In this document: piece by piece, positions 1 through 47,079 of the stretch | Position numbering within the stretch: position 1 is the first letter of the stretch | Layout of the letters: each line of letters begins with the position of its first letter | From: Planctomycetaceae bacterium | GTDB lineage: Bacteria; Planctomycetota; Planctomycetia; Planctomycetales; Planctomycetaceae | Length of the DNA: 47,079 nucleotides | NCBI GenBank assembly: GCA_021732845.1 | Contig: JAKFUF010000009.1 | Span: 1 to 47,079 of the forward strand | Direction of reading: 5' to 3' | Translations under genes and position numbers: made by a program | Notes under the pieces: model-generated | The model's database searches: none | What the model saw: only the letters and a program-made list of their open reading frames with translations | What the model was told of the DNA's origin: nothing

Positions 1-102
1 GCAGACTTCGAGATGCTGTTCGACTGACGAAGACTCGTCTGTCGCCAGCTTTCCCTGCCCGAACGCGATCAACTGCTCCTTTGCGGGATGGATGACGGGC
101 AT
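1..102 (-). CDS. Probable Ser/Thr protein kinase, N-terminal fragment (cut by the window edge)
   Basis: Only the first 34 codons lie in the window; the gene runs off the left edge. Translation from the ATG at 102 begins MPVIHPAKEQLIAFGQGKL and ends at a Cys (HLEVC). This resembles the short zinc-finger-like leader (a leader with L..FG.GKL, then HL..C..C) that precedes the kinase domain in many planctomycete serine/threonine kinases. A GGAG ribosome binding site lies about eight bases before the ATG and an in-frame stop lies further upstream, so the start is well supported. The sigma factor gene lies about 210 bp upstream on the same strand, the usual planctomycete ECF sigma/kinase pairing. 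The kinase domain itself is not visible, so the product name is inferred from the leader and the context. Confidence 0.55.
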   Translation of the reverse strand, partial: MPVIHPAKEQLIAFGQGKLATDESSSVEQHLEVC

Positions 103-310
103 GGACTTCTCCGCAGGCGTGCGCGATGAACTTCGTTCCGAAGGGAACGGCTAAATCCATAATAGAAAGTGCATGACCCCGCTGATTCTTACACCCGCGG
201 CCCTTTTTTTTCACGCGCCGAAAATGCCACAAGATCTTTCGACACAACATATTGTGGCTTTAGGCTTTGTGTTGAGTGCGCAGTCCAAAAACGGCGTCAT
301 GCCGACATGG

Positions 311-898
311 CTACTCGTCAATTAACCCAGATGCCTCGCGACGAAGCGCGCTGAGGACTCGGCTTCGAGCGACGTAGACCGAGTTCAGCGGCATTCCCAA
401 CTCGGCTGCGACGGAGTCCGCATGCTGGCCGCCGAACACTTGCCGGTGAAAGGCTTCCCATGTCTTCGGCTCGAAGCGCGGCCGCACGGACTCCAGGATT
501 CGGGCCATGACGTGCTGATCATGGGCGAGGTTCCATTCGCGGCTGACATCGCTTGACTCATCGGCGAGTTCTTCGAGTTCCCGAGCCCAGGTGCTGCCGC
601 CGATCGCGGCCGGTCGATACTTTCGCGACCGCCAGAAATCGCGCAGTCGATGCACCAGAATGCATCGCAGCCAGTTGCGAAATGCACCTGATCGGCCAGA
701 GTGCTCGAAATTCCGCAGGTCGCGGGAGAGAGTCAGTAAGACTTCTTGAACCAAATCATCTGCGTCGGCTGAGCCAACCTCGAATCGCGTCAGCCAAGAT
801 CGCAACAGCGCTGAATAAACCTCAATCAACTTCTGCCATGCTTCATCAGTCACGTCGCCTCGCACTCGTTCCAGCAAACTCAGAGAGGTTTCGCTCAT
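311..898 (-). CDS. ECF-type RNA polymerase sigma factor
   Basis: A 195-residue protein with the two-domain layout of extracytoplasmic-function sigma factors. Region 2 (about residues 25-95) contains DADDLVQEVLLTL, the core-RNAP binding helix, followed by a basic FRNWLRCILVHRLRDFWR stretch for -10 recognition. Region 4 (about 140-190) contains a helix-turn-helix, DSVAAELGMPLNSVYVARSR, for -35 binding. An AGGTGG ribosome binding site precedes the ATG at 898. No anti-sigma gene is seen; the downstream gene on the same strand looks like a Ser/Thr kinase, so control by phosphorylation is a reasonable inference. The target promoters cannot be read from the sequence. Confidence 0.9.
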   Translation of the reverse strand: MSETSLSLLERVRGDVTDEAWQKLIEVYSALLRSWLTRFEVGSADADDLVQEVLLTLSRDLRNFEHSGRSGAFRNWLRCILVHRLRDFWRSRKYRPAAIGGSTWARELEELADESSDVSREWNLAHDQHVMARILESVRPRFEPKTWEAFHRQVFGGQHADSVAAELGMPLNSVYVARSRVLSALRREASGLIDE

Positions 899-1414
899 AA
901 CGCCACCTGCGGACCAGCGTCTGTGGGTTCCTCATGGGGTTGCTGCCGCCAGCGAACGGAAAGGCAATGCAGTGGGGTGTAGGATTTGGGTCGCCGATCG
1001 GAAGCGGTATCAGATTCGAAGGTCTCTCGCCGGCCGGCAGCCGACTTCAAGCTCCAATGCGTCGTCGAAGACGGCATTGAGTTTCGTCGTTTGTCAGATG
1101 AGCCGTCTGGATGGTCTGCCATCCCGAGAATTGTAATCGAATTGGCGAGAAACAACAGAATTTCTGAAAAAGCCAATCAAGTCGCCACGCCGCCTGGCAC
1201 CCTCCCCGCCACCTTCAGCAGATCAGCCCGGACGTCAACGATTTGGTGTTCGCGGTGTTGCTTCGATCCTTACCACGGGAGGCTCACACGCCGCGATCAT
1301 GGAGGCCATTCAGGGCGGCGTCAGTGACCACCCCGTCAAGCCGTTCACGCCGGTGACGCAGAAGGAAAAGCACGCCAACCGGGTGATCGGTGCGCCCTGA
1401 GGGGTTGGCTTGGC
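899..1414. other. Gene-poor gap between sigma factor and DUF1501 gene
   Basis: Apart from the receiver-domain remnant in its right half, this 516-bp gap has no convincing gene. A 93-codon minus-strand frame (895-1176) overlaps the sigma factor start but has a composition unlike a protein and no recognisable motif. The sigma factor promoter presumably lies in the left part, but no clear -35/-10 pair could be picked by eye. Confidence 0.4.
1204..1400 (+). pseudogene. Remnant of a CheY-like response regulator receiver domain
   Basis: In the frame ending at the TGA at 1398-1400 the translation reads ASILTTGGSHAAIMEAIQGG, then VSDHPVKPFTPVTQKEK and NRVIGAP. This matches the C-terminal third of a receiver domain: the beta-4 strand with its Thr, the alpha-4 helix, the AGVNDYLVKPFTP block with the conserved Lys, and alpha-5. 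The phospho-acceptor Asp half is missing. No start codon precedes it except the ATG at 1299, and consensus positions are eroded (DHP for DYL, for example). The left limit is approximate. It is best read as a decayed chemotaxis-type regulator. A short new ORF from 1299 (33 codons) is possible but unlikely to fold. Confidence 0.5.
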
Positions 1415-2770
1415 TTAGAGCAGCCCTTCGATCACCTCGCCATCGGGTACGATGCGCACGGGACGATTTTGCCGGTCGTCAACAAACGTATTGGGTTCGA
1501 TGCCGACGGCTTTATAGATTGTGGCCAGCAGGTCTCCGGGGCGCAGGGCGTTGTCGGCCGGTTCGCCGCCGTCGGCTGTCGTTCGTCCAATGATCGTGCC
1601 GGGACGCACGCCGCCGCCAGACAGCAGCACCGCCATGGCCTTGGGCCAGTGTCCGCGCCCGGCTCCGGCGTCAATCCGCGGGTTGCGGCCGAACTCGCCG
1701 CAAGCCACGACGAGTGTCTGTTCAGCCATCCCACGGTCGGCCAGGTCGAGCAGCAGCATGCTGAGTGCCTGGTCATACGGCGGCAGCCGCTTCCGCAGGT
1801 TCTTCTCGATGGTGTAGTGGTCATCCCACCAGTCGACGTCTTTCTCGTAGAGATTGATGGTGACAAAGGTCGACCCGGCTTCGACCAGCCGCCGCGCCAT
1901 CAGCGCGCCCTGGCCATAGGCATGCCGGCCATATTGGTCGCGCAGGGTGGTCGGTTCACGTGAGAGGTCCAGCGCCTCGCGGACCTGAGAGCCGGTCACC
2001 AGCTCGAAGGCCTGCTGATGCAGGACATCATGACCATTCAGCAATTGGTCCCGGTCGACCTGAGCCACCATCTGGTCGAACTGCTTGAGCAGGGCACGGC
2101 GGTTTTCGAAGCGGGCCAGGTTGATGCCATTGGGCAGATTGAACTCCGGCGGGCGGTAATTGCCCAGCGTGGGATCGCCGCCGGCATTCAAGGCGTTGTG
2201 CCGGGGGCCAAGAAAATTGGCGGCCTGATAAAACCCCGCGTGTGACTGGTAGTCTTCCGGGATGCAGACGTAGGCGGGCATTCCCGGCTGCCGCGCTCCG
2301 GCCAGTTTGGAGATGACCGCCCCCTGCGCCGGAAACTGCTGGCCCCGCTGCCGCGCATTGAGGAGCGGCATCCCGGTCTGAACCCAGTGCTGCGCGTCGT
2401 CATGCACCGACAGGTCGTGGGTGATCGAACGGATGACTGCGCAGCGGTCGGCAATTGCCGCATGCTGCGGCATCAGCTCGCAGACCTGCAATCCGGGGAG
2501 GTTGGTCGCGATCGGCTTGAACGGCCCGCGGATCACATCCGGCGCGTCGGGCTTCATGTCGTACATGTCGATGTGCGACGGCCCGCCCGCCATGAAAAAC
2601 AGGATGACGGAGGTCTTCGTGGGGTGGCTCCCCGTCTCAGCGGCACGGCCGCGCTGACCCAGCATCTGCGCGAGAGTCAATCCGCCCAGGGCCAGGCTGC
2701 CGACGCTTAGAAAGCTGCGGCGGGTGAGTCCATCGCACAAGCGTGCCGGACGGCCAAGCAGATTCAGCAT
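1415..2770 (-). CDS. DUF1501 family exported protein (sulfatase-like fold)
   Basis: A 451-residue protein of the DUF1501 family, abundant in planctomycetes and related to the alkaline phosphatase/sulfatase superfamily. The start at 2770 (MLNLLGRP) is preferred over 2830 because it is preceded by GGGAGGGTG. The N-terminus has a twin-arginine signal, [16 protein letters not shown], so export by Tat is likely. Family motifs seen are [34 protein letters not shown] and [12 protein letters not shown] near the C-terminus, followed by [20 protein letters not shown]1501 genes usually sit beside DUF1549/DUF1553 cytochrome-type genes; none is adjacent here. The substrate is unknown; a role with sulfated polysaccharides is often supposed but is not shown by this sequence. 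Confidence 0.9.
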
Positions 2771-2981
2771 ACGATCACCCTCCCGCGAAATCACCGTAAA
2801 AGCGTTCACGACCGAGAACGATTGTATCAACGTTGATGTGTTGCAGCAGCGGGAAAAATTCTTCTCGCACAGAGCCTATCGACACGGGACCAAACTCACG
2901 AAGATGTCGGGCTTGCCGCCCCGATCCCGCGGGAGAGCGCGGCAATCGAACGTGTATCCATACCAGCGCCAAACAGCATCC

Positions 2982-3974
2982 ATGATCGCCATTGACGTTC
3001 GAGACCTGCGAAAAACGTATCGGGTCTACCGCAAGCAGGAGGGGTTGCTGGCCTCCATCCGGGGGCTGTTCCACCGCGAGTACTCTTCGGTTCCCGCCGT
3101 GGCCGGAGTCAGCTTTCAAATCGAGCAGGGCGAGATGGTGGCCTTTCTCGGACCCAACGGTGCGGGCAAGACGACCACCCTCAAGCTGCTGGCCGGGTTG
3201 ATCTACCCCACCTCGGGAACAGCCACCGTGCTGGGACATGTCCCGTGGAAGCGGGAACTCTCGTATCGCCGGCAGTTTGCCCTCGTGATGGGACAGAAGA
3301 ACCAGCTCTGGTGGGACTTGCCGGCACAGGAGTCCTTCCGCCTGCACCGCGAGATCTACCGCATTCCCGACGACCAGTACCAGCGGCGGCTGGATGAACT
3401 GACGGAACTGCTGGAGGTCAAAAAGTTGATTTCGCAGCCAGTCCGCGAACTGTCGCTGGGCGAACGGATGCGGATGGAACTGATCGCGGCACTGCTTCAC
3501 AGCCCCGATGTCTTGTTCCTTGATGAACCAACCATTGGGCTGGATGTGGTGTCTCAACACAAGGTGCAGGAATTTTTGAAGCACTACCAGCAGGAACAGC
3601 GGATCACCGTCATTTTGACGAGCCACTACATGAAGGACGTGCAGGCGTTGTGCAAGCGGGCGATCATCATCAACGGCGGCGAGATCAAACATGACGGGCC
3701 GCTGTCCGACATTGTCGACCGCTTCAGCACCTTCAAAGTCATCGAGCTGCAGTTCGCCGAAGCTCAAATTCCCACCGGTTTGGAAAAATTCGGCCAGGTG
3801 TTTGACCAGAAAGCTCCGCGGGTCAAGCTCCGTGTGCCCCGCAAGTCGATCCCTGAAACCCTCACCGCGCTGCTCTCGCAGTATGACCTGGAAGATGTCG
3901 GCGTGCAGGACCGCCCACTGGAAGAGGTGATCGCGGAAATGTTTACGGCCACGCGGTCTGATGCAGCCGAGTGA
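2982..3974 (+). CDS. ABC-2 type exporter, ATP-binding subunit
   Basis: A 331-residue ABC ATPase. It has Walker [10 protein letters not shown] (about residues 57-65), the signature [20 protein letters not shown], Walker [13 protein letters not shown] and the H-loop LTSHYMKD. The long loop after the first strand ([17 protein letters not shown]) and the extra C-terminal domain of about 90 residues are typical of ATPases that pair with ABC-2 membrane subunits exporting lipids, polysaccharides or drugs. The start at 2982 ([14 protein letters not shown]) is the natural family start; the upstream codons in frame look non-coding. No ribosome binding site is obvious. No permease gene follows: the next gene converges from the other strand, so the membrane partner must lie elsewhere or has been lost. 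Confidence 0.9.
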
Positions 3975-3992
3975 TTCACGACACGGCGGCAT

Positions 3993-5588
3993 TCAATCGC
4001 CGCTCGATGACATGCGGGCTGCCGCACGCAGCAATGCGGCTGTCAGTTGGTCGAGGCTGGCCGGTTTGACGAGGTGTTCGTCGAAGCCTGCTGCGCGACT
4101 TTCCTGTTTCGCATCCTCTTCGTCAAAGCCGCTCAGTCCAATGATGTACAGCCAGCTGAAGCGGGGATCCGCACGCAGGCGGCGGGCGACTTCGCGGCCG
4201 TCCATTCCCGGCATGGAGACATCCAGAAACACTACGTCATACGCCCCGTCACTGACGCTGGCGATCGCGCTCGGGCCGTCGAAGGCGGTGCTCACAGTCT
4301 GCTCTATGGTCGAGAGCATGAGCGCCAACATACGGGCCGAAGCCCGGACATCATCAACGACGAGAATCTTGAACTGCGGCAGTCTGTTTGACATGGCCTC
4401 CGTTGGTGCCACTGACGCCGTGACTTGTCGCGGCGACGAGTCGGGATCATCGGCACGGGGCAGACGGATGGTGAATTCACAGCCACGTCCCGTGGCTCCG
4501 TCGCTCGCGGCTTGAATTCTTCCGCCATGCAGTTCCACCAGACGGCGAACGAGCCACAGTCCAATGCCCAGACCACCCGCGGAGCGGCCGCGGCCGTGGC
4601 TGGGCGAGACAAGATCAAACATGCTGGTCAACTGCGCGGGCTCAAATCCGGCACCGCCGTCGCGGACACGAAAAACAATGTCCTGGTCGTCATGTTCAAC
4701 GGACAACTCGACCGTCCCCGGTGGCTCAGTGGCCTGCACGGCGCTGGAGAGCAGAATCGCCAGGGCCTGGACGAGTCGAGCGCGGTCGCCATTGAGCCAC
4801 GCGTTTTCATCGGAGCCGGTCACCGCCAACGGGACGTTGCGCTCTGCCGCGGCTGGCTGTGCGGCGGCCAGAGACTCCTTCACGATCGCTCCGACCGAAA
4901 TCCGCTCGCACTGCGGGGTGACGCGGCCCTGCAGGATTCGCGAGACATCGAGCGAATCGTCGATCAGGCGCTTGAGCGCACCCACCTGGCGGTGAATGAT
5001 CGGCAACAGGCTTTCGACTTGTGTGGGGTTTTGCGTTGTCAGCTCCAGAATCTGAACGGCATTGGTCAGCGGGCCGAGCGGATTGCGAAGTTCGTGGGCG
5101 AAGAACGCCAGGAAGTCATCTTTCTGCCGATGTTCCGCTTTGAGCGCTGCCTCCCGCTCTTTCAGCAAATGAATGTCGGTGTGCGTCCCGGTCCACGATT
5201 CGATGGTGCCCTCATGATTCTTGAAAGGCACGGCGTGGGTCAGATGCCATCGAAATTCTCCAGAGGCAACACGCAGCCGCTGCTCCAAAGTGAACGGGAT
5301 CCCGCGCTCCACCCCCTCCAACCAGTCTTCCAGTCGGGCATTGGATTCTTCCGGTGGCAGCAGCCGGGTCCAGCCCCAATCGACAAGTTCCGCCATGGTC
5401 ATGCCCGTTTGAAGTTCCATCGTGCGGTTGACAAAACCAAGCAGACCGTCGGCACGAGCCATCCACATCATGACTGGCACGTGGTCCGAAAGGCTTTGCA
5501 ACCGGATTCCATTCTCTGACAAGTGGTTTTCTAGAGACATGCCACGCATTCTGGAAATGCCAGCGACTGGAGGATTGGATCGCGACAT
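3993..5588 (-). CDS. Hybrid sensor histidine kinase / response regulator
   Basis: A 531-residue cytoplasmic protein; no membrane segment is seen. In order: PAS domain (about 25-140, SDHVPVMMWMARADGLLGFV, then a PAC-like FRWHLTHAVPFK), HisKA (about 150-220) with the phospho-accepting His165 in FFAHELRNPLGPL, HATPase_c (about 255-380) with DGGAGF and GGLGIGLWLVRRL, and a C-terminal receiver (about 405-525) with LVVDD, the acceptor Asp456 in VFLDVSMPGMDG and Lys in EHLVKPAS. The ATG at 5588 is chosen over a TTG one codon earlier. The N-box reads LAILLSSAVQAT, so the Mg-binding Asn is replaced by Ser282, which is unusual. It ends 18 bp from the convergent ABC gene. The signal and downstream partner are unknown. 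Confidence 0.93.
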   Translation of the reverse strand: MSRSNPPVAGISRMRGMSLENHLSENGIRLQSLSDHVPVMMWMARADGLLGFVNRTMELQTGMTMAELVDWGWTRLLPPEESNARLEDWLEGVERGIPFTLEQRLRVASGEFRWHLTHAVPFKNHEGTIESWTGTHTDIHLLKEREAALKAEHRQKDDFLAFFAHELRNPLGPLTNAVQILELTTQNPTQVESLLPIIHRQVGALKRLIDDSLDVSRILQGRVTPQCERISVGAIVKESLAAAQPAAAERNVPLAVTGSDENAWLNGDRARLVQALAILLSSAVQATEPPGTVELSVEHDDQDIVFRVRDGGAGFEPAQLTSMFDLVSPSHGRGRSAGGLGIGLWLVRRLVELHGGRIQAASDGATGRGCEFTIRLPRADDPDSSPRQVTASVAPTEAMSNRLPQFKILVVDDVRASARMLALMLSTIEQTVSTAFDGPSAIASVSDGAYDVVFLDVSMPGMDGREVARRLRADPRFSWLYIIGLSGFDEEDAKQESRAAGFDEHLVKPASLDQLTAALLRAAARMSSSGD

Positions 5589-5799
5589 CAATAAAAGTCA
5601 ATTTTTAGTCGTAAAATCGATGGCGGCACACGAATGCGCCATGGACCAGCGCGGTGCGAATCGTTGATCAGGCGGGGTTTGAGCGAAGTGTCGACAGACA
5701 TGCAGCGCCAGCCCCGGAAAGGAATTTGGAAGCGTGCGTCAACCACCGCCGCCGCCGTTGACCTCGGTGGATGTTGTCATCGTGAAATGCGTGCGTCGT

Positions 5800-6915
5800 T
5801 CAACCGCAGTGGCCCGCCGATTCGCAGTGCGAACCGCACTGCGCTGCGGCCGCCTCTTCCGCCGCGCGGATCCCGGCCGCAGTCTCCGGGCCTGGACCGG
5901 TCACCGTGAACCCCAGGTCTTCGATCATCCGATAGTCGTCTTCGGGACTCTGCCCCTTGGTGGTCAGGTAGTCGCTGACAAACATGGAGTTCGCCGCGTA
6001 CAACCCCTGTGGCTGCAGCCAGCGGAGCTGCAGTTCGCGTCCGCCAGCAATGCGAATTTCGCTCTGCGGATTGGCCAGGCGGAACAAACACAGCACCTTG
6101 AGGCAGTAGCGCGGGTTGAGTTTTTGCACCGCTTCCAATGGCGTCCCGTCGATCGGGTGCAGGAAATTGACGGGGATCGATTCGACGCCCAACTCGCGCA
6201 GCGCAAGGGCCAGATCCACGACATCCTGATCGGCTTCGCCCATGCCGACAATCCCGCCCGAACAAAGTTCCATCCCCGCGTTGCGGACGGCTTTCAGCGT
6301 GTCCAGCCGATCCTCATACGTGTGCGTGCTGCAGATCTCGGGATAGAACCGCTCGCTCGTGTTGAGGTTGTGGTTGATCCTGTCGACACCGGCCTCCGCC
6401 AATTGCTCGGCCTGGTTTGGATTCAGAAGGCCCAGGCAGCAGCAGACATTCAGCGGCAGCGTCTCTTTGATTTTCTTGACGACCTTCACGACATGGTCGA
6501 CTTCCCGGTCGCTCGGGCCGCGTCCCGAGGCGACAATGCAAAACGTCCGGGCTTTGGTCTCGGCCGCCTTGCGGGCGCTGGCCAGCAGCGTCTCCTCGTC
6601 GTTCCAGCGGTACTTGGGGATCTCGGCGTCCGAAATTTTGGACTGCGAACAGTAGCCACAGTCTTCCGGGCAGAGGCCACTCTTTGCGTTCCGCAGGTAG
6701 TAAAGCTGCACGTCGTTGCCCCAGCGCTCATAGCGCACACGGTAGGTGGCCGCCAGCAGGGCCGGCAGTTCCCGATCCTCGCAACGGAGCACTGACAGGG
6801 CCTCGGCCGCTGACAGAGGAACGCCAGCCAGCACCTTGTCAGCGAGTTTGTCCCAGGCAACGTTGGGGGCGACAGGGATGGCAGTAGGCGCAACCGGAGC
6901 GAGCGTGGATTCCAT
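5800..6915 (-). CDS. bioB: Biotin synthase (radical SAM)
   Basis: A 371-residue radical-SAM enzyme that inserts sulfur into dethiobiotin, the last step of biotin synthesis. The SAM-cluster motif is CPEDCGYC (Cys82, Cys86, Cys89). Other family blocks are YCSQSKISDAEIPKYR, NHNLNTSERFYPEI, ELCSGGIVGMGE and VNFLHPIDGTPLE, which cover the second cluster and substrate region; Arg in RIAGGRE is the expected fourth ligand to the [2Fe-2S] cluster. The ATG at 6915 (MESTLAPVAP) is preferred; a longer frame to 7026 has an unlikely N-terminus. The protein is slightly longer than Escherichia coli BioB (about 346 residues), mostly at the ends; the tail HCESAGHCG is His/Cys-rich. No other bio gene is adjacent. 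Confidence 0.96.
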   Translation of the reverse strand: MESTLAPVAPTAIPVAPNVAWDKLADKVLAGVPLSAAEALSVLRCEDRELPALLAATYRVRYERWGNDVQLYYLRNAKSGLCPEDCGYCSQSKISDAEIPKYRWNDEETLLASARKAAETKARTFCIVASGRGPSDREVDHVVKVVKKIKETLPLNVCCCLGLLNPNQAEQLAEAGVDRINHNLNTSERFYPEICSTHTYEDRLDTLKAVRNAGMELCSGGIVGMGEADQDVVDLALALRELGVESIPVNFLHPIDGTPLEAVQKLNPRYCLKVLCLFRLANPQSEIRIAGGRELQLRWLQPQGLYAANSMFVSDYLTTKGQSPEDDYRMIEDLGFTVTGPGPETAAGIRAAEEAAAAQCGSHCESAGHCG

Positions 6916-7111
6916 CACGAATTCATCTTTCGAAACGAACGAGCAGCAGTGAGCGAAGAACCCCGATAGGGGATGAAGAAGGCGGTGCAAGCCGCCCATC
7001 CGCGCCAGGGATTCCGGAGCGAGCAAAACATACCAGTGTGGGGCTCCAAGTTACAGGTCAGCCCGCCGGGGGTAAAGGCAAGCCGCCGCCACTTGCCCTC
7101 CGGCACGAACA

Positions 7112-8083
7112 TCATGGCTGCGGCTTTTTGGCAGTCCCATAAACAAGGTCGAGGGCCGCCTTCAAATCCATCCGCCGGAACGTGAGCTTTGAAGCGGGAT
7201 CTTCCACAGGAGTTCCCGTTTGCTTGAGGATCGCCAGCATCGCCTCGGGCAGGTTGGCTCCGTGCTGTTTCCAGTCGTACTTGGTCTGGTCGATCGCTTC
7301 GCGCAGCAACATCACCGAGCCACAGGCGATGGCATTCGACGAAGACGTGGCGGAGGCGGGGACCAACAGATCCACCTTGGCGTGCCGGTCCAGGTAGACT
7401 TCGTCCTTGCCGGGCTTCACCGCGCCAATCGCAAAGCAACCGGGCTGGCAGGCCGGCCAGGAGATGCCCTTGGAAAAGGTGTGGTTTCCCGTCGGCGCGC
7501 TGACCCAGATGCCCAAGTCGCGCAGGGCCTTGAGCTTCACGTCGATGTCGGTGGGCACTGGCTTGTCATGTTCCAGATCATCGACCGGAGCCAAGTTGAC
7601 CGTGGTGATCCGGTACTCTTGGTGATGGTCAACAATCCATTGCAGTCCAGCGGCGAGACTTTGGTGGTCGCGGATGTTGCAGTGGCAGCATTCCAGCCCA
7701 CGGATGACCGCGACCTGATTGTTGTAGGCCACCCCGCGCTTGCCCTTGGAGTTGATCGACGAGGGAACGCCGATCGTTGATCCGTGGTAGCCCTTCCCTT
7801 CGTGCTTGGGATCGTTGTCGCCGTCGACACTGTCATACGAAACCAGCACCTTGGGCAATTCGCCGTCCGACATCGACCACTCGGGCATCGACAGTTTGCA
7901 CCCGTCGTCCACCAGCGCCAGCGTCTGCCCCTTGCCGAAAGTCAGCTTGTCGCCATACGCCTCCCACACCGAAAGAATCCCGGCGTGCTTGAAGGGCACC
8001 GGATCGGCAGGCTCGGCCGCGCTCAAGGTATACGCTGCCAGGAGCAGGAGAGAAGTTGTGAAGGCCAGGGTTTGGGGTTTCAT
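7112..8083 (-). CDS. Exported subtilisin-family (S8) serine peptidase
   Basis: A 323-residue subtilase. The start at 8083 gives a Sec signal peptide, MKPQTLAFTTSLLLLAAYTLSA, with likely cleavage near residue 23. The catalytic triad can be read as Asp59 in TLALVDDGC, His100 in GYHGSTIG and Ser249 in SSSNAIACG; the oxyanion Asn lies in SAPTGNHTF. The motif around the Ser departs from the usual GTSMAxP. There is no long propeptide: the catalytic Asp comes only about 35 residues after the signal. A Cys-rich loop, LECCHCN, sits in the middle of the domain. The gene stands alone between bioB and lipA. The protein is expected to act outside the cytoplasmic membrane; the substrate is unknown. Confidence 0.85.
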   Translation of the reverse strand: MKPQTLAFTTSLLLLAAYTLSAAEPADPVPFKHAGILSVWEAYGDKLTFGKGQTLALVDDGCKLSMPEWSMSDGELPKVLVSYDSVDGDNDPKHEGKGYHGSTIGVPSSINSKGKRGVAYNNQVAVIRGLECCHCNIRDHQSLAAGLQWIVDHHQEYRITTVNLAPVDDLEHDKPVPTDIDVKLKALRDLGIWVSAPTGNHTFSKGISWPACQPGCFAIGAVKPGKDEVYLDRHAKVDLLVPASATSSSNAIACGSVMLLREAIDQTKYDWKQHGANLPEAMLAILKQTGTPVEDPASKLTFRRMDLKAALDLVYGTAKKPQP

Positions 8084-8149
8084 CGTCCGGTTCCAGTCAA
8101 GATTCGCCGACGGATCCCAAGCCGAATCTCGGATCATGATTCAGTAGAA

Positions 8150-8298
8150 TATCAAATTTCAGATTTAAAATTTCACAGTAAAATGCGTTTTTCAGCATTC
8201 ACACGGCTGGGTGAGAGTTGCGTTTCGCATCGCTGAGACACTGCCAACACTCCGAGATCGTCTCAAACACTGTGAAATCTGAAATTTGAAATTATTGA
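8150..8298. repeat. Inverted repeat, AT-rich arms of about 30 bp
   Basis: The left arm (8150-8179) and right arm (8269-8298) are imperfect inverted copies built on AAATTTCAGATTT and TTTCACAGT, separated by about 90 bp. The sequence is much more AT-rich than its surroundings. Related AAATTTGG-type runs occur at 41059-41097 and 43862-43889, so this looks like a dispersed intergenic element. It lies upstream of the S8 peptidase gene and downstream of lipA. A transcript could fold into a long hairpin; a terminator or RNA-processing role is possible but not shown. Confidence 0.6.
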
Positions 8299-8350
8299 GT
8301 CCACAACCTCTGGCGGCATCAGTCAAAACCGAAAGTTGCGGAAGCATCCC

Positions 8351-9265
8351 TTATTCCGCCACCGTCATAATCTCTCCCGCCATTTCTCCCGCATGGTAGC
8401 TGGAGCGGACGAACGGGCCGCTGGCGACCAGGGAGAATCCGAGTTTGCGGGCATCGACGCCGATTTCGTCGAACTCCTCGGGCGGGACGTAGCGTTCCAC
8501 GGGGAGGTGTTCGGGCGAGGGCTGCAGGTACTGCCCGAGGGTCAGCATGTCGCAGCCGACCGAACGCAGGTCGGCGAGCACATCAAACAGTTCTTCCCGG
8601 GTCTCACCCAGGCCGAGCATCAGCCCGCTCTTGGTGGTCATCTCGGGCGCGGTCTGCTTTACCTGCAACAGCAGGTCGAGGGTCCGCCTGTAGTCCGCGT
8701 TGCGGCGAACGCGATGATAGAGGCGGGGAACCGTTTCTGTGTTGTGGTTGAACACTTCCGGCCGGCTTTCGATGACCCGGTGGATCGCCTCGCGGTTGCC
8801 CATGAAGTCTGGCGTCAACACCTCCACCGTGGCTCCCGTCCGCCCGCGCACCGCCAGGACACAGCGGTAGAAATGGTCGGCCCCGCCGTCTCGCAGGTCG
8901 TCGCGGGTCACCGAGGTGATCACCACATACCGCAGCCCCAACCGCGCCGCCGCTTCAGCGACACGTTCCGGTTCGTCCTGTTCCAGCTTTTCTGTCTTCC
9001 CTTTGGGAACAGAGCAGAAGCCACAGGGGCGGGTGCAGACGTTGCCCAGGATCATGAAGGTGGCGGTTTGCTTGGACCAGCATTCCGTCCGGTTGGGGCA
9101 CTTGGCACTTTCGCAGACAGTCTCCAGCCGCAGGTCCTGAATCACGCTGCCCGTGAACGCCATGCCCGGTTCCGGCAGCGGCCGCTTGAGCCACGGTGGC
9201 AGCCGGCGGCGCGGAGCGACATCGCTGGGGGATGGGGGCGGCGACAGATTCACGATTTCCAACAT
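8351..9265 (-). CDS. lipA: Lipoyl synthase (radical SAM)
   Basis: A 304-residue enzyme that inserts two sulfur atoms into octanoyl groups attached to the E2 and H proteins, giving lipoate. Both cluster motifs are present: the auxiliary cluster CESAKCPNRTEC (Cys51, Cys56, Cys62) and the radical-SAM CTRPCGFC (Cys77, Cys81, Cys84). The family C-terminal RSSYHAGE, whose Ser ligates the auxiliary cluster, is near the end. Further blocks are VITSVTRDDLRDGGADHF and FNHNTETVPRLY. The ATG at 9265 gives the expected length. The partner lipB is not adjacent. The gene is divergent from the phosphatase gene across a 500-bp gap. Confidence 0.97.
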   Translation of the reverse strand: MLEIVNLSPPPSPSDVAPRRRLPPWLKRPLPEPGMAFTGSVIQDLRLETVCESAKCPNRTECWSKQTATFMILGNVCTRPCGFCSVPKGKTEKLEQDEPERVAEAAARLGLRYVVITSVTRDDLRDGGADHFYRCVLAVRGRTGATVEVLTPDFMGNREAIHRVIESRPEVFNHNTETVPRLYHRVRRNADYRRTLDLLLQVKQTAPEMTTKSGLMLGLGETREELFDVLADLRSVGCDMLTLGQYLQPSPEHLPVERYVPPEEFDEIGVDARKLGFSLVASGPFVRSSYHAGEMAGEIMTVAE

Positions 9266-9767
9266 GGCGGTCTCACGAAAGCTGCGAACTTTTGCTCTGA
9301 CGAACGCACCGCGGGGGTTGTGGCGGGCGTGGTTCCGACCGTGTGCTCAGCGAACACGGAAACGAATTCAATTGCGACATGCATGATAGACGGGAGCAAT
9401 AGAAGTCGCCATCAGGGAGGGCGCAAGACTGGCCAGTTTTGAGGATGGCGAAGCCGCACCGCAACCCGCAGTGTCAGCGATGGTGGGGGTGCTGTCGGCA
9501 ACGCCTCGGGGGACTGACATCCCCCCCCAGACTTTATCCTGCGAATGACACAGTGCTGCCACGCGTCTTTCTCAGATCTCAGCCGATCAACACAGAATGA
9601 ACGGCATTGAGCTGCACGCTGTTGCTTTCCGGCTGATTTTGGGAGAACGCGCCAGCCCTGCCGAGTGCCGCGAACAACCTTGTGCCGGGGGCGGACTTCC
9701 GGAATAATTCGGCCTGAGGTGCCAGCCGGCGTGGCGGGCAGGGAAGCACGACGCACCGGTAGATGAA
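9266..9767. other. Divergent intergenic region between lipA and the phosphatase gene
   Basis: This 502-bp region has no credible gene. It holds an eroded copy of the inverted-repeat element described at 10574-10726 (arms near 9427-9450 and 9630-9657). Promoters for both flanking genes are expected here, but none could be assigned by eye. Confidence 0.5.
9427..9657. repeat. Degenerate copy of the GGCTGGCCAGTTTT inverted-repeat element
   Basis: The left end reads ACTGGCCAGTTTTGAGGATG and the right end CGGCTGATTTTGGGAGAACG followed by CGCCAGCC. These match the ends of the better-preserved element at 10574-10726 (GGGCTGGCCAGTTTTTGAA at the left; TCCGGCTGATTTTTCGAAAA at the right). The centre is unrelated or strongly diverged and the copy is longer, about 230 bp against 153 bp. 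Confidence 0.5.
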
Positions 9768-10550
9768 ATGCACGAATTCGAAACGTATCTGGCCGCGGCG
9801 CAGGCTGCGGCGCGGCTGGCGGGGAAGGTCTTGGAGGAGTGGGGTGAAAAGTTCACGGTCAGTGAAAAAGGCCCCTCCGACCTCGTGACCGAAGCGGATG
9901 TGGCGGCCCAGCGGGGGATTTTTGACCTGCTGCACGGACGGTTTCCGAGCCACGGGTTTCTGGGTGAAGAAGGTTTGAACCGTGCTGGCAATTCGGAGTT
10001 CCGCTGGGTCATCGACCCGCTGGATGGTACGTCGAATTACGTACACCGATTCCCCTACTATTGCGTCTCCATTGGGCTGGAATGGAACCGCGAACTGGTC
10101 GTGGGTGTGGTGTTCGACCCCACCCGCAACGAGATGTTTTCCGCCGCCAAAGGGCTGGGAGCCACGCTCAACGACAAGCGAATCCGGCCCAGCCGGTTTT
10201 CCAGCCTGTCTCAGGCGCTGGTCATCGCCAGCTTCCCCCCAGCGGCGACGTGCGACAGTCCGGCGGTGCAACGGTTCATGCGGATTCTTCCCAAGGCTCA
10301 GGCGGTGCATCGCTCCGGGTCGGCCGCGCTGAACCTGGCCTATGTGGCTTCGGGCCGGCTCGAAGGGTTTTGGTCAACCAGCCTCAAGCCATGGGACATG
10401 GCGGCGGGTGCCCTGCTCGTCACCGAGGCCGGCGGACGCATCACGCGGACCACGGGCCAGGCCCTCGACATCGAAGTCTCCGATCTGCTGGCCACGAACG
10501 GCCTCGGATTGCATGAAGAGCTGGTGAGCGCGTTGACGGACACGGTCTGA
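9768..10550 (+). CDS. Inositol monophosphatase family protein
   Basis: A 260-residue member of the Mg-dependent, Li-sensitive phosphatase family (inositol monophosphatase, SuhB, CysQ). The metal and catalytic motifs are intact: FLGEEG (Glu67, Glu68), IDPLDGTSNYVH (Asp83, Asp86, Gly-Thr) and the C-terminal LKPWDMAAGALLVTEAGG with its Asp. PSDLVTEAD near residue 36 is the usual N-terminal block. It hydrolyses a sugar or inositol phosphate; the exact substrate (inositol-1-phosphate, fructose bisphosphate, PAP or another) cannot be decided from motifs. It stands alone, followed by a mobile-looking inverted repeat. The start at 9768 fits the family length. Confidence 0.93.
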   Translation: MHEFETYLAAAQAAARLAGKVLEEWGEKFTVSEKGPSDLVTEADVAAQRGIFDLLHGRFPSHGFLGEEGLNRAGNSEFRWVIDPLDGTSNYVHRFPYYCVSIGLEWNRELVVGVVFDPTRNEMFSAAKGLGATLNDKRIRPSRFSSLSQALVIASFPPAATCDSPAVQRFMRILPKAQAVHRSGSAALNLAYVASGRLEGFWSTSLKPWDMAAGALLVTEAGGRITRTTGQALDIEVSDLLATNGLGLHEELVSALTDTV

Positions 10551-10573
10551 ATAGCCGTCCGAGGAGGCCTCTC

Positions 10574-10726
10574 GGGCTGGCCAGTTTTTGAAGATGGCGG
10601 AAGCTGAATCAGCCGGAGGCCGTTAGGCCCCGGTTCTGGTCGTGCCAAATAGATAGCGGCGATTGTGGAAAATCTGAAACCGGACGCAAACGCGTTCCGG
10701 CTGATTTTTCGAAAACTGGCCAGCCC
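10574..10726. repeat. MITE-like inverted-repeat element flanked by GAGGCCTC
   Basis: A 153-bp segment with terminal inverted repeats: GGGCTGGCCAGTTTTTGAA at the left (10574-10592) and its near-complement at the right, ending ACTGGCCAGCCC at 10726. Inside, TCAGCCGGA (10609-10617) pairs with TCCGGCTGA (10697-10705). The same 8 bp, GAGGCCTC, lies just outside each end (10564-10571 and 10731-10738), possibly a target duplication, though it is itself a palindrome. It has no coding capacity. A diverged relative lies at 9427-9657, on the other side of the phosphatase gene. Confidence 0.65.
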
Positions 10727-10835
10727 TGTGGAGGCCTCGAACGATCCTTGATTTCGGGGTCCGGATTCACCAGAATGCCAAGGTCGTATGTAGTCACCGG
10801 TTCGGTGTGCGGTTGTGGTCTGGGTGGGTTCAAGC

Positions 10836-11501
10836 ATGTCGTTTGAAAACGTGGAACGGCTCAAAAAGCAATTCACGGACAAATATGTTGTCGCTGACTT
10901 CAACCAGCCCGAGCTGCGGCGGTTCAAGGGGCTGACCGGCCAGGTCAAAACGGTCAACATGAACGGCCGGGCACTGGTTCAGTTTCAGCATCCTGTCGAC
11001 ATCAGTTGGTACGACATCGACTTTGGCTACCTACGCGTCGTGGACAAGCCACAGCCCAAGGTGGAAGTCAAGAAGGAGAAGGAAGCGGCCAAACCGGCTC
11101 CCGCCGCAAAACCCGCGGCTCCGGCAACTCCAGCCGCTGGCGCAGCGGCCGCCCCCGCCGCGAAGCAGAGCCCCCTGGAACTGGCCCGTGCCCAGGCGAT
11201 GGCCAAAGCCACAGGAGGCTCAGCCACCGCCCCCGCTCCTGCCGCCGCCGCAAAGCCCCTTTCCAAAATTGAACTGGCTCGTCAACAGGCAGGACTGAAG
11301 GCCGCCGGCGCACCTGCGGCTCAAGCCGCACCTCCGGCTGCTCCTGCACCTGTCGCGGCAGCTCCCGTGGAGCCCACACCCGCCGCGCCGGCACCTGTGG
11401 CTCCCGCCGCGGCAAAGTCGGCTGTTCCCACCACCGGTCCAGATGGAAAGCCACTGTCGAAGTTGGAATTGGCCCGGTTGCAGGGTGCATTCAAGGGTTA
11501 G
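10836..11501 (+). CDS. SH3-like protein with Ala/Pro-rich tail carrying three ELAR motifs
   Basis: A 221-residue protein of unknown function. The first 75 residues look like a small beta-barrel of SH3/KOW type (GLTGQVKTVNMNGRALVQF, then WYDIDFGYLRVV). The rest is a low-complexity Ala/Pro tail with a Lys/Glu run (KVEVKKEKEAAK) and three copies of a short helical motif: SPLELARAQAMAKATGG, SKIELARQQAGLKAAG and the C-terminal SKLELARLQGAFKG. The consensus is S-[PK]-[LI]-E-L-A-R-x-Q. The start at 10836 is preceded by GGGTGGG. No signal peptide, so it is cytoplasmic. The layout suggests a scaffold whose ELAR motifs each bind the same partner; this is inference. A clear terminator follows. Confidence 0.8.
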   Translation: MSFENVERLKKQFTDKYVVADFNQPELRRFKGLTGQVKTVNMNGRALVQFQHPVDISWYDIDFGYLRVVDKPQPKVEVKKEKEAAKPAPAAKPAAPATPAAGAAAAPAAKQSPLELARAQAMAKATGGSATAPAPAAAAKPLSKIELARQQAGLKAAGAPAAQAAPPAAPAPVAAAPVEPTPAAPAPVAPAAAKSAVPTTGPDGKPLSKLELARLQGAFKG

Positions 11502-11548
11502 CGAGTCTTGGATCGCAGAAGCGAACCGAGAACCCAACGTGGTCACGA

Positions 11549-11579
11549 AGCCCCAATTGATGTTGGGGCTTTTTTATTT
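11549..11579 (+). terminator. Rho-independent terminator after the ELAR-repeat gene
   Basis: A perfect 8-bp stem, AGCCCCAA (11549-11556) with TTGGGGCT (11563-11570), loop TTGATG, followed directly by TTTTTATTT. It ends the transcript of the ELAR-repeat gene and separates it from the macroglobulin gene. Confidence 0.9.
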
Positions 11580-11798
11580 GTCTTCGCGGCGCGATTTCAG
11601 GACGTGCTGGACAATTCTCGTGCGGCACGGCACACTCGCGGGAACGAATGGGAGCCGAGAAGCGTCTGAACTCACAGGCCAGGGTTGGCCGGAGGCTTTT
11701 CAATTTTCCCAGACCATGGGCCGCCAGTTGCCTTTGCACTTCTGCCAGGTGATTCCACCGGGCTGGTCGTGCTGAGGGCGGTTCTGAGGATTTTCAGC

Positions 11799-14700
11799 AT
11801 GTCGTACCTCCCGCGTGTTGCCGCGTGTATCGCCCTCTTTTCGTGTGCAGTGGCTGTGTGGCTCACCGCGGCGGCAGCCCCGCCGGCCACCCAGGACCGA
11901 GCCACCATGAAAAAGCAGTTTGAGGCCGGCAATTTCAAGGAAGCCCTGGCGGGCTATAAAAAACTGGTGCTGAACCCGGCAACTGACCCCAAACGGGTCA
12001 GTGAAGACCTGCCGATGGCGGTGAGTTGCCTGCAGCAACTGGGGTTGATCGATGAAGTTGACGCGCTGCTGGAGCAGGCGATCGCCGTTCATCCCCAGAA
12101 TTGGCGGTTCTTGGAAGCCACGGCCAAGACCTACCTCGAAATCGAACACGAGGGGTTCATTGTCGCCGGGACATTCAGCCGTGGCGGACGGCGCGGCAAT
12201 GATGGCAAGTTCGTCAACTGCGCCGACCGTGACCGCGTGCGGGCTCTGCAACTTTTGGAGCAGGCGCTTCCTTTGGCCAACGCCGACGCGGACAAGCCGG
12301 AGGTCGCCCGGTTTTGCCAGCAGTTTGCCAGCGCTCTGGTGTTTGGAAGGTCTTGGAGCCACTCTTGGAAACTGCAAATCCTGACGGATATTGCCCAGCT
12401 CCCTGATTATGAAGAGCAGTACTGGAACTATTACAACACGGGGGTGGTCACCGCGCCGGTCGATGCCGAAGGTGCGCCGGTTTTTTACCACCTCCCAAAA
12501 TCCTATGACGCCGCTGCCAACGACGGCGAACGCTGGCGGTGGATGCTGGCCCAGACGGTCGAAAACAATCCGAGCCGCCGCAATGAGGTTGAACTGGCCT
12601 GGGCCGACTTTCTGCACAGCCAGTTTGGCGTGCAGACTTTGGCCGCCTACGGCTGGCAGCGCCAGGATGACGATGGCGACGAGCGAGACCAGAACGAGAG
12701 CGGCACCTACGCGCTGCACACCCTGGACGATGGCGAGACGATTGCCAAGTTGGCCACGGGGATCAAACGGTTCAAGCTTCCGGATGAGTTCAATGCCATC
12801 AAGAACTACGAGGCGATCGCCGCACGGGGCAAATCCACGCAGGGAGAGTCCGCACGGACGCATCTGGCGCAGATCTATTCCGATCGGCGGCAGTATGTGA
12901 AGGCGGCCTCCGCGTGGCGGCTGGCCATTCAGGAATACGGGCCGGGCGACAACAAATGGCGGGCCAACGCGCTGCAACAGATCGTGGGCAACTGGGGGCG
13001 GTTTGACCACGGGCAGCCCCAGCCGGCGGGACGCGGCGCAACCGTTGAATATCGCTTTCGCAACGGCAGTCAGGTCTCGTTTGAAGCCTGGGAGATTGAT
13101 GTCGCCAAGTTTTTGACCGACGCGAAGGCCTATTTGCAGCAGAAACCCAAGCAACTCGACTGGCGGAAGCTGAATGTCGACGACTTTGGCTACACGCTGA
13201 TCACGGAGAACCAAAACCAGTACATCAAGGGCAAGGTCGCCGCCTGGGAGATGACGGTTAAGCCACGGCCCGAGCATGTGGACGACCGGGTGACCGTGAC
13301 GACGCCACTGCAAAAAGCCGGCGCTTATTTAGTGACGGCCAAGATGGCGGATGGCAACGTCGGCCGGATCATCGTCTGGGTGGCGGATACGGTCATTGCC
13401 CGCAAGACGCTGGATTCCAAGACGGCCAATGACCGGGCGGTGCTGTATTACGTTGCAGATGCCGTGACGGGGCTGCCGGTCGAGAAGGCAAATGTGGAGT
13501 TCTTTGGGTGGCGGCAAACCTACAATTCGATGAACCGCGAAAATCGGATCTCAGTCCAGAATTTCGCCGATTTCACCGACAAGGACGGCCAGTTGATGCC
13601 GTCGGTCGCGCAGTTGTCCGACCAGTACCAGTGGCTCACCATCGCCCGTGGCGGCAACGGCGAAGCGGATCGCCTGGCATTCCTTGGGTTTTCCGGCATC
13701 TGGTACGGCCAGAGCAGCGACCAGGCCTATGACGAGGTGAAGACCTTCGCCATTACCGACCGTCCGGTGTACCGGCCGGACCAACTGGTCAAATTCAAAT
13801 TCTGGGTGCAGCATTCCCGGTATGACGAGGCCGACAAATCGGCTTTCGCCAACAAGACCTTCACGGTCCAGATCCACAATCCGCAGGGGGAGAAGGTTTA
13901 CGAGCAAAAGCTGAAGACCGACGCCTTTGGCGGGCTGGAAGGAGAGTATCCGCTCCCCAAGGGTGCCCAGTTGGGCGTGTACCAGGTGTTTATCGTCGAC
14001 CACGGCGGGGGATCGTTCCGCGTCGAGGAGTATAAGAAGCCTGAGTTCGAGGTGACGGTGGAGGCCCCCAGGGAACCGATCCGGCTAGGGGAAAAGGTCA
14101 CCGCCAAGATCGAGGCCAAGTATTTATTTGGTGCACCCGTCACCAAAGCGAAGGTGAAGTACAAGATTCTGCGCAGTCCACACACCAGCACGTGGTATCC
14201 GCTCGCGCGGTGGGATTGGTTTTACGGCAAAGGGTATTGGTGGTTCGCCTACGACTACGACTGGTATCCCGGCTGGTCGCGGTGGGGCTGCCTCCGGCCG
14301 ATCGGCTGGTGGTGGGGTTCGCCCAGTCACCCGCCGGAAGTGGTGGCAGAACAGGAGGTCGAGATCGGTGCCGATGGCACGATCTCCGTCGAGATCGACA
14401 CGCAGCCGGCCAAGGCGCTGCATGGCAACCAAGACCACAAGTATTCCATCACGGCTGAAGTTGTCGATGAAAGCCGCCGGACGATTGTCGGCACGGGCGA
14501 TGTGCTGGTCGCCCGGCAGCCGTTCCGAGTCTTTGCCTGGGTGGACCGCGGCCATTATCGCGTGGGCGATGTGGTCGGCGCGCAGTTCCAGGCCCATACG
14601 CTGGACCATCAGCCGGTCGCCGGCCAGGGCGAACTGACGCTCTACAAGATCACCTACGACGAGAAGCAGGAACCGGTGGAGAAGGCGGTGCAGACGTGGA

Positions 14701-17700
14701 AGCTCGACACCAATGTCGAGGGCAATGCCACGCAGCAGTTCAAGGCGGATGCGGCGGGACAGTACCGGCTGTCGTACAAGGTGACGGACGACAAGCAGCA
14801 CACGATGGAGGGCGGCTATCTGTTCGTGGTCATTGGCGACGGGTTCGACGGTCACGAGTACCGCTTCAACGATCTGGAGCTGATCACCGACAAGCAGGAA
14901 TACGCTCCCGGCGACAAGGTGAAACTGCTGATCAATACCAACCGGGCCGACGGCGCGGTGGCGCTGTTTGTGCGGCCCTCGAACGGGGTCTACCTGCCGC
15001 CGAAGATCATCCGCCTGGATGGCAAAAGCCACATGGAAGAGATTGCGATTGTGCAGCGGGACATGCCCAACGTGTTCATCGAAGCGCTGACCGTGGCGAA
15101 CGGGAAGGTGTACACCGAGGTCAAGGAAGTCGTCGTTCCGCCGGAAAAGCGTGTGCTGAATGTGGACGTGGTGCCTTCGCAGACCGAATACAAACCGGGC
15201 GCGCCGGCGACGGTGCAGGTCAAACTCACGGGACTGGATGGTAAGCCCTACGTCGGATCGACCGTGATCACGATGTACGACAAGGCGTTGGAGTACATCT
15301 CCGGCGGGTCCAACGTCCCCGAGATCAAGGAGTTCTTCTGGAAGTGGCGGCGGCACCACACGCCGCAGACACGGCACAGCCTCGAGCGTTCGTTCGCGAA
15401 TCTCAATCGTCCCAACGAAGAGCCGATGCAGAATCTAGGGACGTTCGGGGATAGCGTGGTGGAAGAATCGGGCAGGCCCCGGGTGCAGGCGATGCGCCGC
15501 GGCGGAGGAATGGGTGGGGGGCCGATGGCACCGGGAGCAATGGTGCAAAGTTTTGCCGGAGCACCCATGGCAGCAGAGGCCCCCATGGCGGAGGCGAAGG
15601 ACGCCAACGCCGCACCTGCCGGCGGTGGCGGCGGTGGCGGCGGTGATGTCGCCGCACCAGTCCAGCCGGTGCTCCGCACCAACTTCGCCGACAGCGCCTT
15701 CTGGGCCGGTTCGGTGACCACAAACGCTGAAGGGATGGGGGAAGTCTCCCTGACCATGCCCGAGAACCTGACCGGTTGGAAGGTCAAAGTCTGGGGCTTG
15801 TCCCATGGCACGCGCGTGGGCCAGGGCGAAGTCGAAGTCACGACAAAAAAGAATCTGCTGATCCGCCTGCAGGCCCCGCGGTTCTTTGTCCAGACGGATG
15901 AAGTTGTGCTCTCCGCCAATGTGCACAACTATCTGAAATCCGCCAAGGCGGTCGACGTGGCCTTGGAACTGGATGGTGACACACTGGCCCCAATGGCGGA
16001 CCTCGTGCAAAAGATCAATATCCCCGCCGGCGGCGAACAGCGCGTCGATTGGCGGGTGAAGGTCACCAATGAAGGCGAAGCGGTTATCCGCATGAAGGCG
16101 TTGACCGACGAAGAGTCGGATGCGATGCAGATGACGTTCCCGGTCTATATTCACGGAATGCTCAAGACGGAGTCGTTCTCTGGGGCGATCCGGCCGGAGC
16201 AGACTTCAGGCAAACTGACGTTCACCGTGCCCGCCGAACGCCGGATCAACGACAGCCGGTTGGAAGTCCGCTACTCGCCCTCGCTGGCGGGGGCGATGGT
16301 CGACGCCCTGCCGTACATGGTGGAATACCCTTACGGCTGCACCGAACAGACGCTCAACCGCTTCCTGCCGACGGTCATCACGCAGCGCGTGCTGCAGAAG
16401 ATGCAGCTCGACCTGAAGGCGATCGGTGAGAAGCGCACCAACCTCAACGCCCAGGAAATTGGCGATGACCGCGAACGCGCCAAGGGGTGGAAGCGGTTCG
16501 ACCGCAACCCGGTGTTTGAGGCCGATGAGGTCGACCTGCTGGTCAAAACCAACCTGCAGGCCCTGACGAGCATGCAACTTTCGGACGGCGGATGGGGCTG
16601 GTTCTCCGGCTACGGTGAACACTCCTGGCCGCACACCACGGCCACCGTGGTGCATGGCCTGCAGATCGCCAAACAGAATGACATCGCCCTTGTTCCCGGT
16701 GTGCTCGAACGCGGCATCGAGTGGCTCACACGCTATCAGGGCGAACAGGTGCAGTGGCTTAAAAACCACCGCGACAAAAAGAAAGACACCCGTCAAAAAG
16801 CGCATGCCGATGAACTCGACGCCCTCGTGTTCATGGTCCTGACGGACGCCGATGTGGCGAACGCCGACATGCAGGAGTTTCTGTACCGCGACCGCGTGGA
16901 ACTGGCTGTCTACGCCAAGGCCTTGTTCGGTCTGGCCCTCCACAAGCTGGGGCAGGCCGACAAACTGGCGATGATCCTGCAGAACATCGACCAGTTCCTC
17001 GTGCAGGACGAAGAGAACCAAACCGCCTATCTCAAGCTGCCGGAAAACAACTGGTGGTGGTACTGGTACGGCAGCGACATCGAAGCGAATGCGTACTTCC
17101 TCAAGCTGCTCTCCAAGACGGATCCCAAGGGGACACGGGCACCCGGGCTGGTGAAGTACCTGCTCAACAACCGCAAGCATGCCACCTACTGGAACAACAC
17201 CCGCGACACATCGCTGTGCATTGAGGCAATGGCCGACTTCATGGCGGCCAGCGGAGAAGACCAGCCGAACCTGACGCTGGAGATTCTGCTGGACGGCAAG
17301 GTTCGCAAAGAAGTCAGCATCTCCCGTGCGAACCTGTTTACCTTCGACAACCAGTTCGTCCTGTTTGGCGACGCCGTCGAATCCGGCGAGCACACGCTCG
17401 AACTGCGGAAGAAGGGGACCGGTCCGCTCTATTTCAATGCCTACCTGACCAACTTCACCCAGGAAGAGATGATCACCAAGGCCGGCTTGGAGATCAAAGT
17501 CCAACGCAAGGTCTACAAGCTGACTCCCGTCGACAAGCAGGCCGACGTGGCGGGAAGCCGGGGCCAGGCGGCGAAGCAAAAGGTCGAGAAGTATCAGCGG
17601 ACGGAACTGGCCAATGGTGCGACGCTCAAAAGCGGCGATCTCGTGGAGATCGAACTCGAGATCGACAGCAAGAATGACTACGAATACCTGGTGTTCGAGG

Positions 17701-17960
17701 ACATGAAGGCCGCCGGGTTCGAACCGGTCGACATCCGCTCGGGCTACACTGGCAACGACCTGCACGCCTACGTCGAATTCCGCGATGAGCGCGTCGCCTT
17801 CTTCGCCCGCGGCCTGACCCGTGGCAAACACTCCGTGAGCTACCGCCTGAGGGCCGAAATCCCCGGCAAGTTCAGCGCCCTGCCCACCCGTGGCTCAGCC
17901 ATGTACGCCCCGGAACTGAAGGCGAATTCCGACGAGATCAAGCTGTCGATCGAAGATTGA
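11799..17960 (+). CDS. Alpha-2-macroglobulin family protein with thioester (large, TPR-like N-terminus)
   Basis: A 2053-residue exported protein. The start at 11799 gives a signal peptide (PRVAACIALFSCAVAVWLTA); GAGGA lies eight bases upstream. Order: TPR-like helices (about 35-120), macroglobulin beta-domains including the bait-region entry block FAITDRPVYRPDQLVKFKFW (about 650), a Trp/Tyr-rich insert (about 792-845), a Gly/Met/Ala-rich linker (about 1232-1284), the DSAFWAGSVTTNAEG block, and the helical thioester domain with EYPYGCTEQT: Cys1514, Glu1516, Gln1517. The intact CxEQ means the internal Cys-Gln thioester can form. Such proteins trap proteases that cleave their bait region and bind them covalently. 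At 2053 residues it is longer than Escherichia coli YfhM (about 1650). The usual partner, penicillin-binding protein 1C, is absent. Confidence 0.92.
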   Translation: MSYLPRVAACIALFSCAVAVWLTAAAAPPATQDRATMKKQFEAGNFKEALAGYKKLVLNPATDPKRVSEDLPMAVSCLQQLGLIDEVDALLEQAIAVHPQNWRFLEATAKTYLEIEHEGFIVAGTFSRGGRRGNDGKFVNCADRDRVRALQLLEQALPLANADADKPEVARFCQQFASALVFGRSWSHSWKLQILTDIAQLPDYEEQYWNYYNTGVVTAPVDAEGAPVFYHLPKSYDAAANDGERWRWMLAQTVENNPSRRNEVELAWADFLHSQFGVQTLAAYGWQRQDDDGDERDQNESGTYALHTLDDGETIAKLATGIKRFKLPDEFNAIKNYEAIAARGKSTQGESARTHLAQIYSDRRQYVKAASAWRLAIQEYGPGDNKWRANALQQIVGNWGRFDHGQPQPAGRGATVEYRFRNGSQVSFEAWEIDVAKFLTDAKAYLQQKPKQLDWRKLNVDDFGYTLITENQNQYIKGKVAAWEMTVKPRPEHVDDRVTVTTPLQKAGAYLVTAKMADGNVGRIIVWVADTVIARKTLDSKTANDRAVLYYVADAVTGLPVEKANVEFFGWRQTYNSMNRENRISVQNFADFTDKDGQLMPSVAQLSDQYQWLTIARGGNGEADRLAFLGFSGIWYGQSSDQAYDEVKTFAITDRPVYRPDQLVKFKFWVQHSRYDEADKSAFANKTFTVQIHNPQGEKVYEQKLKTDAFGGLEGEYPLPKGAQLGVYQVFIVDHGGGSFRVEEYKKPEFEVTVEAPREPIRLGEKVTAKIEAKYLFGAPVTKAKVKYKILRSPHTSTWYPLARWDWFYGKGYWWFAYDYDWYPGWSRWGCLRPIGWWWGSPSHPPEVVAEQEVEIGADGTISVEIDTQPAKALHGNQDHKYSITAEVVDESRRTIVGTGDVLVARQPFRVFAWVDRGHYRVGDVVGAQFQAHTLDHQPVAGQGELTLYKITYDEKQEPVEKAVQTWKLDTNVEGNATQQFKADAAGQYRLSYKVTDDKQHTMEGGYLFVVIGDGFDGHEYRFNDLELITDKQEYAPGDKVKLLINTNRADGAVALFVRPSNGVYLPPKIIRLDGKSHMEEIAIVQRDMPNVFIEALTVANGKVYTEVKEVVVPPEKRVLNVDVVPSQTEYKPGAPATVQVKLTGLDGKPYVGSTVITMYDKALEYISGGSNVPEIKEFFWKWRRHHTPQTRHSLERSFANLNRPNEEPMQNLGTFGDSVVEESGRPRVQAMRRGGGMGGGPMAPGAMVQSFAGAPMAAEAPMAEAKDANAAPAGGGGGGGGDVAAPVQPVLRTNFADSAFWAGSVTTNAEGMGEVSLTMPENLTGWKVKVWGLSHGTRVGQGEVEVTTKKNLLIRLQAPRFFVQTDEVVLSANVHNYLKSAKAVDVALELDGDTLAPMADLVQKINIPAGGEQRVDWRVKVTNEGEAVIRMKALTDEESDAMQMTFPVYIHGMLKTESFSGAIRPEQTSGKLTFTVPAERRINDSRLEVRYSPSLAGAMVDALPYMVEYPYGCTEQTLNRFLPTVITQRVLQKMQLDLKAIGEKRTNLNAQEIGDDRERAKGWKRFDRNPVFEADEVDLLVKTNLQALTSMQLSDGGWGWFSGYGEHSWPHTTATVVHGLQIAKQNDIALVPGVLERGIEWLTRYQGEQVQWLKNHRDKKKDTRQKAHADELDALVFMVLTDADVANADMQEFLYRDRVELAVYAKALFGLALHKLGQADKLAMILQNIDQFLVQDEENQTAYLKLPENNWWWYWYGSDIEANAYFLKLLSKTDPKGTRAPGLVKYLLNNRKHATYWNNTRDTSLCIEAMADFMAASGEDQPNLTLEILLDGKVRKEVSISRANLFTFDNQFVLFGDAVESGEHTLELRKKGTGPLYFNAYLTNFTQEEMITKAGLEIKVQRKVYKLTPVDKQADVAGSRGQAAKQKVEKYQRTELANGATLKSGDLVEIELEIDSKNDYEYLVFEDMKAAGFEPVDIRSGYTGNDLHAYVEFRDERVAFFARGLTRGKHSVSYRLRAEIPGKFSALPTRGSAMYAPELKANSDEIKLSIED

Positions 17961-17985
17961 TTTGCTGCCGATGGACAAGAAGTTG

Positions 17986-18082
17986 AGCCACGGATGGAAC
18001 ACAGGCGAAACACGGATAAAGACAAGATTTCGATGTCAACATGTCCGTGTGACTCCGTGACTCCGTGTTTCATCCGTGGCTC
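17986..18082. repeat. Inverted repeat GAGCCACGGATG...CATCCGTGGCTC
   Basis: The arms are GAGCCACGGATGGAACAC at 17986 and CCGTGTTTCATCCGTGGCTC ending at 18082; the centre contains further CACGGA/TCCGTG pairs. It is a typical planctomycete intergenic palindrome. It sits between the macroglobulin and cyclase-family genes and overlaps an upstream, in-frame extension of the latter, which should therefore not be annotated as protein. Confidence 0.75.
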
Positions 18083-18101
18083 TTTACATTCGGAGTTGAC
18101 G

Positions 18102-18971
18102 GTGCGCATTCCGAGCCACATGGCAAGTTGGGTCGCCTTCCTGGGGCTCATCCTCGTTGGTGTTGTGTGGTTGATCCAGAGTTCCAGAAGCGCAACTGCG
18201 GAAGGGCAGGCCACCAATCCCGACGTCGTGGCCTGCGCGATCACGCTGGGCGATGTGGTCTCGGGCCGAGCCCAGATTGTCGATCTGGCCTACACGCTGA
18301 ATGCCAAAACGCCGCACTGGCCGGGCGACAACTACCAGCCGTTCCAGTTGACGACGATCGCCACGCTGGAAAAGAACGGCGTGCTGTCGAAAATGATCAC
18401 CACGTCCGAACATCTGGGAACGCACATTGACGCTCCCAACCATTTCGAAACGAAACAACCCTCTGTCGATGCCATTCCCCCGGAACAGCTTTTCGCGCCT
18501 GGTGTGGTCATTGATGCCATTTTGCAGTCCGAACGCTCAGCGGACTATGTCCTGCAGCCGGCCGACATTGAAGCCTGGGAGAAGGTGAATGGAAGGATCC
18601 CGGAGGGGGCGGTCGTGTTTCTGCACACAGGCTGGGGTCGCTTCTGGGACAACTACGACCGGTTCAAGAATCAGGAGGTCGGCGGGGCCATGCATTTCCC
18701 GGGCTATTCGCCCGATGCCGCCCGCATTCTTGTGACCGAACGCAAAGTCCGGGGCTTGGGGATCGACACGCTGAGCATCGACACCGGCACCTCGCGCGAC
18801 TTCCAAGTGCATCACATCGTGAATGCCGCCGGCAAGTACGGCCTTGAAAACGTGGCGAACCTGGGAAAACTGCCGGCGAGAGGATTCTTCGTGGTCGTGG
18901 CTCCCATCAAAGTGGAAAGCGGCAGCGGCGGGCCGACACGGATCTTTGCGATTGTGCCGAAGAAGACGTGA
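18102..18971 (+). CDS. Cyclase-family metal-dependent hydrolase (kynurenine formamidase-like)
   Basis: About 289 residues. The metal-binding signature of the cyclase/kynurenine formamidase family, SEHLGTHIDAPNHF (HxGTHxDxPxH), is intact; IVDLAYTLNAKTPHWPGDN at the N-terminal side and GLGIDTLSIDTG plus GLENVANLGKLPARG at the C-terminal side are also family blocks. The GTG at 18102 has GGAG six bases upstream and is preferred; an ATG at 18120 is the alternative. Either gives a hydrophobic N-terminal anchor (MASWVAFLGLILVGVVWLIQ), so the enzyme is exported or membrane-tethered, unlike cytoplasmic kynurenine formamidases. It hydrolyses an amide or lactone; there are no kyn genes nearby, so the substrate is open. 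Confidence 0.88.
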   Translation: MRIPSHMASWVAFLGLILVGVVWLIQSSRSATAEGQATNPDVVACAITLGDVVSGRAQIVDLAYTLNAKTPHWPGDNYQPFQLTTIATLEKNGVLSKMITTSEHLGTHIDAPNHFETKQPSVDAIPPEQLFAPGVVIDAILQSERSADYVLQPADIEAWEKVNGRIPEGAVVFLHTGWGRFWDNYDRFKNQEVGGAMHFPGYSPDAARILVTERKVRGLGIDTLSIDTGTSRDFQVHHIVNAAGKYGLENVANLGKLPARGFFVVVAPIKVESGSGGPTRIFAIVPKKT

Positions 18972-18994
18972 TCGGCCTGCTCGGCCCAGCCCGG

Positions 18995-19771
18995 TCAGAA
19001 CTCATACGGCGACTGAAAGTTCGCCAGGTGCAGATTTGGCAGTTTGAGGGCCGCCAGTTCGCTGGCCACCGCGTCGCGGAAACGGGCCTTCAAATGGACG
19101 GCGTAGACGGGCACGGTGGGACTGACTTTCTTCAGTTCCTCGGCCATCATGTTCGGAGTCAGATGCTTGGAGATGACTGCCAGCCGCTCCATCGCATTCG
19201 GGAACGTGACCTCGAGAAAGACCCCCTTGAGGTTGGGTGTCTTCTGTGCCACACGCCAGATTTCCTCGGTGGGGCCTGTATCAGAAACAATGATGAAGCT
19301 GGATTTGCCATCATTGAGGATAAACCCGGTCGTCGGGACGACGTGGTTCACCTCGACGGGTGTAATGGTGATCCCTTCAATCTGAAACGGCTGGCCAGGA
19401 ACGATCTGGTGCAGCTTCATGAATGGAGCCGGTGAGCCTGGAGGCGACAGGGCGACAAAGTCCGGCCAGACACGATTGTTGAAGATGTCCTGGGTCAGCG
19501 CGGTCAGCACCGCATCGCTGCCGTAGATCTGGACACACTCCCGTTTGCCTTCGAACGCGTTCTCGACAAAGATCGGCAGCGTGGCGATGTGATCAATGTG
19601 GCTGTGCGTGATCAGCACATGCTTGATCTTGGCCTGGTCATCAGGGTGCCCCACGAAACCGAGGCAGCCAGCGTCAACAGCGATCGAACCATTGATCACG
19701 AAAGACGTTGCGTATTGGCACGGAATCGAATCCCCGTCGTCAACCGCGGATCGAAGCAACGTCACCTTCAC
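18995..19771 (-). CDS. Metallo-beta-lactamase-fold hydrolase, class II cyclic-nucleotide phosphodiesterase-like
   Basis: A 258-residue protein with the metallo-beta-lactamase metal motif THSHIDH (residues 55-61) and later metal-site candidates: His in EVNHVVPTTG, Asp in IVSDTG and the His in VYAVHLKARF. The order and the block HVLITHSHIDHIATLPI resemble the class II cAMP phosphodiesterases (yeast PDE1, bacterial CpdP) more than beta-lactamases or RNase Z. The start is a GTG at 19771 with AGGAG upstream. There is no signal peptide. It converges on the cyclase-family gene. If the assignment is right it hydrolyses cyclic nucleotides; no adenylate cyclase is seen in the window, so the function stays tentative. 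Confidence 0.8.
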   Translation of the reverse strand: MKVTLLRSAVDDGDSIPCQYATSFVINGSIAVDAGCLGFVGHPDDQAKIKHVLITHSHIDHIATLPIFVENAFEGKRECVQIYGSDAVLTALTQDIFNNRVWPDFVALSPPGSPAPFMKLHQIVPGQPFQIEGITITPVEVNHVVPTTGFILNDGKSSFIIVSDTGPTEEIWRVAQKTPNLKGVFLEVTFPNAMERLAVISKHLTPNMMAEELKKVSPTVPVYAVHLKARFRDAVASELAALKLPNLHLANFQSPYEF

Positions 19772-20117
19772 AATAGCTTCTCCTGCCGGTCGTTGCCGTC
19801 GGTGGTTGTTCTTCGTGCCGCCCAGTGTCGTTGAACGCCGTCATCGCGATGTGCAAGAGCGAAGGTGCGCGCGCTCTGCGTGCGCTTTCACATCTCTCTA
19901 ACCTATCGCTCGCGGATAAGCTTCGCAAGGAAAGAATATCCGTGGCTGAGGATTTTGCGGCGAACCGGGCGCGACCGGGGTACGCCGAGAAAATCTGCCG
20001 TCAAAGCGCAAGAATCGGGTTGGACGTGTGGGATCGCCCGTTGGGGTGGAAGCCCTGATCTGTAGGACTGACGAGCAGGTTTTCAGGTCAAGATGGCCCA
20101 CGCAGTACGATTCCATG
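19772..20117. other. Intergenic gap, no gene recognised
   Basis: This 346-bp gap lies between the metallo-hydrolase start and the end of the molybdopterin oxidoreductase gene. Short frames of 60-80 codons exist in several phases but none has a ribosome binding site or protein-like composition. The hydrolase promoter should be here. Confidence 0.4.
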
Positions 20118-22208
20118 TCACCGCGTAATCAGTTCGACTTCCACCAGGTTGTCAAAGAATGTTGCCCCGCCGCCCAGATCCGACAGTCGGGTGTTGGTGG
20201 TGCAATTGGCATTGGCGCGGTCCTGTGTGAATTTGCTCCACCAGATGCTGGGAGCCACGGTGACTCCTGGGCGAACGGTTGCTCCCACGCGGGCGACTGC
20301 CTCGAAGCGGCCACGATCGTTGAAGACCGCCACCATGGCGCCATCGGCAATCCCACGGGGCTCGGCATCGTGCGGATGGATCTCAACCTCCGGTGCTCCC
20401 GCCGCCTCACGCAGGGAGTCGACCTCCACAAAGGTCGAATTCAAAAAATGCGGTGAGGGAGGGGAGATCAACTGCAGGGGAAAGCGGGCGGCCAGTTCTG
20501 GTGCGGAGTCCATGCTCTCGGCGGGGGGCGTGTAGGTCGGCAGCGGATCCAATCCGGCGCGGGCCATCCGTTCGGAATACAGCTCACATTTGCCGCTGGG
20601 CGTCGGGAATTTTCCATTCGCGAACGGTGTGAACCGCTCCGCAAGATTCAAGCGAACCGGCCCCTCCGCAATCAGTCGGCCGAGGGTGATGCCCCGCAGC
20701 AGTTCGGGGCAGCGATCGGGCTCTGTTTCCCAGAGAGCCACGCGCGCCAGATCGGCGTCTGAAGGTGAAAACAGTTCCCGCTCGAACCCCAGCCGTTCGG
20801 CCAGTTCCCGAAAGACCTGCGTGTTGCAGCGGGCTTCGGCCAGAGGGGCGATGGCCGGCTCGTTGACCTGCACGAAATGGTGGCCGTAGGCGGTGTGCAG
20901 GTCGAAATGCTCCAACTGCGTGGTGGCCGGCAGCACGATGTCCGCATAGTCGGCGGTATCAGTCTGAAACTGTTCATGGACCACCACGAACAAGTCGTCG
21001 CGCTTCAGGCCGGCAATCACCCGGCGTTGATCTGGAGCCACTGCCGCCGGGTTCGAATTGTAGACATAAATCGCCTTCACGGGTGGTCCCGGCAGTTCCC
21101 CGTGCAGGGCTTCCGCAAGTTGGTTCATGTTCACGATCCGCGTGCCCGGTGGCGACAGGTCCGGTCGCTGCAGGGCCGCATTGTTGAGCGGGAACAGCGA
21201 GCTGGTCGACAGCAGCACGCCGCCAGCATGGTGCCGCCATGAACCAATGACCGCCGGCAGACAGGTGATGGTGCGGATCGCCATCCCGCCGCCGTAATGC
21301 CGCTGCAGCCCGTAGTTGACGCGAATCGCCGCCGGAGACTGCGTGGCATACTCCTGCGCCAGGCGCTCAATGTCGCCAGCAGGTAGTCCAGTAATTCGGC
21401 TCACGCGGTCTAGCGTGTACTCCTTCGCCACACGCTCACGCAGCGCTTCCGCCCCCACGGTATGGTCGCGCAGATAGTCCTCATCGGCCAGGCCGTCGCG
21501 AAGGATGACATGCATCATTCCCAGGGCCAAAGCGGCGTCGGTTCCCACCCGTGGCATCAGGTGCCAGTCGCTGCGCTCGGCCGTGCGGCACCGATAAGGG
21601 TCGATTGTCACGATTTTGGCCCCGCGTTTGCGGGCTTCATGCATGTGGACCCACAAATGCATGTTCGTGACGGCGGTGTTCGACCCCCAGTTGATGATGT
21701 ACCGGCTCTCGCCAAACGCCTCCGGAGCCGTGCCAATGCGGGCTCCCATCGTGTAGGTGTAGCCCACCACGCCGGCCGTGGCACAAATCGTCCGATCGAG
21801 CTGCGATGCCCCCAGCCGATGGAAAAACCTCCGGTCCAGGCTTTCCCCCTGAATCCGGCCCATGGTGCCGCAGTAGCTGTAGGGCAAAATCGCCTGGGGA
21901 CCCTCTGGCGACGCCGCGATTTGCTGAAATCGGGTGGCAATCTCATCCAGCGCCGTCTCCCAGGAAATCCGCTCAAACTGACCGGCCCCCCTGGGGCCAA
22001 TCCGCCTTAGCGGAAACTGCAAACGACCGGGGTGGTAGACCCGTTCCAGGTACCGCGTCACCTTGTGGCACAAAAACCCGCGTGTGAAGGGATGCTCCGG
22101 GTTGCCGCGAATCCGCACCGCCTTTCCGTCATCCAGCGTGACCAGCATCGAACATGTGTCTGGACAGTCGTGCGGGCAGACTGCCCGCTGAGTGGTCAGC
22201 GCGGACAC
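20118..22208 (-). CDS. Molybdopterin oxidoreductase, DMSO-reductase family
   Basis: A 696-residue enzyme binding bis-molybdopterin guanine dinucleotide and one [4Fe-4S] cluster. The cluster motif is at the N-terminus: CPHDCPDTC followed by GFLCHKV. The block PYSYCGTMGRIQGESLDRRF and then LDRTICATAGVVGYTYTMG mark the cofactor domain; the Cys in DRTICATAG is a candidate Mo ligand. NWGSNTAVTNMHLW and the C-terminal pterin-binding domain (GVTVAPSIWWSKF, then NANCTTNTRLSDLG) follow. The GTG at 22208 is preferred because GGGGAAG lies just upstream and homologues begin shortly before the first Cys; GTG codons at 22238 and 22298 are alternatives. There is no Tat signal and no electron-transfer subunit is adjacent, so it is probably a single-subunit cytoplasmic reductase or dehydrogenase of unknown substrate. 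Confidence 0.92.
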   Translation of the reverse strand: MSALTTQRAVCPHDCPDTCSMLVTLDDGKAVRIRGNPEHPFTRGFLCHKVTRYLERVYHPGRLQFPLRRIGPRGAGQFERISWETALDEIATRFQQIAASPEGPQAILPYSYCGTMGRIQGESLDRRFFHRLGASQLDRTICATAGVVGYTYTMGARIGTAPEAFGESRYIINWGSNTAVTNMHLWVHMHEARKRGAKIVTIDPYRCRTAERSDWHLMPRVGTDAALALGMMHVILRDGLADEDYLRDHTVGAEALRERVAKEYTLDRVSRITGLPAGDIERLAQEYATQSPAAIRVNYGLQRHYGGGMAIRTITCLPAVIGSWRHHAGGVLLSTSSLFPLNNAALQRPDLSPPGTRIVNMNQLAEALHGELPGPPVKAIYVYNSNPAAVAPDQRRVIAGLKRDDLFVVVHEQFQTDTADYADIVLPATTQLEHFDLHTAYGHHFVQVNEPAIAPLAEARCNTQVFRELAERLGFERELFSPSDADLARVALWETEPDRCPELLRGITLGRLIAEGPVRLNLAERFTPFANGKFPTPSGKCELYSERMARAGLDPLPTYTPPAESMDSAPELAARFPLQLISPPSPHFLNSTFVEVDSLREAAGAPEVEIHPHDAEPRGIADGAMVAVFNDRGRFEAVARVGATVRPGVTVAPSIWWSKFTQDRANANCTTNTRLSDLGGGATFFDNLVEVELITR

Positions 22209-22412
22209 GAAGGCTTCCCCGTTAAGAACGAATTTCACTCTGGAATGGTAGCAGGGATGGGAACAAGTGGTAGGACGGCTGATTTCCTCAATCGCCACCT
22301 CGTCTGCAACGGGCCTTGACTCCCACCATCATCACGATGTCCAGAGTTCGGCCGTGTGCTTGTGCCTGCGGTTTCTGCTCCGAGAATCCAAGGCCCCCGC
22401 CGACACGCGTGC

Positions 22413-25400
22413 TCACGGACGAACAACGCGAACCGTCCCCGCGCCATGCACCGAGCTGAGGGTTTCGTTGTACATGCATGAGGCCTGTACGGGAGGCAGC
22501 GTGAAGCTGCCAATTGAGACAACCCGCAGGGGGTAGGAAAAGGTTTGCTGCGTGCCGTGCGCGGCGCAGAACAGCACCACGCGATCATCCAGAAATTGCA
22601 CGTGGTCCGGTCCTGAGTTCTCCGAGCGGTCACCGCCGTTATTGGGTTCCGCGGCCGAGGTTGCCAGTCGTGGGTTTTCGATCTCCAGCCCGCCGGGCAG
22701 CGTGTCCACAATGGCGACGTTTGGTACCGAGTCCCCGCGGGATTTGATCGTGACGACGACCGTGATCAGGTCGCCGACATGGAGTGTCTGGGTGTCGATC
22801 GGCTGGCCGTCACGGTTGAGCCACGCCCGGCGGACTTCCAGTTGCTGGTCGGCCTCTGGAACCGGCTCCTTGGCGACACCGGTGGCGGTCGAGGTCAAAA
22901 AGAATTTGCCCATCCCCTCAGAGGTCAGATGCACGGAGTCCGTGGCAGCGACCCGCAGGGAGAGTGTCTGCTTGTGGTCAAACGGATGCGATTGTTTCAC
23001 GGCACCGACCTCCAGCAGGCCTTTGAATTCGGCCGGTTCCGTGTGCTGCGCCTGATACTGGCTCAGGGCCGACAACAGGGCCGCATTTTCAAAGGTGGAG
23101 AGCGTATTCCGCTGTTGCCGGGCCGCGTCGAGCTGCTGGACCAGTTGCGCGATCCACGCATGCTCGGGATCAAGCTCGAGCAGCACCGCCAGCAACTGCG
23201 CTTGCCGGTGAATCGTGGAGGTCAACCGGCCGGAGTACGAAGCGTTGCCGGCCAGATGAATGGTCTCTGCCGGCAGAACTTCCAAGGCCCGATCCTTGCG
23301 TCCGGACAACAGCCACGCGGTCGCCAGATCAGCGCGGCCACCCATGTCGAGGTAGCTCAGCCGCTCCGAGAGCCGGGCCATCCAGCCCATGTCAGGTTGC
23401 TGGAAACCGGCCAGGACGCGGCACAAATGCGCCTTCTCGTTGTCGCTGACGCGATTCTGCCCGTGTAGAACAGATCGGAGGTAAGCCGCGAGTTCCTGGG
23501 TGAAGCGCAAGTCGACAACATGGCCGTGTTGCTGTGCGACGAGTAATGCACCCGCGGCATAACCAGTGCCCCACGTGTCGGCATCGATTCCACCCGGCCA
23601 GTAGCTCAACCCGCCCGAGCGGGTTTGCATTGACCAGAGCCGGGCAATGCCGGCATCGATCATCGCGGCCGCGGCGGCATCCTGGGCAGTTCCCGGTTGG
23701 AGCGTCAGCAGGTCACGTGCGGCCAGCAGGGCGTAAATCCGGCTGGAGGTTTGTTCGACACAGCCATACGGATAATCGACAAGTTGCTGCACGGCGGTCT
23801 GCAACTGGATGTTCGGTCGCGCACTGAGGCTTAAATCCATCCGCCCCATGCCGGGCAACAATCCGTCCGGCCAGGCGACGTCCAGTGGCTTGCCAACCTC
23901 AACCGTTTGCGTCTGCGTGATTGCCATCAGCGGCGTTCCGGAGCGCACCGGGATCGCACCTTTGTGGAGGGAGACCAGCCGCGCTTCATCCGGCGTACTG
24001 GAGGTGGCCACGATTTCGTAGGTCGCGGCACCAATCCCCGTGGCTTTTACCGGCATCCAAACCGTGACCGGCGCTTGCGGGTTGACCGTCAGCACCTGTT
24101 GTTCGAGCGGCAGCGTGGCTTCCAACGGCCCAGAGACGTTGACATCGAGCGTGACCATCACCGGTTGAGGCGTGGCATTGAACAGCTTGACCGGAATCTC
24201 ACTGGCATCACCCGGGGCCAGCACGCGCGGCCAACTGGCCTCGACCATGACCGGCTGGGACATCGTCGTCGATTGCTGCGCCGAGCCGTACTGGTCGCCG
24301 CAGATGGCGACCGCCATGAACCGCAGCTCACCGGTAAATTCCGGCAGCGTCAGGTCCAGGGAGAGGCGGCCATTGGGAGCGGGTTGGATGGTGTGCCAGA
24401 CGACCGCTGGCGTGCTTCGGGGTGTGGCGACCGGATTCCGCCGCAGGCTGTCGACCTCACCCGACCCGTCGCCACCAATCCGAGCCAAGCTCGCTGGACG
24501 CTCGAAGTCGGGCAGCAGGTCGCCGTAGCGATCGGCTGTACTCACGCCCGGCTTCCGCAGTCCGAGGAAATGTCGACGCGGATCGGGGGTGCGATAGTTC
24601 GTGGTCAGCAGAATCCCCTCGTCAACCGCCCACACATGAATGAGCGGCACACTGGAACCGCTGCGGCCCGCCAACGGCTCGGCAGCGGCATGCGCCACGT
24701 CGGGGGCAATCAGCGTCGGGTCGACTTCCACCGAAACTTTGACGTGATCACCTGGCCGCGCTTTCGCTGGCACATCCAGGGCGATCGGCAGGGTGGCGGC
24801 CACATGATCAGTCTTCAGCCGCAACAACCCCATCGCCCGGTGTGGCAGCCACGTCTGGCGACGCGGATCGAGCGGTCGCAGCACCGTGGCCGTGACAAAG
24901 GCTCCCCCACGCACTTCCCGCGGAATCGTGACTTCCACGACCTGTGAATTGTCACGCATCTCAATCAACTGGTGCGTGAGCACACGGTCGGTCTCCAGGC
25001 AGAGCAGCAGCGTCCCGGCGAAGGGGCTGTTGACCAGAATGCGTGCGGCATTGCCGGGGGTGTAGATCTCGCGATCGGCCACGAGTTCGATCCGGTCCGG
25101 CTGACGCAGCGAAACCGCCACATGCTGCCCGGCCTCGGTCGCGGCATGGAACTCCAACTGCGTCACCGAACCCGACAACCGGTCGGTGACCGTCAGGCGG
25201 TAGTCACCGGCGACCGGACAGGTCAGCGGCACCTGGCCGGCCGACTCGGAGATTTCCGCATTCTCGTTGACGATTCCATTCCAAACCGGCGTCAGCCGTT
25301 CCGTCGTCGTCCAGTGATAACTCCCATGACTGCGACGCATCACCGAGTCGTACTCCACCCGCTGCAGCACACACTCCATTTCGCCGGCGGGCACCGCCGC

Positions 25401-27998
25401 GCCGACACCATCGCGAACGATCCAGTCCAGCAGGAATTGCGCGTTGACGGGCAGGATGGCCGCGGGGGTTCGCAGCCCGACATGCCGCCCGGCGGTGTCG
25501 AGATTCAGCGAGCAGAATTTCGACACCGACCGACCACCCGGTTCGGTGACGGTGGCAGAGAACAGACCGCGATAAACACCCTTGACCGCACCAGCTCCCA
25601 GCAGTGTTTCGGGCAGAGTGAGCTGAGCGTGTCCTTGGTCATCCAGCACCTCTTCAAGCGGTCTGATCTCTCGCCGGCCCTGGGGAGCAGTGCCAAAGGT
25701 GAAGCTCCGATCGTCAGCGGAAACTGGTTCAAAGCGGATCGGCTGGATGCTGCCGTTCAGCACAGTCGTGAGTCCCGCCGCCGGTTGTCCGAACAGATAC
25801 CGGGCGGAGACATTGATCGCTGCCGTCTCACCCGGTTGAAACAGCTTTTGACCAGGCTCGGCTTTGACCTCCAGCCGCACGGGGATGAACGCTTCCACCA
25901 GTGCCTGTGTAGACCCCAGGATGGCAAAACTGCTTTGGTCTTCGCCCTGCGCTCCACCGCCCGGCAACGTGGCGGTGAATCGATAGGGGCCGGTTTGGGC
26001 ATCGTCTCGAGTGGGGAAGTCGAACTGAAACACGCCGTCCAGACCGGCCTCGGGAACAACCGTCTGTTGAGCCACGCGTCGGCCATCGGGCCGAGTGATG
26101 TTCACGGTCAGTGGGAATGGCGCGGGCGTTGCTCCCCGCGGGTCGCGGATCACACCGGTCACGTGCAGGGTGTCGCCGGGGCGGTACACGCCGCGTTCGG
26201 TGTACATCCACACGTCGTAATTCTCGGGGGCGTTGCGGCCCGACTGGTCGACATCGTCCAGCACCCACTTTCCTTCGCCCTCCTGCCAGTAGGCCAGGTC
26301 TTCACCGGCTTCAGCGGCGATGACCCACGGGGCACCATCTGGATGATCCTTGTCGATCGGCAACCGCACGAGCCCATCGGCATCCGTGACAGCCGTCGCC
26401 AGCGTTTGATTGGTCCGCGAGAGCGCGGAAACCCGCGCTCCCACGACCGGCTGGGCCGTCCGCAGCGATGTGACCCACACGAGCCACGCCTGCCGTTCGT
26501 GCTTCACGGTCATCCCAAGATTCGTGACCGTGACGGTGGCTTCGTCACTGGTCCAGGTATGATCCGTGGCTGCCGCGCGAATCCGGTAGATTCCCGTCGG
26601 CTTGTCGATCAGCGGCTTCAAGTCGACCATCCGCCGGCTGGTCTGGTTCTTGCCATCCAGCAGCGGCACCCGCTTCTCCGCGATGAGCCGCGCCGTCCGC
26701 CAGGTGTATTCGCCCAGCAAGTGTGGCACGAGGTTGTTCACATGCACCCGGTGGCTCGACAGCGAGACCGCTTCAATCCCGATTGACCGAAGTTCCAACT
26801 GCAGGTTTCCCTGCGGCGAGAGGATCCCGTCCGTCAGGGCGAACGCCACATCCGGTCGGCGGTCGGGGATCTCGACATCAATCTTGGAATCTTCGGCCAG
26901 CAATGTGCCGTCCGCCGCCCGCAAGGTGGGAGCCACGGCGATGGTGTAACGCGTGCCGGGAACAAACGCCCCCTCCAAACCCAGCAACATCGTGTCGCCA
27001 TAGTCATCGCTGGTGAAGCGGGTGCTCAACTGCTCGACGGGTGGAGTGACCGTCACGACCGGCTGCGGTTGTTCGGCCTTCAGGCCGAGCGAAAACCCCA
27101 GCGTGACTTCACTGACTCCGTCAAATCCCGGCGTTGCAGCGCGGGCACTCACCATCGCCAGCGTTCTCGCAGCGGCCGTGGTGGCGGTCGCGGGGAAGGC
27201 CAGTGGGGGTACCTGGAGTGTGCGGATCACATCCTCTTCCAGGCCCAGCGTGGCTCCGACGCCACTCAACCCCTTGGTGAATTTCAGCGTCACCTCTGCG
27301 CTGGTCGGACGCGCAATCCGCACCACATGCCGGTCGGAAGGTTCTTGCACCAGGGTCGTGGCCACCAATGGCTCAGCCGCATCCGTGTCTGGTGTGGCGC
27401 TCGGTAGTCCCTCGACGGCCGGGGCGGCTGGGTTGACCGGTGCGGCCGTTGTACAATTCAGCGCCCGCAGGAGAGCCTTGGGCTCGACTGCCTGGTTGAA
27501 CTTGAGTTCGACATTCACAACCTCACGGTCGGCCGACAGAACCTGGCAGCTTTCCAGTTGCAGCGCCCGGGTGACATACTCGATCTCTTCGCTGACCTGA
27601 ATTGCCTTGCCAGTTTGGAGTTCGAGATTGATGGCGGGAACCACCTGGATCTTGCGGCCTGCCGGCAGTGGCTTCTCCAACATCAGGTCGAGCCGGTCCA
27701 CCTTCGACCAGACCCATTCTCCCGCGACTTCCGGGACAGTCCTGAAGGGGGCTTGCTCCAGTGGCTTACCGACGGCGTCGGGCGCGGCGAGCGGACCATC
27801 AAACACGAGGCTCAGCCGATCCGTGCGATCCACATGCTCGCGGGGCAAAGCCGCCACCAGCCGGACCGGAGCCACGGTGCTGGCGTGCCGCTGCCGCAGT
27901 TCGTGCCGCACGCCCAGCCACCCCGCCACGTTCACGGCGAGGATCAAACCCGCCACAAACCAGAACCGCCGGCCGCTTCGTTGCTGTGTCCCACTCAT
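22413..27998 (-). CDS. Alpha-2-macroglobulin family protein with thioester (YfhM-like, membrane-anchored)
   Basis: An 1861-residue protein. The ATG at 27998 has GGGAGGCG seven bases upstream. An N-terminal anchor (RFWFVAGLILAVNVAGWLGV, residues 11-30) with no lipobox suggests inner-membrane anchoring facing the periplasm. The N-terminal third has Ig-like macroglobulin domains (for example SLVFDGPLAAPDAVGKPL). The bait-entry block YTERGVYRPGDTLHVTGVIR lies near 610, then the complement-like thioester domain with DYPYGCVEQTSSRIYALLAA: Cys1413, Glu1415, Gln1416. The C-terminus carries the receptor-like beta-domain (DLITVVVTIKSRGDSVPNVA). The architecture is closer to Escherichia coli YfhM than that of the macroglobulin at 11799-17960. 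No pbpC gene is adjacent. Expected role: trapping foreign proteases. Confidence 0.93.
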   Translation of the reverse strand: MSGTQQRSGRRFWFVAGLILAVNVAGWLGVRHELRQRHASTVAPVRLVAALPREHVDRTDRLSLVFDGPLAAPDAVGKPLEQAPFRTVPEVAGEWVWSKVDRLDLMLEKPLPAGRKIQVVPAINLELQTGKAIQVSEEIEYVTRALQLESCQVLSADREVVNVELKFNQAVEPKALLRALNCTTAAPVNPAAPAVEGLPSATPDTDAAEPLVATTLVQEPSDRHVVRIARPTSAEVTLKFTKGLSGVGATLGLEEDVIRTLQVPPLAFPATATTAAARTLAMVSARAATPGFDGVSEVTLGFSLGLKAEQPQPVVTVTPPVEQLSTRFTSDDYGDTMLLGLEGAFVPGTRYTIAVAPTLRAADGTLLAEDSKIDVEIPDRRPDVAFALTDGILSPQGNLQLELRSIGIEAVSLSSHRVHVNNLVPHLLGEYTWRTARLIAEKRVPLLDGKNQTSRRMVDLKPLIDKPTGIYRIRAAATDHTWTSDEATVTVTNLGMTVKHERQAWLVWVTSLRTAQPVVGARVSALSRTNQTLATAVTDADGLVRLPIDKDHPDGAPWVIAAEAGEDLAYWQEGEGKWVLDDVDQSGRNAPENYDVWMYTERGVYRPGDTLHVTGVIRDPRGATPAPFPLTVNITRPDGRRVAQQTVVPEAGLDGVFQFDFPTRDDAQTGPYRFTATLPGGGAQGEDQSSFAILGSTQALVEAFIPVRLEVKAEPGQKLFQPGETAAINVSARYLFGQPAAGLTTVLNGSIQPIRFEPVSADDRSFTFGTAPQGRREIRPLEEVLDDQGHAQLTLPETLLGAGAVKGVYRGLFSATVTEPGGRSVSKFCSLNLDTAGRHVGLRTPAAILPVNAQFLLDWIVRDGVGAAVPAGEMECVLQRVEYDSVMRRSHGSYHWTTTERLTPVWNGIVNENAEISESAGQVPLTCPVAGDYRLTVTDRLSGSVTQLEFHAATEAGQHVAVSLRQPDRIELVADREIYTPGNAARILVNSPFAGTLLLCLETDRVLTHQLIEMRDNSQVVEVTIPREVRGGAFVTATVLRPLDPRRQTWLPHRAMGLLRLKTDHVAATLPIALDVPAKARPGDHVKVSVEVDPTLIAPDVAHAAAEPLAGRSGSSVPLIHVWAVDEGILLTTNYRTPDPRRHFLGLRKPGVSTADRYGDLLPDFERPASLARIGGDGSGEVDSLRRNPVATPRSTPAVVWHTIQPAPNGRLSLDLTLPEFTGELRFMAVAICGDQYGSAQQSTTMSQPVMVEASWPRVLAPGDASEIPVKLFNATPQPVMVTLDVNVSGPLEATLPLEQQVLTVNPQAPVTVWMPVKATGIGAATYEIVATSSTPDEARLVSLHKGAIPVRSGTPLMAITQTQTVEVGKPLDVAWPDGLLPGMGRMDLSLSARPNIQLQTAVQQLVDYPYGCVEQTSSRIYALLAARDLLTLQPGTAQDAAAAAMIDAGIARLWSMQTRSGGLSYWPGGIDADTWGTGYAAGALLVAQQHGHVVDLRFTQELAAYLRSVLHGQNRVSDNEKAHLCRVLAGFQQPDMGWMARLSERLSYLDMGGRADLATAWLLSGRKDRALEVLPAETIHLAGNASYSGRLTSTIHRQAQLLAVLLELDPEHAWIAQLVQQLDAARQQRNTLSTFENAALLSALSQYQAQHTEPAEFKGLLEVGAVKQSHPFDHKQTLSLRVAATDSVHLTSEGMGKFFLTSTATGVAKEPVPEADQQLEVRRAWLNRDGQPIDTQTLHVGDLITVVVTIKSRGDSVPNVAIVDTLPGGLEIENPRLATSAAEPNNGGDRSENSGPDHVQFLDDRVVLFCAAHGTQQTFSYPLRVVSIGSFTLPPVQASCMYNETLSSVHGAGTVRVVRP

Positions 27999-28279
27999 GC
28001 TGCGCCTCCCTGCACGCCAAAATCCCGGTCACCGGGACAGGCGGAATATGTACCAGAAACGGCACAACTCGGGAAAGATGAGGCGCGACGGTGCTGGTGG
28101 GTGGCGCATCGAATGTGGTTGACAGGTTGACAGCGGTTCATGGTTCGTTGTGGGAACTTTCACGATCAGTATCGCTCTCGGTAGAATATGCAGCGAGAAA
28201 ATCGCCATGTTCGCTTCACCACATGCCGTGAAGCCACCGAGCAAGATTCTTCAAGAACGATCCAATCCTCGAGATCCCC

Positions 28280-29722
<1,443 letters not shown>

Positions 29723-29805
29723 TGAATCATGCTTGACCCCATCGTCTATTTCCCCGTGGGACATGTTCAGAGAATCACAAGTTCGACGGCGGAGGAGGCG
29801 CGGCA

Positions 29806-30246
29806 ATGACGTTGAAGAAACGCGGAAAGCACCGATACGGTGACCGTCAGGAAGACATCCAGGCTGAAATCCTGCGGTACAGTTCGGAGAACGGTTATGT
29901 CGCGCAGCACTTTGCCGATGCCGTCTGCAAATGCGGGGGTCGTCTTTTTGGCGTCCTGCTTGACGACAACGAAGGTGCTGCATCCCGAACGTGCGTAGCG
30001 TGTAAGCTTCAACATCCAATCGGCGATAGCGAGGAGTATCTCGAAGAGGCCGACTTGGGCGAGTGTGCGTGTCCGTGCGGGAATGAAACATTCGAGGTGA
30101 CTGTTGGCGTCTCGCTGTACGATGAAAGCGAAGATGTAAGGTGGTTGTATCTCGGTTTCCGTTGTCCAACGTGTGGGTTGACCGCCGTCTACGGCGACTG
30201 GAAGAATGAGTTCAATGACTATCGAGAGTTGTTGGCACGGGTGTAG
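29806..30246 (+). CDS. Small protein with zinc-ribbon-like Cys pairs, function unknown
   Basis: A 146-residue cytoplasmic protein. Eight or more Cys fall in four knuckles: VCKCGG and TCVACK in the first half, CACPCGN and FRCPTCGL in the second, so it could bind two zinc ions as paired ribbons. It starts MTLKKRGKHRYGDRQEDIQA and has a strong ribosome binding site (GGAGGAGG) before the ATG at 29806. The middle DSEEYLEEADLGE is acidic. No enzyme motif is seen. It is followed by a hairpin and T-run. Base composition is noticeably less GC-rich than the flanking DUF1501 gene, which fits lateral acquisition with the two genes that follow. It may be a cassette gene; no attC is seen before it. Confidence 0.8.
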   Translation: MTLKKRGKHRYGDRQEDIQAEILRYSSENGYVAQHFADAVCKCGGRLFGVLLDDNEGAASRTCVACKLQHPIGDSEEYLEEADLGECACPCGNETFEVTVGVSLYDESEDVRWLYLGFRCPTCGLTAVYGDWKNEFNDYRELLARV

Positions 30247-30248
30247 CC

Positions 30249-30296
30249 AAGACGCCGGACCAGGCGCCGCTTCGGACGGCGGGTCTTAGGTTTTTA
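30249..30296 (+). terminator. Hairpin with T-run after the zinc-ribbon gene
   Basis: Outer stem AAGAC (30249-30253) with GTCTT (30283-30287), inner stem CGCCG (30265-30269) with CGGCG (30277-30281) and loop CTTCGGA; then AGGTTTTTA. It could be a rho-independent terminator. It begins three bases after the stop codon, where an attC would lie in a cassette, but the conserved RYYYAAC box is absent. Confidence 0.5.
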
Positions 30297-30319
30297 GTGT
30301 TGCTCGGCAGGCTTCTCCC

Positions 30320-30345
30320 GCCGCCGCTGAGTTCGGTCGTTACGG
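30320..30345 (+). other. Possible 3' half of an attC-like site
   Basis: The sequence CCGCCGCTGAGTTCGGTCGT and then TACGG resembles the right half of an attC site (compare CACCGGTGAGCTTATGCGTT at the end of the next cassette). No matching left half is seen and the R' box (GTTACGG) departs from the consensus GTTRRRY. It would mark the left end of a two-gene cassette, but the support is weak. Confidence 0.25.
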
Positions 30346-30362
30346 CGGTGGAGGGCTTCGCG

Positions 30363-30653
30363 ATGGGCAATGTCAACCGGAAGGCGACGGGCGACGAGAT
30401 GGCGTATGCCACCCAGGTGGTCCGGGAGGCGTTCCCCCAGTACGAGGTCGTTTGGGGTAGCCACGGGGACTACGGTGGCGGCCGTGCGCCCCGCGATCAC
30501 ACGCTGTCGTTCCGGCTCCGGGATCGGTGGGGCAAGTACCACTCAAACGTCATCTGGGTGAACCCCGCCGGCCTGTCGGTCATCACCGTCGAATGGGTCA
30601 GGAAGATGGTCAAACTTGGCACCAGCAACAAGCCCCGGTCGCGGCGACGATGA
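30363..30653 (+). CDS. Small hypothetical protein, possible cassette gene
   Basis: A 96-residue protein beginning MGNVNRKATGDEMAYATQVV and ending in a basic tail, NKPRSRRR. The centre HTLSFRLRDRWGKYHSNVIW looks like beta-strands of a small alpha/beta fold. GGAGGG lies about nine bases before the ATG at 30363. Its stop overlaps a possible start of the next gene (ATGA at 30650-30653), so the two are probably co-translated. No family is recognised. The basic ends could bind nucleic acid; that is speculation. It lies between a weak attC half-site and the gene that ends in a good attC-like site. Confidence 0.65.
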   Translation: MGNVNRKATGDEMAYATQVVREAFPQYEVVWGSHGDYGGGRAPRDHTLSFRLRDRWGKYHSNVIWVNPAGLSVITVEWVRKMVKLGTSNKPRSRRR

Positions 30654-31141
30654 GTCAATTGCGACACGCATTTCATTCCCAGCAGCCCCAACACATGATG
30701 ACAAAGCGAACGCGGTTTCCCAGAGCGATCAATCCAGAACGTGTCGGCCGGTATCCAGCAACAGCCTATGCCGGTGGCGGCTTTGTATGGGACGCGGTTC
30801 TGGAGTATCGCGTTTGGTGCCATCCCGAACGCGGCGCGCCCGACAAAGCCGAGGGAAACGATTACTATTATGCCTTCGCGTCCTTCCCCGACGCCCTGCG
30901 GTTCTCGACGGGATGTCCAGGAGCGGAGGAACCTTTGGCCTTGGTCCTGCAAAAGGAATACATCGACGAACTCGCTCCTGGCAAGTACACTCGTGTCAAG
31001 AAGCGGCGAGTAACAGAATGGCCGGTGGACTTTCTCTCTCGTCCACGCCGAACCAAAAACACGATTCCGGATTTCCTCTCGCCCGCGGCACCGGAGAATC
31101 GGCTCGATATCCTGCGCGGCCTCGTCCGCAAGCGGCGCTAA
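30650..31141 (+). CDS. Conserved hypothetical protein ending inside an attC-like site
   Basis: A 163-residue protein if started at the ATG that overlaps the previous stop (30650); an internal start at 30695 or 30698 (MTKRTRFPRAIN) would give about 148 residues and may be the true one, since the clear coding character begins there. Segments such as GGGFVWDAVLEYRVWCHPE, DYYYAFASFPDALRFS and VTEWPVDFLSRPRRTKNTI look well structured, but no catalytic motif is recognised. It may belong to a widespread family sometimes mislabelled as acetyltransferase; no acetyl-CoA motif is visible. The TAA stop lies within the left box of the attC-like site, as in integron cassettes. Confidence 0.75.
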   Translation: MSQLRHAFHSQQPQHMMTKRTRFPRAINPERVGRYPATAYAGGGFVWDAVLEYRVWCHPERGAPDKAEGNDYYYAFASFPDALRFSTGCPGAEEPLALVLQKEYIDELAPGKYTRVKKRRVTEWPVDFLSRPRRTKNTIPDFLSPAAPENRLDILRGLVRKRR

Positions 31142-31193
31142 CAAGTCGCTCCACCCGACTGCGGCCGCCACCGGTGAGCTTATGCGTTAGGAT
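31136..31193 (+). other. attC-like integron recombination site
   Basis: The left outer box is CGCTAAC (31136-31142), which includes the stop codon of the preceding gene. The right outer box is GTTAGGA (31186 onward), preceded by GC. The inner arms, GTCGCTCCACCCG and CGGTGAGCTTATGC, are imperfect complements with one unpaired base on the left arm, the feature that orients attC sites in the folded bottom strand. Total length about 58 bp, within the usual range. No integrase gene is present in the window, so this would be a single cassette end or part of a cluster lacking an integrase. Confidence 0.6.
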
Positions 31194-31238
31194 CGCAGCA
31201 ACAATTCAGCAGATCGATTCCCACCCTGGCCCGCACTC

Positions 31239-32297
31239 CTACTCATCGAACTTGAGCAGGAACTGCGGGTTGATCGCCTTGAAGCTCAACCTGCCGCCAA
31301 TCTCGGCATCGTGCTGTTCGATGGCCGGACGGAAGACGAGGCCTTCGCGATGGACCTTCGGGTGCAGCACGCTGGTGCCGGCCGCGAGGCCCACGAGTTC
31401 ATCGACGGAATGATTCAGCACGAGTTCCCCCAGTTGGGGGACCGGCACCAAGCCGACGGCGTCGAGCGCGGCGAGCCACAGGTCCCGGTCCACCAACCGG
31501 TAGGTGTTGATGTCGAGGACATTGAAGACCCGCAGTTCGACCCGCGCCAAACCGTACTTGTTCCCCTGAATTCCTGGACCAATCGCCTCGCCCTGAATCG
31601 CTGGCTGAAACCCGAACCGGTCGCGCAGGCTCTGCAGCCGGGCTGGCAGGTCGAGCGACTGTGACAAGCGGACAAGAACATTGGTCTGGTCGGTTTCGTC
31701 GAGCCACTGGTTGCGGCTGCACAAGCCGAACTCGCCGTCGCGGAGGAACGCCGTGAACGAGGTGCCATCCAGTTTCTCCGTGATGTAGAACGTGTTGCCG
31801 CGATTCCGGGCCAGAACTCCTTCAAGCACCTGCACGCGGATCTCGTCGGTCTTCGGCAGGAACGCGGGGAAGGCCCCCTTGACGCGGCCGCCGAGGCCCG
31901 CGGGAACCGGTGGCTCATACTTGATGACCTGCAGGGCATCCGTGACATCCGCGCCGACTTCGGTGCCGGTGCCCTCAGGCAGAATCGACAGCGGGAAGCA
32001 GATCCCCTGTGAGACCTGGCCGCGCAGTTTGATCGTCTTGATGCGAAAGCCACCGCGCTGCAGCACCGTGTCGCCATCCACAATCGCTGGCTTGAAGGAA
32101 CTGGGGCGGAGGAACTCAAACTCCGGACGCTCGGGCAAGAGCGAGTCGATCTCGCAGTATACGACCTTGTCGCCGGGACGAAATTCCCCTTTCTTCCCCA
32201 CAACCGACCAGCCCAAGACGCGCAGTCGCTCGATGGCGTCGGCGTTGGCAATCGGCTCGGTCTCGCGGACGACCTGAATGCTGGCAAGTTTTCGCAT
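31239..32297 (-). CDS. RNA ligase, Deinococcus (DraRnl/Rnl5) type
   Basis: A 352-residue ATP-dependent RNA ligase. The N-terminal part (about 1-125) resembles an OB-type domain, as in Deinococcus radiodurans RNA ligase. The nucleotidyltransferase domain follows: motif I EKLDGTSF with the AMP-accepting Lys175, motif Ia/III region GLCSRNQWLDET and AIQGEAIGPGIQGNKYG, motif IV REGLVFRP, and motif V LSFKAINPQFLLK. All nucleotidyl-transfer residues look intact, so it should be active. Enzymes of this class seal nicks with 3'-OH/5'-phosphate RNA ends, suggesting RNA repair. GGAGGCAC lies before the ATG at 32297. It stands alone on the minus strand, next to the attC-like site and convergent with the cassette genes. 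Confidence 0.9.
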   Translation of the reverse strand: MRKLASIQVVRETEPIANADAIERLRVLGWSVVGKKGEFRPGDKVVYCEIDSLLPERPEFEFLRPSSFKPAIVDGDTVLQRGGFRIKTIKLRGQVSQGICFPLSILPEGTGTEVGADVTDALQVIKYEPPVPAGLGGRVKGAFPAFLPKTDEIRVQVLEGVLARNRGNTFYITEKLDGTSFTAFLRDGEFGLCSRNQWLDETDQTNVLVRLSQSLDLPARLQSLRDRFGFQPAIQGEAIGPGIQGNKYGLARVELRVFNVLDINTYRLVDRDLWLAALDAVGLVPVPQLGELVLNHSVDELVGLAAGTSVLHPKVHREGLVFRPAIEQHDAEIGGRLSFKAINPQFLLKFDE

Positions 32298-32998
32298 GAA
32301 TGTGCCTCCGGCAATAATTTGAACGTTGGGACCGGCTCGTGCCGGTTCTTGGACTACGCCTTAGATGGCACCTTCACCCGCAAAGGTTCGCCTTCCCTTG
32401 GCGGTTTTGCAAAATCAAAACATGTGGACCGCAGGTCGACACGCCTCCAAACCCTTGGCGCGGGATCGGATGAAGTCGATGAGAGAGGAGAGGAAAGATC
32501 TGTTTGCACCGTCTTCCGGTGAGCACATCCTGTCTTATCCTCTTCATCCTTTCCAATCCTGTCCGAAATTCCCACTCTTTGAGCCGTCGTGGGACCGGGG
32601 GATCGCGGCAACAATAACATGGTGAAGTTGCTTGGGATGGACGCCGATTGAGGGCAGATTCATCAGCCGGCACGCGTTAGCGCGCGTTACCGTCCGGTTC
32701 GTGGCGTTGGCGTCTTCCGATCATCCTCCAACCGGGGGCTAAGGCCGGCTAAGGCCGGCTAAGGCCCTCCGGCTCATTGGGTGTGCGGCTCGTCAAAAAT
32801 CGACAGTTATTCTTGCCGCGGTCCTCAGGTTCATGCGCGGTTTCCCCCGGCAGAATCGCTGGGGGTTCCCGTGCGGATGTCGCTGATCGAAAAACCGTGG
32901 CCATCGCATCTTGTCGGCGGCGGGGTGCGTGGCTAATATTTTAGCCTGTGCCGGCATTCGCCTGGAATCCAGCCACATCATGGAAAACGGAGTCGACA
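32298..32998. other. Long intergenic region with short palindromic repeats
   Basis: This 701-bp gap separates the divergent RNA ligase and winged-helix genes. Frames of 60-140 codons occur but none is convincing. The right half holds the repeats noted at 32665-32774. The winged-helix gene promoter should lie near 32900-32980, and the ligase promoter near 32310-32400; neither could be fixed by eye. Confidence 0.4.
32665..32774. repeat. Planctomycete-type AGCCGG...CCGGTT repeat pair with a 10-bp tandem
   Basis: One unit (from AGCCGGCACGCGTTAGC at 32665 to CCGGTT at 32699) faces an inverted second unit (AACCGGGGGCTAAGG to CCCTCCGGCT, ending at 32774). The second contains three exact tandem copies of GGCTAAGGCC (32737-32766), each itself nearly palindromic. 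Similar CCGGAGGCCGTTAGGCCCCGG sequence lies inside the element at 10574-10726. Confidence 0.6.
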
Positions 32999-33526
32999 AT
33001 GGGAGATCAGGGCAACACGTCGCTCGGCGGATGTGAACTGCCGAATCCAGAGGGCAAGAGTTCCAAGGGCCGGAAGACGGCCGCATCAACGGGCAGGATG
33101 GGAGGGTCGGACCCCGCGTTTGAGGCACCAGCCGGGGAGGCCTCCGGCACCGGTCGATTTGCCTACGAGGGCCTGGACCGAACCATTCACGACAAGGCTC
33201 GCCTGGGGATCTTGACATCGCTGGCAGCCAATCCCGAGGGGCTGCTGTTCATCGAGCTGCGCGGTTTGTGTTCGCTGACGGATGGAAATCTGAGCCGCCA
33301 TCTGCATCTGCTCCATGAGGCCGGGTTCGTGGAAGTCTGGAAGCGAATTCATTTGAAGCGGCCCCAGACCCTATGCCGGCTGACCGATGGCGGGCTGCAG
33401 CGGCTGCTGACCTATGTCTCCGCGCTGCAGTCGATTGTGGCGGATGCTGGGGCCGCCGCCGGAAAGGCGCAGAGTGCCGCAAAACGCGATTCCGCGAAAC
33501 GCCTGCCTGGCTGGACACGAACTTAA
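32999..33526 (+). CDS. Winged-helix transcriptional regulator (HTH_34/ArsR-like)
   Basis: A 175-residue protein. The first 50 residues are Gly/Ser-rich and probably disordered. The DNA-binding domain (about 58-145) reads LDRTIHDKARLGILTSLAAN, then LRGLCSLTDGNLSRHLHLLHEAGFVEV with the recognition helix, the wing KRPQTLCRLTDGG, and a final helix GLQRLLTYVSALQSIV. This is the layout of small single-domain winged-helix regulators (HTH_34 type). GGAG lies eight bases before the ATG at 32999. Such regulators often precede a membrane protein they control; here the next gene converges from the other strand, so the target is unclear. The tail is Ala/Lys-rich. Confidence 0.85.
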   Translation: MGDQGNTSLGGCELPNPEGKSSKGRKTAASTGRMGGSDPAFEAPAGEASGTGRFAYEGLDRTIHDKARLGILTSLAANPEGLLFIELRGLCSLTDGNLSRHLHLLHEAGFVEVWKRIHLKRPQTLCRLTDGGLQRLLTYVSALQSIVADAGAAAGKAQSAAKRDSAKRLPGWTRT

Positions 33527-33597
33527 TAGCGCCCGCAGGCGGCAACACACCGAGAATCACGGAGATTCAACAAGGGCCTGCCGGCAGGCCGCAGGAG

Positions 33598-34365
33598 TCA
33601 GGGAACAGGCGCGGCTTCGCGCTTCGCCAGGCCGCCATGCACGGAGAGGTGAACCTTCCGTTTCCACGAGGCAACTTCGCGCTCCACCGCCTCCGTCACG
33701 GGGCAGTCGATCAGATCGAGTTGGACGAGTTGGGGCAGGTTTCGCAGGTGGCGGATGCCCGCGTCGGTGATCGGCTCATTCTGCAGCCGGATGAGTTGCA
33801 GCGACTTGAGGCTGCCAATTTCTTCGAGGGCCGCGTCGGAAAAGCCGTTGCGGTCGGTGGCCAGCGCGGTGAGCTGCGGGCAGGCGGCCAGCAGCCGCAG
33901 GCCATGGTCGGTGATGGAGGTCCGCTCCAGCGACAGCGTGGCCAGACCCCCGCTGTGCGTCACGGTTTGCAGGGTCTTGTCGGAGACGCCGACATCGCGG
34001 AGCGTCGCCGACTGCAGACGCGACAGCCTAGGAAACGTGGGGACCGGGGCCTCTTTGGGGGCCGACAACAGGAACGACTGCAGTTCGGGAAAATGCGTCA
34101 ATTCCCGATACAGGTGCTGCGGATGGCGGTCGGAATAGATCGCGATCGCGTCCATCGCCGTGAAGCCGTCGAAGATGTCGTCGCCGAGCCACGCCGGGGC
34201 GTAGGAGGGCCGGTAGGTCCGCAGCTTGAGGACCACCCCCTTGCCCGCCGCCACCCGCATCCGCTTCACCGCCAGGTAGTGAATACCGTAGGGAATCACG
34301 AACCGGCAGATGCCGCCGATGACGGCCAGCACAACAATAATGGTCAAAGTTCTGCGCGAGAGCAT
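33598..34365 (-). CDS. Membrane-anchored leucine-rich-repeat protein
   Basis: A 255-residue protein with an N-terminal membrane anchor (LTIIVVLAVIGGICRFVIPY, residues 7-26). From about residue 95 it has degenerate leucine-rich repeats of about 24 residues: LSRLQSATLRDVGVSDKTLQ, GLATLSLERTSITDHGLRLL, QLTALATDRNGFSDAALEEI, SLQLIRLQNEPITDAGIRHL and QLVQLDLIDCPVTEAVEREV. The repeat form (xxITDxGLxxL) is the cysteine-containing/AMN1-like type common in planctomycete proteins. It probably binds another protein outside the cytoplasmic membrane. No enzyme motif. It lies 84 bp after the pseudoenzyme gene on the same strand and may share its transcript. Confidence 0.8.
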   Translation of the reverse strand: MLSRRTLTIIVVLAVIGGICRFVIPYGIHYLAVKRMRVAAGKGVVLKLRTYRPSYAPAWLGDDIFDGFTAMDAIAIYSDRHPQHLYRELTHFPELQSFLLSAPKEAPVPTFPRLSRLQSATLRDVGVSDKTLQTVTHSGGLATLSLERTSITDHGLRLLAACPQLTALATDRNGFSDAALEEIGSLKSLQLIRLQNEPITDAGIRHLRNLPQLVQLDLIDCPVTEAVEREVASWKRKVHLSVHGGLAKREAAPVP

Positions 34366-34449
34366 CGTGGCTCCGGGAAATCAGGAACGGCCGACAACTC
34401 ACACAGATTTGCAACAACCTCGATGTTTGAGTCGCACGCCCGGTTCTCT

Positions 34450-36600
34450 TCAAATCCGGTCGAGCGCATCGCACCACAGGCCGATGCTGTCGGCGTCTTC
34501 AATCGGGTAGCGATGCTCGCCATCTTTGCTGACGGAATGGATCACGGGGAACTTTTGTTTGCGCATGAATTCGGCGCTGGCGGTCACCGGACGATGCAGC
34601 GGGTCGGCATCGCCGCTGATGAACAGGAACTGCTGGCGGAAATCCGGTTCGTTGTCGGGTGGCTGTTCGCGGAGCGGAGCCGCCACGGCCACCACGCCAT
34701 GGAACAATGCGCGGTGTTTAAACGCCAGATGCAGGGCGAAAATGCCCCCGGCGTCGTAGCCCTGCACGAGCGTGCGGGCCTTGTCGATGGAGTATCTTTT
34801 CTGGAACTCTTCGGTCAGATCCTTGACGAAATCCGCCTCGTTGGGATTCCATCCGCCTAGCTCCTTGGACTTGGGGCCGAGCAGGATCAAGCCCCGTTCG
34901 TCGCTGACGCGAGTCCAGTGCTTGAGCATCGTCCCTTCCATGTTGTCTCCGCCGGGATGCAGAAACACCATCAGCCCATAGCGGAAGTCGGGGTTGTAGT
35001 CCTCGGGAACGTAGGCCCAGTAGTCATGTTCGTGGGCGGGCATCTTGTCCGAGATCCGTCCCACCTTGGGAGCCTCGGGCGGAGCCATCCCGTTGTCCTT
35101 GGGGACGATGGGCGAGGACGTGAAATCGGTGGGGAGCTTTTCCGGAATCGAGCCCAGCGTGACTTCAACCGTGCGCTGCTCGACGCCCGAATTCACCGTC
35201 AGCGTCACCTTGTCCTTCGGGCGCTTACGGCTCACCAAGTCGAGCAGTTGCGTCGAACTGGTCAGATCTGTGTCGCCGAACTTAAGAATCCGGTAGCCCC
35301 GGTCGAGCCCGGCCGTGGCTGCCGGACTGTCTGGAAAGGCATGCCGCACGCCAACGCCCGGTGTGGCTGCCTGCGAGATCGGGTCGCGCACGGGCAAAAT
35401 CCCCAGATAGGCCGATTCGTACGCTTCCAGCTTGTCGATCAGCGTCATGTCGCCGCGGACCGTTTCCTCGTCCCGCTTGACGACCACGCTCACCTTGTCG
35501 CCCGCGTACTTGTTCCCCAGCACATGCATCACCTGGGCCTGCCGCACGACCTTCTGGCCATCCATTTCCAGCAGCGTGTCGCCCTCCTTGAGCCCCGCCT
35601 GCAATGCCGGCGAGCCATAGCGCACGCGGTCGATGACCGGCGCCCCTTCGTAGATGTTCTTCCCCTTGATCGTAACCCCCATCAGGCCGGGAAAGAGGTC
35701 CTTCCCCTGCTTGAGCCGCTCCAGCGACGCCAGGATTTCGACATACGGGATGGCGAAGCCGATGCCCGAATCGTACCACTCAACACCCGTCACCTCACCC
35801 GTGGCTTGCGGCGACAGCGGCACCAGAATGCCCAGCACGCGGCCCTCCATGTCAACCAGCGGCCCGCCATAGTTCACCGGCGAAATCTTGGCGTCTGTCT
35901 GCAACGCCTTGCCCCAGATGCGCTTGGTGGCACTCACAATGCCCACCGACATGCTGGGCTGCTCATCATCAAACGTCTTGCCGAGGGCGATCGACCATTG
36001 GCCCACGCGGAATGTGTCCGCTGGCGCGGCCTGCGGGATCAGCAGATCCGTGGCTTCCACCTTGAGCAGCGTCAGCATCTTGAGCTTGTCGGTCGCCACC
36101 ACCGTGGCCTGCAGGCGGCGGCCATCCGCCAGCGTGCAGAGGATCGCCGCTGGCTTGGAGGCAAAGTTGAAGGCACTGGAGATGATGTACCCGTCAGCGG
36201 CGATGACCACGCCGGTCGTCGGCCCGGTCCCGGTCAAGACTTCGCCGACCCGGTCGAGGCCGCCCACCGTTTCGATCTTCACCAGCGACGGCGCGAGCGC
36301 GGCCACGGCCTGTTTCATCGCCTGCTCTTCGAGGGCGGCGACATCGGGGGCCTGGGCGTGCAGCGGCGAGCACAGGAGCGTGAGCAGGAGGCAAACAAAG
36401 GTCAGACGTGGCGGGAGGGCGAGGCTCCTGCCGAGCCGCCGTTGACGGATGACATGACCCAACTGAAGAGGTTTTCCAGCAACTTTCCAGAGATCAACCC
36501 TGATGATTGCTCGCGGCTCGGCAGGAGCCTCGCCCTCCCATCGCGTCGATCGGGGACTCAAATTGACCATTTTCGATGGTTCTGCGGTAGCAGTCCTCAC
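34450..36600 (-). CDS. PDZ protein with inactive HtrA-like and inactive alpha/beta-hydrolase domains
   Basis: 716 residues from a GTG at 36600 that overlaps the stop of the upstream HtrA gene (GTGA), suggesting coupled translation. A hydrophobic signal-like stretch LTFVCLLLTLLCSPLHAQA comes only at residues 66-84; a TTG at 36462 would put it nearer the N-terminus. Order: trypsin-like domain (about 95-300), two PDZ domains (about 300-390 and 395-485), alpha/beta-hydrolase domain (about 520-716). In the protease domain His, Asp and Ser are replaced: GYIISSAFNF (Phe144), DKLKMLTLLK (Met175) and VNYGGPLV (Tyr244). In the hydrolase domain the nucleophile elbow is GYDAGG (Asp616 for Ser). Both domains therefore look catalytically dead, pointing to a binding or regulatory role. 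Confidence 0.85.
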   Translation of the reverse strand: MRTATAEPSKMVNLSPRSTRWEGEAPAEPRAIIRVDLWKVAGKPLQLGHVIRQRRLGRSLALPPRLTFVCLLLTLLCSPLHAQAPDVAALEEQAMKQAVAALAPSLVKIETVGGLDRVGEVLTGTGPTTGVVIAADGYIISSAFNFASKPAAILCTLADGRRLQATVVATDKLKMLTLLKVEATDLLIPQAAPADTFRVGQWSIALGKTFDDEQPSMSVGIVSATKRIWGKALQTDAKISPVNYGGPLVDMEGRVLGILVPLSPQATGEVTGVEWYDSGIGFAIPYVEILASLERLKQGKDLFPGLMGVTIKGKNIYEGAPVIDRVRYGSPALQAGLKEGDTLLEMDGQKVVRQAQVMHVLGNKYAGDKVSVVVKRDEETVRGDMTLIDKLEAYESAYLGILPVRDPISQAATPGVGVRHAFPDSPAATAGLDRGYRILKFGDTDLTSSTQLLDLVSRKRPKDKVTLTVNSGVEQRTVEVTLGSIPEKLPTDFTSSPIVPKDNGMAPPEAPKVGRISDKMPAHEHDYWAYVPEDYNPDFRYGLMVFLHPGGDNMEGTMLKHWTRVSDERGLILLGPKSKELGGWNPNEADFVKDLTEEFQKRYSIDKARTLVQGYDAGGIFALHLAFKHRALFHGVVAVAAPLREQPPDNEPDFRQQFLFISGDADPLHRPVTASAEFMRKQKFPVIHSVSKDGEHRYPIEDADSIGLWCDALDRI
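36413..36539. repeat. Perfect 25-bp inverted repeat in the 5' part of the pseudoenzyme gene
   Basis: The left arm 36413-36437 (starting GGGAGGGCGAGGCTCCTGCC) and right arm 36515-36539 are exact reverse complements over 25 bp, separated by 77 bp. Read on the minus strand, one arm encodes WEGEAPAEP and the other GRSLALP, peptides that recur in planctomycete proteomes wherever this element lies in a frame. It occupies the region encoding residues 21-63 of the predicted protein, ahead of the signal-like segment. Confidence 0.85.
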
Positions 36601-37634
36601 TGGGCCACCTCCTTCTTTTCCACGGGCAGCTCGATCGGCACCAGCACATTGTCACGGCGAATCACGAGCTTCAATTTGTCGCCGGCCTCCAGGTCGGCCA
36701 GCGCTTCGCGGAGACCGCGGCACGACTGTACGAGTGACTCGCCGACGAACAGGATCAGATCATTGGGACGGATGTCTGCCTTGGCCGCGGGCGAACCGGC
36801 AATCACCGCATCCACGAACGCCGGCGTGCGGGGAACCACATCCGGCACCAGGACAATCCCGAAATCCAAAGCGACGTATCGCGCGACCTTGGTTCCTGGC
36901 TCTGTGGGATCGTCGTTCGTTTTCCTTGTGGTCCGTCCGGCAACGATGTCCTCAATGGTCGGCCGTAGGACACTGATCGGCACGGCATAGTTGATCCAGG
37001 TGTTGGTGCTGGAGTTTCGCAACTCCTTGCCGATCATCCCGACCAAAGCCCCATCGCGGGTGGTCAGCACGCCACCCGCCGAGCCGGGGTTGTTGGTGAT
37101 CGCATCGACCACATACACCGGCCCCGAGTAGGGGCTCTCGAACGTGCCCCGGCGAGCCTGCAGCTTCGTCTGCGCCGCGATGACGCCATGCATCACCGAT
37201 ACCGGCTCATCACCCGTGGCCACCTTGAACATGTTGCTGAACGCCAGCACCCGCGCCCCCGTGGTGACCGCCACCGCATCCTGCAGCTCGAAGAACGGCA
37301 GATCCTCCGCCTCGATCTTGATCACCGCCAGATCCAGAGGCGAATCGGCCCCCTTCACCACCCCCTGAAACTTCCGCCCGTCATGCAGCACCACGCTCAC
37401 GCTCTGCTCGTCCAGCACGTGACTCCAGGCCGTGACAATATGCCCTTGGGAAGAGACCAGAAATCCGGAGCTGTAGGCATACAGATTCTTGATGCCCCCC
37501 GCACCAAAGATTTTGACGACCCGCTCTGAGGCATAGTCGATGGGGTTGGATGGAGCGTCGGCGGCTTGAATCGTTGATGGGATACCAACCATTGAGGCAG
37601 CCGCAAACAGTACTGCCACTACGTTTTTTAACAT
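36597..37634 (-). CDS. HtrA-like serine protease with one PDZ domain
   Basis: A 345-residue exported protease. Signal peptide MLKNVVAVLFAAASMVGIPS, cleavage near residue 24 (IQAADA). The trypsin-like domain keeps a readable triad: His72 in VTAWSHVLDEQ, Asp101 in SPLDLAVIKIE and Ser185 in NNPGSAGGVL, though the Ser motif (GSAGG) differs from the usual GNSGG. A single PDZ domain (about 245-335, with AFVDAVIAGSPAAKADIRPNDLI) ends the protein. It overlaps the following gene by three bases, so this probably active protease and the inactive PDZ protein are made together, a plausible complex. Expected location: periplasm, in quality control or signalling. The ATG at 37634 has AGGAC upstream. Confidence 0.87.
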   Translation of the reverse strand: MLKNVVAVLFAAASMVGIPSTIQAADAPSNPIDYASERVVKIFGAGGIKNLYAYSSGFLVSSQGHIVTAWSHVLDEQSVSVVLHDGRKFQGVVKGADSPLDLAVIKIEAEDLPFFELQDAVAVTTGARVLAFSNMFKVATGDEPVSVMHGVIAAQTKLQARRGTFESPYSGPVYVVDAITNNPGSAGGVLTTRDGALVGMIGKELRNSSTNTWINYAVPISVLRPTIEDIVAGRTTRKTNDDPTEPGTKVARYVALDFGIVLVPDVVPRTPAFVDAVIAGSPAAKADIRPNDLILFVGESLVQSCRGLREALADLEAGDKLKLVIRRDNVLVPIELPVEKKEVAQ

Positions 37635-37744
37635 GGATTCAGTCCTGTGTGCAACGCTGCGCCAGCCTAATGCGACTTGCTGCGCTTGATGTCACGCGAT
37701 GATCAACGCGTCGACAGACTTCTCACGAGTTTGACGCGTTTCTA

Positions 37745-38866
37745 TTACCGAGGCCCAATGATGTTCTCTCGCTCAAGCACCATTCGAATCTCTTCGGACT
37801 TTGCCCTAATATTTCCCTTGGAGAATCGAATCTGGCCCAAGCCGACAATGTTGCTAAATTCGCTACATCCGTCTTCTAGCAACACAATTGCCCGCTCGAA
37901 TCCAAGGCGTCCTTGAAACAATCCAACTTCATGAATGACGTTTGCGCGGGCCTGCTTGCTGCCGTCTGCTTGCTCGTCCTCCGCTGTCATGACTAAGAAT
38001 GCGAAGCTAGCCTTGTCCAGCATCTGCTCGAGGCGATCTTTCGTGCCAATTCCCGCCGCGCTTTCTCGGTTGAACTCGTCAGACTGCAGGTTGAGTCGGT
38101 CGTGCAGTAGATCTTTGAGGTCTCGCCAATCATTGGATCTGCCGTGTCCAATAAAAATAGTGCCGTCCGTCTTAGCCACAGTGTTCCCCTTCAGGCTCAG
38201 CCTATGTTTGAGGTATTTTAATGCCTGGCTGGTAAGGCGACCCAATTCGGCAACTTGATGGCCATACGATGCGCGTTCCATTAGCCACGCTTGGTATCGT
38301 ATGTGATGTCCAACCTGGTAACCTCCTCCGCTCAGTGCACGAGAGTCGCGAACGACCTGATTCCCGCCTGGAATGTAGTTCCTTGCGAATGTGTCCATCG
38401 AAGTATGACTCTCCAGATTGGCGATGGAGTTTCGCAACGTCAGGAGGGCGTCATCTTTGTTTGTTGAGAGGAGCGCGTCGAGCGCAGGGACAATGTCATC
38501 ACGAGCGGCATCAAATGTTGACCCTGCATTGGCACTTGCATCGTTGATCGGATCTATATTGACAATATTTGCACGCTGTTCGATTATTTCTCGTACCTCT
38601 TCAAATGAATACTCTGTCCATTCGCCGATCGAGCGCGATGGCCCCCATTCTCGATTGAAGAATTCGCCTGGCCTTACTGGCCGCAATCCAACGGTATACA
38701 CCGAAGCTTGATATCCAATGAATGAGCCGGACCATGCTTTGCCCAGTTCGTCGCAGGCATCCATAAGTTGACGAATCATGCCCTTTACAGGCTCTCTTTT
38801 GAAGCCGGAGTAAGCTCGTTCACAGCGCCGACCAGCTCGAGTCAATTCGTCTATTAAATTATCCAT
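37745..38866 (-). CDS. TIR-like effector (CAP12/Pycsar TIR type) with novel N-terminal domain
   Basis: A 373-residue cytoplasmic protein. The C-terminal 140 residues match the TIR-like nucleotide-binding domain used by CBASS CAP12 and Pycsar effectors: TIFIGHGRSNDWRDLKDLL (from 236), AGIGTKDRLEQMLDKASFAF, VMTAEDE, and ARANVIHEVGLFQGRLGFER, where Glu313 is the candidate catalytic residue for NAD cleavage; VLLEDG and the tail IRMVLEREN follow. Residues 1-235 are mostly helical with no family recognised; FARNYIPGGNQVVRDSRAL looks conserved. An AGGAGC ribosome binding site lies six bases before the ATG at 38866. Base composition is clearly less GC-rich than the HtrA genes on either side, so it was probably acquired. 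No cyclase is present; the activating signal is unknown. Confidence 0.82.
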   Translation of the reverse strand: MDNLIDELTRAGRRCERAYSGFKREPVKGMIRQLMDACDELGKAWSGSFIGYQASVYTVGLRPVRPGEFFNREWGPSRSIGEWTEYSFEEVREIIEQRANIVNIDPINDASANAGSTFDAARDDIVPALDALLSTNKDDALLTLRNSIANLESHTSMDTFARNYIPGGNQVVRDSRALSGGGYQVGHHIRYQAWLMERASYGHQVAELGRLTSQALKYLKHRLSLKGNTVAKTDGTIFIGHGRSNDWRDLKDLLHDRLNLQSDEFNRESAAGIGTKDRLEQMLDKASFAFLVMTAEDEQADGSKQARANVIHEVGLFQGRLGFERAIVLLEDGCSEFSNIVGLGQIRFSKGNIRAKSEEIRMVLERENIIGPR

Positions 38867-38990
38867 AAAAAGCTCCTAACACAATTCCACGCTGCCTTGT
38901 GCTTGCTGAGAACAACCATCTAGTCAGTGTTGCGTACTGAACTAGTTGATGCCACAAGGCGCTACTTTGGCTTCGTCTCCTCAGCACTCG

Positions 38991-39070
38991 TAGGGTCCGC
39001 TTCGCGGACCAATGGCGACATCCTTTTGCACCTTGCGGACTGTGACTCATGGTCCGCGGAGCGGACCCTA
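38991..39070. repeat. Double hairpin repeat TAGGGTCCGC...GCGGACCCTA
   Basis: The left arm 38991-39011 (TAGGGTCCGCTTCGCGGACC) and right arm 39050-39070 (TGGTCCGCGGAGCGGACCCT) form an inverted pair, and each arm folds on itself (GGTCCGC-loop-GCGGACC). It is a common planctomycete intergenic palindrome. It lies between the TIR-like gene and the end of the next HtrA gene, at the edge of the lower-GC insert. Confidence 0.8.
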
Positions 39071-39074
39071 CCGA

Positions 39075-40976
39075 TTACTTCTTCTCCTCCACTTTGTTTT
39101 CCGGCTTCACCGCTTCCTTCACCTTCGGCGGCGTAAACGTCCATCCCGTGAGCGCCAGCTTGCCGACATCCTGTCCCCCGTACCGCACCTGCCACTGCGT
39201 CGGCAGTTTCTTGCCGGCAAAATCGCCCCAGGCTCCGAAGCGGATTTCGCAGGCGTCGACATCTTCGGTGCGGTAGAGGTCGAAGCCGAGCAGCGTGCCT
39301 TTGCCGCGGCTCACGAACCACCAGGACTGCGCACCGCCCAGTTCGGCCACCAGCACGTCGACGCGTTCACCCGTGCCTTCAAACGGCTCGCTGCCGAGGT
39401 AATAGAATTCGGTGAACTTCTTGGGTTCCGCCAAAAACATGCGAAAATGGTGCAGTGCCAGCAGCAGCCCGCCCGTACCCGGTGGCTCATCGCCAATGTC
39501 GTCGCCGTCCAACCCCTGGAAATACGGATCGATGTCCTTCGCCGCGAATGTCAGCCCCACGCCCTTCTCAGCCGCCTTGATCTCGATGGCCAGCGGCCCC
39601 TTGTTCGCTCCCTCGGCGGCGACCAATTGCTCGCGGGTGAGCCGCGCCCGCACGAGGGCATCGTCTTCGGGTTCGTCATCGACAGCCACCTTGGCGACAG
39701 TCGGCAGCGGGACCACGCTCAAGGTGCCGGTCATGCTCCACAGACCCGTGTCCTTGGAGAAATCACCCAAGGCCGCCAGTGGCTTCAACGTCCGGTCGCG
39801 TTCCAGCAGGTTGAAGTAGTAGTTGGAAAATCCCCGGCGTTCGATGCTCAGCTTTGCCAGATGCTCCGGTGGTTTTGCCGCAGGCGGGTGCGGCGAAGGC
39901 TTGGGGGCTTCGCCCGGTTTGGGTTCCGGCTCGCCTGGCTTGCGCTGCCGTTTGGGGGCGGGCTTGGGCTTCGGTTCGTCGTCGCCCGTCAGTTCCGACT
40001 GCCGGTGCAGCCCGCGCAAACGAACCATCGTCTCATGCTTGACCCCATCCCGGCGATAGACCAGCGGCAACCGCCAGCCTTTGGGGAAGATGCCCAGCAC
40101 GTTTTTGAACTGGTTGACACTCCGCATCGGCCGGTTGCCGAAGGAGACGATCTCATCGTCCTGGCGGAGGCCCCGGCGGTAGGCTTCGGACTTGTCGAGG
40201 ATGCTGGTGACAATCACCGCGCCGTCGTCGCGGGTGGCGACCGTCGCCCCCAGCGTGGCATGATCCACGATCCGCCCGCCGCGCAGGTGGTCCATGAAGT
40301 GCTTGATCTGGTTGATCGAGATGGCATAGCCCGCCCCCGAATTGACACGGCCGCGTTTTTCGAATGAGCCCCGGCCGTTGATGCCAATCAGGTCGCCCTG
40401 GGCATTGAACAGCGGACCGCCGGAGTTGCCGGGGTTGATCGACACATCGGTCTGGAGGCAGTCGGTGTATTCGAGAATGGTGCCAGCGGGGTATTGGTAG
40501 CGGTGGACGCCGCTGATGATGCCATAGGTCGCCGTCGGTTGGAAATCGGTGGCGAGCAGAAACGGATTGCCCATGGCGAAGGCCCAGTCGCCCACTTTGA
40601 CATTGTCGCTGTCGCTCAGGGTCGCGTGGGGGAAGTCGTCGCGGCCCAGCAGTTTGATCATCGCCACGTCGCCCGTGGGATCGAGTCCGACGAGGACGGC
40701 GTCATACAAGACACCATCGGCGAGGCCGCATTTCATGAACTGGCCAGAGCCATTGGTGACGTGGAAGTTGGTGAGCGTGTAGCCATCGGGCGTGATCAGC
40801 ACGCCTGAGCCACCGCCTTGCCCGCCGGGGGCGAAAATTGCCACCACCGACGGTGTGACCTTCGCCATCGCCTCGATCCGCTGCTGCTCTGCGGCAGCGA
40901 CCGCAGGATCGACGGCCCGGGCCACGGCTGGCCACAGGCAGGCCACCACGATTGCGAGACAACTGGCACGCCACAT
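39075..40976 (-). CDS. HtrA-like serine protease with PDZ domain and C-terminal extension
   Basis: A 633-residue exported protein. Signal peptide MWRASCLAIVVACLWPAVAR, cleavage near residue 21. The trypsin-like domain has the complete HtrA triad: His72 in LTNFHVTNG, Asp103 in GDVAMIKL and Ser185 in NPGNSGGPL. A PDZ domain (about 245-325) is followed by a Pro/Lys/Glu-rich linker (about 333-370, KPKPAPKRQRKPGEP) and a 260-residue beta-rich C-terminal domain of unknown family with FYYLGSEPFEGTGERVDVLV and SWWFVSRGKGTLLGFDLYRT. The extension is absent from ordinary DegP/DegS. It ends in a Lys/Glu tail. GGAG lies seven bases before the ATG at 40976. Predicted to act in the periplasm, the C-terminal domain perhaps directing substrate choice. 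Confidence 0.9.
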   Translation of the reverse strand: MWRASCLAIVVACLWPAVARAVDPAVAAAEQQRIEAMAKVTPSVVAIFAPGGQGGGSGVLITPDGYTLTNFHVTNGSGQFMKCGLADGVLYDAVLVGLDPTGDVAMIKLLGRDDFPHATLSDSDNVKVGDWAFAMGNPFLLATDFQPTATYGIISGVHRYQYPAGTILEYTDCLQTDVSINPGNSGGPLFNAQGDLIGINGRGSFEKRGRVNSGAGYAISINQIKHFMDHLRGGRIVDHATLGATVATRDDGAVIVTSILDKSEAYRRGLRQDDEIVSFGNRPMRSVNQFKNVLGIFPKGWRLPLVYRRDGVKHETMVRLRGLHRQSELTGDDEPKPKPAPKRQRKPGEPEPKPGEAPKPSPHPPAAKPPEHLAKLSIERRGFSNYYFNLLERDRTLKPLAALGDFSKDTGLWSMTGTLSVVPLPTVAKVAVDDEPEDDALVRARLTREQLVAAEGANKGPLAIEIKAAEKGVGLTFAAKDIDPYFQGLDGDDIGDEPPGTGGLLLALHHFRMFLAEPKKFTEFYYLGSEPFEGTGERVDVLVAELGGAQSWWFVSRGKGTLLGFDLYRTEDVDACEIRFGAWGDFAGKKLPTQWQVRYGGQDVGKLALTGWTFTPPKVKEAVKPENKVEEKK

Positions 40977-41216
40977 CGCAAACTCCGTCTGGATGAACCA
41001 CTTCAGTGCTTTTTGTCAGTGTAACGCCAACCGGCCAGTGGCTGCGATGCCGGGTCGGCATTTTCGATTTTCGATTTTGGATTTTGGATTGGATGTGTAA
41101 AACTCGACGGAACGTGGAGCGCAGGTCATGGTGGCTGGCCGCAGCGTCCAGAACTTGCGATCGCCGCGCCGTTGGCTCATGATGTGATCGTCCATCTCAT
41201 GATCCCGGAGTTCAAG

Positions 41217-42020
41217 ATGTCCACCCTGCCAAAATCCTCGCGTGGCGAAGTCGTCCCACTGCTGCTGACCATGCTGGTGGCGACCGCCTTGTTGGTCCGT
41301 CCAGCACTTGCGGATGACGCTGCGGACAAGGCCAAGGCGGCGGAAAAGGCAAAGCGGGCGGAGAAAGCCGCCGCGGCCGAGAAGGAGGCGGAACTCAATG
41401 CCGAGGCCCGCGCCGCAGCGAAGAAAGCCGCCCGGGCTGCGGACGACAAGCTCAAATGGACCCCGTTGTTTGATGGCAAAACGATGGGTGCCTGGAAGCT
41501 GACGGAATTCGGCACGTCTGCCGAGGTCGAGATTGAAGACGGACAAATGATTCTGCCGCTGGGCGAAGGGTGTGCGGGTGTGACCTGGACCAAGGAGTTT
41601 CCCAAAACCGACTACGAAGTGCGGCTCGAAGCCCAGCGGGTGGAGGGCAGCGATTTCTTCTGCGGCATGACGTTCCCCGTCGGCGAGCAGCCCTGCAGCT
41701 TGATCATCGGTGGCTGGGGCGGCGCGGTGGTCGGACTCTCCAGCATTGATGGCAAAGACGCGGCCCGCAACGAGACCACCAAGTACATGAGGTTCAAGAA
41801 AGGCCAGTGGTATGACATCAAGCTGCGGGTGACCGGCGACAAAATCAATGCATGGATTGACGGACAAGAGGTCGTCGACGTGACACACACCGGCCACAAG
41901 CTCACGATTCGTCCCGAGGTCGAACTGTCGCGGCCGTTTGGCATCTGCTCCTTCAGCACCCGCGCGGCGCTGCGTGGGATCGAGATCCGCAATCTGGAGC
42001 CAGCTCCGAAGGTGGAGTAA
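41217..42020 (+). CDS. DUF1080 (3-keto-disaccharide hydrolase-type) exported protein
   Basis: A 267-residue protein. The ATG at 41217 has GGAG upstream and gives a signal peptide, with the hydrophobic core VVPLLLTMLVATALLV and cleavage near ALADD. A 45-residue Ala/Lys/Glu helix (AADKAKAAEKAKRAEKAAAA) then separates the signal from a DUF1080 beta-sandwich: WTPLFDGKTMGAWKLTEFG, YEVRLEAQRVEGSDFFCGMT, GQWYDIKLRVTGDKINAWID and FGICSFSTRAALRGIEIRNL. These are the standard DUF1080 blocks, found in concanavalin-like glycoside-binding or hydrolysing proteins. The long charged helix is an unusual insertion, perhaps a coiled coil or wall-spanning stalk. The gene is 76 bp before the mog gene and may be co-transcribed. 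Confidence 0.88.
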   Translation: MSTLPKSSRGEVVPLLLTMLVATALLVRPALADDAADKAKAAEKAKRAEKAAAAEKEAELNAEARAAAKKAARAADDKLKWTPLFDGKTMGAWKLTEFGTSAEVEIEDGQMILPLGEGCAGVTWTKEFPKTDYEVRLEAQRVEGSDFFCGMTFPVGEQPCSLIIGGWGGAVVGLSSIDGKDAARNETTKYMRFKKGQWYDIKLRVTGDKINAWIDGQEVVDVTHTGHKLTIRPEVELSRPFGICSFSTRAALRGIEIRNLEPAPKVE

Positions 42021-42096
42021 TCGCGGCCGCATCCAGCACGCCGTTTGGCAGGCTATCAGCGAATTTCCCCGAAACAGCAGAGCCACAGGTCCCCCG

Positions 42097-42633
42097 ATGA
42101 ATGAAGCCCCCGCCCGCATTGGCATCGTGACCGTCTCCGACCGCGCCAGCCGCGGGGAGTACGAGGACAAGGGCGGTCCGGCGATTCACGAGTACCTCGC
42201 GGAAGTCTTGTCGTCGCCCTGGACACCGGTCAGCCGGGTCATCCCCGACGACCAACCCGGCATCGAGCAGACCCTCCGCGAACTCTGTGGCTCAGACGGC
42301 TGCTGTCTCGTAATCACCACCGGCGGGACTGGCCCCGCCCACCGCGATGTCACCCCGGAAGCCACGGAGGCGGTGTGCGACAAGCTCATGCTGGGGTTTG
42401 GTGAACTGATGCGGAAAGTCTCACTGGAGAAAGTCGCCACGGCGATCTTGTCGCGGCAGACCGCAGGCATCTGCGGGCAGGCATTGATTGTCAACCTGCC
42501 CGGCCAGCCCCGTGCCATCCGCGAGTGTCTGGATGCCGTCTTTCCCGCGATCCCCTACTGCATCGACCTGCTCAACGGCCCATACCTCACAACACACGAG
42601 GCGCGGTTGAAGGCGTTCCGTCCCAAAAAATAG
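42097..42633 (+). CDS. mog: Molybdopterin adenylyltransferase (MogA/MoaB family)
   Basis: A 178-residue enzyme that adenylylates molybdopterin before molybdenum insertion. The family blocks are RIGIVTVSDRASRGEYEDKG near the N-terminus, VITTGGTGPAHRDVTPEA (the MPT-binding TTGGTG loop with the catalytic Asp) in the middle, and IVNLPGQPRAIRECL near the C-terminus. The ATG at 42097 begins the conserved domain; the upstream part of the frame overlaps the DUF1080 gene and is not coding. The protein is closer to MogA than MoaB because it keeps the longer C-terminal part. Its product would supply cofactor for enzymes such as the oxidoreductase at 20118-22208. Confidence 0.92.
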   Translation: MNEAPARIGIVTVSDRASRGEYEDKGGPAIHEYLAEVLSSPWTPVSRVIPDDQPGIEQTLRELCGSDGCCLVITTGGTGPAHRDVTPEATEAVCDKLMLGFGELMRKVSLEKVATAILSRQTAGICGQALIVNLPGQPRAIRECLDAVFPAIPYCIDLLNGPYLTTHEARLKAFRPKK

Positions 42634-42641
42634 CCCGCACG

Positions 42642-43538
42642 TCAAGCCAGTTGCTGATACCACGACCCATGCGGCGTGAAGTGGCTCAACGCCTGCTGCG
42701 CCGCCGTGGCTCCGGCCCAGACCATCGCCTCCGACGTCGTAAAGTCGAACCACGGCACGGTGCCAACGTTGGGACGGATGACCAGGTCCGCCTGCAGATC
42801 CAGCCGCTCGCGGTACATGGCGGCGCTGATGTCATTCATCCGCATGACAATGTCAAACGCGCTGGCCGCACTGCTCAGCCGCTTGAGCTGCATGCTCACA
42901 TCGACGGCGATCAGCGTCTCGGGCGAGTACGCCCGGGCGACATCCAGCGGCAGTTCGCAGATCCCTCCCACATCGCACAGCAGCCGATTCTCATGGGGAA
43001 CAGGCGGGAAGATCCCCGGCACTGAGGCCGAGGCCCGTACGGCGAGGCGCACCGGCCCCTTGTCGAACACCACCAGTTCGCCGGTCTGCAGATCGACCGT
43101 GACAATGTTCAATGGGATGCTGGCATCGGCAATGTCGGCGTCGGGCAGCAGAGCATCGACGACATCTACCAGCACCCGGCCCGGGAGCAGCGAGTGCCGC
43201 GACATGGCGCGATGCAGGATCTTTCGGGTGCGCTGATCCGTCACACGGTAATAAGCCGTCTCTTCACCGTGTGTCGCAGAAACCTGCGTTTGTGTTCCCA
43301 TCAGGAGCTTCTGGTGCTGGGCAAACCGTGGGGAACTGAGAAACTCGCGGGTCCGTTCCAGCACCCGGACAATGTCAGGGTCGAAGGCGTAGAGCGCGCC
43401 GGCCAAAGCCCCGATGCTGACGCCGACAATGCGTTCGGCCTGCATTCCGGTGGCGACCAGCTCGCCAATGACGCCCAGATGAGCCACGCCGCGGGCTCCG
43501 CCGCCGCCAAGTACAAGTGTTGCGTTCCAAGGATGCAT
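42642..43538 (-). CDS. Patatin-like phospholipase
   Basis: A 298-residue protein from the ATG at 43538, which has GGGGAG seven bases upstream. The oxyanion loop LVLGGGGARGVAHLG and the nucleophile elbow VGVSIGALAGALY (GxSxG) are intact. The dyad Asp should lie in LLCDVGGICELPLDVA, but the usual DGG/DGA is written DVGG, a change close to the active site. It is expected to hydrolyse acyl groups of membrane lipids. The frame is open for 75 further codons to 43763 and that stretch looks protein-like (VARRLLLTAALALGTGELDT), so a longer form or a fused neighbour is possible. It lies nine bases from the end of mog on the opposite strand. Confidence 0.88.
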   Translation of the reverse strand: MHPWNATLVLGGGGARGVAHLGVIGELVATGMQAERIVGVSIGALAGALYAFDPDIVRVLERTREFLSSPRFAQHQKLLMGTQTQVSATHGEETAYYRVTDQRTRKILHRAMSRHSLLPGRVLVDVVDALLPDADIADASIPLNIVTVDLQTGELVVFDKGPVRLAVRASASVPGIFPPVPHENRLLCDVGGICELPLDVARAYSPETLIAVDVSMQLKRLSSAASAFDIVMRMNDISAAMYRERLDLQADLVIRPNVGTVPWFDFTTSEAMVWAGATAAQQALSHFTPHGSWYQQLA

Positions 43539-43892
43539 GTTGAACTCCCCGTTTTCCCACACGAAGGTGCAAGAGAGATACTCTTGAATCGTTCGCGCGC
43601 GAATGGGCAGAGTCAATGTGCGATCGGCCTCCGCTGTGGCAGTTTTGGCAAATTCCCGGACACAAGTGTCCAGTTCGCCAGTCCCGAGTGCCAGGGCGGC
43701 AGTCAACAGTAATCTTCGTGCCACAATCCAATTGTCTGCAAGTCGAATGACTGCTCCGTTCAACAGTTCAATTCGGCAGCCAGAAACAAAAACGCCACTC
43801 GAATTGTCGAGCGGCGTTTTCAGGTTTCCAAAATCTCAGCCGTCTGAATCGACGGCCCGCGGAATTGAATTTGGAATTTGGAATTTGGCAAC
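43539..43892. other. Gap between patatin and LysM genes
   Basis: This 354-bp stretch holds the upstream-open extension of the patatin frame (to 43763), the LysM gene terminator (43781-43820) and an AATTTGG-type direct repeat (43862-43889). The patatin promoter must lie between the terminator and 43538. Confidence 0.5.
43781..43820 (-). terminator. Rho-independent terminator after the LysM gene
   Basis: A 14-bp stem with one mismatch: AAAACGCCACTCGA (43789-43802) with TCGAGCGGCGTTTT (43807-43820), loop ATTG. On the minus strand the stem ends in TTTT and is followed by TGTTTC. It lies about 70 bp downstream of the LysM gene stop. Confidence 0.85.
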
Positions 43893-45905
43893 TCAGTCGT
43901 TCACCACCCGAACGCGGCTGGCGTCGTTGGGGAGCTTGAGTTCGACGCCCTGCCGGAGGGCGTTGGGGTCTTCCAACACCTCCCGATTGAGTTCAGCGAT
44001 CTCGTTCCAGCGCGAGGCGCGGCCGAGGTGCTTTTGGGAAATGCTTCCCAGCGTGTCGTCGGGACCGACGCGGTACATGAGTTCTCCATTGGGACCGTTG
44101 AACAGGCCCTGGCCTTCGCTGCTGGTCGTTGGCGGCTCCTCACCGCGAGCCGCGGCGGCGCGACGGGATGTGACTGGTCGCGTGGCGGTGGTGGCTTCGG
44201 CCGGATGCAGATCAATCAATTCGGGATATCGGGCCAGCAGAATTTCCTTGGAGGGTGTCGAAACCTGCATGCCAGGGCGAAGGTTGTGCGGATCGATGGC
44301 CCGGGTGGAATTGTGCCGGGTCAGGGCCTGGAAATAGCGGGCGGTTCCGTACATCTTCCGGGAGATTTTCCAGAAGTTGTCATTCGGTTCAACAACATAC
44401 GTGTCGCCACGGGGACCGGTTTCGGCGCTGGCTTCATGGCCCGGCTCGTCGATCGCGACCGGCGTGCGTGCCTTGGGGGCCGAGGTGGGGGTATGCCGAG
44501 GAGCGATCGGTTCGGGGGCCTCTTCAATCTCGGTTTCGAGTGAAATGCCAGGAGAAGAGGGGCGTTCTGCCACACGCTCGGGCTTGCGACCACCGGGACG
44601 GCGGATTTCTGTTGTGCCGACCGCCCGGCCCTTTTCCACTTCCACCGCTTCAAAGCCATCGTTCATGGTGGCTTCATCGGGATCAACCACGGCGGCCTCA
44701 GCCGGTGTGGGCTCAGCAGCTTCAGGTTCCTCTTCAAGTGATGGCGCGGCAACCCGCTTGACGGGGCCTCGGCCTGTCGCGGGGGTTCGTCCGGCCACAG
44801 GAGCCTTGCGTCCCGCAGGGAAATCCACCCGGGTGACTGGTTCCTCCTCGTAGTCTTCCACATCGGCATGAACCGGTGCCTGGCCGACCATCGGAGGCAA
44901 GCCACGCCGCGGCGGCACGCGCTCGACAATTTCAGTCTCTGGCTCTTCCGTCATCACCGGTGGCTCTTCGGTTTCCGTGGGCCATTCGGGCATCTCAGAG
45001 CTAGCGACCCCTTCTTCGGCGGGTGGTGCTGCTTCCAGCCCCTCTTCAGCGGACGGCAGGACATGTGCCTGATTCCGCAGCGAGGCATTTCGCGCGGGGA
45101 TGCGATGCTCTGGGCGGCGGGATGAGCCGGGCAGGCGGGGAGTCGGCTGAGCCGGCGGTTCTTCGTTCTCGGCCACGGTGTCGAACGGGTTGCCTTCAGC
45201 CTCCGCACTGGCAACTTCAGCGGGGGGAATTCGTGATGGAAGGCGGCTGGGCAGGGGCAAGTGCCCGCCGGGAAGCTCTTCTGTCGGCCCCGATCTTGGC
45301 ATTACCCGTGTAGGAGCTTCCTCCGGCTCACCGTTCACCGGTGGCTCAGACTCGGCGACCTCCGGAGCTTCGGGGGGCTTCTCCGCCCCCTCGTGACCGG
45401 CGACAGGCTTGTCGGCGCCGGCCGGTTCAACTGGCTTCTCCTTCGCTGCATTCTCAGCCGTGGCTGCCGTGGGCTGCATCTTTTGCCAAGCGAGATACCC
45501 GGACGCGCCGACCAGTCCAACAATGCCAAGCAGCAAGACAATGCGGGTCACGTTCATGGAGGGTTGTTCCGAGGGTAGTCCCCAGTCCTTGTCTTTGCGA
45601 GATTTGTCCGCGCCGCGCTTTGCAGCCGCCCGTGGCTCAGCGGATGGGCGCTCGGCGGCGCGATCCTGCGCGGCGGGGCGTTCGTTTGGCTGCGGAGCCG
45701 GCGGACGCGGCGGGACGGGCAGATCGCCGCGTACCGAACTATGGGACGCCACAGGCCCGGCACCGGTCGCCATCGTGACCGGGCCGATGCTGGAGGGCAT
45801 GGTCACCGGAGGCGTGCCGCCGGTCAGGGGACCGTTGGGCACCGGAGACTGGAGGACTCCCCGGCGGGGGTCGGCGGGCGTGGCCAGGTTGTTGGGGTCA
45901 GCCAT
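43893..45905 (-). CDS. Membrane protein with two C-terminal LysM domains
   Basis: A 670-residue protein. A Pro/Ala-rich cytoplasmic N-terminus (1-118) leads to one membrane helix (about 121-139, RIVLLLGIVGLVGASGYLAW). A long Pro/Glu-rich disordered segment of about 350 residues (for example EEPPAQPTPRLPGSSRRPEH) then spans the periplasm. Two LysM domains end the protein: TYVVEPNDNFWKISRKMYGT (about 500-550) and MYRVGPDDTLGSISQKHLGR (about 606-655). LysM binds peptidoglycan or related glycans, so it probably tethers the inner membrane to the wall. The ATG at 45905 lacks a strong ribosome binding site. A terminator follows. No catalytic domain is seen. Confidence 0.88.
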   Translation of the reverse strand: MADPNNLATPADPRRGVLQSPVPNGPLTGGTPPVTMPSSIGPVTMATGAGPVASHSSVRGDLPVPPRPPAPQPNERPAAQDRAAERPSAEPRAAAKRGADKSRKDKDWGLPSEQPSMNVTRIVLLLGIVGLVGASGYLAWQKMQPTAATAENAAKEKPVEPAGADKPVAGHEGAEKPPEAPEVAESEPPVNGEPEEAPTRVMPRSGPTEELPGGHLPLPSRLPSRIPPAEVASAEAEGNPFDTVAENEEPPAQPTPRLPGSSRRPEHRIPARNASLRNQAHVLPSAEEGLEAAPPAEEGVASSEMPEWPTETEEPPVMTEEPETEIVERVPPRRGLPPMVGQAPVHADVEDYEEEPVTRVDFPAGRKAPVAGRTPATGRGPVKRVAAPSLEEEPEAAEPTPAEAAVVDPDEATMNDGFEAVEVEKGRAVGTTEIRRPGGRKPERVAERPSSPGISLETEIEEAPEPIAPRHTPTSAPKARTPVAIDEPGHEASAETGPRGDTYVVEPNDNFWKISRKMYGTARYFQALTRHNSTRAIDPHNLRPGMQVSTPSKEILLARYPELIDLHPAEATTATRPVTSRRAAAARGEEPPTTSSEGQGLFNGPNGELMYRVGPDDTLGSISQKHLGRASRWNEIAELNREVLEDPNALRQGVELKLPNDASRVRVVND

Positions 45906-46262
45906 AGTTATTCATCACGAAAGACGGTTTTGATGAGGCGAACTCAGTTGCAGCAACTGGACGCGACAAATCCGACGGCATCAGCGTTCTGCGACCCGGA
46001 TGGGCAGCCCAGCCCAGCCGATCACACCGAAATTGCGAGGCCGGCGGCCAGCGCCTCTCGCTGTTATTAAAAAGCGGAATTATCGACCGAAGAAATGGCC
46101 GGACGAACGGTCCTGAAATCCAGAATGGATTTGAAGGAAATGTTGGAAATGAGAGATTTGAAACGGCGACTCTTCCGTCAAGTGCGGACTTTTAGCGGGA
46201 GATACTGATTTGTGGAAGACCGACTTGCGATGAAACCAACTCTGGCCAGTTGTTGAAGTGGC
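45906..46262. other. Intergenic region before the 83-bp repeat array
   Basis: No gene is recognised in these 357 bp. The LysM gene promoter should lie near its left end. The sequence between 46080 and 46260 is less GC-rich than the average. Confidence 0.4.
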
Positions 46263-46916
46263 GATCCTCGCTCCCCGGACGGCTTGCGCCGTTCCGCTAA
46301 AATAAAAGCGGCTGGGCGCGAGCGCTCCGGTGAGCCACACGGGTCGGTCCTCGCTCACCGGACGGCTTGCGCCGTTCCGCTAAAATAAAAGCGGCTGGGC
46401 GCGAGCCCTCCGGTGAGCCACGCGGGTCGGTCCTCACTCACCGGACGGCTTGCGCCGTTCCGCTAAAATAAAAACGGCTGGGCGCGAGCCCTCCGGTGAG
46501 CCACACGGGTCGGTCCTCGCTCACCGGACGGCTTGCGCCGTTCCGCTAAAATAAAAGCGGCTGGGCGCGAGCCCCACGGTGAGCCACACGGGTCGGTCCT
46601 CGCTCCGCGGACGGCTTGCGCCGTGCCGCTAAAATAAAAGCGGCTGGGCGCGAGCCCTCCGGTGAGCCACACGGGTCGGTCCTCGCTCACCGGACGGCTT
46701 GCGCCGTTCCGCTAAAATAAAAGCGGCTGGGCGCGAGCGCTCCGGTGAGCCACGCGGGTCGGTCCTCACTCACCGGACGGCTTGCGCCGTTCCGCTAAAA
46801 TAAAAGCGGCTGGGCGCGAGCCCTCCGGTGAGCCACACGGGTCGGTCCTCACTCACCGGACGGCTTGCGCCGTTCCGCTAAAATGCAAGTGGCAGGGCGC
46901 GAGCCCCGGTGAGCCA
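46263..46916. repeat. Tandem array of eight 83-bp units, each a potential cloverleaf
   Basis: Units begin at 46263, 46346, 46429, 46512, 46595, 46678, 46761 and 46844, a constant 83-bp spacing; the first is slightly and the last more diverged. Within a unit: outer stem CTCACCGG with CCGGTGAG; arm 1 ACGGC-TTGC-GCCGT; arm 2 CCGCT-AAAATAAA-AGCGG; arm 3 GGGC-GCGA-GCCC, whose loop is of GNRA type in RNA. A linker CCACACGGGTCGGTCCTCG joins units. Units differ by only a few bases. The unit resembles dispersed planctomycete palindromes, but tandem amplification is notable. The period is not a multiple of three, and there are no varying spacers, so it is neither coding nor CRISPR. Confidence 0.92.
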
Positions 46917-46950
46917 AATCGATGGTGAAGGGAGCATCAACCGTTCATCG

Positions 46951-46977
46951 GGACGGCCTCGGAAGGCCATCCTACGG
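46951..46977. repeat. Short palindrome GGACGGCCT..AGGCCATCC
   Basis: GGACGGCCTCGGAAGGCCAT followed by CCTACGG, a small hairpin (GGCCT-CGGA-AGGCC) of a kind widespread in planctomycete intergenic DNA. The remaining sequence to 47079 shows no gene. Confidence 0.5.
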
Positions 46978-47079
46978 CTTCGAATGCGACCGGCGCACGT
47001 GGCTGCGCTTTTTCGTTGAGAGGGGCCTCACGCGCCGCTTTCGGGTGCGGTCGCGGGATTGGGCTTTTTGTTGTTTGCG

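What the first reader, a model, noticed from the sequence alone, without database searches (positions are those of the whole stretch)
46263..46916. Eight perfect-period 83-bp units that each fold into a four-way cloverleaf
The start positions are spaced exactly 83 bp. In each unit the outer stem (CTCACCGG/CCGGTGAG) encloses three arms: ACGGC-TTGC-GCCGT, CCGCT-AAAATAAA-AGCGG and GGGC-GCGA-GCCC, the last with a GNRA-type loop. Most differences between units keep the arms paired or leave a single mismatch, and the eighth unit shows a G-T wobble in arm 2 (AGTGG). Single palindromes of this kind are known in planctomycetes, but a tandem array of folded units could be a structured RNA, a protein-binding array, a replication or segregation site, or recent amplification of a REP-like element. 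High identity suggests recent expansion or homogenisation.
Basis: seen in the sequence. Interest (0 to 1): 0.75.

Follow-up and report, generated by a model that had tools for sequence, protein, structure and literature searches.

The report
Tandem REP palindromes with transposase partner
The eight repeats are a tandem cluster of a small, very common palindromic DNA element of this planctomycete genome, linked to a REP-type single-strand-DNA transposase gene; this is a known kind of genomic resident, not a new RNA or machine.

Summary
The array is real: seven 83-bp units plus a slightly shorter eighth at 46265-46916 (units 1-7 94-99% alike). It is not unique. A 20-nt core pattern occurs 286 times in the same genome (reversed control 0), as singles, inverted pairs and tandem arrays of several periods. 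Each unit is two REP palindromes facing each other, so the array is a BIME/REPIN cluster of 16 REPs.

A HUH-Y1 transposase gene (168 aa, NHCH, Y----Q) sits between two such clusters elsewhere in the genome. Its two closest relatives in 170 genomes of the order are flanked by the same REP; in G169, 4 of 4 genome copies lie around the gene. Motifs fit the 'class 3' TnpA-REP group.

The cloverleaf is half right. Energy favours one long hairpin. Yet the small arms covary (C-G or G-C in 202 of 215 REPs), while the long hairpin carries fixed C.C and mostly G.G mismatches, because unlike REPs are paired (77 of 89; same type 1).

Verdict: new member of a known kind. A 133-bp MITE sitting in the REPs and a 66-match gene family bordered by them are the odder by-products.

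The parts
46265..46916 (+). tandem array of 7 units of 83 bp plus a shorter eighth: a BIME/REPIN cluster of 16 REPs
46271..46334 (+). inverted REP pair 1 (C-type arm then G-type arm; one mismatch in the outer stem, one in arm 3)
46354..46417 (+). inverted REP pair 2 (consensus copy)
46437..46500 (+). inverted REP pair 3 (AACGG instead of AGCGG)
46520..46583 (+). inverted REP pair 4 (one mismatch in the outer stem)
46603..46666 (+). inverted REP pair 5 (two mismatches in the outer stem)
46686..46749 (+). inverted REP pair 6 (one mismatch in arm 3)
46769..46832 (+). inverted REP pair 7
46852..46913 (+). inverted REP pair 8, 62 nt, diverged; shared with the sister array on contig C73
46356..46381 (+). 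example of the C-type REP monomer (CACCGGACGGCTTGCGCCGTTCCGCT)
46805..46830 (-). example of the G-type REP monomer (CACCGGAGGGCTCGCGCCCAGCCGCT)
43893..45905 (-). flanking gene, 670 aa with LysM domain; the array lies 360 bp upstream of its start
46975..47079 (-). C-terminal 35 residues of a member of an expanded gene family (66 matches in this genome), running off the contig; the array lies about 55 bp past its 3' end

Best explanation
The array is a BIME-like cluster: a non-autonomous, transposase-dependent palindromic element (REP) in its inverted-pair form (REPIN), repeated head to tail. Each 26-nt REP can fold as single-stranded DNA into a small hairpin CGG-A-S-GGC(TYGC)GCC-S-T-n-CCG (supported by covariation of its inner stem). 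A single-copy HUH-Y1 transposase of the 'class 3' TnpA-REP kind, encoded between two such clusters on contig C215, recognises and cuts the folded strand and so spreads the element (inferred from linkage and family knowledge, not shown). Tandem arrays then arose by slippage or unequal exchange between neighbouring copies (inferred from arrays of different period and from sister arrays of different make-up). The array has no demonstrated host function.
For: Copy number: 286 copies of CACCGGASGGCTYGCGCCST in the own genome, reversed control 0; 260 of the pattern CACCGGNNGGCTTGCGCC. Linkage: ORF L054:2154-2660:- lies between REP clusters; the next closest proteins in the order, G169 (78%) and G140 (69%), are flanked by the same REP; in G169 4 of 4 genome copies lie within about 170 bp of the gene's ends, in G140 5 of 7 lie within 1.8 kb of it. 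Transposase: Y1_Tnp just over its cut-off (23 bits) and just under (22.6); a profile of 22 homologs matches two solved transposases, 2ec2 and 2f4f, at E 0.003; H87, H89, Y154 and Q159 are invariant in the 22 aligned, chosen from 33 loci. Related transposases have repeats on both sides: 28 of 33 loci share 14 nt or more between up- and downstream flanks, against 16 of 132 cross-locus controls. Covariation of the monomer: switch pair C-G or G-C in 202 of 215 own REPs and 56 of 57 from other genomes; score 0.143 against shuffled 0.051 +- 0.009, 0 of 500 as high. REPs avoid long ORFs: 19 of 195 inside an ORF of 250 aa or more against 63% of random positions. Arrays with periods near 80, 119, 139, 310 and 480 bp.
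Against: The transposase scores 21.6 against a cut-off of 80 in NCBIfam's REP_Tyr_transpos. Of the 26 class genomes with the pattern (own included), 17 lie in the order set in which the transposase was searched, and only 3 of those 17 show a protein of 69% identity or more. 0 of 10 further transposase loci from six REP-bearing genomes and 0 of 8 more from REP-bearing genomes (L149, L155-L160 and L164 less L161-L163) have this REP nearby, so REP and this transposase are not strictly coupled. The outer A-T pair of the small stem fails in 53 of 215 own copies and 18 of 67 aligned. The canonical GTAG foot is a minority (24 of 215 own, 11 of 49 elsewhere). In G140 the longest string shared by the two flanks is not the REP. 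No activity, expression or movement was shown.
Confidence: 0.85

Rival explanations
1. The unit acts as RNA: a structured element in the 3' end of transcripts (terminator, mRNA stabiliser or attenuator), with the array multiplying the effect.
For: Very stable folding on the + strand (-43.8 to -53.3 kcal/mol, z -3.9 to -6.6); the array lies just past the 3' end of one gene; U-G at pair 15-50 in 22 of 26 long hairpins, which only one strand can use as a wobble.
Against: Pairs of the long hairpin show no covariation beyond shuffles (248 of 500 as high) and two positions are mismatched in 26 and 25 of 26 copies. Covariation sits in the small arms, which DNA hairpins would need as well. No Rfam family near its threshold. 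Transcription could not be tested.
Confidence: 0.06
2. The array is kept as a protein-binding or chromosome-organising site (gyrase, nucleoid protein or partition), and high copy number is a by-product.
For: [quoted passage not shown] Units are homogeneous (94-99%).
Against: The genome has many arrays of different length and period rather than one site; 371 of 397 sampled class genomes have no exact copy of the core pattern.
Confidence: 0.05
3. REP is here a module of a larger duplicating unit built around the expanded gene family at 46975-47079, and the array was carried to this place with that gene.
For: C64 and C73 share 272 bp at 95.6% that include the last unit and the gene end; 16 of 19 copies of the gene at 74-100% identity have a REP within 500 bp upstream, and two of the other three run into a contig end; 9 of 21 family members on contigs C1-C37 lie within 1 kb of a REP against a mean of 0.8 at random (max 4) and 1.5 with end-distance kept (max 7).
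Against: Five REP arrays (C12, C87, C5, C130, C215) lie on contigs without any listed family member; the gene family was found in 1 of 170 order genomes, the own one, and the REP pattern in 21 of 170 (in one search at most 10 candidates per genome were scored).
Confidence: 0.1
4. Assembly artefact: a collapsed or falsely expanded repeat.
For: The array ends 163 bp from a contig end; the C87 array contains a run of N; the contig set is draft (262 contigs).
Against: Units differ from each other and stay in register; the same unit is found on other contigs and relatives of it in other genomes.
Confidence: 0.03

Closest known systems
Class 3 TnpA-Y1 genes with flanking 'atypical' REP-like structures (PMC6006769; sections 13 and 27 and passages read)
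   Same: NHxH, W followed by T or A in most homologs, Y----Q; similar length (paper 178 aa, here 168); hairpins flank the gene and recur in high copy; 5' CGGA stands at the small hairpin (paper: CnGA). The paper finds class 3 principally in Planctomycetes, Acidobacteria and Proteobacteria.
   Different: The paper's Y consensus YV[VI][AENY]EQ is not matched letter by letter (here YTVEAQ) and its HUH is NHVH (here NHCH); the REPs here form long tandem arrays, which the parts I read do not describe for class 3.
E. coli BIME / REP y, z1, z2 with TnpA-REP (PMC8266576; passages read)
   Same: Inverted REP pairs, frequently in consecutive tandem copies; two REP subtypes combined in one BIME; an irregular stem.
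   Different: No GTAG foot in most copies; transposase of another class; sequence unrelated.
REPINs of Pseudomonas (PMC3116915; listing with start of abstract only)
   Same: Two inverted REPs that can form one hairpin, associated with a RAYT (recalled).
   Different: Here the two REPs of a pair are nearly always unlike subtypes; whether Pseudomonas REPINs are alike was not checked.
GTAG- and CGTC-tagged REP superfamilies (PMC3733652; section 5 and passages read)
   Same: Palindromes in high copy, tail-tail and head-head dimers, tandem clusters with flanking DNA of variable length, reported also in Planctomycetes.
   Different: GTAG foot only in 24 of 215 own copies and 11 of 49 elsewhere.

Membership tests
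REP element / BIME (REPIN) | short imperfect palindrome in high copy number | tested here: met
   286 exact pattern copies, control 0; covarying stem
REP element / BIME (REPIN) | extragenic location | tested here: met
   19 of 195 REPs inside ORFs of 250 aa or more against 63% of random positions in the same loci; with ORFs of 150 aa or more 72 of 195 against 76%. ORFs are mechanical, not annotated genes
REP element / BIME (REPIN) | inverted pairs with two alternating spacers, often in tandem | tested here: met
   tail-tail spacers of 8 nt in 33 of 43 and head-head spacers of 22-24 nt in 55 of 60 pairs up to 80 nt apart
REP element / BIME (REPIN) | cognate RAYT/TnpA-REP gene flanked by the REPs | tested here: met
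   G000 C215, G169 C14, G140 C111: 3 of 3 closest proteins in the order; 0 of 18 more distant ones fetched from REP-bearing genomes
REP element / BIME (REPIN) | cleavage or mobilisation of REP by the transposase | not testable with these tools
   needs biochemistry or comparison of strains
Class 3 TnpA-Y1 | HUH (NHxH) and Y----Q motifs | tested here: met
   31 of 33 homologs with NHxH and 32 of 33 with Y----Q; invariant in the 22 aligned
Class 3 TnpA-Y1 | 5' tetranucleotide foot CnGA at the flanking hairpins | tested here: inconclusive
   CGGA precedes the S-GGC stem in most of the 67 aligned copies, but A pairs with T in 43 of 67 and CGG with CCG in 67 of 67 (CCGG and CCG were fixed in the search pattern), so where the foot begins is open; the paper's Table S1 and Fig. 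7 were not seen
Class 3 TnpA-Y1 | placement in the class by the published profile or tree | not tested
   the class 3 profile was not available
GTAG superfamily of REPs | GT[AG]G tetranucleotide at the stem foot | tested here: not met
   GTAG in 24 of 215 own and 11 of 49 other REPs
Structured RNA family (Rfam) | match at gathering score | tested here: not met
   best 25.7 bits against gathering 78, a microRNA family

The most novel reading that the evidence does not exclude
The pairing of unlike REP subtypes is an enforced rule, not mere inheritance: each pair keeps two perfect small hairpins for the transposase while carrying fixed C.C and G.G mismatches that stop it from forming a perfect long cruciform. 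Different lineages do it at different stem positions (C-G/G-C in most, A-T/G-C in two pairs of G006). If so, class 3 systems are an independent case of the y/z pairing of E. coli BIMEs, with a selective cause that can be tested.
Probability: 0.2. Interest if true: 0.55.

Novelty: new member of a known kind. Interest (0 to 1): 0.38.

Why it matters
Class 3 single-strand transposases were left in 2018 as a small group of uncertain behaviour, possibly intermediate between insertion sequences and REP systems (PMC6006769, section 27). This genome has such a gene between clusters of its own REP, with the same linkage in two other genera, and so gives a defined REP and partner protein that can be tested in vitro. 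The unlike pairing and the fixed mismatches make a specific prediction about what is selected. The array itself is ordinary for its kind.

Tried and rejected
Structured-RNA reading: Rfam gave only matches far below gathering scores. Cloverleaf as the preferred fold: rejected on energy, but its small arms kept on covariation. Plasmid origin: the first three units (window:46265-46513) and the multicopy gene's protein have no match in PLSDB. Viral origin of the gene family: 379 pattern stretches in viral contigs, none a relative. Four viral contigs stretches on three contigs hold the REP; their nature was not followed up. A GTGG or GTAG foot was considered and dropped after counting. PHROGs and NCBIfam gave nothing for the gene family. 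A literature search on the target of IS231-like elements gave nothing useful. Three chance matches were dropped by hand from the 70 monomers before alignment A1 (67 rows). For alignment A2 the 26 C-first sequences of 49 listed were used. Alignment A3 holds 22 of 33 transposase loci (one has a stop codon; ten others, mostly with long ends, were left out by me). One search also listed three re-fetched duplicates, so the 33 distinct loci are the ones counted. The own-genome hit list is cut by the tool, so the proximity test uses contigs C1-C37 only, with some contig lengths interpolated. The multicopy-gene test in relatives scored at most 10 candidates per genome.

Full report
1. The observation. 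Tandem Repeats Finder reports 46265-46916, period 83, 7.9 copies, 94% matches, no indels. Units 1-7 are 94.0-98.8% identical pairwise. The eighth unit keeps the spacing, but its palindrome is 62 nt long and differs in loop and arm. The eight units fold better than dinucleotide shuffles (z -3.9 to -6.6). In 8 of 8 the minimum-energy fold has one long hairpin, not a cloverleaf; for the consensus unit the cloverleaf is -35.5 against -48.2 kcal/mol with RNA parameters and -21.0 against -26.1 with DNA parameters.

2. The unit is a genome-wide repeat. It has 99 BLAST matches in the own genome, a 9.25-Mb draft of 262 contigs in which the window is contig C64. The pattern CACCGGNNGGCTTGCGCC has 260 copies and CACCGGASGGCTYGCGCCST 286, with no copy of the reversed patterns. 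Copies occur alone, as inverted pairs, and as tandem arrays with periods near 80, 83, 119, 139, 310 and 480 bp. The 83-bp period is one case among several. Of 195 REPs scored in fetched loci, 19 lie inside ORFs of 250 aa or more, against 63% of random positions. A scan with the neighbouring window protein found one relative, in a MAG labelled Planctomycetota; this is my basis for the phylum.

3. Anatomy. Each unit holds two 26-nt monomers in opposite orientation. The C-type is CACCGGACGGCTTGCGCCGTnCCGCT; the G-type has AGGGCTYGCGCCC in its middle. Tail-tail spacers are 8 nt in 33 of 43 pairs, head-head spacers 22-24 nt in 55 of 60. The eight units are thus 16 REPs in alternating orientation with two alternating spacers, which is the build of a BIME or REPIN cluster (definitions in passages of PMC6006769 and PMC8266576).

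4. Which fold is conserved. In 215 own monomers the switch pair is C-G in 129, G-C in 73 and anything else in 13; in 57 from other genomes 43, 13 and 1, and there the next pair outward is A-T in 45, G-C in 10 and G-T in 2 (the foreign loci included some overlaps). In the own genome that outward pair is weaker: not a standard pair in 53 of 215. On 67 distinct monomers the covariation score is 0.143 against 0.051 +- 0.009 in shuffles, 0 of 500 as high, with 3 of 8 pairs changed on both sides; related sequences inflate such scores. On 26 distinct 64-nt pairs the long hairpin has no standard pair at columns 10-55 in 26 of 26 and at 21-44 in 25 of 26, and no covariation beyond shuffles. The cloverleaf pairs 95.6% of cells against 86.0% but shows no covariation of its own among these 26 either, since each arm is nearly invariant there.

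5. Unlike pairing. Among 89 neighbouring inverted REPs in own loci, 77 pair a C-type with a G-type, 11 involve a mutated monomer and 1 joins like with like. In other genomes 16 of 18 differ and 2 are alike; in two pairs of G006 the difference sits one pair outward. Shared ancestry of arrays explains part of this, and the counts are not independent events. E. coli BIMEs also combine y with z REPs (passage of PMC8266576), so the rule has a precedent.

6. The partner gene. Five Y1_Tnp matches exist in the own genome. One, a 168-aa ORF at L054:2154-2660:- (contig C215), stands between two REP clusters. Both clusters begin with CTCTGGGAAGGGARAATCGCTCACC and end with GTACGACAAT, and the latter leads into the gene, so one cluster looks like a copy of the other. 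The next closest proteins in 170 genomes of the order are G169 (78%) and G140 (69%). Both genes have the same REP on both sides. G169 has 4 exact copies in 7.5 Mb, all within about 170 bp of the gene's ends; G140 has 7, of which 5 lie on the gene's contig within 1.8 kb of it. The more distant homologs carry other repeats: 28 of 33 loci (these three included) share at least 14 nt between their two flanks, against 16 of 132 cross-locus controls, some of which share related REPs. The longest shared string is not always a palindrome; in G140 it is a non-REP repeat. A sister REP, CCGGCGGCTAGCGCC, recurs at several of them.

7. What the protein is. Pfam Y1_Tnp scores 23 bits and 22.6 (cut-off 23); NCBIfam REP_Tyr_transpos 21.6 (cut-off 80). 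A profile of 22 sequences matches two solved transposases, 2ec2 and 2f4f, at E 0.003 (that they are of the IS200 kind is recalled). NHxH and Y----Q are present in 31 and 32 of 33 homologs. This agrees with class 3 of PMC6006769 (sections 13 and 27 and passages), though the exact published consensus NHVH and YV[VI][AENY]EQ is not met letter by letter.

8. Against the reading. In the class search 26 of 397 genomes, own included, have the REP. Seventeen of them lie in the order set in which the transposase was searched, and 3 of those 17 show a protein of 69% identity or more. Eighteen further transposase loci from REP-bearing genomes have no such REP nearby (8; 10). Lost or unassembled transposases, or use by a more distant one, could explain this; I cannot tell which. 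Movement, cutting and expression are all unshown.

9. How it most likely works. Shown: high copy, dispersed, mostly outside long ORFs, inverted pairs, compensated small stem, linkage to a HUH-Y1 gene in three genomes. Inferred: the transposase recognises the folded single strand and spreads the REP; arrays grow by slippage or unequal exchange. The window array and the C73 array share 272 bp at 95.6% that include their last unit and the neighbouring gene end, yet C73 has a different number of units and an inserted MITE, which fits change after duplication.

10. By-products. A 133-bp MITE has 25 copies in the genome, 22 with a perfect 12-bp direct repeat at both ends; by my count the right-hand 12-mer is an exact REP-arm sequence in 20 of 25. 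That REPs are targets of insertion sequences is known (PMC1525189, abstract). The gene whose end lies at 46975-47079 belongs to a family with 66 matches in this genome, with no match at E 1e-10 in the other 169 genomes of the order, where at most 10 candidates per genome were scored. Only a weak P22_Cro helix-turn-helix match, under the cut-off, was found.

11. Novelty. Four literature searches listed no paper whose title or abstract start describes this REP; REP sequences as such cannot be searched that way. The kind is known; I found no description of this member. I score interest at 0.38. The confidence of the best explanation was set from 0.86 to 0.85 on recounting the transposase loci without the REP.

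Noticed in passing
L055:3769-3901 (contig C73) and 24 other places in G000: 133-bp MITE with ends AGCCTTTTGAAGGTG / CACCTTCAAAAGGTT; 25 copies, 9 of them (the query included) identical; 22 of 25 have a perfect 12-bp direct repeat, mostly GGGCNNNNGCCC from a REP arm. The form recalls IS231/IS4-type targets (recalled, not checked).
   Followed up: partly
window 46975-47079:-; L186-L215: Gene family with 66 matches in one genome, 19 of the copies at 74-100% identity to a 410-aa protein with a weak Cro-like match; 16 of these 19 have a REP within 500 bp upstream, and the family was not seen in the other 169 genomes of the order.
   Followed up: partly
L186-L202 upstream regions: Further palindromic repeats accompany the REPs, such as CGAGTCACGGAGTGACTCG and, downstream, GATGGCCTTCCGAGGCCGTCCC; several upstream regions are mosaics with REPs spaced near 430 bp.
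   Followed up: no
L120, L122, L131, L135, L140, L164 and others: Distant class 3-like transposase loci have their own palindromes on both sides, e.g. CAGCACGACGCGCCAGCGAGTGGTTG or CCGGCGGCTAGCGCCGTGCCGC: a ready set for REP/transposase co-evolution.
   Followed up: partly
L217 (IMGVR_UViG_3300037041_001768): A contig labelled viral carries 9 exact matches of the REP pattern in 12.7 kb; perhaps a misassigned chromosomal piece.
   Followed up: no
L054:1400-1490: Run of GCAGAACT / GCTGAACT short tandem repeats just beyond the second REP cluster of the transposase locus.
   Followed up: no
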